A DNA stretch of 64,000 nucleotides, taken from Branchiostoma lanceolatum. Lineage: Eukaryota; Chordata; Leptocardii; Amphioxiformes; Branchiostomatidae. This document shows positions 1 to 64,000 of the stretch, in pieces. The translations under genes and the position numbers were made by a program. The notes under the pieces are model-generated. The model saw nothing but the letters and a program-made list of their open reading frames with translations. It ran no database searches and had not been told where the DNA came from. The stretch covers positions 25,987,925 to 26,051,924 of the forward strand of contig NC_089725.1 of the NCBI RefSeq assembly GCF_035083965.1. Direction: 5' to 3'. Every line of letters begins with the position of its first letter. The stretch's first letter is position 1.

Positions 1-423
1 GTGCCATAATGATGTATCATAAGATCAATAAATGTAATGCATGATTATGCCAAAAGATCAATAACTACGATGCACAATCGTGACAAGATGAGTCTCCAGT
101 GAGTTTATATACCGTGTCAAGTAATCACTGCTACCACAGCTATTTCTAGCAAGGGCACACAAACAATGGGGTTATCTCAAAATTTACAAAATCATATCAT
201 CTTTTTATTAAAGAAAAAAGAAAACCTCAGACTTTGCAATTGTGGTAAACAGCAGATATCAATGTTAATGTTAGGGGAATGAAGTAAAATACAAGGGTCC
301 TATTCCATTATGATGAAATAGTCTGAAAATAACGTATTATCAAAATACCATTTTTGGAATCAGTCTATTTTGAAGAAAAAAAGCGTCGCAGAGAGTTGCA
401 CTGCGGACTGTCCCAATACTCAC
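1..423 (-). other. Calpain gene intron 1 (partial)
   Basis: This lies downstream of the calpain first-exon donor on the minus strand, so it is intronic. No coding segment was recognised and the next exon must be beyond the left edge. Confidence 0.6.
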
Positions 424-675
424 CCATGGTCTTTTCCAGACGATATTTCTTGGCATTTTGCCGGTGTGGGACGGAAAAAGGGAGCTGGAAACCGGGGGAA
501 ATTCTGGATCGACCCAAAGTTCTCCTTTCCGTAGACATTCCGCTTTGATGGTGTTGTAGTCCTGTCTCTCCCAGAACGGGGCGTTAGCGCGCGGTTTCTG
601 CCCCAGAGGTCTCCTCACCACGGGCGGCCGACGGACACAGATGTCGTCGAAGTTCTTCCGACGTTTGTACGACAT
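424..675 (-). CDS. Calpain, first coding exon (gene continues off the left edge)
   Basis: An 84-codon exon reads from ATG at 673-675 to a clean donor (CCATGG|GTGAGT at 424/423). After a basic lead (RRPPVVRRPLGQKPR, residues 15-29) it shows the start of a calpain protease core: QDYNTIKAECLRKGELWVDP, then FPPVSSSLF and WKRPW. This is the usual Q-D-[FY]-x(4)-CL ... DPxFP ... SSLF ... WKRP pattern before the papain-like domain PC1. Calpains are Ca2+-dependent cytosolic cysteine proteases that cleave substrates in a limited way. The catalytic Cys, His and Asn would be in exons outside the window, so activity and subfamily cannot be judged. The exon ends in phase 0. The gene has the same orientation as GANAB, whose 3' end faces its promoter. 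Confidence 0.8.
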
Positions 676-3600
676 CCAGGGACTACTACGTTATCTAGTG
701 TGAAGGTAAAATATATCTGGGTCGCTAAAGGGCGACATGGACGGACATGGGGGCGACTACTCTATACGGGGACTAAGGTACACACACACACATCCTGACC
801 TGATAGCGGTCCCGCTACAGCATGGCGGAAACGGAAGTAGATGAGTCCACTGATTATTAGGGATCCTTCTACTTACTACTTTGAAACTATCGGATAGGCC
901 ATCGTACCATACGAAGTCTTATGTATTGTGGTCAATATAACACAGCATGTTACATGGCATAGAGATAAATGATATACGTCAGTGATAAGTTACTATTAAT
1001 ATTAAGACAGTATCTATTCTTGACACCCCCGTCACTAGTTGGTACGTGCCCTAGGTAATGGTTTGTTTACATGCTATCTGATATGTGTAACAGGTGGGTG
1101 GAAAGGTGTGTCCACCACCCAGGCACGGTTGTAGCGATACACAGGCATGGGGAAGTGCAAACAAGGGAGGAGCCGCATTTTCTAAGAGTGTTTGTAAAAT
1201 GAAACAGTAATTTCCTGTGTGTATGCAATTTGGTCAATTTAGAACTATATTTGACCTGAGGGATTGGTTAGAGATAATGAAACTGTGCACTTTGCAGTCT
1301 GTTTTGAAAATTTGCAAAAGAACCATTAGCATTACAAGTAGAGGCATTCATTAAGAGCTCCAAAACAAACTCATAATTAAACTCAACATCAACAGTGTCC
1401 TCAAAATGAACTTAAAGTCAAGTGCATTTATGATCTACAGAAGAGAATGTTCCCTCCCTTGTTGACAGAACTATCAAACTCAAGAGAAGCTGTGGGGCTA
1501 GTAAAACAACCCAGTCATGGCCTTGAAAAGACTTTCTGACTTAGGGCACGCCGTCACTGATTGTGCTTTGCCAGTGCTAAGATATTTGTTAACAGTAGTG
1601 TCATTGTGGAAACTGAGTAAAGTAAACCTTTGTACTTGCATACCATGTCTTTTACTGATGCAGAACTATGTTTTGACTTCTCTAGTCACAAAAGCTCTAA
1701 ACAGAACTAATGAACAGGAACTGATGCATGCTTCAAATAACACTGACTCCAATCTTTAGTGAAACCAGCTTCGTACGCTGCTGAACAAAGAACTTCTGCT
1801 TTACACTTGATCCGTCACTCTCTATATGAAGATTGCCAACTTTTAGCCTGGATAACATCCAGAACAGATGTCCAAATATATGCCTCAAAGCTACAAAAAC
1901 ACTATCCTTTTGAATCAGCTTTCTTGGACATTCCTAAATGAGCCAATGTACAAGCTTGGTTACATTGGACTATGTCCACAGTATCTCCTCATTATAGCAA
2001 TCACTAAGAAAAGCAGAGCCATGATCTGCAGTGTATGCAGACAATAAGAAACTGATCTTATAAAGCTTAGTTTGATATAAACACGAATTATACATGTAAC
2101 GTTAGTCCCATTGCCAAATACGCACCACACCATTACCATAAGACACTGTGCTAGGTTGGTGTTAAAGATTTGAACTCAAACATGTTTGCAAACATGTGGC
2201 TCTTCAACTACATGTTGACGTTGTGACTTACTGTACGTCAGTAAGCAATAGTTATTGTCCAGTTTGTTTACTCAACAAACAAAAGGGCACTGGACTGTTT
2301 TTCATATCGAACATTTGACCCAGTTGTAAAAAACACATGTCCAGTTGCCCTGTAATTTGAATTGATAAAATATGTGTGTTTAGGTTCTCTACACAGTGAA
2401 AGAAACACCTCTTTAGCTACACCTTTGCAAATGGTGTGTTAGTTTGTTCTTTGTTAGTTGTGGGAAGCATGCAATGTGCTGAGGGTCTTTTTGTTACTTT
2501 TTACCATCAGGGCAAACATACCAGTTACTGGTTCTATCAACTGCTGATATGATGTATAACTAGCACCACTCTAGTGGGACAGAAATCTGTCACTTTTATT
2601 CCACTAAATCACAATGTACCACCTACTAAATGTTTCCTATTGTCCTATAGAAAAGATGCATTTCTTAATGATCTTTCTAGCCGCTACAATGCAATAAAGA
2701 CTCAGTGCGACAAAGGAATTCCAACTATCGACAACAGAGATAAATGTATTTGCCTTTTATATGCAAGAGAGGAGTGACACACCATTGCTGATAACAAAGG
2801 TCAAAGTAGAGAAGGACAAAATGATATGAACACAGAAAGACTGCCAGTTCAACCTTTTTTGCTTGCACAAAAAAGCAATGTACTAATATTGGGTACATCT
2901 GTAAGCACAGTACTTCACTGTATTGACAGCGTTGTGTATAAGACAAAATGCAATGTATGTTGTACAAGAGGCAAAGTAGGAAAGCTTTACTATCACCCTA
3001 TCCTGTGAAATAAGTGGTACATCATTAATAACAAGCTGATTGGAAAAAGGTTGACAATTATCTATCCAAGTCTAGCTTTAATCGTTTCAGAGATACTGCA
3101 TGCTTTGCGCATTGAGAATTGCTGCATGGAAGCCACAAATGAATAGAGAAATGCTACATTCTGGTTGATATACCATGACAAATGATACATACATTATACT
3201 GTTTTGTTATCTATTCAGAGTTTTGTGCTTTCATATCTAAGTGAAAAAAAACTTAACTTTGAGGAAAGAGGACCTGTCCTAACACTATACATCATTCCCT
3301 CCTTATATAACGTTGGGTAACATAAATTCGGGATTTTTCCGATAATGGTTGACTGAAATCAATCTAGCAGAACAATAAACCATCCTTTTTTTCTATTATT
3401 CTGTCAGTATCATGTACTATCTTTGCACTAATCATATATATGGTAGATTTTGTCTCTAGTCGTGCTGACACCATAATATTTCAACTTGAAACTACCCTCC
3501 GCCGCACGCACAATGGTGGTGCTGTCGGACAGGGGGGCACATTAATTCGGGAGAGAAGATTCGTCTTGAATAACTTACCGCTAATTACATTTTATACAGC

Positions 3601-5511
3601 AGCTATTCGTTCCATCCTTGGCTTGAGGAGAGTGATATGGATATAGACGTGTCCAAGTAAAAAAATACACGAAAAAACGGCCGTACCGCACACATCAGGC
3701 CAGTTCCGGGAACAACCCGTGTGTTGAGTCAGTAGCTATAGAACGTCAAAGTCGACATCCACCGTCATGGCAACGTGTACATTATTCATGGCAAGTTAGC
3801 CGGATGCCGTAGCATTGATAATACTACTATGTCCATGTATTCCTTGTTGTGTTAGGAGCAAACTTTGAGGAAAATATCGTCCTCAGTCCACAATCACACG
3901 CAACATTTAGACAAAAAGGTGTTCCTAACAAACATTTGTCGTCTGCTTGACAACAGGATTCTGGGTAATGATATGGCGGCGGGAAAATACACGTGCCGTA
4001 GGTTGTAGCAACAAAGAGGGGTTTTGATAATTGATCACACTTAGAGTCCAATTGCAGGTCAGCAATTTTAAGAAAATAAGTTGTCTTGTAAATGATTGTG
4101 TTTAGCAGGAAGCGGATGTGACATTTGTCTTATAAACCAGCCGACAACGATGTAGTGTGAGTCTCCCACGAAGCCCTCAGACTGTTCCAATAAGGGACGG
4201 AGAGTTTTTGTCCTCGTCGCCTTCTAATGCATGCTTATCGAAGTTTTCAGACAGTGTTCTGAATACGTTAGTCTGTCAAGTTTGCATTTCTAGCGGTATT
4301 ACTGATGTTGCATCTAGCACATATCCCTAAATACTCCGTTTTCGAAAAATCCCGAATTTAAGTACCCCACGAATTTATGTTACCCAACGTTATATCCCTC
4401 CCTATCTGTGAATGCAGAGTAAGGCAGATCCTGATGAATGAAGACTGAGAGACACAAACGTAAGTGCTATCTTTTTTCCTACCTATTTTCAAAACCACTC
4501 ACCGGTAATAACAATATACGACTTTGTACACCAATTGATAAGCTAACATTATATCTTCATGACATAATTCATTGATTATACTAATAAATTGATTTGTCAA
4601 GAATGTGCAAAATTAATACATCTATTGCAGTTATTTTCCAAAGACAATTTGTAATCTTTTCATTATATGAACGCTTTTCAAATTGTGCATATAATCAGCT
4701 AGTTACAATGTCATTGTGTGCCAAGAAGTTTTAACTAATTTTTTTGCTAAGTTTACTAAGATATGTTCATGCTGACTTTCTCTAAAATGCCTGAGACATC
4801 AACGAAAAAGTCTTTGATAGCAATTCCTTACAAAGTACACAAAAAACACTGTCTCATAGCTGGTGTGATGGTCCTTCATCATACATGTATGGCAAAAATT
4901 TAACTAACTGAAAAATGAGGTTTGCAATCCAATAAAAAGACTTTGTTCAGCTGAATCATCATCATCAGTTGACGTGCTTACGCTTATCACTTCAGCTGAA
5001 TACTGACATTTGAATGCAGATAACTTGGCACAGACTTGCTCTGGAATGAATAATCCTTAAAACCCAACATCATTGGACAGTAACAACGTATACAACACCT
5101 CTGTCAATACATTCAAGTTTGCTATGTATACTCATGGTAGGAGTAGCCTTGAATATGGAAACTTACAGGACAAGGCCTGATATTTTGCTGTTTCAGACTT
5201 TTCATGATAGAATCAACATTTGGGTATAATTAAGTTACGCTACAAATCTCTTCCAGGCAGCAGGTGTATATAGTAATCTAACCATTGACCGAACTAGGAC
5301 CGACAAGCAAGTTTAAATGCTACATCACATGTCAAGTTGAGAAGTCCGTTGTTCCAATACACAAGGTATCTTTCATTCCAAATTACCACTAGCCTGACAA
5401 GAACTGGGCTCTCTCTATGGACTTGCCATCATCTATTGCCACATACATAAGGTCAAAGCACCCTCCCCCCCCTGCAGTGTCTCACCCATGTACATGTAGC
5501 AGCATGGCAGG
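676..5511. other. Intergenic: calpain promoter side and GANAB 3' side
   Basis: This 4.8-kb interval separates the calpain start from the GANAB stop. Apart from a short CA run near 779-790 and the inverted-repeat element at about 3305-4394, I see no gene. The ORFs here are short and have no recognisable family or splice partners. I found no convincing minus-strand polyadenylation hexamer for GANAB close to its stop. Confidence 0.6.
3305..4394. mobile_element. Non-autonomous DNA transposon with terminal inverted repeats
   Basis: The ends are inverted copies of AACGTTGGGTAACATAAATT, followed inside by a shared TTCGGGATTTTT block. The right end carries about 13 extra bases between these two blocks. 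The element is about 1.09 kb and has no transposase-like ORF. The target-site duplication cannot be separated from the palindromic end (ATATAACGTT / AACGTTATAT). Confidence 0.7.
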
Positions 5512-8500
5512 TTATTGCAGGGTAATGCTCCAGTTCTGGGCCACGTTGACGGCTGGTTTCCTGATGACCAGAGTCTGCGTGTCTGGAGTGTAGCGGAACT
5601 CCAGGTTCTTCTTGTCTATCACTGCACAGAGGAAACCAGATGTATGTTACATGTTGTGTTATGTATCCTAGCCTGGGTGTCCTATTCAGTTTACTGGGGC
5701 TCCCGTACTTGCAGCAAACTCCACTGTCCCAGGCTGTAACTGCCCCTCCCCACAGGTGGATGTTGGGCGGGCCACTATAAAGTGTGATTTCATCAGGTTA
5801 CCAAACTTGCTACCCCCCAAATTATTTTGTGAGGGAGCAAGTATGGGAGCCCTGGTAAACTAAGTGGGATCACATCTAGGCTAATGTATCCAGTTTGGTC
5901 TGTGTAAAATATGTATGAATCAATCACTTTGGGATAGTTCAACAACCAATATTTCAGGATATCCAAAGGATTACACTTTTATCATAGGAAAAAATTTTAA
6001 AATAATGATCCTCAGTGAAATACATGTTGGTCATCTTGACCGCAGTTGTAAGCCTTGTTATAGTAAAGGTTTTCTAGCTTCCTCTTACAGATATTAGCAC
6101 AGCCATTAACTAAAGATAGAAAATTTAGCCCACTTACTGATGTCTCTGATCCCATCTATAGTGATTGTAGTTGGAGCCTTTGGCAGGCCTATAATAACGA
6201 TCCTTTCTACCCAGGACTTGGTCTCAAACTCGCCATTCATGTCCAAAGTCCTGCATTGGAAGAGGTCACATCATAAATATGCTACAAACTATTTGTGGAA
6301 AAATACAAATGAGAAAGCAAGAAAGCACCAGAAAATATATAGCAATTGTCTTGATTTCCCATATGGCTTGAATTTTCAATGGATGTCTCACCTTGATATA
6401 AGTTTGTTGTTTTCAAAAAGATAGTTCTTGTGCAGGAACCTGTTGTTGTCCCGGTACTTGAAGCTGTGGCCGTCATCCACAAATATTTCACCAGTTGCTC
6501 TTCCCTGTAGAGGAAGACACCAGGCAGAACATCATAAAAGGTTAATAAAAGTACATGTAAATGTCCCCTTTTTGTGCCTAGAGGCAAATAGTGCAGCAGG
6601 TTTCGTTGCTTTTCTTTACCAAGATTTGAGGATTTATGATCATGACTTTGGATTGCTAACCCGGGCCCAACCACATAACATACAAAAGCTTTAATTTGAA
6701 AAAGCTCAAATCTGCAAATGCTTTTGTTTGGGCCGAGCCACTCCTATCTACAAGAGTGATCACGAGGATCAACAAACAAGACACAAATGCCAGCATAGTA
6801 AATTGCATAGACTGGCATTTCCAGACATTTTGACCCAGAACAGACAGAAATACAAGTGACAGGTTACCTGCTTGTCCAGCGCTATAGTGAAGGTGTAAGG
6901 ATCTCGGTTGGTGAGAGACGAAGCCCGTCGGATGCGTTCCTTCCTGGGGACAATAGTTCCTCCTCTCTGGAACACTGGGATCTGCAAAAGACATAAGTAG
7001 CACAGAAAAGTACATTAACCTTAATGTAACTTACGCTTTGCATGACTACCGGTATGCAGTATCGGCATGACAAGGAAGCTTGTAATATTCAGTCAAGGGA
7101 TATCAATGATTTCAAAGGTGAGGCCAACGAAAAGGCAAGATTCTTACCTTTGTGAGGGTGACAGGAACATACTCAGTTGCCCCACCATTGTACTTCTTAT
7201 GGGTGTCAACATCATACCACACCTAAAACAGTGTATGAATGTGAAAGTCAGCTCCTGCTCAATACCACAAGTAAACACATTTCGTGCACAATGACAGTCT
7301 TTCATTCATCCCTTCTCAGATAGCTTTCTTATATGTTATATGTATAGCGGAAAAAAATCCATTCCTCAAGTTAACTGCATAGTTTGACTAACATACATCA
7401 GTTATGGAAAAAGTGACATCTACAAACATAATACCATCAGGTCACATATATCCACCACCCTGAAAAACATTCAAACATCCCCTAGTATAATGCACTTAAC
7501 TGTGTATACTTGGGGCTTAATGCAATAGAGATCCATTAAACAAATTCTAAAGTTTTTTAAAGTGGTGGATATATCTATAACCTGGCTTATATATGCTAAT
7601 GTAGATTACCTCCCCCTCCCCTGGAAGATGGACCTGCACTCCAGTGGCCCCAGCATCAGTCACAGGGTGAGCCAGCAGAGCATTACCTACATCAGGACAG
7701 ACAACAGTTGAAAACGTGAAAACAGTCCAAAAGCAACAGGCCTATTTTACAGTCTATAAACATTGATAAACCTGTAAATGAATGATCGGATGCTTTTGTG
7801 TTTACATGTATTACATCTGGCTAAAAAATACTCTTGGTAGTCATTCATTGCCAAAGATGACTGTCTGTGTTCTCATCATGAAGGTATCTCATCTCATAAG
7901 GCTCTGGAGTCCAATCACATAGTCACTCACACTTTGTGCAGCGGGGCTAGAAAACTACACTCTGTACATCTACACAAAAATACCATATGGAAGAAAACCA
8001 CTTCTCCCCACCTGATGGAACTTCTTACCAATCTAAATCAGAGCCTTTCAGTAATAGATGCAGTTTGACATGCAACATGAAAGTACATTCAATGTTGCTC
8101 CTTGCAGATGTTTACTCCATGTATGTTATAGTACAGTATAGAGAGTTGGTATGGTAACATTACCTATCATGTACTCATCCTCTGTTGCAAAAGTGCTGGT
8201 GTCCTGAGGAAACTCCACCCACAGGGGTCTGGAGTTTAGGAAAAAGTTCTTTGTGAGCAAATAGCTAAGGCATAGTTGACAATAGATGACTGTGATAAAG
8301 AAAAACCAAAAATTTCTAAATCGTTAATAAAACAGAAACATGGATAGTATGTATTACAAGTTGTATTGGAGGTCAAACTTTGTAAAAAGTATATTAGATG
8401 ATGATGATGATAATCTCTGAAAGGGCCAGTTTAACCTACCAAGACTGTCTGATAGGACTAAGATGGTGCAAAAACGACAGACATAAATATTGTCTTGCAT

Positions 8501-11500
8501 CAAGATAGGGACAAATTATCCTGCAGTGTTTAACCTCAGCACTAGAAAGGCTGCCATTGCACAGGTAATTTCTGAGCAATAAAAAACATTATTAACCTCA
8601 TGACCGGCATGCCTTGGGTTGCTGCCTGGTAAAACAGGGTGTACCAGTACGGCAGCAGTGCGTAGCGAGCACGGATGGCCTCCCGTATCCCATTCATGGT
8701 CTCCTTGTCGAACAGCCAGGGCTCGCGGCGACGGGTGTCCAGATGGGCGTGGGCACGGAAGAACGGCTGGTATGCAGCAGCCTGGCAACACACATCAACA
8801 TGGACCAACTGTTAGCATGACTTAAGTTGTACTTTTCAGACCACAGAAATTCAAACTGTGTCTGCTTTGCCATTTTTAGTAACAAAGCGGTCGAACATCA
8901 GGACGAAGCATGACACTTTTTTAGTATTAGAATGTGTACTAAAATACAGGACTGCAAGACACAAACCATAATCAAGGCAAATCTTTAAGATCTGAACAAG
9001 GAGCCTCGACTCAAGAATCATTGTCAGAAGGACAGGTTAATTTTCAACTGATGAAATGTTGTACTTATACTATACTATACTGGTAATGGTATTTCATGAA
9101 ATATGAATAACATGTTCCTACCTGATACCATCTCAGCAACAGCTCCGAGTCTGGATTCTTGAAGAACCCTCCCACATCAGCTGTAGACAGAGAGAGATTA
9201 CTATTATCTTTTATAAAATACAGACCAAGAAAACCACTTTTAGGACAGACAGGTAGCTACTATAGACAGGATTCTTAATGCCAATGGAAAAAAATTATCA
9301 AAGGGAGAACCAAATAGTGGTCTCATTGGCCAGGTGGTACTTACATAGAGGCGGTCACTTGTACAGGTTCGACTGTAAAATTCTGTTTAAAAATGTTAGG
9401 GTGATCCACTCACTCATTATATCACAATATCACTTACTTACTACATCACACTATACTGCAATGCTATAGAGTGACACAACAAGTCGCTTAAACACTTTGT
9501 GCACATGGACATGCAGAACTGTACATCATGTACTGACCTCCCACAAACGACTGTCCTGCGACGCTGAGAGACAGCAGCATGGGGATGCTGATCTGCAGGT
9601 GGCCCCACTCAGCCGTATTATCACCTGTCCACACAGCACCTGGGAAAACATTGAGGTACAAATGTCATATTCATTACCATCTACTGGTTCTGTATCTACA
9701 ACCGTGGAAACGTCCTGAGGTTGGAATCAGTCTTCAATTTGTTCCACTGCGTCTTGCACCTAGCAAACTCCCTTAGCTCTCGAGTTTCATTTGCTGTGCT
9801 TGAGGCCTGTCTTTATCATGTTTACGGGCTTGGAGTCTGTTAGAGCCCAATACTCCTTTTGTGCACATGTGTTCCGTGCCATTCTGAGAACATTTCCAAA
9901 CATTGACCACCGGAGTTGAGCAGCTTTGCACATTAATCTGATTATCCCAGCCTGCTCTTTACAAACTGCATCCATGTCTTTCTTCTTAATAATATTGAAA
10001 TTCATTATGTAATGGCAAACTATACATTGCAGATTACAAATTAGATATAGATAATCTTACCATAACGCTGGTACCCAGAAAAGAAGGCTCTTGACAGGAC
10101 AAAAGGCCTCTCCTTGTTATTTGACCTTTGCATCAAGCCAAGGTAGGTTGACTTGGGCTGGGAAAAAGCATCAAGATTAGAGTATTATCTTTGCAATTTT
10201 GAATCATACTGCTCTATTAGGTATGCACGGCAATACAAGCAAGAACAAATCAACAAATCTCTGATGGTTGATACTAACAGAAGACAAAACTCACTGTAAA
10301 TCTTAATATAATATACACTAGCTTTATTTTGCAGTGACCTGTCCACTATGAAATCATGATGCCGAATACAATGTATATCCATTATCTAAAACACTGTGAA
10401 AGCCTCCTTTCTCCTCCTATTGCAAAATTCAGTCCCTGTAAAAGATAACGAACTTACAGTACTTCAACATTACGCAAGAACGAGTCTTACCAGGTACATG
10501 CCGAAGATGTTGTGGACATCCCTGTGTTCCCAGCCGCCATAGTGCACGGCGTCCTTGTGCATGGTGACCTCGGGACCATTGAACACCGACGGCTCGTTCA
10601 TATCGTTCCAGATGAACAAGTTCTTGGTAGAACCCTGATGTAGTGAATATAAAGATGTTGAATAGATAAACAAATGATGAATAAATAAATCCATAAAACT
10701 TCTATCCATCATCATCGGTCGGTCGCGCAGCGGCCGATCACACGCCTTCTCCACGTCTGCCGGTCAGTAGCCATTTCAGTGATGGCCTCTGGGCTCAGGT
10801 CACCTTCAGCATCCCCAAGCAGGTTCTGGATGTAGGTCAAGTAGTTCGTTTTCTGACGTCCTGGTCGCCTTCTGCCATGTGTCGGGACGTAGAGGGCGTA
10901 TGTCCTGAGTGGCTCCTCTGTGGGCAGCCTGAGGGCGTGCCCAATAAAGCCCAGTTGTCGCTGTCTGACTCTGTTGATGAGTATACCTATGTCAGTATAT
11001 CTATGTCTATCCATAGATATACTGTATCTACCCTTTTACGTAAAATTCTGGTTTGTCAACATTTTCAATAGTACTATCTAACCTCAACATAGGACAGGAA
11101 CAATTTGAGTGTCTTCCCTGTTTTTTGCTGGAAATACTAGTTTAACTAGGAAAACGAAGGTACTTTCCCCAACAGACCTGCTGTGATGTAATAGAAAGAT
11201 GTCGAATCCTCATAAACTACTAGCCACAGAAATTTGGTTTTGGCATGAATACTATTAAATCAAAAATAGCACAGACAAAGATAACGTTTTTCTCTGGGAA
11301 TGGCAATTTAACTTCCCCGTAGAAACCTGCCATATATAGTAAAAAGATAAATGTGAACCCTGTATGTATGGCCACTTTCAGAGTTTCCTCACCTCAAATG
11401 TGCCCAGTTCAAACCTGCTGGCCCACCAGCTCCGGACAGTAGGGTTGATAAAGTCAAGGTAGCTGGAGGAGCCTGGAAATCAAACAAAGGGAGTCAAAAA

Positions 11501-14500
11501 GCTGTCTACTAAACATTATGAACTTCAGATTCAAGGCACTTATTACATGAAATCATAAAATTAAAGCTTTTTGCACAAGGCATCTGTGGTGCTCACGCAG
11601 GAAAGATAAATGCACTTTTGATATTGTATGTTTATTAGACTTAGTAGTTCAGAGTTCAATGGGCACAAATACCTGGCCAACACCAGCCCTCAAAGTCCCC
11701 TCCATCTTTGCTCTTGACGTAGTACCCATGGTCCTTTGCATCCTTGTGGATGTGGTAGTTGTCATCTCTCTTGATGTGTGGGTCCACGATCACGACCATC
11801 TGGTATGCGCAGGGGAAAAGAAACTTGTAATAAAATCAACCAAAGGGGGCTACATGTATCATAAAATCAGTTGTCTATTTAAGGATAAAAGGAGAATGAT
11901 GAGAGATGCAGCCAATACATCATGGACACTGTAAAGCACCTTCAGCATTCTCATTGTTTAGAATGACAAGGACCACTACCGTTTTATCTCAAAGAGCAGA
12001 GATTGCAAAGGGTAATGTTGACTCACCTTCCTGCCCTTTGCTGCGACCTTGTCCTGCATGTCGACAGGGTGGGGGAACTTGTGCTTGTCCCAGGTCATGT
12101 ACCTGAGGGGTAAGGAGAATGTACTATATGGTAAGTTTCTTGGGTGTTTACACAAAATACTTGAGAAATAGCAATGAGTATCATAAGCTGCAACTGCCAT
12201 ATGCCAATAGTTTTTTGTTGAAGTCAGCTGAAGGTTTAATTGTAACTCACCTTTTGCCATCAGTGTGCTCAATGTCTAGCCAGAGGACATCATATGGAAT
12301 GTCATTGTCATCAAACCCTGCATCAACACTGTAAGGGAACAATGATAGAGATGTTGACAGTTTATCATGTACAATGTCATAAATAACCTATTTAAAACAT
12401 AATGTTGAAATAAATATCATGAGAACATTCATGCACACACACAACTGTAAACTTTCACTCATGATTTTGTACCAAACTAATAATGTGCCATACTATCAAA
12501 TCTGTAAATATTTCCGATACTCTTGAGACTAAACAATAAAAATGACAACTTACTTCTTGACGTCTTCTTCATCATTGTAGTTCCACCTACTCTGATGGTA
12601 TGCAATGGCAAACAGCTGCAAAAGGACGGACAATGCTATAACAGTTGCATAGGAGATATAGTGTATTTGATTTCATTGAGCAACAAACAAACTACCAATA
12701 CACAGCTTCTAAAGTAAAATATACAGTCTGGAAGCTTTAAACAATACTTTGAATACCGTTTCGATATAACAACCCCACAATGCATTTAAGTTCTTGTTTT
12801 TGGTGAGATACAATACTTCAACATTAACATTATATGCCCAAAATCTGATGCAATTCGAAAAATTGGAGAGAGACGATAGAAACATGAGTAACGTACAGGA
12901 GGCATGGCTGGTTTGCCAGTCAGGTCTGTGTACTGTGAGAAGACTTCTGCAGGCCTCGGCCCCAGCATGAAGAACACGTCAATCACTCCGCTCTCTGATA
13001 TCCAGTGGGTGTCGGTCTGCGGCATCTCACTCCCGCCCTTCACATAGTCCAACATCTTCCCAAACACAGTCTACAGAGAGGGAAAAAGACAAATTGTCGC
13101 AAGATTGTGAGACAGAGAGAAAGATAAAGCTGATAGGAGCTTTGAAGATATCTTGCCATTCGTAGCCTTTATGTTAAACAACACCAAAAATCATTTAAGT
13201 GACACTGAAGTTTGCTTCAAGATGGACTACCTTAAAAAGCAGTGATAGCGAAAAATAGTTTTGATAGATTAAAACTGTTTTTTCACTATCACAGTTTTTA
13301 ACAGTAGTGACTCATCTATATCCCTTCTTGTCAAAACTATTTGTGGGATCTACAATATTTCATTTTACTACATCTTTCCAAAATAAAGATCAATTTTTTT
13401 TTCTGACAAGTTCAATTGTTTACAAATAAGCCATGCAATAGAAGGACCCAAGTTTCATACAGAGCACACTGCAAACAAAATGTCCAAGCTGATCCAAACA
13501 ACAGGTGATGCATATCAACAGCGTCACACACCTCCCTCCCATGCATAAAGGATCTACAGCAGGGTATTATCCAGAAAGAGGTGAGATGATACACATTACG
13601 TTTTCTATTACTTTAAACTATTTTCCTTTTTCCAAATTTGTAAGAGATGTCAATCAGATATCTTTCATTTTCCCTAAAGATAATTTTGTGTCACTGCTAT
13701 TTCAATAGAACTAATTTTGATAGCCAAACCAAGTACAGTTTCATATATCTGCCAATCAAAAAGATACCCTTAGGGAATAAGTCAGACTGTGCTACCTGGA
13801 TATTGGATATGGCAAAAACATATTGAGATGGAATCCAAAATTTGGTACTTCAAGTTCCTAGATGATACCCTGCCTACGAAAAAGATTCTTTACATACATG
13901 TAGAAGAGTGTCAAGAAGCAAGAGGGACCAAAATGTGCAGCCTAGTCACTTTTCTCTATCCTCACTGTTACCTTAAAATGGGCAAAACTGACAAAAACAG
14001 AAAAAGCAGTTTCCTTAAACAACTTTTTTTGGCAAATGATATAACCATGCAGGGAAATTGTAGCCCTGTATCCATTCTATTCTTGACTAGCTCCCTGTAA
14101 AATAGTCAGGCACCGGTTGATAGAGGAATGACTGACATTCAAATATTTGCATCAAATACAAGCGAGAACTCTCACTGGCTCTGAATATTTCTTACAAGTA
14201 GCATAACTGGGATCAAGCTTCCAAATGCCTGTTTGAGCCCCATTACCATGCTATTACAGAGAACCGTGCTACTCAGAGCCAATCAGAGCTCTCGCATATA
14301 TTCTAAGGCATATCTATTAATAAATGCCAATCGTTTATCTATTAACAGGTACGAAACTATTCTACAGAGAAGCCATCATAGGAACTAGAATAGGATGGAT
14401 ACCAGGCTAGGGAAACGGTAAAAAAAATAATGACTTGCAAGTGCCATTCTGTATCACATGCATGCCACCCGATTTGTTGCTATGCCTGCTTGGTGGGAGG

Positions 14501-17500
14501 GTAATAAAATGGAACATGAAAATATATCCCACCGGACGAACCTTAGCGGAGATCCACTATGTGCCCAGTATACGTAGAGAACCAACACAAACACCAAAGT
14601 AAAAGAAACAGATAAGTTAGAATCATTTACTGTACATCATTTCAACAAGGACTAAACATAGCAAGCATTTCCATCTACTGATAAGATTCCAATTGAAATC
14701 TGTCTTGATCCTCATCTTATCAGGTTGTGAAAGAGGGTATTTTCCAAAACTACAAACAGAACAGAGAGTAGCCTATTTTTGGAAGGAAAAACATTGACAC
14801 TGACAGCAACAAATTCATAGTGAAGGTAAAGAAAATGGTTAGACAGTTTGTTGATGTCTTCCTTCTGAAGAGAACCCAAGATACAAAAGAAATACATGTA
14901 TGTCCACCGTTACAACTTACAACCACAAAGTACAACATCGCTGTCTTCTGTCAAACTTGACCAAAAATGTTCCCTACCTTCCCAGCTGTGTTTGAACTAA
15001 TGTCGATCCAGGTCTCAGCAGCATTCATCCAGAACAGCCCTACAGTTCTTTGAGCACTGCAATATGGTAACAGAAAGTATGCTGTACAAATGTACTAAAG
15101 ACTAAATGGACATGGTTTGCTCTAAGCATAGGTCACATCACAAATCATGCAGTTGTTACATAGTATTGTCACAACAATTAAATGCGATGTTTACCACTGA
15201 CATGTAAAACATTTTGTTATATGCTTTAGGTAACTGCTGCTATTGTCTTTGTTTGAGAGTAAGTAGCCAACCATACATGTATCATCTGTAACACACAGGA
15301 ACTCATCTATAACCAAATGAGAAGAAGACAAAAAAAAACATGTTACAGATCAGGCTTCTTAAGCTTCTATCCTTCATCATCAGTATCAGACTAATTTCTC
15401 TTAGTTCAATAGATCATGTCTTACTTGTGTGCGATCATGACTGGTATGGAGCCGTACAGAGCCATGGGGTTGTGGAGCTCGTACTCGAACACATCCAGGT
15501 TGTACAGACGGTAGGGCTCTCCAGACCTGGGGTTGCAGAGTCACAGTGCTGTTAATGTCATGGATTATGGATCTAATGACAACAATCAGTTTTCGAAAGT
15601 CAGGGTTGTGAAGAATGCTGGCAATGGATGCTACTGAAAGGTAGTACTGTGTGGTAATATCATGATAAGACAGAGTACGATAATTAATGCATACATATGC
15701 ATATGAACATTTTATTTGAAAAAGAAAAACCATAATATAACAGTGGACTATCTTGTACTTTTCTATGCAAAGAGTGCCATGTCATGAAGATGATAATTGC
15801 GTCTAGGGAATTACCAATGTTGTATAAGCATCAGAAGAACAGTGTTTTTTTACATACGTGGTGGTCTTGAGAGCGAAGCTGTCAGCGTGTTCCGGGATAC
15901 CGTACACATGCTCCACACCAGGAAAGGAGAAGTCAAGACCTATAGAACTGGGACCTGTAAGGAAATGATCACACAGTGACATTGTACCAGCTGCAACTGA
16001 TGGTAATCAAGAGTAACAGTGCCTATACTGAACAGTCTGTCGATGCTGCATAGGTTCTACTGTGTGAAAGACTTCTGTTCCTTCCAACATCATCTCCCTA
16101 TGGCAAAAGATTTTTTGATGATCATTATTTTGGTAATTTGTTTCTTGGTTCAGACCCTTGTAGTGCCTAGTGGCACATAGGGTAGCAAGTTTTCTGGCTG
16201 CTCTAGTAGAAGGGTATATTTTTACAGGGAGGGGTGACTAGCACTTGCCCTTTTATGAGACACCTCGAAAATAGGACCCCCACTTTAAGTCCCTTCTGAA
16301 AGACAGCTGCAGCCCCAACTGACATGCCCCACCCAGGATTACACCAGTGTTTCCCAGTTAGTAACAGGACTGTTACCAACTACATTTGTAATTGGAACCA
16401 GGAGCTCAACTGTAGGGCTGCTACCAGTTGAGCTACAAAAATGTACATGGACAAACCCAATGACAAGACTCACCATAAGGTTTGGAGTCGTGGTGAGACT
16501 TGAATGTCTCCTCCCACATCCCTGGTTCATCTTCCTCCTCCACAGGCTTCTCTTCCTCACCTTCTCCCTCCTAATACCGTACAATACACAGTTAACATAA
16601 ACATCATCACCATCATCACTCTTCAAAGTGTTCTTGAGCTCAGGTCTAGTTTGAAGAATGCTTTGAGCAACAACCTGTCTTTTCATAAAACCTGTCAAAC
16701 ATCCTTCACAGTGTTTACTGTAATATCTTAGGTTATGAAAACTGATAACATCAGACATAGCTAAATAAAATATACAAAAAGAATGAAAATTGCAAGCAAG
16801 CAACACAACATAGAAAGTGAACATCCTTCACATACAACTGGGAGAGTTTCCAACAACTGTTTACTAACTAAAGAATGTCAATCGCTGACAAAGACCTGCT
16901 CACTGACCTGCTTTTCACCTTCTTGGTTTTCTTCATTTTCCTGTCCCTCTGCTGGCTCATCATTGCTATGGAAGCAAGAAAGAAATAAGTTGGAAGCACA
17001 TACATTCAAATAGACACTTATTATTTGTAAAATGGAATTTTTCTGAGAATTACTATACATGTGTGCAAGTCAAGTCAAGTTGTTGAAAAGACTTACTTTT
17101 TGCGTTTCCTGTACTGCTCGAACTTCATCAGCCCACGAGAGTTGACACTGATGGCCAGCTCATCGTCGACCAGGAAGTCAATCCTGAAGGGGTCAGAGGT
17201 CACCACGGCCTTGTTTTGCAGGAACCCCAGGGTGACGCTGTTGTCGTCCTGGGCTAGTATACTGGCCCTGTACATGAACAGGAGAACGGTTAATACTGTA
17301 TCATCTACAGGGAGACATTTTCAGCACCCAGCATCACTTATTAGAGTTTCTCTGAAGAAACTTTCCCCCCAAAAAAACTGCGAAAGCACAAACAAACCAA
17401 AACAAAACATCTCTATTAATTAGTATCTTCTTCCATGGACTCCATGACCTGGACTGTCTGCAATATCTGACTAATGACTAGTTCTACCACTTCTGAACTG

Positions 17501-20500
17501 TGCTTCCTGTTCAAGCTCAAAAGATTAGGAAGATTCTACCCCATTGTACAGAAAGGCAGACATACTCTGCAATGGTTGGTTCCTTGCTGAGGGCATCTGT
17601 TGGCCTGAACCTCTCCCTGATGGGGTTGATCTCGTCGATGGTGAGCCTGGCTGTGTTGACGTTGACAGCTGCCAGGTGGAGCTGCAGTTCAACTTTGTTC
17701 ATGGTGTTCAGCACCTTCATGCTCAGACCCTCGGGCGTCATCTGCACAGTGTCCATCAGGGCGCGGTACGGGGACATGCCTGGCTGAAGATTTCTATGCC
17801 GCCTTTAAACAGAAATCGTTGAAAAAAAAAGTTATATTAACAGTGGTAGAAATACTTTTTTTTCAGTGTTCTGCAATATTGCAGAATGTCCAAATTTTTT
17901 TCTGCAATTTGAAAATATTTTCTGCAAATACACATGCCTCCATACTACAACCTTCTCAACTTAATAATGCCTACTTACTTACATTATATCTATAGCTTTG
18001 CAACATTGCTGTAATTCTTTATTCTCTCACTCTATCTTTGATTATCATTACAAAGTTTTTAAGAGCAATACCATGCATGTATGTGAAAAATATCAAATAG
18101 CGAAAATTGCAACAGCAAAAGTATATTTCTTCAATATCAATCAAATCAAATATTCGTTTGATCATTTCAGTAAGTGTATCAAAATTAAGAGTAAGTTTAA
18201 CAACAAATTCAACAGCCTGCCTGATAAGGAGGACAAGGGTATTTATCCTTGCGAGAAATACGTGTTCTGATGCGTATTATGATTAATAATAAATAAGATC
18301 GCACGACCTGTGACACAGCCACGGCCCACAGAAAACATGACAAAAAACGACAAAAAAATGTTAAATTCAAAATAAAACGCCTTTACGCAAACCTTGGCCT
18401 CTGTGTAGTTTTTGTATAAATCTGAAACATTACTATCGGTTTCAAACAACGGACTCCGACTTCGGACATTCGGGGAGACACCAGAGACGGCCCGGCGATG
18501 TTAGTTTTTCACGTGGGTGCCCCCTCCCCACTGTGTCGGCACAGGAGAAATGTTCCGCCTTTTCCACACGAGGCGGTGCTCAATATCTATCCGAGTAGTT
18601 CGCAACTTCATCGCTGCCATCTGGGCTTCAAGGACCACGGGCTAATGAAGTGGCCACCGTTTCGTTCCTTCTGTCATCGCGCCCATGCCCCGAGTTCGAG
18701 CTCTGAAGAAATCGCAGCTTGCGACATACTTGTTTACGCTAGAGAAACATCCGGGAATTGTTTTCCCGACTTTTGCCGACCCCGAGATCGTGACCGCGGA
18801 GATTAGCGAGCTAGGGTTGAAGGAAATGCACGAATTTGACATTTTCTCACATGATTCGTCCCCGAAGTTTAATCACGGAAAGTGTTGAAACCCCCGAAAA
18901 TACTGACCTCAAGTAGCACCAGGCGGTCGGAACGCACCGAAACGCTGCCATCTCGCGCTGTGGGCTTCAGTTTATTTTATACAGCGCCGCTGGTTTGCTT
19001 ACTAGTAAGTCTATATAATGTCCTGAATTGAGAGCCATTGAATCCCGAGTCTGATTTTCTTCTGCAAATTTGCAGATTGTTTAATTTTTCTTCTGCAATC
19101 TTGAAAATCTTTATGCAATTTGCAGATTGCAGACGGGTATTTCGAACGCTGTATTAATATTGTAATATTTTGAATTCATTTATTTTCATGAGGACTTAAT
19201 TTGGTGTTAACTCGTAGGAGAAGAAAGGAAGTTTTCAGGATGTTTTAAGTTCACATTTGAAACAATTTAGTACTAATAAATCGGAAATGTAACTTGGTGG
19301 TGGAGAGGTAACTGCAAACTGTGAAAATGAAACCACTTTGAACATTTCAGCTTCAATGTGTCTGTATAGCCTATAATAAATAACACATAAACTGTTTGAT
19401 ACAGTTTGATATGACTTGTTTTCAGTCTGAAAAATATAACACTTGGGAGCTGATGACAGCATCATGCACATCGTAAACATACACTGTTACATGCATCTAT
19501 TAAATGTGCCAAATCTATCTAAAGATAAACATCCCAAAATTCCTCAGCCACCCTTAGACAATACCTTAAATAATGAAATATCCTTGAACACATTTTGGCA
19601 CTTACTTGCAGAAACTGCTCTGGTCACATGTCTTGAAGTTGCTTCTGTCCACTGCCTCAGCTCCCAGAACACAAAGTACCACCAGCAGCAGCAGCTTTGG
19701 TCTGGGCATGTTTCCCATTCTGAAACAATATCATCATGAATGTTGACCACAGTGATCTTGGTAAAATGAAGTCCTTTACAACCACTTTGCTGAATCATAC
19801 AACAAAACAGTCTTCTCTCTGGTAGCCTTATTTTGGGTTGATATATAAAAGGACAAGTGATTAGTGAAAAGGATATATAGCATTACGAAACAAATAACAG
19901 TAGTGGGTAACACGTTAATGTTATCTTGCATGTAACGTTACCATCATCTTTGATGGCTGGAAGTCAGTAGTAAAATGCCTGTGGTAAAATACCTGAGTCT
20001 TTCTCTGATGATTCCTCATGATCAACTGTGCCTTTTGGCAGTTTACATAAGGTGTAGCTAGTACACTCACCATCCCTTTACCCATACCATCTAGTATACC
20101 TTACTGTTATCTATAATAGCAAAACATGCTGACCATTCTCTCTAAAATTAGGTTAGGCAAAGGAAAGCAAGCCTTTTGGGACAAAGGAAAAGCCAGTGAA
20201 AATTCATGACTACTAGTAATGTCATATTTTCAAAATGACATTAAGGTGTACTTTTTGCAACCTAAAATGTTATACATATGTATAATATTTCAATTACACT
20301 GACTGTTTATAACTGTAACGTCAATGGGTTACATTTTTAACAAAAGCCATTAACAGCCACGAAACACATCATCCATAAATTTTTTACCGGCCTCGCAAAA
20401 TTACAACTGGTACAAAATGTCTTCTTACCGAAAACCCCATGCGCCAGTACTGCAGGAAAAAAGCCCCATCTCTGCCCAGTGTGTAAGGCTATTAAGTTAC

Positions 20501-20585
20501 GACTTATCTTTGTGTGAAGTGTTCAATGAGCGACGTACACGTAAACTAAAACTCACCTGCTCCACGTCCAGCTGGTCGCAGCCAT
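5512..20585 (-). CDS. GANAB: Neutral alpha-glucosidase AB (glucosidase II alpha), complete, 27 coding exons
   Basis: CDS exons in plus coordinates (minus strand): 20557-20585, 19606-19719, 17566-17802, 17097-17267, 16908-16965, 16474-16570, 15858-15954, 15425-15526, 14978-15056, 12897-13070, 12554-12615, 12251-12328, 12027-12102, 11673-11799, 11393-11472, 10491-10634, 10061-10157, 9538-9639, 9122-9180, 8597-8781, 8164-8228, 7610-7686, 7148-7222, 6868-6981, 6392-6504, 6138-6250, 5512-5621. They sum to 2835 nt, or 944 aa, the human length. Exons 1-2 give a signal peptide ([15 protein letters not shown]) followed by VDRSNFKTC. The GH31 core has nucleophile Asp538 in [17 protein letters not shown], acid/base Asp614 in WTGDNTAEW, then GADVGGFF and [11 protein letters not shown]. 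The C-terminus ends [15 protein letters not shown]. In the ER lumen, with the PRKCSH beta subunit, it trims the two inner alpha-1,3-glucoses from N-glycans in the calnexin cycle. An acidic low-complexity insert lies at about residues 185-230. The exon 20 donor (AG|GTTAAT) is weak. All phases agree. Confidence 0.96.
5669..5883. mobile_element. MITE, TAGCCTGG family, in GANAB intron 26
   Basis: The inverted ends are TAGCCTGGGTG on the left and CTAGGCTA on the right, with longer subterminal complementarity (GGGGCTCCCGTACTTGC against GCAAGTATGGGAGCCC). It is flanked by a perfect 8-bp duplication, ATGTATCC, at 5661-5668 and 5884-5891. Confidence 0.8.
9787..10005 (-). mobile_element. LINE reverse-transcriptase tail relic
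   Basis: A minus-strand reading in GANAB intron 17 has [17 protein letters not shown], resembling the RRAQLRWxGHVxRM segment after the reverse-transcriptase domain of non-LTR retrotransposons. It is short and degenerate. No endonuclease or palm motif is present. Confidence 0.5.
10700..11014 (-). mobile_element. LINE reverse-transcriptase C-terminal fragment
   Basis: About 100 codons in GANAB intron 15 read [17 protein letters not shown], then [20 protein letters not shown] and [12 protein letters not shown]. This is the typical end of a non-LTR retrotransposon ORF2 (LGHxLRxP, RRRGRPKxxW, ATDRxxWR). The open frame suggests a fairly recent 5'-truncated insertion on the same strand as GANAB. 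Confidence 0.75.
17841..19151. mobile_element. Degenerate hAT-like non-autonomous transposon in GANAB intron 2
   Basis: The left end reads CAGTGGTAGAAATAC and the right end, on the other strand, CAGCGTTCGAAATACCCG. Both fit hAT-type termini. Subterminal TTCTGCAATxTTGCAG-like blocks are repeated in inverted orientation. The flanks TATATTAA and TATTAATA are only similar, so the 8-bp duplication is not proven. The interior is CpG-richer and holds a 67-codon plus-strand ORF (18685-18888), reported as a finding. Confidence 0.55.
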
Positions 20586-20590
20586 CTTGA
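20578..20590 (-). promoter_or_regulatory. YY1-type initiator motif overlapping the GANAB start codon
   Basis: The minus strand reads TCAAGATGGCTGC, which matches the YY1 consensus AAGATGGCGGC and includes the GANAB ATG (20583-20585). YY1 sites just downstream of the transcription start, overlapping the first ATG, are common in TATA-less housekeeping genes. This suggests a very short 5' UTR. Confidence 0.5.
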
Positions 20591-22888
20591 AAATCCCCGG
20601 ATGAGGCTGCAGTACCGGATCTCAGATAGATGGCGCTGCTTGTCAGGATCTGTACGTGTTCAACCACCTGTGATGTTCAGCAGTGGTTCAACAGCATGGG
20701 AGCCTGCATGCCCTTTCCCACGGAGTGTAGTCAGCCGTTAAATGTTACGTAAAGCATAACCTGGTCACTCTAATTTAGCGTTGAAAGTAATCGGTGTATT
20801 TTGCGAAAAGACTACTTTATGCAGGAGTAGCTACCCGGAATTTACGCATGATCAAACGTAAGCGATAAATCAATCGTCAAGTGCGGTCAAACTAGTCTAA
20901 TATTGTCCAAACTGACAAACAAGTGTCAGAGGTGAAACTTTTTGACATTTCACTTGTCCGACTCACAATAGCGAACGGACAGGTTTGACTTCATTTCATG
21001 ACTGAGAAGTGATCAGCACTGAAATATCTCTAACACCACTGCCGTCCGGTTTGTGCCTCGCAGGAGGGAACATATTCACTGTAACGTTACAAATTCTACA
21101 AGGGTGAGTCAGTAAATGTACGTGATTTGTATCATAGCAAGGTCAACTCAGTCGCTCATATAGATACGAACAACAGAATGAGGCATTTCAGCCTCAAGAC
21201 GATATTGGGCTTTGCCAAATTCTACTCATTCTATGATAGAAAGAACCTGCTATGATACAAATGGTCCTACTTATTGGCTAACTCTCGTAAACCTCTGAGG
21301 AAGGTTCGCAATGCTACGAAGAAAGTATTTACATAGTTTTTGTTCGTACTAGAAAGCATGTGCTGCCATGGTCGCTGATTATATGAAAAGACTATAACAG
21401 TTGACACTGTCTTTCTCTCACTCAATGCTCATTCTGGATTTCAGCTACAACCCGATACGCTCAAAAGTTGCTAATATTTTGTTATTTGGGTGAAAAAATA
21501 CATGTAACGTTACGTGCCAAAGTGGGGGGTAATTGGTGGGGTAAGCAGTGGACGTCTCCTGAGCGTTGTCGGGACGCCCCCTGGCAGACCCACGTTAAAC
21601 AGTAGCTCAACAGCCTTGGTGAGGGATCCGTAGTATCAGTTTAATCATTGTGTATCTATGGTCATCGTTGGTCAGCATTGGTCATCATGATCATTATCAC
21701 CGTACTTACGATGACCATACAAGGAGGTTCTGTATACATATAATACGTTAGTACCTCATTGCTATACTCATGATAGAAACACCTCGATTATATATGCGGC
21801 CGGATCATATAAGACCTTGAGAACTAACCTTCATTTTTTAAAGTTACACCCCCCCCCTCACGAAAGCCCGTCTCAATTTTACCTTAAAGTTTTGTCATTG
21901 CAATGGGAAGCCTCTTGAGCATGTTGAAGGTGAAATCTACATTTCCTGGGAGACATAAGTCATGACATTATAGATATTGCGCTATGACAAGTGCACTTGG
22001 GTGAGATTAAACCTCCTTTACAATATGATAACGTTACAAGACCAGACTTGAAAGTTTTACTTTTCCTACGCCGTAGTGGTGCTCTGGTTAGCGCTATAGC
22101 AGTCCATGGAGACAATTGACAGTTTCGACATTATCGAAAAATAATAATTTAAGACGTATTCATCCGGCTAACGTATGATAAAACTGAAGCTGATAACTCA
22201 ACGGTTACATTATCTTTAAAATCAGAACCTCCGACCACTCAACCGTTATCATCGTGGATCTCGATATGTGCTGACCTACTTAACCACGGGCTGTACAATA
22301 TTCAATTACTGGAAAATATCTGGTTGCAAAAACACCTTTACGTCGAGCCAAAATAGAGTTTGTTGGTACAGCATGCCGCCCAACCCTTTACGGCTCAGAA
22401 CGGCAATAGGCGTGCGTGCCATACCTTTGCCTGTGTTAACATAGCGGGTACTTGTTTGTGCCTAGCAGTTCAGAGTGGCTCTCCATGGCCACTTGCAAGT
22501 AATTTCCATTCATTACGCTTTGTCCTGTTTGAATTATTCAGTGTTCATCCCATCTTTCTGTCTAAGTTCGAGCAACCTTCCTGGTTATATCTACCCATCA
22601 CATTGGCTATCATATTTGATAATCTCTGGGGATTCAATATTGGCCTTGACAAATTTGCATGTCAATGGTTGCCAAGCACTGTAGCTGTGACGTGGACAGG
22701 CCTGTCCGCCCCATGACTGAGTCAATTGGAGAGCCGCCACCAATACTGCTTGCGCGTTCCAGGTCACGCACCTCTAAAGACATACCTGGGCGGAAAATAA
22801 TGGCGGACCGTGTTTCTCACCTGGATAATGGTGTATGTTAGTGATTTCACGTTTCCGTGGGATCAAATTCTGCATATATCATAATACA
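20591..22888. other. Intergenic, divergent promoter region of GANAB and the PH-domain gene
   Basis: This is a head-to-head interval of about 2.3 kb. It contains a palindromic mini-element (about 21124-21264), TGACTGAGTCAATTGG at about 22713-22728 (AP-1-like plus an inverted CCAAT box) and AATAATGGCGGA near 22796 (YY1-like). ORFs around 22360-22841 have no recognisable homology or exon structure. Confidence 0.5.
21124..21264. mobile_element. Small palindromic MITE
   Basis: GATTTGTATCATAGCAAGGT on the left is mirrored by ACCTGCTATGATACAAATGG on the right, enclosing about 100 bp. No target-site duplication was resolved. Confidence 0.5.
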
Positions 22889-25800
22889 ATGTCATGTGGA
22901 GGGTCCGACTCCGTACAAGTCGCAAGTAAGTGTATTCTGTGCTGTAATTTGTGGTGTCGTTTGTGTCGATGACACCTGGATCTGCATCTAGCTAGCTACA
23001 GCATTCATGTATCTATGGGTGACAGCCTAGGGCGTCACTGGACCTTGTACAGCTGGTGTAGGTTTACACCTATCTGACTGAATTCATGCTGTTTTTCTGG
23101 AGCCCAACTACCAGTACGTTACTGTTAGCATATCGAAGTTCAGCTGATGTCTTCCTTCTTCAACTATTTCTTCACCAGCAGGTTCATATTGTTCCGTTAT
23201 GTATTGGTCTTTGGAACGATTTGGCCAAGTCTTTGTTTTTGTAGTTGGAGCATGTTTTTCACAATGTTGTTTTTGCAGATATGACGGGAGAAGTCAAGAG
23301 TGGCTACATGAAAAAATACAGTAAGTTTTGCTTCGTGTTTTCGTCATGGACAGCAAAAATATATAGAGTGAACGAGAATGCCAGAAGCATTTTTCGTACA
23401 TTTTACAAACTGCTCTCATTGATTTATAATTCCTGTTTGCTTGCCCTTCTCTAAGCTGTCCATGTTATAATTGTATTGGTGATTGACAAATATCAGAAGT
23501 TACATCTTTGCTAGATAATCCTCGAATGATAAAGAGGTCGCACGATTACAGCGCATATGAAAGAAAAGGCAGCAGGTAGCTTATAATGATGGATATTCAG
23601 TAATGGCACTTCAATAACATTAATGCGCAATTGTATAGGGTAGGATTGATCGCCATGATGATGTTTGACAACAGAAGTTATCCTTCCATTGTACGGTGTA
23701 ATCATGATCTGGTGCTGCCATCACAATGACAGTGTAATATAATATAATATATTACTATACACCATTATCCAATATTAGATATTATTAAGGTAGAGTCCTT
23801 TGTGTGTAAACGTCAACAACCCGAACAGAAAAAGAACGGGGCATTGACATGAGACTTTGGGAGTTAATCCAGTGTTCTTGCCTCCAGCCGGCTTTATGTT
23901 CAAAAGCTGGAAGCAGAGATATGTGACCATCTTTGCGGACGGACAGCTGGCGATATTTGAGGCCCCCGGGTCGGCTGAGGGAGAGGTGGTGGCGATGAGG
24001 AGGGACTGCAGAAGCTTGCAGGTCAGAAGTTGTTATGGTGGATACAAAAATCATTTTATTAGAAAAATATTTTGGCACTTTGGCCCTCCACTTCTCTTCA
24101 TGGTCCTGTACTTTATTGCGTTTGCTTTATCTGTCAGCTGAAGGCTGAAACGGAAGTTGTGGTAACAAAATATTGGCCCGGTCGAGAGTTCTGTCAACAT
24201 AATACGATGTATAAAGGTTTTTACAAGCGCCATTCATATCGGTGCAAACGTCGGTGTTCATTGAAATCATCACCCAAACCGTTCCGCCGTCAGTCACGCT
24301 AACTAACTCTCGCCAGTAAGCTACTTGTTCTTTGAATAATTTATGCTGTCATTTAGTTTATCGGCTCGTGCAATTTTTCCAATAACAATTGCAGTTGCCC
24401 CCTAGTTACCTTTGTGGCACGAGAATAGATGTCTAGCGGGGATAGGCTCCATTCATTTGCACAGCCGTGATATTTGACCTACCGTCGAGGTCGGCTACTA
24501 CGGTGGCCGGTTGGCCAAATATCAGAGTTGTGAAGATAGATGGAGCTAGAAGAATACGCACATTTCATGAAGCCACCCTAATAGGCTTTGCTAGACTGTA
24601 TCTTTACAAGGGGACTTGACGTATCATAGTGACGTTGTCAAACTCATATCATGCACTGAACACATCGACATACGGATACATAATTGTGAGCTTTCCACGG
24701 GTAGCCTGTGTTTACACAAGCTCTCGGTCGGAGGTTACTGATGGCGGTCACAGGACAGGCCGGCCACTAGGAGCGCGATGCTATTCCACGGGGAAATCAA
24801 ACCAAAGTTTAGCGTGGTCAGTTAGCTATAGGTCTTTGAGTCTTTACTTCTCCCAGAACGTCGCGCACAATATTTCCCAACTCTTATATCTGTTTCTTCA
24901 CCTTCCCCAGGTTGGTTTTAACATCCGTGACAGACCCAGCCTCCCTGACGGCGGCCGTTATGACCAGATGTTGGCCGTTGTGACCAAAGACAAGACTCAC
25001 TTTCTCCTCGCCTCAGATAAAGACGAACTCAAGTACGTATACGTACTCATGAGATGCAAATATATACTCAAACGCTTATGATAGGCATGGACATCGAGAC
25101 AGTCTGATGCTTTATCATTCTAAAGACACTACAGCAATACACAAACTTAGAATAAACAATTGAATGACTTTCTCTCACGTTGATCGCGAGCTTGACAATG
25201 TTTCATGCTCTTCATTTCTCATTCCATTTACAGTTCGTGGCATGAGGCACTTCAACAGGCCAAATCGGTAAGTACATGTCATTTTAACACCTAGTACCTG
25301 TTCATCTCTGAACTTAAGAAGAACGAACACCGAAGGACGTCCTCTTTGATATATAATCATGATAATATTTCGTGACTCCCACAGCCGCAGACGTCGCCAG
25401 GTAGTCCACCAGGGTACCCAGGTCCCCCGCAGATGCAAGCAGCACCACCTGCATCCTACCCACAAGGTACGGTACCTGAGAATTTTCTAGTGCTCAGTGT
25501 CTGTCTCCGTATAAAGCCCAAATCTAAAGGGATCAATGTGCTAACGAACTGTAATTTGCCCAATGATTTTCGTCCGAAAAAGACCGACCATTGTGTGTGA
25601 TATCATAAGCATCGGCGTACCCATATACCTGTAGCATCTAGCAACGTTCGAGAAATTGATGTTTGGTGTATCGGTAAAAATGCTATTTTACATCCTCAGC
25701 ACCTCCCCCTGGATCATATCCACCGCAAGCACCGTACCCGCAGGGGGCACCCTACCCACAGGGGGCACCCTACCCGCCAGGAGCACCCGGCTACCCCCGG

Positions 25801-26370
25801 GGACCTCCCCCACCACGAGGCGCACCGTACCCCCAGGGGGTTCCCCCGCCGCAGGGGGCGCCCTACCCACAAAGATCTCCCTACCAGAGACCTCCTCCCC
25901 AGCAGGCCATGGGAGGTGGCTACCCCCGTCAGCAGGGCGGCCCGGTGTACAGCCAGCAGCCGGCCGGTGGGCAGACCGTGGTGGTGAACCAGCAGCGTGA
26001 TAGGGGAGGCGGCATGGGGGACATGGCCACCGGCATGCTGATCGGGGCCGCCGCGGGGTACGGGATGGGCCGCATGGGTGGGTACGGGTACGGCGGGGGG
26101 TGGGGGCATGGCCATTATGGTGGTTACGGGGGACATAGTGAGCACTACGAGGATAACGACAACTATGAGCATAACGAAACAAACGTCACAGAGAACCATT
26201 ATCATTACTATGGTGATGAACAGGGACAAGAACAAGGTGGCTATGACCAGGGTGGGGGTTATGACCAGGGTGGAGGTTTCGATGACGGTGGAGGGGGTTT
26301 CGATGGCGGTGGTTTTGATGACGGTGGTGGGTTTGATGACGGTGGAGATTTTGGTGACTGTGGCGACTAG
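22889..26370 (+). CDS. PH-domain protein with Pro/Tyr- and Gly-rich C-terminus (PLEKHB/evectin-like)
   Basis: CDS exons: 22889-22925, 23279-23320, 23888-24021, 24911-25032, 25234-25267, 25385-25466, 25700-26370. They sum to 1122 nt, or 373 aa. If translation starts at the second ATG (23281) the protein has 360 aa. Residues about 17-121 form a PH domain: VKSGYMKKYTGFMFKSWKQR, then FADGQLAIFE, and the C-terminal helix with the invariant Trp114 (NSWHEALQQA). PH domains bind phosphoinositides or proteins. Residues about 125-230 are PxGYPGPP and PYPQGA repeats. Next comes a small glycine-zipper hydrophobic stretch (MATGMLIGAAAGYGMGRMGG), resembling the GMLAGAATG segment of evectins, then an acidic N/E/H-rich stretch and FDDGGG repeats to the stop. 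The PLEKHB assignment is inference from the PH order and zipper. Membrane or endosomal location is likely but not shown. Confidence 0.85.
24447..24543. mobile_element. Small imperfect palindromic MITE in an intron of the PH-domain gene
   Basis: TCCATTCATTTGCACAGCCG with GATATTTGACC on the left pairs imperfectly with GGCCAAATATC and AAGATAGATGGA on the right. Confidence 0.4.
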
Positions 26371-26826
26371 ACTAGACTGTTTGTCTGTGCATAGCAAGAT
26401 CAAGCTAGATAGTATAGAGCTCCTCACAGTGGAAATATGTGTACTACAAAGCTCCCAGTTATAGAAATTTACTAGTCGGCTTGATACCATTTGTACATAG
26501 ATAAGAGTATGCAGTATGTTTCACCACATCAATTAAGTTTTATAGTAGAGAACTGAATATTTCATACTCTACCAATTCAAGGTGGCCGTTCAGTTGATAG
26601 TCTACTTTTGTTTGAAGACAATATTGTATTTGGCCCAATGTTGTTTGCACTGATACTGTATTGTATGTTATATCAATATCTATTTCGTATTGATATGCTA
26701 GTATAGTGCTGTACATTACTAGTACTGTATGTTACCACATAACACTGTAATTTCTTGTGTCAATACTGAAGAACTGGCATTCAATGCACTTCAAATCTTC
26801 TGTGCCTTTGAGAAATATAATATCTT

Positions 26827-26834
26827 AGAATAAA
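26827..26834 (+). promoter_or_regulatory. Polyadenylation signal of the PH-domain gene
   Basis: AATAAAG lies about 460 bp downstream of the TAG stop and is the first plus-strand AATAAA after the gene. Confidence 0.5.
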
Positions 26835-26849
26835 GATACTGATGAACAC

Positions 26850-28140
26850 TACATAGTAACCGTTCTGTCCTGGTGTGTGTTTTCATTCAAGTTTGATAAA
26901 TAACTTCATGAGAGTCTGTTGGAGACTACATTCTAATGTAAAGATTCTGAAAATTTGAGAGCATGGTACAGTTTTATCACGTTTATTCAACTATGCACTT
27001 TCATCGGATACAAAGATGTAGAAAAGAAGCTGTGAGTATAGGTAAATGGGCAGTTCATATATCATGGTTTTGGGATATATGTCTTCCTTCAAGTTCATAG
27101 AGACAACAAATCAAGTGTTGTTCCATCCCTGTGACAAAAATCACAAAAACATGTCTGTACTTTTACAAAATGTGATTCTGGGCACATTGATTCTGTCAGT
27201 TGATGGAAAAAACAAGCCTTGCTCTACCATTCACAAAGTAACACTCCTATTTGTTGTATGTGGGTAATCTCTCTCATAACTTCCTTTTAGCCTTAAAGAA
27301 CACAAACGAAATTATTTCTATGACAAAAAACAACCATAGAAAACCCAGTCCTACAAAAAGCTATAGATACATAAATGCAGTTAAAAACACATATCTTACT
27401 TGAGACATACTTCTGGTCCCCTCAACATCAATGTTTCCTACACCATTACAAGGCACTACTGTGTAGCCTGGGTGCTATCCTATTCAGTTTACTGGGGATC
27501 CCATACTCGCCAACTCAAAAACATTTGTTGGTTAGCAGGGGGTATGGGAGCCAGGAAAAAACTACCAGGGATGGTACCAAGGCTAACTGCTATGTGGTAT
27601 TTTTCCCTATTCAGCAATCTTCTCTCTAGTAGGCTGTCATATAGATGGAGCTTATGTAACTTAGACCTGTAAACAATTACTATTCATGTACCAGCAATTC
27701 ACACCCTACCATTCCACATTGTAACCATGCTCTACCTTTCTGACACAGTGGTCTTATCATTACCAGGAAGTACAATTTGATTGGGTACTCATCATTGTCT
27801 GCTGAACTATGCACTGGGTAAGGGAATAAACCTAACATGAATCAATCTACACCGATTTCTCATTGCTACATACAGTTCTGTTGGCAGAAAAAAGATGTGA
27901 CAACATTCACAACAACCGCTGCACTGACTTACGATCATTGTCCTTTTGTGCTGTTATGTCTTTCCCATGATTATGCAAGCCTTTGCAACAAAAAGCATGT
28001 TTTGCAACACAGACGATTCTTTTTTGTTTGTACCTGAGTAAGACCTTGTTCACTCTTTGCAAATGTAGGATGTGACTTTCAGGATTGATGTGTGAAATAG
28101 GACCACCATATACGAAAAACTGTGAATAGTCGACTACTAC
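26850..28140. other. Intergenic between two convergent 3' ends
   Basis: This lies between the PH-domain gene (+) and ERH (-). It holds the TAGCCTGG-type MITE at 27474-27585; otherwise nothing recognisable. Confidence 0.5.
27474..27585. mobile_element. MITE, TAGCCTGG family
   Basis: The left end TAGCCTGGGTGCTATCCTAT runs into TTACTGGGGATCCCATAC. The right arm is GTATGGGAGCC ... CCAAGGCTA. The left half is close to the element at 5669-5883. Confidence 0.65.
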
Positions 28141-28150
28141 CCCCCCTTCT

Positions 28151-28157
28151 GTTTTAT
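28151..28157 (-). promoter_or_regulatory. Polyadenylation signal of ERH
   Basis: The minus strand reads AATAAAA about 60 bp past the ERH stop codon. Confidence 0.5.
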
Positions 28158-28212
28158 TTGTACATCTATCCATCCTCCTCCCCCCAGCTCCTGGCTGCTC
28201 CAGTGCACAGCA

Positions 28213-30693
28213 TCATGCACTCTTGCCAGCCTGTTTCCGTAGCATGATGTAGATCTTCTCCTTGATCCACTCTTTGTTGCAGGGAGCGTAGGTGTTTGTG
28301 GACTTCTGGTATCTTTAAGGGTAAAATGGTGAAATACAAGGTTAGAAAAGGGAAAGATAACAGAAACAGGGTCTAGGTTAAGGTTACAGATCGGAACAAA
28401 CAGCTTCAGTGCAAGCAGGGAGAAGACACCAACAAGAATGTTAAGCAATGTAGCTGCATGCAGAATCCAAACATGTCCTACTGTTAAGCACCAGTTATAT
28501 GACAGCTATATTGCAAAACACCAAGGTATTCTTGAAATAAAATTCAAAGGACACTGTGATATTGGGTCTCTCCCCTAAAACATGTATAACTTCCTTAAAG
28601 CTATAAATTAATGTTCCATTTAGATAAATGTTGTAAGAGGTGAATGTAGTCCCATGGCCTTTTTGATGCTGTAGGGGCAGTGGGTTGTTATCCACTGTGT
28701 CTAACCAGCTCCCCAAACAAAGTCACTCAGGTACCCATTTCTATGGGCTCTAGGCCGAACACCCTAACTGTTACGGCAACACAATACCACATATATGTAC
28801 AGGAAACATATTTTAAAGCATTGAAGAAATGTAAGTGAAGAGCCCTTACACTAGACAGGAGAGGTCTGGCAGCTGGTCAATGAAGTCAAACAGCTGACTG
28901 ATGTCATATGTGATGGAGGGACTGTTGGGGTGGCTCCTCTTCAGGTGCTCCTCAAAGATCTTACACACTCCAGCTGGGGGCAGACACAACACAGTTATCA
29001 ACTGGTGTACAAGGTAGCTGTTACTCTCCAAGCAGAGGTTGGTGGAGATGATTGTGACCTTTTTATCATATGCCCCGGTCGGCACTCCACCAATGTGCCA
29101 ACAGAAAACAGGGCATATGACAAAAAGGTCACAATCTTCTCCACCAACCTCTGCTCGTAGCTGTATCATTGTAATTGTTGTGTAATAAAGCTTGATTGAT
29201 TCATATAAAAGAGCAACTGGTGACTCAACTACATGAGAAATAAATCTAGCATTACACGCAAAGCCTCATACTTCATCATTTTGTTGCATGCTCTTTTAAA
29301 ACATCTACATTTGTACTCCGATAACCTGGGGGCCAGCCATACGCATGATTTTTACATGTTCCCACACATCCAGCCACCCCTCAACATTCAGTATACCCTT
29401 GTTGACAGCTGTAGGATGGCTTACACGTAGGGGATAGGCTGGATGTTGGTGGCAGACTGGATTAAAGGGGTTGGTCAGTTGTTAGGAGGGAGCTGGCCTG
29501 TAGGGGCTGGCATCCACGGTGGTACTTCTACGACTGTTTGCCATGTGCTGATGCATCATGATGTTGACTTATGTTCAAACAACTATACATGGTACAATGT
29601 AGGGGTGGATACCGGTTCGCTGGACCTGATTCGGACCTTTATACACGTAACATCCAAGAACCGAGTCCAAAAAACCTAAAGCCAAAAACCTGAGTCCAAA
29701 AAAAACTGAACAAAGTACAAATATATTTCTCTATTTTGTTTGATAAAAAGTGTTTTGAGTCTCCCCTCTGACAAAAAAGGCATTTAAAACAAGTGCAAAT
29801 ATTATATTCAAATATCAAACACTGGTTTATCTTGAAAGTCTTCTCCCCAAGAACTTTTATAATTGTGCATGTCAGTATGAATTCTCTTTGCTTAATATTG
29901 GTCTAATAAAACAAAACATCAACTGGACAGAATCAGGTCCAGGTTCAGGTCCGGACCTGAACCTAAATCTCTGGACCTAAACTTGGACTTGAACCTTATT
30001 AAGCCGAACCGGTATCCACGATTCCACCCCTAATACATGGTATGCTAGACTAATATCAAAATCTTCTACGTCGCAGCAAACTGACCTTCCATGCACTCGG
30101 TCACAGAGTCATAGTCCGAGTATGTGCGAGTCTCTGGCCTGGGTCCAGGCTGTACCAGCAGGATGGTGTGAGACTACACAAACAGGGGGATAGAGCCACA
30201 CAGATAATAAAAACACAATAATCTTAGTCTTTAAAACATGAACAAGACTATGCATGATGTCTAGATGGCACAACAGCTAACCTTTCGCCCAAAAATCATG
30301 CAAAGACAAATCATTTATGCAAATAAATTTGTGATAAATATTTGAGTTTTGGCTTTTGCTAGTTGGGGAGGGGGGTAGTCAACAACTGCAGACTAGACGT
30401 TACATGGCCTGGTATCATCATGGTAGCCCGTGGTACCACATTTCATATGTAATATACCTCATAGATGGTTCACATATCATATATACATGGCTGTGGCATT
30501 CTACATCGCTGCATGGTTACGCATGCGATCGAAGGTGTGCGTCTGCAGCTGTTGACGAAAAATAAATTTGCATCCGTGCGGCTACAATGCAGAGCTCCTG
30601 AAACAAATAAAACACACGCACTAGAACGCTGCGGCTAAACTACATTCAGACCAGGAACATAGTGTACAATTTATGTAGTGAAAACCTTACCAT
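28213..30693 (-). CDS. ERH: Enhancer of rudimentary homologue, complete
   Basis: CDS exons (plus coordinates, minus strand): 30691-30693, 30086-30173, 28850-28973, 28213-28312. They sum to 315 nt, or 104 aa, the length of human ERH. Exon 1 contributes only the ATG before its donor (ATG|GTAAGG). The protein begins [20 protein letters not shown] and continues with [50 protein letters not shown] and [21 protein letters not shown] is a small, highly conserved nuclear homodimer that binds RNA-processing partners (for example SNRPD3, CIZ1 and DGCR8 in mammals) and acts in splicing, RNA decay and microRNA processing. At the exon 2/3 junction the acceptor CCCCAG gives MEAGVCK, one residue longer than the usual MEGVCK. 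Otherwise the alignment from memory is nearly gap-free. Confidence 0.95.
29022..29156. mobile_element. MITE, TACTCTCC/CAGAGG family, in ERH intron 2
   Basis: The left end is TACTCTCCAAGCAGAGGTTG and the right arm CCACCAACCTCTGCTC, slightly shortened. An 8-bp direct repeat, GTAGCTGT, flanks it at 29014-29021 and 29157-29164. The interior halves are complementary (GGTGGAGATGATTGTGACC against GGTCACAATCTTCTCCACC). Confidence 0.8.
29600..30032. mobile_element. hAT-like MITE in ERH intron 2
   Basis: The left end TAGGGGTGGATACCGGTTCG is mirrored by CGAACCGGTATCCACGATTC followed by CACCCCTA on the right. ATACATGG occurs directly after the right end and 7 bp before the left end, a possible but imperfect 8-bp duplication. 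The interior repeats GGACCTGA/TCAGGTCC motifs. Confidence 0.65.
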
Positions 30694-31179
30694 GTTTGGT
30701 ATTCGTGGGAAATAAAGAGGTATTTTGGACAGTAACTGACGATTTGTCTACTTCTCCGGTTTTCCCTGCAAGAGATGGGGCCTCGCCGCTTGGCGGATGT
30801 AGCTGACCATTTCACTGAAACAAAGTGCCTAATTCATGTCAGATATTTTGCTATCAAATGGGGGATAAAATGATTCGAAAAATTGGCAGTATACGAATAA
30901 ACAATTCTGCAATCAATAATGAACCAAGAGTTATTCTGTTACTCAAAGGTTCCGTGATGTTTGCCACAAATGACCGGCACTTTTTTGTTCACCGTTGGAC
31001 ACTCATAGACTGATTTTTTCCATTGGACGAAACCATTCTCATGTACATTTGTAAAATTTGATCTCCCCCTATGTTAGGTATTGTATAATGTCCTTGGTTT
31101 GGGCAAAGTATGTCAATTTCTTTAAAGATAGAATCCTGAAACCCACCAGCTTTACACATTCTGCACCATACTATGTTCG

Positions 31180-31428
31180 CTCCTGCCAATGACATTATTT
31201 CCTTTGTACATAGGATTTTCAATTCTTGTAATGCCATTATACAGTCCGTACTTAGGTCCGACTCTTTTTACAAGAACTCATTCTTCACCAACCTATGGAG
31301 CCGCCTCTACACATAGCCATAACATTGTTAGTTTGTCTCAAAATGTTGTATATAATCTTTGTTTTTCATGTTTGTCCCTATGTCATATGGGCCAGTGAGA
31401 GCCTGAAATAAAGAAATAATAATAATTT
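31180..31428 (+). mobile_element. Possible LINE 3'-end fragment
   Basis: The segment ends in GAGCCTGAAATAAAG followed by an (AAT)-type run, a pattern typical of non-LTR retrotransposon 3' tails. No coding motif remains, so family assignment is not possible. Confidence 0.3.
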
Positions 31429-31437
31429 CAATATAAT

Positions 31438-31584
31438 TACTCTCCAAGCAGAGGTTGGTGGGGAAGATTATGACCTTCTTATCCTATGCCCCGTTTTTGT
31501 CGGCTCTCCCCACCAACATGGCAAAAATCGGGGCATAGGATAAAAAGGTCACAATCTTCCCCACCAACCTCTGCTTGGAGAGTA
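31438..31584. mobile_element. MITE, TACTCTCC/CAGAGG family, with perfect 9-bp target duplication
   Basis: Terminal inverted repeats TACTCTCCAAGCAGAGGTTG and CCTCTGCTTGGAGAGTA are nearly perfect. The exact 9-bp duplication CAATATAAT lies at 31429-31437 and 31585-31593, so the insertion is well preserved and probably recent. Confidence 0.9.
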
Positions 31585-32009
31585 CAATATAATGTCCTTG
31601 CCCCCTCACAACAGATCTCTATGAACGTACAACTACAAGTGGCACTGAGTTTATTGGTTTGGTCTATTCTTTTGGTTGTTGATGCACTTTCAAGAACTGC
31701 TTGAGAGATACACAACCCGCTATCCCCTTGATTTGATATTAGAGACCGTTGTACCATCATAATCCATAATACAGACACAAGGCCTAACATGGGAGGGTGT
31801 ACAAGTCATTGGATTCTGTTATCTTCATCTTCCCTGCTTTAACATTTTGGCTCTGTAACATCTGTACATAAGGCCTGCCGCATGTGTGACTCTCATGGTG
31901 AACTTGGCGAAGCATTTTTGCCTTCTTCTGCCTTGTATCAAACTATGAGCTATGAGCTAGCAATGAGCAAACATAAAACTTCACACTGGCAAAGACTTTT
32001 CAGACATGT

Positions 32010-32015
32010 TTTATT
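32010..32015 (-). promoter_or_regulatory. Polyadenylation signal of the ATP5MJ-like gene
   Basis: AATAAA on the minus strand, about 210 bp beyond the predicted stop. Confidence 0.45.
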
Positions 32016-32226
32016 CACTTTGATACACCATGTATATCTTCCAAACAATGCACATCCTTTCAACAGATTACAGTTCACTATATTCAGTTGTTAAAGTGAA
32101 ATTTATGGTTAGGCTAAACACTAGCTGGAGTCATCCATCATTTCATCAACAGGATCAGCTTGTTGGCAGCAGCAATCTTCAGGTGGTTGGGAGATAGCTT
32201 GTGTTGTTGCTGGGATGAGATCACTC

Positions 32227-33275
32227 TTAATGTCCACCACTTGCTCCTGTTGTAACAAATGGAGAGGTATTTATGTTTGAGGGCAACATGACAAACAGTG
32301 TAAACAGATATCTGTGCTTTAAAATCCTATCAGGCAACTGCACTCCAGTGCATTAATCTTATATTTCTTGACATTTATAGAATATGTGGCAAAAAGGACA
32401 CAATTGGGGATTGTTTTTAGTGAATATGTATTGAACCCTGGCCCCTAACAGCACAAGTTTCAGTTGGTGAAAAAGACAGATCAATTACAGAACTTTTCAA
32501 CTTTGGGTAAAAATTGGGAGGCCAACATGAGAAATATACCTTGATCATTAGATGCATCCTTTGTGATGTCTGGTGGGCAATAAAGTCAGGTGCGTAAAAA
32601 TTATGTATGCACTGAGCTCGGAATTCATTTCTAAAACTGGTTGACAATTGATTAATTAAATCATTATTCCACACAGAATGAATACCATATCAAGTTAGTT
32701 CACAAAAGAATACTGAGCCTGATGATATGCTTACCACCCTCAAGTCTCTTCTGTCTCCTGGACCCTGGAAACAAGAAAGACAAAATATTAGAATTGCACA
32801 AAGAGGCATCATTTAGAATTAGAGTGGACAGTACTAGTAAAGCACCACAGCATGACAGTCTATCAATGAAACAGTCACATAAAGACAATACATTGACTGC
32901 TTTTTCTTGATACAGTATACTACATCTTTTTTTGTTATTTCATTGATTCTATGTAGTCAACAGACTTTTGACCTCTGATGTCTGTACAGTATATGTATAT
33001 GCAAGGAGATTGGTATATGTATATGTACTGTGTTGTTTCACGAGACCTGGAAAATGCAGCGTCGGGGAAAAAGGGTATCTCACTACAAGTCAACTTGACA
33101 GATACTTACTGTAGCCAGCTGCAGTGATCTTATACCACAGATAGCCAGTGATGACCAGCCCAGGGGCGACATCTCTGTACTCCCACAGGTACGGCTTGGT
33201 AGTCTTGTACCAGTTTCTACCGAAGTTGGTGAGGAGCATGATCAGGTTCCATTCTGCCTGCGGTCGGACCGGCAT
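32227..33275 (-). CDS. ATP5MJ: ATP synthase 6.8-kDa mitochondrial proteolipid-like subunit
   Basis: CDS exons: 33110-33275, 32735-32764, 32227-32246. They sum to 216 nt, or 71 aa. The core NWYKTTKPYLWEYRDVAPGL followed by VITGYLWYKITAAGYRSRRQ aligns with the vertebrate 6.8PL pattern KPYYTKVYQEIWIG...GFIVYKIRAADKRSK. The C-terminus ASGGH resembles APGHH. There is one transmembrane segment (about residues 36-52). In vertebrates this small protein sits in the inner mitochondrial membrane as a peripheral Fo subunit that helps assemble or stabilise ATP synthase dimers. The ATG is 6 nt inside the exon after acceptor TTTTACAG, so the 5' UTR is spliced, and a likely leader exon ends at 34303. The protein is about 12 residues longer than vertebrate forms, mainly at the N-terminus. 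The identity rests on a short alignment made from memory. Confidence 0.8.
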
Positions 33276-33580
33276 GATTACCTGTAAAACACACAACAAT
33301 CAGTTCATAAAAAGCTGTGATCATCAATGTCCATACAATATGTACTGATGACGACTGTCAGAGGTGGACTGACTGTGTCTGTCATAGCTTTTCCATTGTC
33401 TCTTGTCCACTGCAAGCTGTTGTAACCCCTCCCATCCACAACCCATCTATAAAACTATATCAAGCTGTGGAAGTTTACATTGGAAGTTGTCACAATTTAC
33501 ATGAATAGACATCTCTGAGCTCTCTCTGTGACTTGGTTGTTGTACAGTAATTTGGCAATTGATCAACACCTATTGAAGAG

Positions 33581-33755
33581 TACCCTGGGAACCATCCTTC
33601 TTGGTCCCGGCCCCAGCGAAGGATCTGTTCGGCAGCTCAGGCAGTTCTTCCCGAGGACCTATATTAATAATATTAGCACTCCCGGGGAGTTATCATGCAG
33701 GCAGGGAACAGTTAGCCGGCCGGGGCATGAACCAAGAAGGATGGTAACCAGGGTA
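33581..33755. mobile_element. MITE with TACCCTGG ends and exact 9-bp target duplication
   Basis: The left end TACCCTGGGAACCATCCTTC, followed by TTGGT, is mirrored by ACCAAGAAGGATGGTAACC then AGGGTA. The target duplication ATTGAAGAG lies at 33572-33580 and 33756-33764. The centre holds non-palindromic DNA. Confidence 0.9.
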
Positions 33756-33875
33756 ATTGAAGAGTGATAGTGTTCATTTACTGCGCTTGCTTACCTTGCT
33801 GCATTGATAGAGAAAAGCGTATATAAATCAATAAATTGGGGAAGCATGTTCCTTAGGAATAGCAGCTCACTAAGA

Positions 33876-33988
33876 GGATGTTGTTCAGTGATATCAATTC
33901 ATCACTGCACAACCAAGATCTGAACAAGATCATAGCCAACCTGACAAACTGGTACAAATACAGTTGCATGCAATTCAGGACAGTGCTT
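33876..33988 (+). mobile_element. Possible LINE reverse-transcriptase relic
   Basis: A plus-strand reading SSLHNQDLNKIIANLTNWYK is reminiscent of the segment that follows the YxDD motif in LINE reverse transcriptases (xLNxxLxxLxxW). No catalytic motif is visible and the frame is short. Confidence 0.3.
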
Positions 33989-34302
33989 CTTTCATAAGTC
34001 GTTTATAGATAAGAAAATAATGACGTAACAAGCAAAACTCTTTAAATCTTCTCCTGTATAGCTGAAATCATGTACGATACTGCAAAGAACGTCAGTAAGC
34101 CGGTAGGAAGAAGTGAACTGAGCAGAGGTCAACACAAACGTGAATCGGCAAGGAGGCCAGTATTAGCTTTGACGGCTTCCCTGTAAGTTACTTCTTAGGT
34201 ACCTTGAATACACATTTACCTGTGAGCGGTGTAGTAAGCTATGAAATGGTGAAAATGTTCTGATATAGTGTGAACTGGAGAGAGAATCTCAGACGTACTG
34301 AC

Positions 34303-34345
34303 CTTCGGTGGCTCTGTCCTGGCTGCAAGATGGCGGATGATGGCA
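34303..34345 (-). promoter_or_regulatory. Probable 5' leader exon and YY1-type promoter motif of the ATP5MJ-like gene
   Basis: The minus strand has a good donor (CCGAAG|GTCAGT) at 34303/34302. Just upstream the plus strand reads AAGATGGCGG at 34327-34336, a YY1 consensus typical of nuclear genes for mitochondrial proteins. No ATG in this exon joins the downstream frame, so it would be untranslated. The transcription start is inferred only. Confidence 0.4.
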
Positions 34346-34599
34346 ATGTGATTCGCAAAGGCTGATGGGTAAGGTCGTGAGCCCGACAGAAAGGTTCCTG
34401 CAGACATACGGTATTCCGCCAGAGGTCGCAGGAGCCGTCTCTGTAACAACCACCTGTTGAAGACATGCTTTATCCGTACAAACCTTCTTCTAATGAATTT
34501 TCTTCCCAACCCCTTTGATTCTTTGTGCACTAACGACTCCGATTCCAAGATCAGTTTAATTAAACACTTAATTAATAGACACATCATTATGATATATTC

Positions 34600-35950
34600 A
34601 ACCTCCCTGGTTTGTGCAAGACCAATAACTCCCTAAGCCTTCAATCAATCAATCATCTACAGGAATAACACACCCTCCCCCCCCCCCCGTTAAAAAAGAA
34701 TCCACAAGCCCTTTAAATGCTATTCAAGCTTTATTTTTCATCACATTTGACAAAGAATGACACACAATAATATTGATGATAATAATAATGGTGAATATTT
34801 CTAATAGAACAATACATAGACTGTTTCAAAATCTTATCCAGTTGCTTGAGTAATTATTTTTGGCAATACATGGTAACATTAACTGAAAAGTATTTATTTT
34901 GTAAGGACATGTTGCAAGCAAAAGTCTAATAGCTTTGAAGAACTATGTCTGCATTGCACAATTTTAGCAATCGTGGTTGATCAAAAGTTACATACACAAA
35001 TAAAAATTACTTTCAAAATGGTAACAACTAATACTAATAGCATGGGTGCCATCCTAGATTACTACCGGGGCTCCTGCATTTGCTACCCTGAAAATATCTA
35101 GGGTAGTGAGTGTAGGAGCCCTGGTAGTGATAGGATGGCACCCAGGCTAAACAACTAACACTCATTGAAATATTCTAAAATAACACACAAAAACATACTG
35201 CCATGAGCCATACTGGTGAAATTTAAATCCTTCCCACATCTTTCTGTGTTTACAGTGGTGCATTTCTTTAGCCCTTGAGCCACACAGTTGTACAAGCACT
35301 ACAGCAGGGGGCTAGTCCACAGGTGGTGTGCGTTCTGACCTACCATACTTTTTCTAGAAAAATACTCTGTCACTTTGATAATTTCACATCATTACATTTT
35401 AACTACTCATGTTAAATCAACAGGTGGCAGTAAAATAAGATCCAACAGAGAAAAGCGGTATTTAACTGCATCCGTAAGATCAAAGCACTAAAGAGGCTTT
35501 TCTGACGTCATACTGTCATAGTAACTATGATGTAAATCCCCCCGGCGACTATGTTGGCGGGTAAGTGAATCAAGCAGCAACATATGGGCATGGTTAAGAG
35601 GCATTCACTGTAATCCAACATGGGCCAATGACGTCAAATGAAAAGCCTGTACACAGCTTTAATAGTAAGTATCAAGTTTCAAATATGAATTCTTGATGAT
35701 GATATGGATACCCTGTTGCCATTTTGTATTTTGTAGACTACATTTCTAAAAATTAACTCTTATCTTGTAAGACTAGTTTGGACTAAATTAAAACTGCCAT
35801 CTAAATGTCAACTGTTATAACATTCCGCTACAACAATAAACAGCAACATAAGACAATAATTTTAAGACAATAATTTCCCAAAGCTGTTCCTTCTGAATAA
35901 CAGAGATAAATAAATGAATATGGTCATGTGTCCTGTATCACACACTGTGT
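34600..35950. other. Intergenic between the ATP5MJ-like promoter and RDH copy A 3' end
   Basis: Contains a C-run at about 34674-34689, a MITE (35041-35149) and two CRE palindromes (35503-35510, 35629-35636). No gene was recognised. Confidence 0.5.
35041..35149. mobile_element. MITE, TAGCCTGG-related
   Basis: CATGGGTGCCATCCTAG on the left mirrors AGGATGGCACCCAGGCTAA on the right, and the inner arms (GGGGCTCCTGCA / TGTAGGAGCCC) are also complementary. The left terminus has lost part of the AGCCTGG end. Confidence 0.65.
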
Positions 35951-38900
35951 TCATGGAGCTGGGGCTTCACCTTGGGCAGCACCCACTGAGGACCTTTCTG
36001 AAGGCACACGCTGACTGAGCCCAACAAGCCTCTCGCTGACCTGCCATAACATTCTGGCCACATTCTCATCCTTGGTCCGGTAGCCCGGCTCCCTTGGCCA
36101 ACAGTCACTGCAGCAGGAGGAAAGGGAAGGTAGAACAATGTCAAACATAAGACTATCAAGGAGATACAAGTCGATTTGCAAAATTAATGTGTTACACTTA
36201 GTTAGTATCATCCAAACCACTGCACGCGACATTTTTGCTTGTACTTTTTCTTGCAACACGTGGAGTTTAAGTCAGCAGAATTAACAGAGTCACATGTGAC
36301 ACATAATAGACTAACACGCATGCGTAAGAGACCAGATCTGGAGTTGAAGATAAAAGCCTGCAGGTGTCAGGATGCAGCTGCACATGCCGCAAGAATCTAG
36401 CATCTAAACTGCAGTCTTGACGTCAGTGTCATCGCTTGAAGTACCAGTTCCAAGCAGATGAGATGCAACGGATCAACACAAGGACCTGTTCTTCCATACT
36501 TGAACTGTGTAGGGGTGATATTATGTGAACAAAAAATATTTTCTATTTTCATTTTCTACAAAAATGGCACACTACGTGAAGTATTGGCCTGTCTTGTCCT
36601 CCAGACCCTCTGTCACGGCACAGTGGATGGTAGTCTGGGCACCATGAACTAAAGTCTTGCCAAACCAGCTGGCGACGATGTTGATAAAGACACTACGCCA
36701 TGGGCCTAGGCTGGTTGCTATGTGTTGGTACTGGTCTGTCTTGATTATTCCTGGGTGCAGACAGTATGTCGTCACACCTGTCCCTATAAGGAGAAAACAA
36801 TATACTGTATCAGTCTTTTGGTATCTCAGTCTGTTGACCAGAGAAACATTATTAACGTTTAACTTGGTTATGTGACTGACCTTGGCTCTAATCACACCAA
36901 GACTGTCATAACTTTTTCGGATTCTGAATGAAAGATTGGACAACCCACAATGTCCATCAAATGGACAGCAGCCCAAATTAGAATTCTACAGTTCCTACCT
37001 GGCCATAAATTCCACCCTACCCTACTCTAATTTACTCTGCTCTTGATTGTCCTATACTTTTGGGTAAATATACTATTGGGTAAAAAAGAACTTTAAAAAC
37101 ATGCAGTCACCAATTCCTCTATATCAATTTCACTGTTGAGAGATGTTCATTTGCAACTAAAAGCTGTCCAAACTGCCTACCCTCCATCTTCTTTGCCAGT
37201 GTCCTGGTGAAGTAGATAAGTGCTATCTTGCTGTCCCCAAAGGACTCTAACGGATCATACTCCCTCTTCTCCCATTGCAAGTCGCCCCAGTTCAGTATGC
37301 CTGCGTGGTGAGCGTAAGCAGAGACACTGACGACCCGGCTGGGAGCAGACTTCTTCAGCAGGTCCAGGAGGAGGTTGGTGAGGAGGAAGTGGCCCAGGTA
37401 ATTCACGCCAAACTGCAGCTCAAATCCATCCCCTGTCTGTGACTTTGGAGGCATCATCACCCCTAGAAATCACAGGAGCAAAAAAAAACAAAAAAAACTT
37501 GACTATCACACGAGAAAAGTGCCAAAAAGATGGATGGATTGAATACATCCAGGCATTCTAGAGTTATCATGCCTTTGGATTGTCTGGATATTTGGTACGT
37601 TGTCATGATGAGACCTCGAAACAATTATATTTAGGCCTGGCTCCTACCATCTTGTAATGGTACTGCAGCAGAACTTCCCTTTTTGTATCTTTTGATCTAA
37701 AGGTGCTACAGTTACCACAATGGAGTGGTAGATGCACAAGAAAATCATTTTAGCAACTTGAGTCCAGCAGATGTAAGAGTAACTTATTTTCAGATTAATA
37801 CAAGTGTAGCAGTGGGGATCAACCTCCACTAACTGACCAGTCTAATGGGTACGGACCTTTAATTTTAGCCTAGTGGTTAGCGCGTTGGATTCCTAAGCCG
37901 TACAGATCGGGATCGGCGCGGGTTCCAATCCCGGGAGCGGCATACTTGCCCCTTCGCCCGGTTTCTACTCAAGTGACATTAAAACAGTAGTCACCTGCTC
38001 CTGGCAAACTCACCTGCATTGTTAATCAGAATGTTCAGCTGTTCTTCTGTCTCGTTGATTTTCTGAGCGAAGCTGCGGACAGAGGCCAGGGATGCCAGGT
38101 TCAGCTGATGCACGATGACGTTCTCATTCTTAGTCTCTTCTTTGATGTCGTCAGCAGCTTTCTGGGCTCTGGTCAGATCTCGGCAGGCCAGGATGATTTT
38201 CGCACCTGCCAGCCAGTTGTTGAAAGAAAGGATCTTGTTCAGACTGAGGATTGATTTTTCCATATCACGTAATGTCAGCTATCATAATTCTACCAGGGAC
38301 CCTAGCTATGACTGACATATTTTAAAGAAATTCTTAAGAGCTCTACTTACGTAGCATTAGTAATCCCCCAAGTATGCACTCTTTGGATTTCCAGGCACAT
38401 GTATACAAGACATTCTTGAGAAGAATAGTTAACACGATTTTTTTAATGTGGCAGTCTTTGGGAGAGTTTACGTTACTTCATGACCCACCCCTAGAAAAAT
38501 TGGCGTTTAGTAAAATTGATGTTCCATTTTACACATCTGTTTCCAACACCATGCATATAATAAACCAGTGCACCAGCTCAGATAATGATATAAAGCTTAT
38601 CATCTTTAATCAAACCATATTCTTGGAACAAAGATGACCCAGCTCTGCATCATCAGATGTCTTACAACATGTATTCATATTGAGTTCTTGGGTCACACAG
38701 TTTCGTTGGAGAATATTTACTGTAACTCTTGATTTGTTAACTGTAAGTGTAACTTAATTTTAGCTGATTCTATTCAACAGCTAAAATTACATCATCGCAA
38801 ATATTTGATAACTAATATTTAAGACAGTAATGTTTGTTCCCACCGTAAAATTAAGAGCCGTGACCCACTCCATTTTCCCCCAACCGCTACATATTTTCCT

Positions 38901-39542
38901 GACGCTATATCAAAGTCATTTACAGTATTCTGTATACCAAACAGGACTACTTTGTGAGAGTAGTAAAGGTGGCCATCTACATCAGGGCGCACCAACCTTC
39001 TCTCAACCGGGACGGGGGGTGACATCAACTTCAGACGACATTTGACCCATTACTGACGTCACACGTAGTACAGATAGTCAGGTGTCCACAGACAGATGAA
39101 GAAAACTGGCAGTGCGTGAGTCCAATCCACTACAATCTAATCTATTCTTCCTGCATTCAGAAAAACACAGAACGTACATACATATACATATGATTACAAT
39201 ACATACAAAGCACAGCACCTGGTTCATACATGACTGCAATGCACACGAGAAGATAGAACAACTATAGAACAACATACCGTCCAATATTTCAGTTGGAGAT
39301 CAGTTTATCTCTTAATTATCAACTCTGATTAACATTCAAAATGATAACCCTCTATCTTTGCTTCTATGAAAAATTAACACAGATTTTCATGACAGATCAA
39401 GAGTTTTATCTGATCAGTTCTATGACTCACCCCTTACTGCCAGGTCCTTGGCTGTCTCAAAGCCGATGCCCTTGTTGGCCCCAGTTACTATGACCGTCTT
39501 CCCGTCAAGACGGGCATTACTCCAGCACATGATACCTGGCAT
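35951..39542 (-). CDS. RDH-like short-chain dehydrogenase, copy A (catalytic Ser and Tyr replaced)
   Basis: CDS exons: 39431-39542, 38014-38205, 37181-37462, 36576-36783, 35951-36107. They sum to 951 nt, or 316 aa, the length of human RDH12. Rossmann cofactor motif TGANKGIG is at residues 20-27, NNAG at 99-102, the structural Asn122 in [10 protein letters not shown] in [10 protein letters not shown], and the family C-terminal segment YFTDC...[16 protein letters not shown]. It belongs to the SDR7C group (RDH11-14), NADP(H)-dependent retinal/retinol oxidoreductases. It has no N-terminal membrane anchor, unlike RDH11/12. The active-site Ser is Ala150 (VSVSAYAH) and the Tyr of YxxxK is Phe176 (SFGDSK), while Lys180 stays. 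The reading frame, splice sites and length are otherwise intact, so a catalytically dead but expressed paralogue is more likely than a pseudogene. The start at 39542 has a second in-frame ATG four codons on. Confidence 0.92.
36418..36425. promoter_or_regulatory. Perfect CRE palindrome
   Basis: TGACGTCA, the CREB/ATF consensus, in intron 4 of RDH copy A. One of seven perfect copies between 35.5 and 54.8 kb. Confidence 0.4.
37640..37700. repeat. Dispersed repeat fragment shared with 46190-46270
   Basis: Both places have GGTACTGCAGCAG followed within a few bases by TTTTTGTATCTTT. The family is unknown. This copy is in intron 2 of RDH copy A. Confidence 0.45.
37864..37945 (+). mobile_element. 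tRNA-derived SINE head
   Basis: An A-box-like TAGCCTAGTGGTTAGCGCG is followed at tRNA-like spacing by a B box (GGTTCCAATCCC, 37921-37932). The acceptor arms do not pair, so it is a SINE head, not a tRNA gene. It lies just downstream (minus-strand sense) of RDH copy A exon 2. Confidence 0.65.
39054..39061. promoter_or_regulatory. Perfect CRE palindrome in intron 1 of RDH copy A
   Basis: TGACGTCA, 370 bp inside the gene from its first coding exon. Confidence 0.4.
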
Positions 39543-39702
39543 GGTAGATCTTTCCACTGGTTCTTGTCTGATTTTTACTATTAGGTGGAGATACGAGATG
39601 TAAAGTTAAGCCAATATACTCTGGCCTATTAGTGGGATTAGTGTAGAGTAGAGTAGATTTTTTGGCCTGGGGTAGGAGTCCTCTTGCACTCTGAGTTTGG
39701 TA

Positions 39703-39765
39703 CTCTCCAAGTAGAGGTTTGGCTCAGGCTGGTTTTTGACATGATTTCAGGCGTTTTCCCGAGGA
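39703..39765. mobile_element. Half of a TACTCTCC-family MITE
   Basis: TACTCTCCAAGTAGAGG followed by GGCTGGTTTTTGACATG and AGGCGTTTT matches the left arm of the element at 56543-56739. The right arm is missing. Confidence 0.55.
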
Positions 39766-39869
39766 CCTCATACCTTTGCCAAATGATTTTCAAGTGACAT
39801 GTCACAAATGCTTCTCTTGTCCAAAGTATAGATGTCTTATCTTTACAGAGGCTATTCTAGCATTTCTCC

Positions 39870-40135
39870 ACAAATTATGCAAATTAGGTATTAGATTTGC
39901 ATAATTTGTAATTAACAATGTTCACATTTGCTTCACTTCACAATCTTCAGAATAATACTATTTTCTCATTGATTATGCAAATTAGGTCTTCATTTGCATA
40001 ATTTACATCTGTCAATGTTCCTATTTTTCTCAGGTACATATGTCACCTGTTTGAATAGTCCTATCATGGAATGCATTGATTTGATAAATTGTCCTCATAA
40101 ATTATGCAAATCAGATCATAATTTGCATATTAGTC
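39870..40135. repeat. Three inverted octamer pairs upstream of RDH copy A
   Basis: Perfect octamers ATGCAAAT / ATTTGCAT occur at 39877-39884 and 39895-39902, at 39975-39982 and 39992-39999, and at 40104-40111 and 40121-40128. Each pair is an inverted repeat with a 9-10-bp spacer. The units share TTATGCAAATTAGGT-like text, so they are diverged repeats of one sequence. Confidence 0.8.
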
Positions 40136-42207
40136 ATCTAATTATGTCAATCATTACTGACCCATGTTCAAAATCGCAAGCAGCGCTTCCCCAAAACTGA
40201 ATGCCGGCTGCACCTAGAAGGTCTGCGAAGGAGGCTACGAACGCTCCCGAAAGTAGTGTTCTTGGCGCAGGTTAATTAAGAAGACAAACATATGGAAACA
40301 CACCAGCTGTATCTAACTACAAGGCGTGTGCGTTGGACGAGTGATGTTATAATTGTCACAGTATTCTACCTTAGATGGAATTTTTGCAGCCATCCAGTAT
40401 GGCTAAAACACATAATGCTTCTGTGATTTTAGGTCTGTCTAGGCGAGGGCATTGTATTGGGATCTAGGTAGAGAAAATGTCATCATAAAACTGGATTACG
40501 GCATTCACGCAACAGTCCTTGCAGACCGCTCTTTAACGGTACAATCTAAAAACCGGTACCGGCGAGCACAAATTCTTATTTCTAAATAACCGCGGTGACT
40601 ACAGATGGGCGTTTTTTCTTGTTATTAAGGGCTAGTATATGTAACGTTAATAACAAGAAAAAACGCCCTTCTGTAGTCGCCACGGCTAATTTCTTAACAG
40701 ATTTTCGATCCTAAACTATTATATTAAAGTGAGCAGTATAAAGTGATACAGTATCCCCCAAGTCAATCTTCATGGAAGCAAAAGTGGCTAAGGTAATCCT
40801 AGTCGTTGAAAACATCAATAAAACATACCCAATAGTACAGCAGCTGGGCGCGTGGAAGCTGGTTATTCACGAAGGAGAATAATCCCTAACCTTCTTACTC
40901 AAAATGGCTGCTCCAAGGCTTGACCGGATGATCGCATTATCTTAGTAGGGGAGATATCTTTAACGCTTGAGGTTGCTATGCTAAAGTTTCTATAGTTGAC
41001 AGTTGCACACAATAATTTGCGAAGGTATGAGGTACAAAAAGTTATTTATACACGTACATTAGATTGCATTAAAAAATGCAGTTGTAAAACCCAAGCATGT
41101 GTTTTGAATGAAATATCGAAATGTTTCATACCTACCCCCGAACAGGTAACCTCTTACTTCAACCGTTGAACGAGAAACACAGCCATGCCAGAGAATTAAG
41201 CCAGCGGGGAAAAACATAATGAATATTCACCCCAAAATCGTGACCACAGCTTGTTCAGGACCCGAGATAAATAAACTGAAAGTTCTCTCGAAGTACCGAA
41301 GAAAGCCACCATGGAATCCAATATCTAATCATTTCTTTGACTGGTCAAATTTCATATCAATCAATCAATCAATTCATTCATGGCTTCTAGAGATATGCTG
41401 CTGAACCACAACACTTAACGCCGTTCCACGCAAACACCACCACAAACGCTACAAAAACATTACCTTCTTGGTGAAGGTAATAAAAAAGTTTGGCTGCACA
41501 GGTAGACAGACACACGTGGTTACCTTTACAATGAAAATACAAGTATTTCAATAATGAAGCAATGAATCTATTCAAACAAGTCAAACACAGAAAAAGGAAC
41601 TTATGAGGAGGTTACGTTAACAGTTAATAAATGTGCGATTCCCCTTTACCATATAAAACTTACTTTAGCACAAAACGAGTTACGAAACTTTATTTCAGTC
41701 CATCATATTTCAGTGATTTCATCAATTGCGTTACAATATATGTATATCATAAGAAATATTGTTTGTCACCCTTTACATTCCTTCATACCCCGTTTATCAT
41801 AATCGTACATCCATAAGTTGAGCATCAGGGCTTCTTGCTGTGAGTAGGTTACCTGGTCGGGTAAAAAAAGTGCCAAACATTCCCTTGGACATTTACCCGT
41901 TGTTTTGTAAAGGTTAACATTATGTGTTATATCATTACAAAGCCAGTATATTGTCCTTTAAAATTAATGATACCGTATTTGTTATGATAACACTTGAGCA
42001 CCATGAATGCTTTCGTGGGTGGGTCGCCCCAAAAGGTGCTGAAAGGCCTTCCATCCTCAGACACTGTTTGCAGGGACATTTCGGCACTCTTATTTTATGA
42101 CGTACATAGTCAGCTATTTTGAACATAAGATTATGACAATATCAACTGACCATAACCTACTATTCCAAGCAGAGGATTTTGATTTAAATCAGAATTACCA
42201 CATAATG
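40136..42207. other. Intergenic between RDH copies A and B
   Basis: Contains a palindromic element (40587-40690) and AAAATGGCTGC (40911-40921), whose minus strand is followed by a good donor (TTTTGA|GTAAGA). That could mark an untranslated first exon of copy A. No protein-coding exon was recognised. Confidence 0.4.
40587..40690. mobile_element. Palindromic MITE
   Basis: The arms GCGTTTTTTCTTGTTATTA and TAATAACAAGAAAAAACGC are perfectly complementary over 19 bp, with outer arms GGTGACTACAGA / TCTGTAGTCGCC nearly so. A GCTAGTATATG-type loop separates them. Confidence 0.75.
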
Positions 42208-42601
42208 CCATGTGGATTTGATTATATGGATGACATCCTCCGGGAACCCCAAAACTGATGCGAGCGTGCGAATAAAAAAACGTTTTGCCAAAAAATGTCT
42301 TTCTCATGAAATCTGCTTGGTCAGGAAGGTTAAACAAATGACTTAACACACAGAAAATAGTATACCAAATGCTGGATTCTTCATTTCTGTTCTTTCACAT
42401 CTTCTTCTTTGACCTTAGCATTATACAACATTAGTATTCGCTTTCCGAAGTATCTTTTTGCAATTTGCGTCATATATTTGTTCATTTTGTAGCAGCTTTC
42501 CACGATTTATAGTATGGTAGAAAACGTTTTATTTCATTTTTTTGAAATGGACGAACATTGATGTGCGCGCGGATGTCATCCATATAATCAAATCAACATG
42601 G
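42208..42601. mobile_element. Non-autonomous transposon with long terminal inverted repeats
   Basis: CCATGTGGATTTGATTATAT with GGATGACATCC on the left is mirrored by GGATGTCATCC and ATATAATCAAATCAACATGG on the right, about 30 of 31 bases. The interior is AT-rich without an ORF. Confidence 0.75.
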
Positions 42602-42814
42602 CCTTAGTAACAGTCAACTATTACACTCTACAACATACAATGTTGATTTTCAGTTAATCTTAGCCTTCATCAATTGACAATGATGTAATCATCATCCAAT
42701 GCTTTTTTCGATGCTGTTCCACCATAATGACAGAGTTTATTTCTATCCACATGAATATGCAGCTACATGTTCAAGCTGTATCACACACTGTGTTCATGGA
42801 GTTTGGCCTTCAGT

Positions 42815-45380
42815 TTAGGCCTCTGAGGACCCTTCTGCTGGCCCTATCTGCTGACTGAGCCCCACAAGCTTCTCGCTGACCTCCCATAACCTCCTGGCCA
42901 CATCACCATCCCTGGCCCTGGAGTTGGGCTGCTTTGGTGCACAGTCACTGCAGCAGGGGGAAGGGGGACGGGAAGGTAAATAATGTAGAATATGGCAATA
43001 TCAAATAATGTAAAACGTGTACATTTTTGATATTTGTATGCATTTCAACAACTTTCTCAATGTAAACGTGTACATTTTAATATTTGTATGCATTTCAACA
43101 ACTTTCTCATGTGTCACAAACTGTTTAATGTCATAAGTTAAAATCATCAAAACCATTACAGGCAACAACTGGTCCTTTGTTTTCACTAGTACACGACGCA
43201 TGTGGAACAAAACAGAACACGACATATTACTGTTATAGTTAAGATCAGTTGTACATTAGACTATAGGACAGGCTGCCACACTACCTGAAGTATTGGCCTG
43301 ACTTTTCCTCGAGACCCACTGTCACGGCACAGTGGATGGTGGTCTGGGCACCCTGCACTACCGTCTTGCCAAACCACTTGGCAAAGGTGTTAATGATCCC
43401 ACTTTTCCAGCCCATGCTGGTGCCCAGGTGTTGGTACAGGTCTGTCTTGATCACTCCTGGGTGCAGTGAGTACGTCGTCACACCTGTCCCTGTACAGAGA
43501 TTATAAAATTAGTTTGGTATCTCATCAGCTAAAGTTTCTTCACAATGTCATCAAGATGTACAGGACTATTGTGAAGAGACGCTTGTGAAGAGAAACATAC
43601 TTCTGCTAGGCTAGGTGATTGACCTAGTCTCTCATCATGCTAAGCTTCAAACTGTTTCCTGATTCTGTATGAAAGATTAATTGTCCTACACTGTCACTAT
43701 TGAGCCCAAAGAAGACACATTTCTCAATACCAATTTCACGGTGGAATGTTGATACATGTTCATTTGCAACTGTCGAAACCTAATCTCCTAGCCAATGTTA
43801 GGAGAGACTTGTTACGTTTTCCTAGCTGTCATTTCTTGTGTCAAGAAACACAGAAATGGGCAGCTTGGCAAACATAAACGATGTCAACGTCTGTTAGAAG
43901 ATTAGTCCACAGTACCTACCCTCCAGCTTCCTTGCCAGTTCCCTGGTGAAGAAGATGGTTGCTATCTTGCTGTCCCCATAGGCATCAAACGGCACATACT
44001 CCCTCTTCTCCCACTGTAGGTCGTCAAAGTCTACTCTGCCTTCCTTGTGCAGAGAGGAAGAGACGCTTACAACCCGGCTGGGGGCAGACTTCTTCAGCAG
44101 GTCCAGGAGGAGGTTGGTGAGGAGGAAGGGGCCCAGGTGGTTCACTCCGAACTGCAGTTCAAATCCGTCCTCCGTGTTTAACTTTGGAGGTGCCATCACT
44201 CCTAAAATTAACAGGTGCAAAGAACTGTCAGAACATCCCAGCGAAAAGTACTTATACATCAGTGACATATTTACCTACATTGTTGCTCAGATGTAAATAT
44301 GAATCCACGCATTTATCAAGTTATATTAGCAGCCTCCTTACATCAGAGGTAAAGGTAAATCATTTTGACATGGATACCAGTGACATTAAAACCGGAATCA
44401 TATACTGTCGACAGCTTTGACCATATTGAATTACAGTACACTCACCTGCATTGTTAATCAGAATGTTCAGCTGTTCTTCTGTCTCGTTGATTTTCTGAGC
44501 GAAGCTGCTGACAGAAGCCAGGGAAGCCAGGTTCAGCTGATGCACGATGATGTTCTCATTCTTAGTCTCCTCTTTGATGTCGTCAGCAGCTTTCTGAGCT
44601 CTTGTCAGATCTCGGCAGGCCAGGATGATTTTCGCACCTGTGGTCCAGTCATTGAGAGAAAATATCCTGTTGAGACTGAGGACTAATTCATGATATCCGG
44701 AAACATCTTTACATATTATGTAGCGTCAAGTAGTGAATTTAAAGAGCTCTTATAATGCAGCTTCTTTAATCCCAAGAAATTCTTACTGTAAATGCATTTA
44801 AGTTCACGTGGTTTTTATTTCGCGCTAAGGCGAAAATGGAGTGTTCACGGTGGTTTTAAGTTCGCGGCAGCGCTATAGTCACATACTGCTACAGCATTGG
44901 ACAGAAATGTTTGCGATAGCTTTAAGTCCGCGTTGAAATGGTCGCCGCGAAAACCGCGAACATAAAACCACCGCGATCATTTTTTCATTTGATTACTTCA
45001 GATATCCAGGAATGCAAGACATTTCAGAGAAGGCCTTAATGACACAATCTTTTTTAGGACAACAGGTAGACTTATGAGAGTTGATGTTACTTTCCTGACC
45101 TACCTCGAGAAAAATAGGCTGTGTTTTCACCTTCTGTGTATTAACCGATTACGTAGCTGCTGAATACGACTAATCACACCGTCCTTTCTTTGACTATGAT
45201 AAGTCAATACAGATCTTTCGGATAACAATTTAGTGTTTCCTTGCTTTGTTCTGTGGCCTTCTATGACTCACCTCTTCCTGCCAAGTCCTTGGCTGTCTCA
45301 TAGCCGATGCCCTGGTTGGCCCCAGTTATTATGACCGTCTTCCCGTCAAGACGGGCCTTACTCCGGCACATAGAAGGCAT
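42815..45380 (-). CDS. RDH-like short-chain dehydrogenase, copy B
   Basis: CDS exons: 45272-45380, 44446-44637, 43920-44201, 43285-43489, 42815-42947. They sum to 921 nt, or 306 aa. The intron positions and phases match those of copies A and C. Cofactor motif TGANQGIG is at residues 19-26 and NNAG at 98-101. Catalytic Ser149 (VSVSSSLH), Tyr175 and Lys179 (AYGDSK) are all present, so it should be an active NADP(H)-dependent SDR7C enzyme of the RDH11-14 type. The substrate (retinal, other aldehydes or lipids) cannot be read from sequence. The N-terminus is soluble, with no signal or anchor. The last exon ends in TAA (GSSEA*), six residues before the AEAPAP tail used by copies A and C. GVNHLGPF replaces the usual GVNHLGHF. 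Confidence 0.93.
43013..43115. repeat. Two-copy tandem repeat, about 51 bp unit
   Basis: AAACGTGTACATTTT ... ATATTTGTATGCATTTC ... CAACAACTTTCTCA is repeated head to tail in intron 4 of RDH copy B. Confidence 0.7.
44786..44990. repeat. Dispersed TTAAGTTCGCGG-type repeat
   Basis: Intron 1 of RDH copy B has ATTTAAGTTCACGTGG, GGTTTTAAGTTCGCGGCAG, AGCTTTAAGTCCGCG and, inverted, CGCGAACATAAAACCACCG. The internal inverted similarity suggests a MITE-like family widespread in marine invertebrates. The family name is not known to me. Confidence 0.5.
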
Positions 45381-45489
45381 GGTAGATATTTCCACCGCCG
45401 TAACTTATTGTCAGGTTTCCTATAGGTGACTAGTAGATATGACCTGGCCTATTGGTGACTATACACGTGACACTGTACCTTAGTAGACA

Positions 45490-46060
45490 GATCTAGAATC
45501 ACAGAAGCATCTTTTGCGATTCAACTCATGCAGTAGTCTAGTATAATAAGTAGGGATGGGTACTGATAAGAAACCGGTATTTCTTGCAGTACCGGTCCGA
45601 AAGAAACGGACCGGAAAAAAAACCTTCTTTTTTTTCAAGGAGGTTAAAAGTGCAATCAACTTAAGTGTAGTATTTATCTGATGACTACTGGAGTAAATAC
45701 ACAAACCGTCAACACCTATCACTCAAGGGTAACCACGCACGTAGCTCATACACTGCCGTGACGTAAGAGGACCTGGCTACACCATGTCAAAGACCCAGAC
45801 CACGTTCTTGTGTTCCATAGTCTCTACCAAACCCCGTCGGCAGGTGGAAACACAGTAAAAATTGGCCAAGTATAGTTGGGACAATCTACAAGTTGATTTA
45901 GCCGACCATGGAATTGGTGTTCCCAACCCTGAACGGTCGAATGAAATGAACTGTTCTCTAATGCAAAATCCCTCTAACAAATATCCCTGTCCTGGCCGAT
46001 TTCTGCAACCTTTTTCTGTTGTACGGGAAGGTCTGAAATAAGGTCTGTTCCGTCATAAAA
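45490..46060 (-). repeat. Dispersed repeat, family unknown, copy 1
   Basis: Its reverse complement is colinear with 53690-54120. Shared blocks include CAGAAATCGGCCAG/TAGAAATCGGCCAG, GGCTAAATC/GCTAAATCC, ACGTCACGGCAGTGT and ATTTACTCCAGTAGTCATCAG. No ORF with recognisable domains. Confidence 0.7.
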
Positions 46061-47730
46061 ACGGCGAAACCTCTCCCACTGTTGTGCCCTGTTCTAGCCC
46101 CTTAACAACGCAGCGACTGATCACTGAACAAACAATTCAAAATGCAACGTCAGTTGATAGGCCGGAACATTATTTGGTCGATTAGACCCCTGTCGATTTT
46201 CCTTGGTACTGCAGCAGGACTTGGTACTGCAGCAGGGTTTTTGTATCTTTCGTTCTGGACATGCTATGGTTTTAATGTTTTGGTGGAAGATAACATTTGA
46301 TGCTTGGAAGAAGTTGTGTAGGTTTGGGCTCCCTGGTAGCTTGGAATTGGAACTATAGGGGCGTTTTGTCAATATCTTTCAAAGAGTATACCTCAACAAA
46401 GGAACCATAGATTTCAATGCTATTCAACATGCAGATAACGTAGACAGAGATCAGGGCAAAGATGTACACAATTAAAGACAAACTATGAACATTAGGCCTT
46501 AATTTGCATCACTACTAAAGAAGAAGTTAAATAATTCCAGTGTTCTGCATAACACGATTTTAATACATAAAACATATGTAATCTATGGACAGTGGAACAT
46601 TAACAGATATCCAACTATGCAAATACATACCACATACCTAATTTGCATGATTAATCCAAAAGGTATTTCTTTCTAGTTGTAAATGATGGGAATTTCATAC
46701 TTGTTACATGTGTAAATTAGTTAAAGGTAAAGGCATACATCACCATGTACAGATTGTGTAAATGTGGAAGTGATTTGAATGTTTCATGATGAAATTTGAA
46801 ACATGGAATTTTGACAGCAAAATGACTTTCACACATACAGTTACACTATATGTAATTTTGGTAGAGAAGACCATCATATGAAATAGATTTTGCTTGTTAC
46901 AGCCTTATTTGCAGAATCAACAGATCAGAGACAACATAAAACAGATTTACAAAAGCTCTTAATATTTCATGGAGATAAGAGATCTTCATAGTTTCTAAAC
47001 ACATGCACGTATAGCAATAAAGGTCATCTGAACATAACTAGTTGGCCTTTTAGCTGGTTTCTGTAGGCAAATAAGCATTTCAATCACAACTTTCTTCCAA
47101 GTATTCAAAACTGAGCCTCAAAGGAATTATTAGAAAAATATAAGATTTTAACTACTCATGCTTAACAAGTGGCAGTAAAATAAAGTTTTCTTGAACCAAT
47201 GAGAAGAAAGATCAAAGGACTACACCGATAAGTGAGTATCAAGTTCTTATTATAAATTCTTGATAATGATACGTATACCGTGTTAACCATTTAATTTAGT
47301 ACATTGTATTTCATTTGTTCCATTTAAAAAAAGTCTCTTGAAAGACCATTCTGAGCTAGATTAGAATTACCACCTAGTAAGTAGCTGTCAACTCTATGCA
47401 ACACAATGTTATATTTCAGTTAATCTCAGCATGCAACATGTTAAAACAATGATTTATGAGCAACAAACGAAATGATAAAAAGTATTGAAGTTTGAATATC
47501 TTACGTCATCACATTTTTAACTACTCGAAAAAGGAAGCAGTAATGTAAGACATTATGGAACCAACTTTTAAAAAACTGTAATCTATAAGATCAAAGCATC
47601 GTACAGCTTAATTCATCATGAGAATATGAATAACGCTACTATGGTATTGTGTGCTAAGGTGCTGCTTTTTAAAAAGTATTACATATCTTGTAAGACCACT
47701 TTGAGCTAAATTAGAATTACCATCTAAGTA

Positions 47731-47776
47731 ACAAACAAACAAACAAACAAACAAACAAACAAACAAACAAACAAAC
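47731..47776. repeat. (CAAA)n microsatellite
   Basis: About 11 uninterrupted CAAA units, about 165 bp beyond the RDH copy C stop codon. Confidence 0.95.
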
Positions 47777-47940
47777 TGTTAAACATTATACACCACAATA
47801 TTAACTTGTAGTTAATCTTAGCCTGCAACATGGATGCTAGTCATCAGCCAATAATTTCTCAAATAATAAGATCTGTTCCACCCAAATGAAAGATAGCATC
47901 CACATGAAAGCAGCTACATGTCCCATATCACACACTGTGT

Positions 47941-50759
47941 TCATGGAGCTGGGGCTTCAGCCTGGGCCTCTGAGGACCCTTCCGGCAGCCCTGGCTGGCT
48001 GAGCCCCACAAGCTTCTCGCTGACCTCCCATAACCTCCTGGCCACATCATCATCCCTGGCCCTGGAGTTGGGCTGCTTTGGTGCACAGTCACTGCAGCAG
48101 GGGGAAGGGGAATGGGAAGGTAAGGTAAGGTAGAACAATTGACAATATCGATATCATATATGAGGTGAAGATAAAGAGAGTCCCATAGCCTTTTTGGGGC
48201 CGCAGGAATAGTGGGTTGTTATCCACCGTGTCTAGGTATTTGAAGGTAGAACGCAGCAGGGGGAAGGGGAACAGGAAGGTAAGGTAAGGTGAAACAATTG
48301 ACAATATCAATATCATAGATGAGGTAAAGATAAAGGTAGTCCCATAGCCTTTTTGGGGTCATTGGGGCAGTGGGTTGTTATCCACCATGTCTAGGGCACG
48401 ATATTGGAATGTGGAACTCTCCTCCCCAACCAAGGTCAGGTACCTATTTTTACACCTGGGTGGAGTGACGAAATTCTTGTAAACTGCCTTTCCCAAGGAC
48501 ACAACCTCTGACCTCTTGATCTCGGGCCCGCTAGCATAGCCACTCGCCCATTCAAAGCCATGTAAATGATGTAACACCTGTAAATGTGTAATGTTTTATG
48601 ATATGATCATCAAAATCATTGAAGGTCCTTTATTTTTTTCAAGTACTTGGCCCTTCTAGAATAAAATGTTTGCTTTCATAGTTACTATCACTTGTGCATT
48701 AGGTTAAAGGACAGGCTGCCACACTACCTGAAGTACTGGCCTGTCCTGTCCTCCAGACCTTCTGTCACGGCACAGTGGATGGTGGTCTGGGCACCCTGCA
48801 CTACCGTCTTCCCAAACCACTTGGCAAAGGTGTTAATGATCCCACTTTTCCAGCCCATGCTGGTGCCCAGGTGTTGGTACAGGTCTGTCTTGATCACTCC
48901 TGGGTGCAGTGAGTATGTCGTCACACCTGTCCCTGTATAGAGAAAAGAACATAGCAGTCTTTTGGTATCTCAGTCCATTACATTTTCTTCATAATGTCAT
49001 TATGATGTATATACAGTATTCAAGACAGTTGTGAAGAGAAACATACTTATGCTTAGTTAGGTGATTGACATAGTCTCTAACCACACTAACTATAAAAGTA
49101 TGAGCTTCAAAGTTTTTCTGATTCTGCATTCTGAACTATTGAGTTCAAAGAACATTTTTAAACAACAATAAAAAACAAACAAATTTCTCAATACCATTTT
49201 CACAGTGGAATGTTGATACATGTTCATTTTCAACTAAAAGCTATCCAAACTTAATCTTCAAGCAGATGTTGGGGTGAGTCTAAATTGCTACATTCTCCAG
49301 CTGTCCTTTTCTGTGTCATTCAGCCTTCCCCTTACATCTGCTTGGATGTTCGTCCAAACTACCTACCCTCCAGCTTCCTGGCCAGCTCTCTGGTGAAGAA
49401 GACATTTGCTATCTTGCTGTCCCCATAGGAATTGGCTGGATCATACTGCCTCTTCTCCCACTGTAGGTCGTCGAAGTTGAGTCTGCCTGAGTTGTGAGCG
49501 TAAGAAGAGACGTTGACGACCCGGCTGGGAGCAGACTTCTTCAGCAGGTCCAGGAGGAGGTTGGTGAGGAGGAAATGGCCCAGGTGGTTCACTCCAAACT
49601 GCAGCTCAAATCCATCATCGGTCTGCATCTTTGGAGGCGCCATTACTCCTAAAATCAAAGTGCAAACAGCCGTTAGAACATCCCAGCAAAAAGTACTTAT
49701 ACATGAGTGACATTTTTTCTGCATTAACATTGGTGATCAGATGTAAATATTAATGCACATAATCCATCCATCCATTCATCCATTCATCCATTCATCCATC
49801 ATTTTGAAATGGACACAAGTGACGTTAAGATAGGTCTGGATTAATACAATGCTGATACCTTTAACCATAAGTTGAAGTGTTGAATTACAGTTGGACTCAC
49901 CTGCATTGTTAATCAGAATGTTCAGCTGTTCTTCTGTCTCATTGATTTTCTGAGCGAAGCTGCGGACAGAGGCCAGGGAAGCCAGGTTCAGCTGATGCAC
50001 GATGATGTTCTCATTCTTAGTCTCCTCTTTGATGTTGTCAGCAGCTTTCTGAGCTCTCGTCAGATCTCGGCAGGCCAGGATGATTTTTGCACCTGTCAGC
50101 CAGTCGTTAAAAGGAAATATCTCGTTCAGACTGAGGATTAATTTATGATGTGTGGAAACAGCTTTCCATGTGACGTCAACTCTCATAATTCTGCCACATT
50201 TAAAAAAAATGTGAACCTAAGGAGCTCTACAGCATCAGTAATCCCTAGGGTATGCACACTTCCATCCTGATTGAATCGCACTATAGTGGCAGGCACCTCT
50301 GGCCCTGTGGGTAGGGGCCATAAAACCCCTGGACAGCAGAGTTTGCATTTACACAGACTATCAGTATCACAATTTAGATATCCAGTTATTCAATTTCAAG
50401 ACATTCTTGATTAGGCCTTGATAAACCAAGGACATTATATATAATGTCCTTGTGATAACACAATGTTTTTTAGGATACCTAGCATACTTTATGAGAGTTG
50501 AGTATTACTTCCTGACCTAGGCTACCCCCCAAAAAATTGGATTTTAGTAAATGTTCTATTTGGCTTATGTAAAGGAACTATTTTTCACATCCTGCATAAA
50601 CCAATGTTACCTGCTGTTGTTTCATGGTTCTATGGCCTTATATCACCCACCTCTTCCTGCCAAGTCCTTGGCTGTCTCAAAGCCGATGCCCTGGTTGGCC
50701 CCAGTTACTATGACAGTCTTCCCGTCAAGACGGGCCTTACTCCGGCACATAGAAGGCAT
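47941..50759 (-). CDS. RDH-like short-chain dehydrogenase, copy C
   Basis: CDS exons: 50651-50759, 49901-50092, 49367-49648, 48728-48932, 47941-48091. They sum to 939 nt, or 312 aa. TGANQGIG is at residues 19-26, NNAG at 98-101, and the catalytic set Ser149 (VNVSSYAH), Tyr175 and Lys179 (SYGDSK) is intact. The substrate-side segment reads [17 protein letters not shown] and the end [20 protein letters not shown] matches the RDH11-14 pattern YFSDC...A.RLWxVS. It is the likely ancestral-type active copy. It is nearly identical to copy B over exons 1, 2 and 4, and less similar in exons 3 and 5. NADP(H) oxidoreductase activity is expected; the substrate is unknown. A 159-bp tandem duplication begins right at the exon 5 acceptor, and a CRE palindrome lies at 50171-50178 in intron 1. 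Confidence 0.94.
48094..48396. repeat. 159-bp tandem duplication abutting the RDH copy C exon 5 acceptor
   Basis: GCAGCAGGGGGAAGGGGAA starts at 48094 and again at 48253, and ATCCACC(G/A)TGTCTAGG ends both units, with a constant offset of 159 bp. The units contain the dispersed block GTGGGTTGTTATCCAC also seen at about 28680. Confidence 0.9.
49763..49800. repeat. (ATCC/ATTC)n microsatellite
   Basis: Short run of CATCCATTCATCCATTCATC in intron 2 of RDH copy C. Confidence 0.9.
50171..50178. promoter_or_regulatory. Perfect CRE palindrome in intron 1 of RDH copy C
   Basis: TGACGTCA, about 80 bp upstream of exon 2 in the direction of transcription. Confidence 0.4.
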
Positions 50760-52540
50760 GGTAGATATTCCCACTGCCGTAACTTATTGTCAGGTGTGTC
50801 CTATATTATAGTATATAAGCTGAAAATATGAGATGCAACGTTTTAAAAATGCCCTGTCGGATATGATATGAATAGATAGATATGGATTAGTTACCACACA
50901 TGTGGCACTCTACTTTTAACTGCTAGACAGACCTAGAGTCACAGAAAAAAATTGCAAGTCATGCAGACTTTGCAGTATACTAGTAACGAGGTTTTTTTTA
51001 AACTGTAACGTTACTTCGCAGTATAAGAACAATAACGGTCCGTGCGTTGCCCCTACAAAAATTACGATTCTACAGGGAACCAGCTGGAGTATTCCTCAAT
51101 CTCAAGGAAAGCAAACATGGTGATAGAAGTCTCAAACATTTCACATTCCGTGTAAAATCTGTAAAACATACCCACTGGCATACAAGTTCTCCACAAGAAC
51201 TCAGCTTCTGTGCGGAAGTGAACGCTAGACGTTTCAACTTTGACCTGAGGGGTGCACGAACAGCTGATTGGCTACCATCAAAGTGCCACGCCCATTTGTC
51301 TAAAGTGTCTTAGGTAACGCTCATTTCTAGGCATTTCTTTGGGACAAAAAATCAAGATAAGATTTGCGAAAAATACTGTGTACGATTTAGAGTATAATTC
51401 CTATATCACACGAGGCCCTAGCATGAAATGCAGCCGTATTTCAAGCTGGTCCGGCTGGACTCTAGGCAACACACTATCTGCTTTATGATCAACTGAGACA
51501 ACTATAAGTACAGAGACAATCAAGGAGCTTTGAAATGGAAAAAAAACGCGCTTCCACCACATGTACTCACGTATGTCAATGATGACCTTTTAGTATCCGA
51601 ATGATTCTTAAAAGACTGAGATATTAACGTTATATTCAAAACGTTTGACAGGCATGAAAATGGCACGTGAACAGCACATGATGAATTGTGGCCTTTGGCC
51701 CCCAAGGTTCACAAAAGTTTATAAACCAGCGGGTCGTTGACATTCGAGTAACACAGATACGGGACTTTCGTCGCATAAGTCACTCCAAGACCAACGAAGC
51801 TTGATGGTGAACGCAGGTGTCTGGGTGGACTGCAGGGCGTTAGCTTGGTTGCTGATTTGATTTTTGTGATTTCCAGCGGCCTGAAAAGGGTCTGATCTAT
51901 ATATTGCGGATCGGGACCTGAGAGATTATTTTACAATAATACTACAGTAAGGAACATGGCTGTGTTGCATAGCGAGAGGAGTTAACTAGACTGGGATCGG
52001 GAGACGGAGAGAAAACAGGGCAGACAAGACGTCTGGTGGAACGACATACCCCATTCAGCGAAAGTACATAGTCTCATATTGAAGTACCTGCAACTTAAGT
52101 GTAACGATGCAAGCGGCCGCTAGGCGTCTTTAATCCTACCCCAGTTAACGCAAATTAAGTTAGGTTTGGTGTCCGCAAGATAATGTCGGCTGTGATTATC
52201 GGGTTAACCACATCTTCTAATTTCGAATAACTGATCACTATAATTATCGGATCTATCATGTGCATGTTCGAATGGCTACGTTGCAAATGCCTGGATGTCT
52301 CGACTGTTTATTCAATAGAAAAATACAGTATTGGATCTATATGTCCTTGGACTGCAGGGCAAAAGGTCCATACGAAAGCTGGGACACGCTGACATCGGGA
52401 GAAATTGTGTCAATATGTGAGTCTGTCCAAGCGTGTGTGACGGGACGGGGTTGCTGGGAGAAACAGCACATACTAGAAAGGCCGTCATTTGCCCCTGAGC
52501 AAATACAGCATGTTTCGCCAATACCCCTCCCCATGCAAAA

Positions 52541-52622
52541 ATGGGCTGTCCCAAAATAATACCTGGGCAAATTGAAATATAATGAAAGAATTACAAAAAC
52601 AAAAAAATTGGGACAGCCCATT
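52541..52622. mobile_element. Tiny palindromic element
   Basis: ATGGGCTGTCCCAA on the left and TTGGGACAGCCCAT on the right are exact complements enclosing about 54 bp. Confidence 0.6.
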
Positions 52623-52979
52623 TTGTCAGTTTGCCAGGCTTACCTTTATTTTAACAGGTCCTCATAAGCATAATTTATGGCCAGGTGTATTTACCTTTCT
52701 TAAAGGTACCTACATCTCAAATATAACATCAGAACCATGTACAAGGTACATATAACTTTCTGCAATACCATTGGTAGAGCTACCACCTCACATCTACTTG
52801 GATTTGGGCAGAAGACGAAGAAAAAGAACACAGACAAGCAAACTGGGCTCCGATGACGTCCCATGAGGAGCTCTCCTGGGGAAAGTAGGTCATCCGCCCG
52901 CAGGCCTGTTAGTGCACAAAATAACCAAATATTCCATCAAAAAAATGCAAAATAAATCATTTTGAAGTAGTGTATGCCA

Positions 52980-53313
52980 ACAAAAATAATGGGGTCCTTT
53001 GAGTAAATATCCAATGCACAACTAAACCAAATTTCAGGTCCTTAGGTTTCAACACCGCGGCACTGGAGGCCATAATGTGCGACTTTTGTCGGAAAATGAC
53101 CAAAAAACCTCGATAAAATCATTTTAAAAACGTATATAAAAAAAAGCGTCTAGGGGTATACACTTACTCTACCTGCATACCAAATTTCAGCCAATTTGGT
53201 CGACGGACGACCGAGATGAATCGATTTGAAGATTTGACAGGAGAAGGAGAAGAAGGAGAAGAAGGAGAAGAAACCTGACAAAAACAATATGTTTCGTTGG
53301 CGAAACATAATCT
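52980..53313. repeat. Dispersed repeat ending in (GGAGAA)n
   Basis: CCAAATTTCAGGTCCTTAGG, CCAAATTTCAGCCAATTTGG, GGACGACCGAGATGAATC and a GGAGAAGAA run at 53236-53273 precede ATGTTTCGTTGGCGAAACAT, itself a short palindrome. It looks like a transposon 3' end; the family is unknown. Confidence 0.4.
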
Positions 53314-53689
53314 ATAACGTTATCTCATGATCACGAGGTAACCGGGAGAGCCGCTCCCAAACCGGTCTACTGCTACAGTCAGCTAAAATGTCAGCGGCAG
53401 GCATTCAGAACAGAACAGTTAATATTGATACGGTCAATACACTTGTGTTTATGCATGAATACTGCTCAGGACTCCAAAGGAACGACGCTTTTAGCTGATT
53501 TCTGAACGTAAACACCGACCTATGGTTTGCATAGATACAGCTTAGTTCCAATTATCAAAATAATTCTTAGAAATGTGACGGAGGAAAAATAATATTATCA
53601 GAATCCTTATGATTGACTGGCGACTGACATTGCATTTTGTTTGTTCAATTAAACAGGGCACTTGAGTGGAGGGAGGAGTTTCTCTCGCC

Positions 53690-54120
53690 GTTTGTATGAC
53701 AGGGAATAGTCTCTACCAGACCTCCCCGTAGAACTGAAAAATAAATTGTAGAAATCGGCCAGAATATATAGGGATACTTAACTTTATATTGGAACCGAGG
53801 CATGCATTGAGAACAATTTATTTGACCGTTAAACATGTAACTCTATGGCCAGCTAAATCCAGTGGCAAAAATTATCCAACCTCTTTGGCCAACACACAGA
53901 CTGATACAGACCTGGCAACACAACAAGGTGCTGTAGGACATTGACACGGTACACCCAGGTCTTGTGACGTCACGGCAGTGTTTTACTGGCGTGCATGGTT
54001 ACCCTTGGGTGAAAGCTATTGACGGATTGTGTATTCATTCTAGTAGTCATCAGAAAGAAGTAGAAAACTTTGCTTGCAGTGGTAGGTATATGTGTCGTTT
54101 AGCACACACAAATACAGAGG
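53690..54120 (+). repeat. Dispersed repeat, family unknown, copy 2
   Basis: Colinear with the reverse complement of 45490-46060. It carries a perfect CRE (53965-53972) where copy 1 has only TGACGTAA. Confidence 0.7.
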
Positions 54121-54778
54121 ACAGAGCAAAATACAAACAAAACTTCTAAAACTACCGGTAGTATCTTTCTGAATCACCTGCATGGGCGTTACCAGTATTG
54201 TACGTGTGTGGGGAAAGGGAAGGGCATATTTATTAACTGTTTACTTCATCAACTTCCTTTTTCTGCATTTAACTGGCTAGAATAGATTCAAAGCATCTTG
54301 ATTGAAGTTCTCCTTTATATGTGTCTATCTTTCTATATGTGCAACCAAAAGGTGGTTGTTATTTTTTCCTTCAATGTACATTTGCCTTGATAAGGACGTG
54401 TTGAAAAGTTTGAAACTAGACAAAAACAGTGGTATCTTCCATTGTAAAAATAAGTAGGTAAATTTGAATTTTCTTTGTGTTGGAAGGACGCTTAATGCTG
54501 CATTGAAAAAGTTGTAGATGTTAGAATAGGACAACTGTTCAGTCGGAAAATATGCGGATTGTTCTTGTTGAGGACACGACGGCTTAGTTCGACGATTGCG
54601 TACTTAAAGAAATTGTTACCCAAACACTTGAAGTTTTTGCCCGCAGCTGAATGAACTCGAGAGGAAAACGTAGAACTCAAGATCGGGAGCTCATTAACAT
54701 GTATGTAAGTGACCGGCAGGTAGAGCTGTCGGTTTCCATAGCAACCTTCAGAAATAGCGACCCAGTTATGACGTCACC

Positions 54779-54786
54779 AGCACGCT
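54779..54786. promoter_or_regulatory. Perfect CRE palindrome
   Basis: TGACGTCA, 61 bp upstream of the ATG-containing candidate exon at 54847, so it could be a promoter element. Confidence 0.4.
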
Positions 54787-54846
54787 TGTGGGGCTGTCAC
54801 TGGCCTGTGTATCGTATCTACCGATGTGATATAACTAACAAACAAG

Positions 54847-56057
54847 ATGGCGACTCGTCCTTTGCCCGCAGTGACAGGTGAGCTGGATACGGTAAACGTA
54901 AATAGAGGGTGTGGCCGTGACGAAATCAAACAGTGCGACGGCTCGGTTCAGTCCGCCATTCTTTACGCAATCCTGGGGATCGACATCTGCATATGAGTTA
55001 CCGACGTCAAATTCCGACCTACCAGACGGCTGCTTCTTTATATATAGTCGGCAACTTCAGGTCCGAGGATGTATACTTGTTCCAGTGAACACCTTGCCAA
55101 GCACTACGTCGCAGGCAAACCGCCAGGCCTGACTGCGTGGTAACTTGTTCTACTTAAGCGACCATTGCAGAGTGGTTGGGGTCGGGTTTCAAGAGTGTCG
55201 GACAAAGGACCCATCGCCGACTAGGACGACACACACAGTGATAAAGGTATAGACCAACATTCAACATTCATAATGCTATAAGCCACTGCTGATAAAGCTA
55301 AGGCTGTTCCAGAAAATAAACAATGTAAGACAAGACCGAAATTTGACAATAATCCCTTACCTGTATCTTTATTTCTTTAAATTCTCCCCAAGCATTTCTG
55401 TTCTTTGAAATGGGCACATACCATCCTCACATTCTTGCCCATTTTTTGTTTGTTTTTTCTGTGACAGTCGGAACTGCGCACCTCTGTGACACATCTGTAT
55501 GATACTAAAACGTTTCGTCAGGTTTCTAAAGATTCTAAGCATCCAAACGTAAGGCTCCGTCGTTAATCAACATCGTCACCGCACCACAGTGTCGGTGTAT
55601 ATCAACATGGCACCTTAAACGATTAAACTTTTGTTGACAACTGATAGAAATGATAAAAACTTGAGAAAAATGCATTGATATATGTCACACATTATTCTGA
55701 TTCCACACAAAAATCCCGTCCACTCCGTCCTTAATGATTTCTAGTAGGCATTGTCAGTTTTACTCATACATGTAACGTTAATGCTAGCTCGCTTATCACG
55801 TGTGAATCCTTCGTTCAAATTTTTAGATCATCTAATCTGACAGATTAAACATTGATTTATCATAAACAATTCTTGGACTATCTGTAGGTAACTGTCACTA
55901 TGAAACATTGCTAAAAGGCTGCGTTATTTCCTCAACAGTGGAGATTCAAGGCTCTAGTAGTGACATGCCTTCTTACAAACCACGCCTCCTTTCTCCTAAA
56001 GATCGATCGCTGAACAAAATGGCTGAAAACGCTCGGTCGGTCACAAGCTGGCTGTAG
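54847..56057 (+). CDS. Candidate two-exon small ORF, or leader exons of the PTCHD-like gene
   Basis: A 31-nt exon 54847-54877 starts inside a YY1-type motif (AAGATGGCG, Kozak-like) and reads MATRPLPAVT before a strong donor (ACAG|GTGAGC, phase 1). A phase-matching acceptor, CTCAACAG at 55938, opens 38 more codons (VEIQGSSSDMPSYKPRLLSP then KDRSLNK...) to TAG at 56055-56057, giving about 49 aa. I recognise no family. Joined to the main PTCHD exon at the acceptor 58675/58676, any frame matching the PTCHD frame meets an immediate TGA, so at best these would be untranslated leader exons. The call rests on splice signals only. Confidence 0.25.
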
Positions 56058-56542
56058 GGTGCGGGACATATCAACACGTGTAGGAAAATACCCGTGAGGT
56101 TTTGTCTGTCATCCATTGGTTACGCTGCAGTGCTTATAATTACAATCAGTATACACATACAAATCGAGGCATATCTATTCATGTGCGTGCTATGTGTTTT
56201 TTGCCATGGTGAGCGACGGCATTGTCACACTACACGACCGGTCGGTCAGAGGGGTCCTACATCGGAGGTGGTCCCGAAAGAACCGGTATAAACGGCCTGG
56301 TCCAACTGGTTCTCTTAAGTCAGATACGTTGGACAGAGTTATCATTTTCTTGTGGTAGGTGGCTATTTTACCAAAGTAGATTCAAACTCCTCACGTAAAT
56401 ATGACAATATGTATGAACTGGGTCATCTGCAATGTTGAAATCCTCGCATGTCTCATTCTTGAACGCCATTTTACTGACCTCAACAGGAACAGGTGTAGAA
56501 CGGTACTAGACAGTCTACAGTACGTAAGTCGACCGACTTCTT

Positions 56543-56739
56543 TACTCTCCAAGCAGAGGATTGGGTCCGGCTGGTTTTTGACGTGTTTTAGGCGTTTTTG
56601 TTGGGCTTTCTACTTTGTCATGTTTTTTTCTATATAACCCATATAGACAAAAAAAAAACATGACGGAGTAGAAAGCCCGACAAAAACGCATAAATACACG
56701 TCAAAAACCAGCCGGACCCACTCCTCTGCTCGGAGAGTA
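56543..56739. mobile_element. MITE, TACTCTCC/CAGAGG family, with perfect 9-bp target duplication
   Basis: TACTCTCCAAGCAGAGGATTG on the left is mirrored by CTCCTCTGCTCGGAGAGTA on the right. The arms are complementary almost to the centre (GGTTTTTGACGTG, GGGCTTTCTACT). The exact 9-bp duplication CGACTTCTT lies at 56534-56542 and 56740-56748. Confidence 0.92.
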
Positions 56740-56749
56740 CGACTTCTTA

Positions 56750-58670
56750 TCACTCTTGAATTGTTTGGAGAGGTATAAAAGGATTACAAACTAGCAAAGC
56801 ACCTTTGTGTTAGGATAGTCCATCTCAAATCCTATGCGAACGGTGCCCTGGTACATTGATGTTTATACTTTCATCAAGGAATCCAGGTGTTGCATTGTCG
56901 GTGGTGGTTATGTAATTAATAAGGGGCCGGGGTTGGCGCAAATGACATATCGTCTTTGCCCGTTTGTCATCTTACAAATCTACTCCAACCATAATGTTTT
57001 CTGAAGAATGTTTACATGCTCTATTTCAGTCACCGAAGAAACAAAGGGCATGTAGACAACACCATGTGATCAGATGTTTGCAGTTCATTAATGTGTTACC
57101 TTTAATGTGATACAAACCTAGGAGAAAACAAGTCCTGCGCAATTTGTACAGTCCATACATCTTGGCCATCATTCAAATATATGGTTTAGAACACCTGGCA
57201 GCGTGTATGTGCAAGGGATATTGCGAGAAGTTTGGGGTTATATGGATAACCCATAGTTGCAATTTTTTTTTTAAAGATGAAAATGATTTTGATTGAAAGT
57301 AAAGGGTTCGTCGTCGCAGGCAAAAATAAGAATTCAAGACAGAGAGAGTGAGCAACAGGACACGGGCATATAAGTAAAAGGGCATTGTTAAGATTCGAGT
57401 TGGCTGTTTATTGGTATCCGCATTTCATGATTCACATTTAACAGTTTTTCCATCAAATTCACTGAAAGATCATATTCATACTCATATCTATACTGGTAGT
57501 GTTCCTGACTTTCTTTAAAGCTAAGATGATATCAATTCTATTCAATTCGTTTATCAGTTGCTTTCCATGTGCCCTTTATTCAGTTGTTCAAGTCAATATG
57601 AATGTAAGTGTTTCTCTAACTGGTTGCGTTAATGTGGATTGATGAAGTTGGGAAGAATGCTTTATGAAGCCTGGAGTCCAGCTTTATTAGCTTTAGTGTT
57701 AGTAAAGCTAATAAGGCTGGACTCCAGGCTATGCATTATGACCTTGTACGTCAAAAATGCGTCGGGATCTAGACAGATGGCAGTCATAATCGAAAAAATG
57801 TCGCTACGTTTCAGTGTTTTTAATTCATAGGTTTATTATCTCTCAGATTGTTAAATCAATTCTCTAATGCATTTTAGTTTATTCAATATGCTTCCTTTGC
57901 ATTACATAACAAAGGAACACATTAAAAACGCGAGTGATAAAATGAATTCCATGTGACACGCGGCAGATGTATCTGAGCCGACCGCTGACGTGGTGCTTTG
58001 TTTGAAGTGTCCGCTGTCACGGGGGTGCCCGGACTGCAAGCAGAGCCCGGACAGTATTTGTTATAGAGACAAACAGAAGTAGGGGAAAGGTGAACGGGAA
58101 GTGCTGTGTCATGGGAGTTATATAACTTTCTTATTCGTGCATGTAGATGTTTCTCTCGTCTCAAAATTGTATAACTGATAGACAGTCTCATGGTCTGACA
58201 CACCAGGCCAGCACCTTGATAAGTACTGGTAGGTTGGGCGATCACTTAGCTCAAGCAATGGCGTACCGCTCTCCGAGTTCTCAAACGCGAGGTGGGCTCA
58301 AGGTACAAGGTTACCAATCTCCTGAAACGATAACTGGGGATGGCTCATGTAATGGCTTATAGCGTAAGACTATAATCAACAATCAACACGAAGACGCCAG
58401 AAGGGCTTGTTATAGATCTCGTGGTCTTGTGGACCTGAAGCAGAATTGCAAACCAATAGACCAATCTATGTTACTGATCCATTTTTGAATAGATTGCATC
58501 ACCTTTCCTTTTTCTATATATAGATGATATACCATATGTTTAAACTGACGATGTGGTTCATGATTCCAAATGTTCTATAATGGATTACAATGAAGGCAAT
58601 GTCATCATAATGATAACAGCATAAGCAAATACTGATACCTGTTGTTCTAATTGTGTATGCTCCATCACAT
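56750..58670. other. Region upstream of the PTCHD-like coding exon
   Basis: AT-rich, with a perfect palindrome at 57668-57730. No coding exon was recognised. It may be a 5' UTR intron of the PTCHD-like gene. Confidence 0.4.
57668..57730. mobile_element. 63-bp near-perfect palindrome, AGCCTGG type
   Basis: AGCCTGGAGTCCAGC, then TTATTAGCTTTA, and inverted TAAAGCTAATAA, then GCTGGACTCCAGGCT. A minimal foldback with only a few bases of loop. Confidence 0.75.
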
Positions 58671-58719
58671 TTCAGACATCTGACGAACCCAAGTGTTTGG
58701 CAAGACGTCTTGCGGCGCC

Positions 58720-61700
58720 ATGATGGAACATAGCTTCATTGAAAGATGGATGAGCAACGGTTTCAAGAAGTTCGGACGGATAATTGCAAAACAGCCACAC
58801 GCCTTTCTGTTCGTCTCCCTGCTTGTGGCAGGGGGTCTGGGGGCAGGACTCTACTTTATAGACAACGAGAATTCTATCGAGACACTGTACACTCCCGACA
58901 ACGGGGCAGGGAAGGCCGAGAGGGCATACATTCAGGAACATTTCCCGATTAACGATTCGGAACATTTTCTACCCTCCCGTCTGATCACATCGGGGCGGTA
59001 TGCCGCCATCATCGTCAGGGGTTGTGGCAATCTCGCGGACAATGTGCTACACGAGGCGGTTGTGAACGCGACTGTTTCTCTTCATAAAAGCATCACGCAA
59101 ATAGAAATAGAAGACCAGGAGTTAACCTTTACCTCCGTCTGTGCTAAATGGGAATCAGAATGCGTTGTGACCGGCCTGGACTTCTTGGATTACGTCGCGG
59201 CGCAGGTGCCAAACGTTACGGTAGGATACCCGCTCCAGGACAGGATTTTCAGCGGTGCCGTCCTTGGCGGTGTGACGCTGGAAGACGGGACGGATACCGT
59301 GGAGAGGGCGACGGCTCTCAAGCTGATCTACCATCTCAGGTCTTCCCACGAAGATGACGATGCGTCGAGCGAGGCGTGGGAGCGCGCGTTCCTCAGCTAC
59401 ATGGCGACGTTTTCCGCGGAGTTCATCGACGTGTCGTGGTCGACGTCCCGCTCCCTGGAGACGGAGATCTCCGATCTGACCATAAGCTCCGTCCCCACGC
59501 TAGCGGCCTACACCGGCAGCATGCTGATGGCGTTCGCCGTCCTGTCCTGCCTGATGATCGACCCGGTGCGCAGCAAGCCTTTCCTGGGGATGGTGGGCGT
59601 CCTGGGCGCGGGGATGGCCGTCCTGGCGACCATCGGCCTGATGTCCTACTGCGGAATCAAGTTCAACACCCTGGTGGCCGCCATGCCTTTCCTGGTCATA
59701 GGTCAGTACACAACACTTGTAAAAAAACAGTTAAGTAACATATCCATAGCGTTGGTGGAAAGGTTTACCTTACACAATCGCTGTTCCAGAGAGGTGCGGA
59801 CATGCCTTCCATGCAGTTTCAATATGGACATGTAGTTTGTGGCAGGTACTCCGTAGTCTGTGACTGGATCGCTGGCCGTAATGTTTTCAATACTTAGCTA
59901 TCATTTCTTCATCAAAACAGTCTATATGATCTAAGCTTATTTTTGGCGCCCCCACCTTTACTGTCATGTATAGCAATATTTTCACTAATTACGTCCTCTC
60001 TACACCTCTTCAGGTGTCGGCGTGGACAACATGTTCATCCTGCTAGCGGCGTGGAGGAAGACCAACCCGTGGGACAGCGTGCAGGAACGGTCGGCCAACA
60101 CCTACGCCGAGGCCGGAGTCTCCATCACCATCACCACGCTGACCAACGCCTTGGCCTTCGCTGTTGGCGCCATCACAAGCTTCCCGGGGGTCCGCGTGTT
60201 CTGTATGTACAGCGGGATAGCCATAGTGTTTGCGTACTTGTTTCAGCTTAATTTCTTTGGAGCGTGTATGATATATGACGGGTACCGAGAGAAACAGAAC
60301 CGACATTTCCTGACGTGCATGGCGGTCCCCTTACCGTCGAAAGACGACCAGTCGGGGTGTTGCCAGCAATCGTGCTGCAGGGGGGACGCAATGGGGGGAG
60401 TCGAACAGGACGGCAAGGATCACAACGATCACCTCATTATGCTTTTCTTCAAAAAGTACTACGGGCCTTTCATGACAAACGAGTGGGTTAAAGTAGCAGT
60501 TATGGTCGTGTTTCTTGGGTACCTGGGCGTCGCGATTTGGGGGTGCGTACAGCTGAGGGAGGGCGTCCAGCTCAGTAAGCTTGCGGGCGACGCCTCGTAC
60601 GTCGCCCGCTTCCTCGAGCAGGACGACCGCTACTTCAGCGAGTACGACATCAGGGTCGCCGTGGTCGTTAAAGAAGACCTAGACTATTGGGACCCTGACG
60701 TGCAGGATCGAGTTGAGAACATGTTAGCGAGGTTTGAGGACACCGCGTTCACTTGTGGTAAAAACGAGTCTGAGTCATGGCTTCGTGATTTCTTGGCATT
60801 AAAAGACCTAATCTGCCTCAATCCCTATCTACCGCAGTTGAACCCAGCTAATAAAACGTCCTTCATAAAGTGCCTCAGGGGCCGATTTCTTGAGATACCT
60901 GAATTCTCCAGATATGCACATGATATATTGTTCAATGAAAACGGTACTGGAATTATAGCCAGTCGTTTTTTTGTTCAGACCAAGCAAATTGACGGGACTC
61001 TAAAGGAGAAAAACATGATGATAAATATGAGAGATTTAGCATCTGATGCGTCTGTAGAATCAATTGTTTACCATCCGGCGTTCGTTTATTACGATCAGTA
61101 CACCGCCATTCTACCCAACACCTTGCAAAACTTAGGTATCGCCACGGCCGCCATGTTAGTTGTATCTCTCATCCTCATGCCCCATCCAATCAACGCCGTC
61201 TGGGTCACTCTCGCCATTGCGTCCATCTGCACCGGCGTTCTCGGCTTCATGACGCTCTGGGCCGTCAATCTAGACAGCGTTTCCATGATTAACATCATCA
61301 TGTGCATCGGGTTTTCCGTCGACTTTTCGGCTCACATCGTCTACTCCTTTGTCACGGCGGAGGAGAGTGGTCGCGACGCCAGAGCTGTGCATGCGCTCTA
61401 CAGTCTGGGCGTGCCGATCCTCCAGGGGTCGTTATCGACCATCCTGGGTATAGCCGCACTGAGCACGGCTCCCTCGTACGGCTTTCGTACCTTTTTCAAA
61501 ACGGTGTTCTTGGTCATCGTGTTTGGACTTGTGCACGGCATTGTCTTCCTTCCCGTTATGCTGTCCTGTTTGGGCCCGCAAGGGGCGGCAAACTTGAAGG
61601 AGAACAGGAGTGACGAGGCCCAGGCCGGTCATTTTAATACCTCCAATCATAACGCGGAGGACGGCGGGAACGTCGTGCTACAAGATGTAAAAGTACGTAT

Positions 61701-61890
61701 ACAGAAAAACAATGAAAACCCACTGATGACCGTCAGTATGAAGACCTGGCTCGACCATTTAAAAGATGAAAATTTACAGAAAGGTGAAAATTTACAGAAA
61801 AACAAGGGCACGACTGAAAGTCAATTGAATCTGACAGCGAACCCAGAAATGGGTGTTTCAATGGAGCAGATCAAAATTGTACCCCGTTGA
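58720..61890 (+). CDS. Patched-domain protein (PTCHD-like, sterol-sensing domain), 952 aa
   Basis: CDS exons: 58720-59701 and 60014-61890 (donor ATAG|GTCAGT, acceptor CTCTTCAG, phase 1), 953 codons including the stop. ATG at 58720 is the first Met after an in-frame TGA at 58681. The layout is that of the Patched/RND superfamily: TM1 (about 28-47), an extracellular loop with several Cys, a five-helix sterol-sensing block (about 258-412), TM7 after a Cys-rich cytosolic linker, a second loop, then five final helices. The RND-type GxxxD motifs are GVGVD (328-332) and GFSVD (760-764). The family (PTCHD3 and relatives) is thought to move or sense sterols or lipids in membranes. Ligand and polarity are unknown here. 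The intron splits the codon of the first motif's Gly. A polyadenylation signal lies at about 62337. Confidence 0.92.
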
Positions 61891-62336
61891 TGCTCCCCCA
61901 ATCACTTCATCCAACGCTAGTAATAATTATAAGTGTCATGTTAACAAACGTCGAGATCTGAACATCGGTCTAAATTTATATATCAAACCTCATGATCACC
62001 GCTACAAAGTATCAGTGAAAAAAACTTAAAGATCGGAGCAAGGGCTTCAATACAAAAAGAGTAGGTGCCAAAATCTGACTCGCTCTTCCCAATTGTCACT
62101 TCCGTTGCTGTGTCGTCATGGTAAACTTTGTCAGACATGCCCATGTAATATGCTCTATTTATGATGTAGTAGATGTATAAGTCAGCAGTTTTGTACAAAA
62201 TCTTCTTAATTCAATGAACTAGTCTGTGATTACAGTTATAAACAAAGTGCAAACTCGTTCAAAGGTCATGGGTAGGGTAGCTAAACGTTTTGTTACATTT
62301 CTGGCTGCGAAGCAGCATGTTTTAACTAAGACACAA

Positions 62337-62342
62337 ATAAAC
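62337..62342 (+). promoter_or_regulatory. Polyadenylation signal of the PTCHD-like gene
   Basis: AATAAA about 450 bp past the stop, the first plus-strand hexamer after the gene. Confidence 0.45.
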
Positions 62343-62359
62343 ACCGTGCCTATGTTTGT

Positions 62360-64000
62360 GCAAGGAGGCCTTCCTTGGTTTGTGTATTGACAGGCCAAAT
62401 ATGATTTGGAAAACCCAGCTGCCAGTTTTACTATGGCAGAAGAATGTGATCCCCCCGCAAAATGTTACGTGTTAACACTCAAATGTAACTTTACATTGTT
62501 CTATATATTGTTTGGTGCAATGCAACTTTTCTAATGCAAACTTACGATCAAGTAAGTACTTTTATGGTATGTAAAAGAGTCCGTTGCCCAAAAAAATGAA
62601 CGGCTGCATGTACGTGTGTCTTTATCGGTGTAAAAATCCCGTTTAGCTATCCCAGCCGATATCAAGCGTCAAACTGATGAAAGCTTGTTTGTAACGGAAG
62701 AAATTAACAGGTAAAGTTCGGCAGCCGCGCGCGAGGTCGGACGTCCACAGCCGGACATTGGCGGTAATTCGGTCGATCACTTGCAGCTGGAAAGTGCCTA
62801 TTTAGGGGGTCTAGCTAAGTGCCGTTTGTAATTGCCATAAAAAGGTATTGTATGCCAACTGTTAGTTGGCAATTTTTTCAAATGATCTAGGGTAGATGAG
62901 CTCAACAGAGAATGAATGACATTGGTGCATTTCCTATAGCTTCATTACGAACGCGCCCATGTAAAACACGTTTTATAACATGCAAGCCGATGGGGCGAAA
63001 AAACTCATGAATGAGACCTTAAGTAGAAAATTGATTGTATATATAGGTATTAACGGTATATAGTCTTTCGAGTACATCGAGCTTCAATATGAAGTAAAAG
63101 TTGTTACAAAGCGGCCATTAATTGGGTCTTGGCAGCAGTCCCTGTTTGTCAAAAGCAAACCAGACGTGACGTATCATAAGACAAACCAAGGACAAACCAA
63201 CGTCTGGTAAATGAGGTCGATCATTCATTGTGGAATTCACCAGATGATTACGATTTCTAGATAGCACTAAGCTATAGGCAGGCCAGTATGAGTTGAATGT
63301 AACAACACTTTGCTCTGCAGATCTGACTGAGCCAACAAAACAATCAAATATCCGATGTATGAATATTTGATAAGAATAAGGTACGGCGTTTCCTACTTAT
63401 GTGCAATGCAATGCAACAGCTCCAATGCAAGGTTACCGTCGCTGCTGCTAGAACACTTTTTTTGTGAAGGAGCATTTCCTTGGTCAGTTGGTGTGTGTAA
63501 TTAGTTACTTTACAGACAAAGGAAAAACAGAAAGATTGTAGTGAGCAAGGCAACATAAATGCAACGTGTTTGTTGTTATATATTTGTCAAAGCATATGAT
63601 ATATTTTTCAAAGTACACGATGTGGAAGATGCAATCATTGATGCAATGTACTTTTTGTATGTCTTTTTAATGTACAGCCAAATTAAGGTAATCAATGTAT
63701 ATACTGTGGATTTACTCAAGAAAATCTCATTGTTGTTTATACCAGTGTACCCATGTCATTTTTTTGTGGTTACTACGGAAGACATATAATCCATATTTTT
63801 GCTGTGTTCTTTGCTTTACTTAAACCTGACATGGAAATGCAACAAAATAAATGAGATTTCTGTGATACATAAGGCTTGTTTTCACCCTTTCTTTTGTGGA
63901 TTCTTTGCTAATTGAATGTAACATATTACTGGTGAGGAGGCGTGCTTTAGTCTTCAGGGCGATTCATTACCGCACAACTTAGGTCGCCAAGAAAGTTACA
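62360..64000. other. Intergenic, right edge
   Basis: No gene recognised. An AATAAA at about 63846 follows a short ORF at 63559-63789 with no recognisable domains. It could also be the end of a longer PTCHD-like 3' UTR. Confidence 0.4.

Follow-up and report, generated by a model that had tools for sequence, protein, structure and literature searches.

Copy A, one of three tandem copies of a gene in a 64,000-nucleotide stretch of the Branchiostoma lanceolatum genome (here termed the window), carries Ala and Phe in place of the catalytic Ser and the catalytic Tyr of its sister copies, and its five-exon reading frame is open. We strongly infer from the sequence that copy A is catalytically silent. 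With somewhat less than even confidence, we read it as an RDH11/12-like tandem paralogue with a disabled active site that may act without catalysis, most plausibly as a partner. A retained noncatalytic partner or binder is slightly favored over a duplicate that is losing its function.

Copies A, B, and C are three copies of one gene, arranged head-to-tail on the minus strand. Copy A comprises exon 1 (39431..39542; ATG at 39542; cofactor motif TGANKGIG; donor GGG/GTGAGT), exon 2 (38014..38205; NNAG motif and second part of the cofactor-binding region; 96% identical to B and C at the nucleotide level), exon 3 (37181..37462; the active-site exon, with Ala150 and Phe176 for Ser and Tyr and with Asn122 and Lys180 kept), exon 4 (36576..36783; ending at a weakened donor, CAC/GTAGTG), and exon 5 (35951..36107; C-terminal region and stop), the predicted join of exons 4 and 5 being uncertain. 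The predicted product is 316 amino acids (aa) long, AG/GT borders are present at all four introns, and the five-exon model has no frame-breaking change (i.e., no stop and no frameshift). Copy B (42815..45380, minus strand; exons 45380-45272, 44637-44446, 44201-43920, 43489-43285, and 42947-42815) encodes 306 aa, and copy C (47941..50759, minus strand; exons 50759-50651, 50092-49901, 49648-49367, 48932-48728, and 48091-47941) encodes 312 aa; both have Ser149 and Tyr175. The intron phases, calculated from the exon lengths of the predicted junctions, are 1, 1, 1, and 2 in all three copies. The preliminary description had stated that all exons, all phases, and the full length are kept in copy A. 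For the predicted junctions, the phases agree with this statement. Relative to B and C, copy A has one extra codon close to the N terminus and another within exon 4, and its tail differs. A tblastn search of the whole window for a second exon 3 of copy A with intact residues found none; apart from the five exons of each of the three copies, all matches had E-values of 1.5 to 7.7. In the variable tail of copy B (42794-42817), a stop was gained, with TAA where C has CAG, seven codons before the end of C; the old downstream stop is still recognizable in frame.

At the two positions of interest, copy A reads GCT (Ala150; 37317..37319, minus strand) where B and C read TCC and TCT (Ser149), and TTT (Phe176; 37239..37241, minus strand) where B and C both read TAT (Tyr175). 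Both replacements had been described for copy A earlier and were borne out, as was the retention of the cofactor motif (TGxxxGxG, present as TGANKGIG) and of Lys180 (read in FGDSK). Starting from the codons of copy C, a single base change suffices for each amino acid change. The GDSK after the Tyr/Phe column is identical in the three copies; B and C satisfy YxxxK, whereas copy A keeps the Lys and has lost the Tyr. We take the replaced columns to be the SDR catalytic Ser and Tyr on the basis of familiar SDR motifs and of the alignment with relatives. In SDR enzymes, the Tyr hydroxyl serves as the acid/base and the Ser orients the substrate; classical SDR chemistry should fail without them. By residue comparison, copy A has lost residues essential for catalysis, the loss that marks a pseudoenzyme. 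Judged in this way, it is related to the classical SDRs by descent and not by catalytic motif.

The three copies are classical SDRs by Pfam. Scores against Pfam adh_short (PF00106; gathering score, 26.6 bits) were 110.8 (A), 120 (B), and 121.1 (C) bits, with E-values of 7.9e-32, 1.2e-34, and 5.5e-35, respectively, which rules out chance resemblance. For A and C (the two copies tested), the best NCBIfam match was to PRK06197-type oxidoreductases (NF004846) over nearly the full length; for this bacterial family, C scored above the curated cutoff (286.9 versus 268), whereas A scored below it (251.6). A, B, and C are presumably RDH11/12-like (SDR7C-like), given a general likeness to the vertebrate proteins and the published expansion of these genes in amphioxus. 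Copy A differs from the RDH11/RDH12 retinaldehyde reductases in lacking the catalytic Ser and Tyr, and retinoid binding by copy A can be suggested from the family name only. The SDR7C anchor sits at the N terminus. By eye, the three products, which begin with MPGIMCW or MPSMCR, have no hydrophobic N-terminal anchor, and a further upstream exon is possible; the SDR7C family is called membrane-bound in the available part of a review (PMC7022914). According to the accessible text of PMC8387019, amphioxus has 22 Rdh11/12 genes that arose by lineage-specific expansion, and the tandem array of A, B, and C fits this expansion. The human RDH11/12 intron phases given in a table of PMC9859523 are 122221 versus 1-1-1-2 here, although the phase-counting convention may differ; because invertebrate members vary in the same table, the mismatch is not decisive. 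A passage of the same paper lists seven human SDR families with the N-S-Y-K tetrad; SDR7C is absent from this list, and the weight of the lost Ser therefore rests on the alignment.

To place the two replacements among relatives, we gathered 77 loci, all of them prokaryotic (33 from titled prokaryote genome records and 44 from further genomes); the animal sequences compared with copy A were B and C only. One gathering round gave matches in 80 of 198 genomes and 30 loci among the matches listed, one of which (L035) was already in the set. After 22 of the 77 loci were left out (15 short matches, 5 duplicates, 1 with an internal stop, and 1 overlong), 55 full-length proteins were kept. At the four catalytic columns, N, S, Y, and K were each present in 55 of these 55 relatives, among the matches listed. 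Within the first 33 loci, Ser and Tyr were found in all 32 that cover the active site, which L033 does not. We then considered the columns in which one residue is present in at least 90% of the 55 relatives and B and C agree. Copy A departs at 2 of 35 such columns (S150A and Y176F), and B and C each depart at 0 of 33 in the matching counts. The chance of two random hits among 35 columns both falling in the N-S-Y-K tetrad is 6/595 (0.010); this figure is post hoc, copy A having been chosen on account of the very same losses. The earlier proposal that oxidoreductase chemistry has been lost is well supported by these results, given that both residues are invariant in the relatives and that copy A departs at these two conserved columns only; a Tyr-to-Phe precedent from light-dependent protochlorophyllide oxidoreductase (POR), described below, points the same way. 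The other 36 changes specific to copy A avoid the conserved columns (permutation p = 0.0007; p = 0.0016 for the 33 changes in exons 3 to 5 only). Applied to B (13 changes; p = 0.28) or to C (4 changes; p = 0.22), the same test has little power and gave no signal. In viral contigs, 20 stretches fit a pattern, none of which codes for a relative.

A wholesale remodeling of the active site of copy A was considered and dropped. Two further differences from B and C lie near the active site (F160W and D161G), and in a set of 17 close relatives the residues of B and C were nearly invariant (F in 17/17 and D in 16/17); of the 6 changes that copy A shows in the 81 best-conserved columns, 4 fell within residues 145 to 181 (hypergeometric p = 0.005). 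With 38 relatives, F and D were each present in 30, and the clustering without positions 150 and 176 was not significant at three thresholds; with 55 relatives, the counts were 41 (F160) and 45 (D161).

Inactive or Tyr-less SDRs as such are already known, and two of them served as models for copy A. Among proteins with a solved structure, POR was one of the closest to copy A in sequence, and chain 6r46_A has Phe in the Tyr column of the alignment concerned. In the Y193F variant of POR, the ternary complex with NADPH and substrate forms, whereas the hydride-transfer intermediate does not (PMC4531822, in the part available). Unlike copy A, this is a light-driven plant/cyanobacterial enzyme with a single engineered change. 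A catalytically inactive DHRS3 (Y188A) does not reduce retinaldehyde yet binds and activates RDH10, according to the accessible sections of a review (PMC7022914). DHRS3 Y188A resembles copy A in that the catalytic Tyr is gone and the rest is kept, and it provides a model of a noncatalytic partner; it differs in being engineered, in belonging to another SDR family, and in having Tyr replaced by Ala, the Tyr change being the only one named in these sections. Because of these two precedents, we adopted a silent, cofactor-competent SDR as the working model. No published description of a dead copy A was found in the literature searched, a body of text outside which most subscription papers lie; a search of the same literature for an HSD17B8/CBR4 precedent found nothing related, one for the catalytic residues of RDH12 led to a paper about the gene structure of SDRs, and the available part of PMC8073704 contains nothing on catalytic loss.

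Under the working model, two single-base changes, one turning a TCT-like Ser codon into GCT and the other turning TAT into TTT, would have switched off the active site of an otherwise constrained protein. The product would fold and still bind NADP(H), and would not turn over without the Tyr hydroxyl and the Ser. It would then act most plausibly by associating with an active member of the array (B, C, or another) and altering the stability or activity of that partner; sequestration of a cofactor or ligand would be a weaker variant of such a noncatalytic role. The partner role for an RDH11/12-like copy A is an analogy only because the DHRS3-RDH10 interaction is described as highly specific and RDH11 did not coprecipitate with RDH10, as reported in the text available from PMC7022914. 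The more specific version, built on this analogy, is that copy A is a naturally evolved and selected RDH pseudoenzyme, a dead subunit that would pair with its sisters or other Rdh11/12 paralogues and tune retinaldehyde flux; we consider this version unlikely.

The strongest competing explanation, to which we assign a substantial probability short of one-half and below that of the noncatalytic partner or binder, is that copy A is a decaying duplicate, i.e., that catalysis was lost recently in a redundant array and that the gene is drifting toward a pseudogene with no stop or frameshift so far. The 22 Rdh11/12 genes of amphioxus make redundancy plausible. We evaluated this explanation with a codon model of three sequences (A, B, and C; 305 codons). 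Omega was 0.49 on the A branch versus 0.25 for B and C, a borderline difference (2dL = 3.69; p about 0.055). Neutrality of the A branch (omega = 1) was rejected over the 305 codons (2dL = 8.19), in exons 1 and 2 (omega = 0.29; 2dL = 4.63), and in exon 4 (omega = 0.36; 2dL = 4.48), whereas it was not rejected in the catalytic exon 3 (omega = 0.67; 2dL = 0.53) or in exon 5 (omega = 0.68; 2dL = 0.58). The dN/dS comparison put forward in the preliminary description thus gave a divided answer, with constraint overall and in exons 1, 2, and 4 and, in favor of decay, values not distinguishable from neutral in exons 3 and 5. Even the overall constraint is not proof of retention because the branch includes time before the loss.

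When a final neutral phase was added to the A branch, the fit was best, among the lengths on the grid, for a phase of 20 to 30% of the branch, which favors decay; phases of 0 to 60% were not rejected, and those of 80% and 100% were. An open frame is weak evidence for retention because only 0.7 to 1.0 stops are expected at 20 to 30% neutrality, compared with none seen, and simulated neutral substitutions left no stop in about 0.19 of the runs with 50 changes and in 0.05 to 0.07 of those with 91. The conserved columns speak against decay: at 0.137 to 0.188 substitutions per codon, of which a fraction of about 0.7 would alter the amino acid (our own arithmetic), neutrality at 20 to 30% predicts approximately 3 to 4 changes in the other 33 most conserved columns, and 0 were seen (P about 0.04 to 0.01). 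This argument is weaker when restricted to the 21 conserved columns of exons 3 to 5 (P about 0.13 to 0.06), and it would not apply if the loss were far more recent.

The splicing of intron 4 also bears on decay. The donor of this intron in copy A (CAC/GTAGTG; 36573-36578) has lost the G at position -1 and is the weakest of the twelve donors in the array, with a score of 0.8 versus 5.0 in B and C and at least 5.0 for the other eleven; the predicted U1 pairing is -3.6 kcal/mol versus -10.0 in B and C (the donor matrix and the U1 end used for scoring were taken from general knowledge). Of the GT 9-mers on the minus strand of the window, 33% score at least as high as this donor and 6.7% at least as high as that of B. 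A tandem donor three bases downstream scores 2.0 and would preserve the frame. Retention of intron 4 would end the protein immediately, with ...QYFT-stop in A; the corresponding end in B and C would be ...QYFR-stop. Copy A had been described as open and spliced; the open five-exon frame with AG/GT borders stands, whereas its splicing remains a prediction because of the weak donor, the sole candidate lesion that we saw in copy A.

The preservation of the cofactor-binding half must be read together with the pattern of divergence among exons. Exon 2 is 96 to 97% identical among A, B, and C, and exons 3 to 5 of A are 78 to 84% identical to those of B and C; away from the exon borders, the introns of A align with those of B and C in short pieces only. 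Part of the exon 2 similarity is possibly due to gene conversion, and, given this possible homogenization, the intact cofactor half carries less weight than it would at face value. The earlier proposal that copy A has been kept for binding is not established: omega below 1 averages over the A branch on both sides of the loss, a recent neutral phase gives an equally good fit, exons 3 and 5 are not distinguishable from neutral, the fourth donor is weakened, and exon 2 may owe part of its similarity to conversion. Between B and C, exon 3 (43920-44201 and 49367-49648) is 84% identical, with 18 nonsynonymous and 15 synonymous codon differences among 94 codons, and exons 1, 2, 4, and 5 are far less diverged (94 to 97% identity); it seems that either the active-site exon is diversifying or the other exons were homogenized by gene conversion.

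It is improbable that copy A is an altered enzyme, with a chemistry that needs Lys and the cofactor and neither Tyr nor Ser. In favor of this reading, copy A retains Asn122 and Lys180 together with the cofactor motif, and a natural precedent exists in basil eugenol synthase, a member of the SDR superfamily that lacks the catalytic Tyr, retains the Lys, and is active, with Lys132 being essential (PMC1991597, in its available part). This enzyme differs from copy A in being active, in its chemistry, and in belonging to a distant branch of the superfamily. Retinoids have no phenol hydroxyl group. The substrate analogue of eugenol synthase, on the other hand, places such a hydroxyl roughly at the position of the Tyr hydroxyl, as described in the same part of PMC1991597, which argues against a similar solution in copy A. 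The nearby differences F160W and D161G could be taken to indicate a modified site; because both positions vary among the relatives, they form no clear new motif. A sequence or assembly artifact is very improbable: the codons were read in a single sequence, but the two single-base differences are separate, lie 78 bases from each other within an otherwise open gene, and give sense codons exactly on the catalytic residues; chimeric joining of A to either sister would have brought Ser and Tyr in instead of removing them.

If copy A is retained, it would be a natural conversion of an SDR from an enzyme to a noncatalytic partner by two base changes, with adjoining sisters whose intact active sites provide built-in controls, and one could use it to ask whether catalytically dead RDH subunits control the flux of retinoids in animals other than vertebrates. 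If it is moreover a selected pseudoenzyme, it would be a natural counterpart, in the chordate retinoic acid pathway, of the effect of engineered inactive DHRS3. If it is decaying, it would be one more case of the usual birth and death of genes in tandem families. A tally such as "22 Rdh11/12 genes" is not necessarily a tally of enzymes.

Several other features were observed in the window. Intron 2 of copy A contains a stretch (37868-37945) that resembles the A and B boxes of a tRNA and that, going by these familiar motifs, we take to be perhaps a tRNA-derived SINE; no second copy of it was found in the window, and searches for structured RNAs and tRNAs near copy A gave 0 Rfam matches at the gathering score and 0 ARAGORN genes. 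On the minus strand, frames that look like exons of a gene for a family 31 glycosyl hydrolase are present at 8545-10763; of three frames compared with Pfam, two matched PF01055 and the remaining one (12789-13070) had no match. On the plus strand, two long open frames at 58684-61890 match Patched and sterol-sensing domains, and one of the two also matches the NPC1 middle luminal domain; these frames likely represent one membrane protein encoded in two or more exons.
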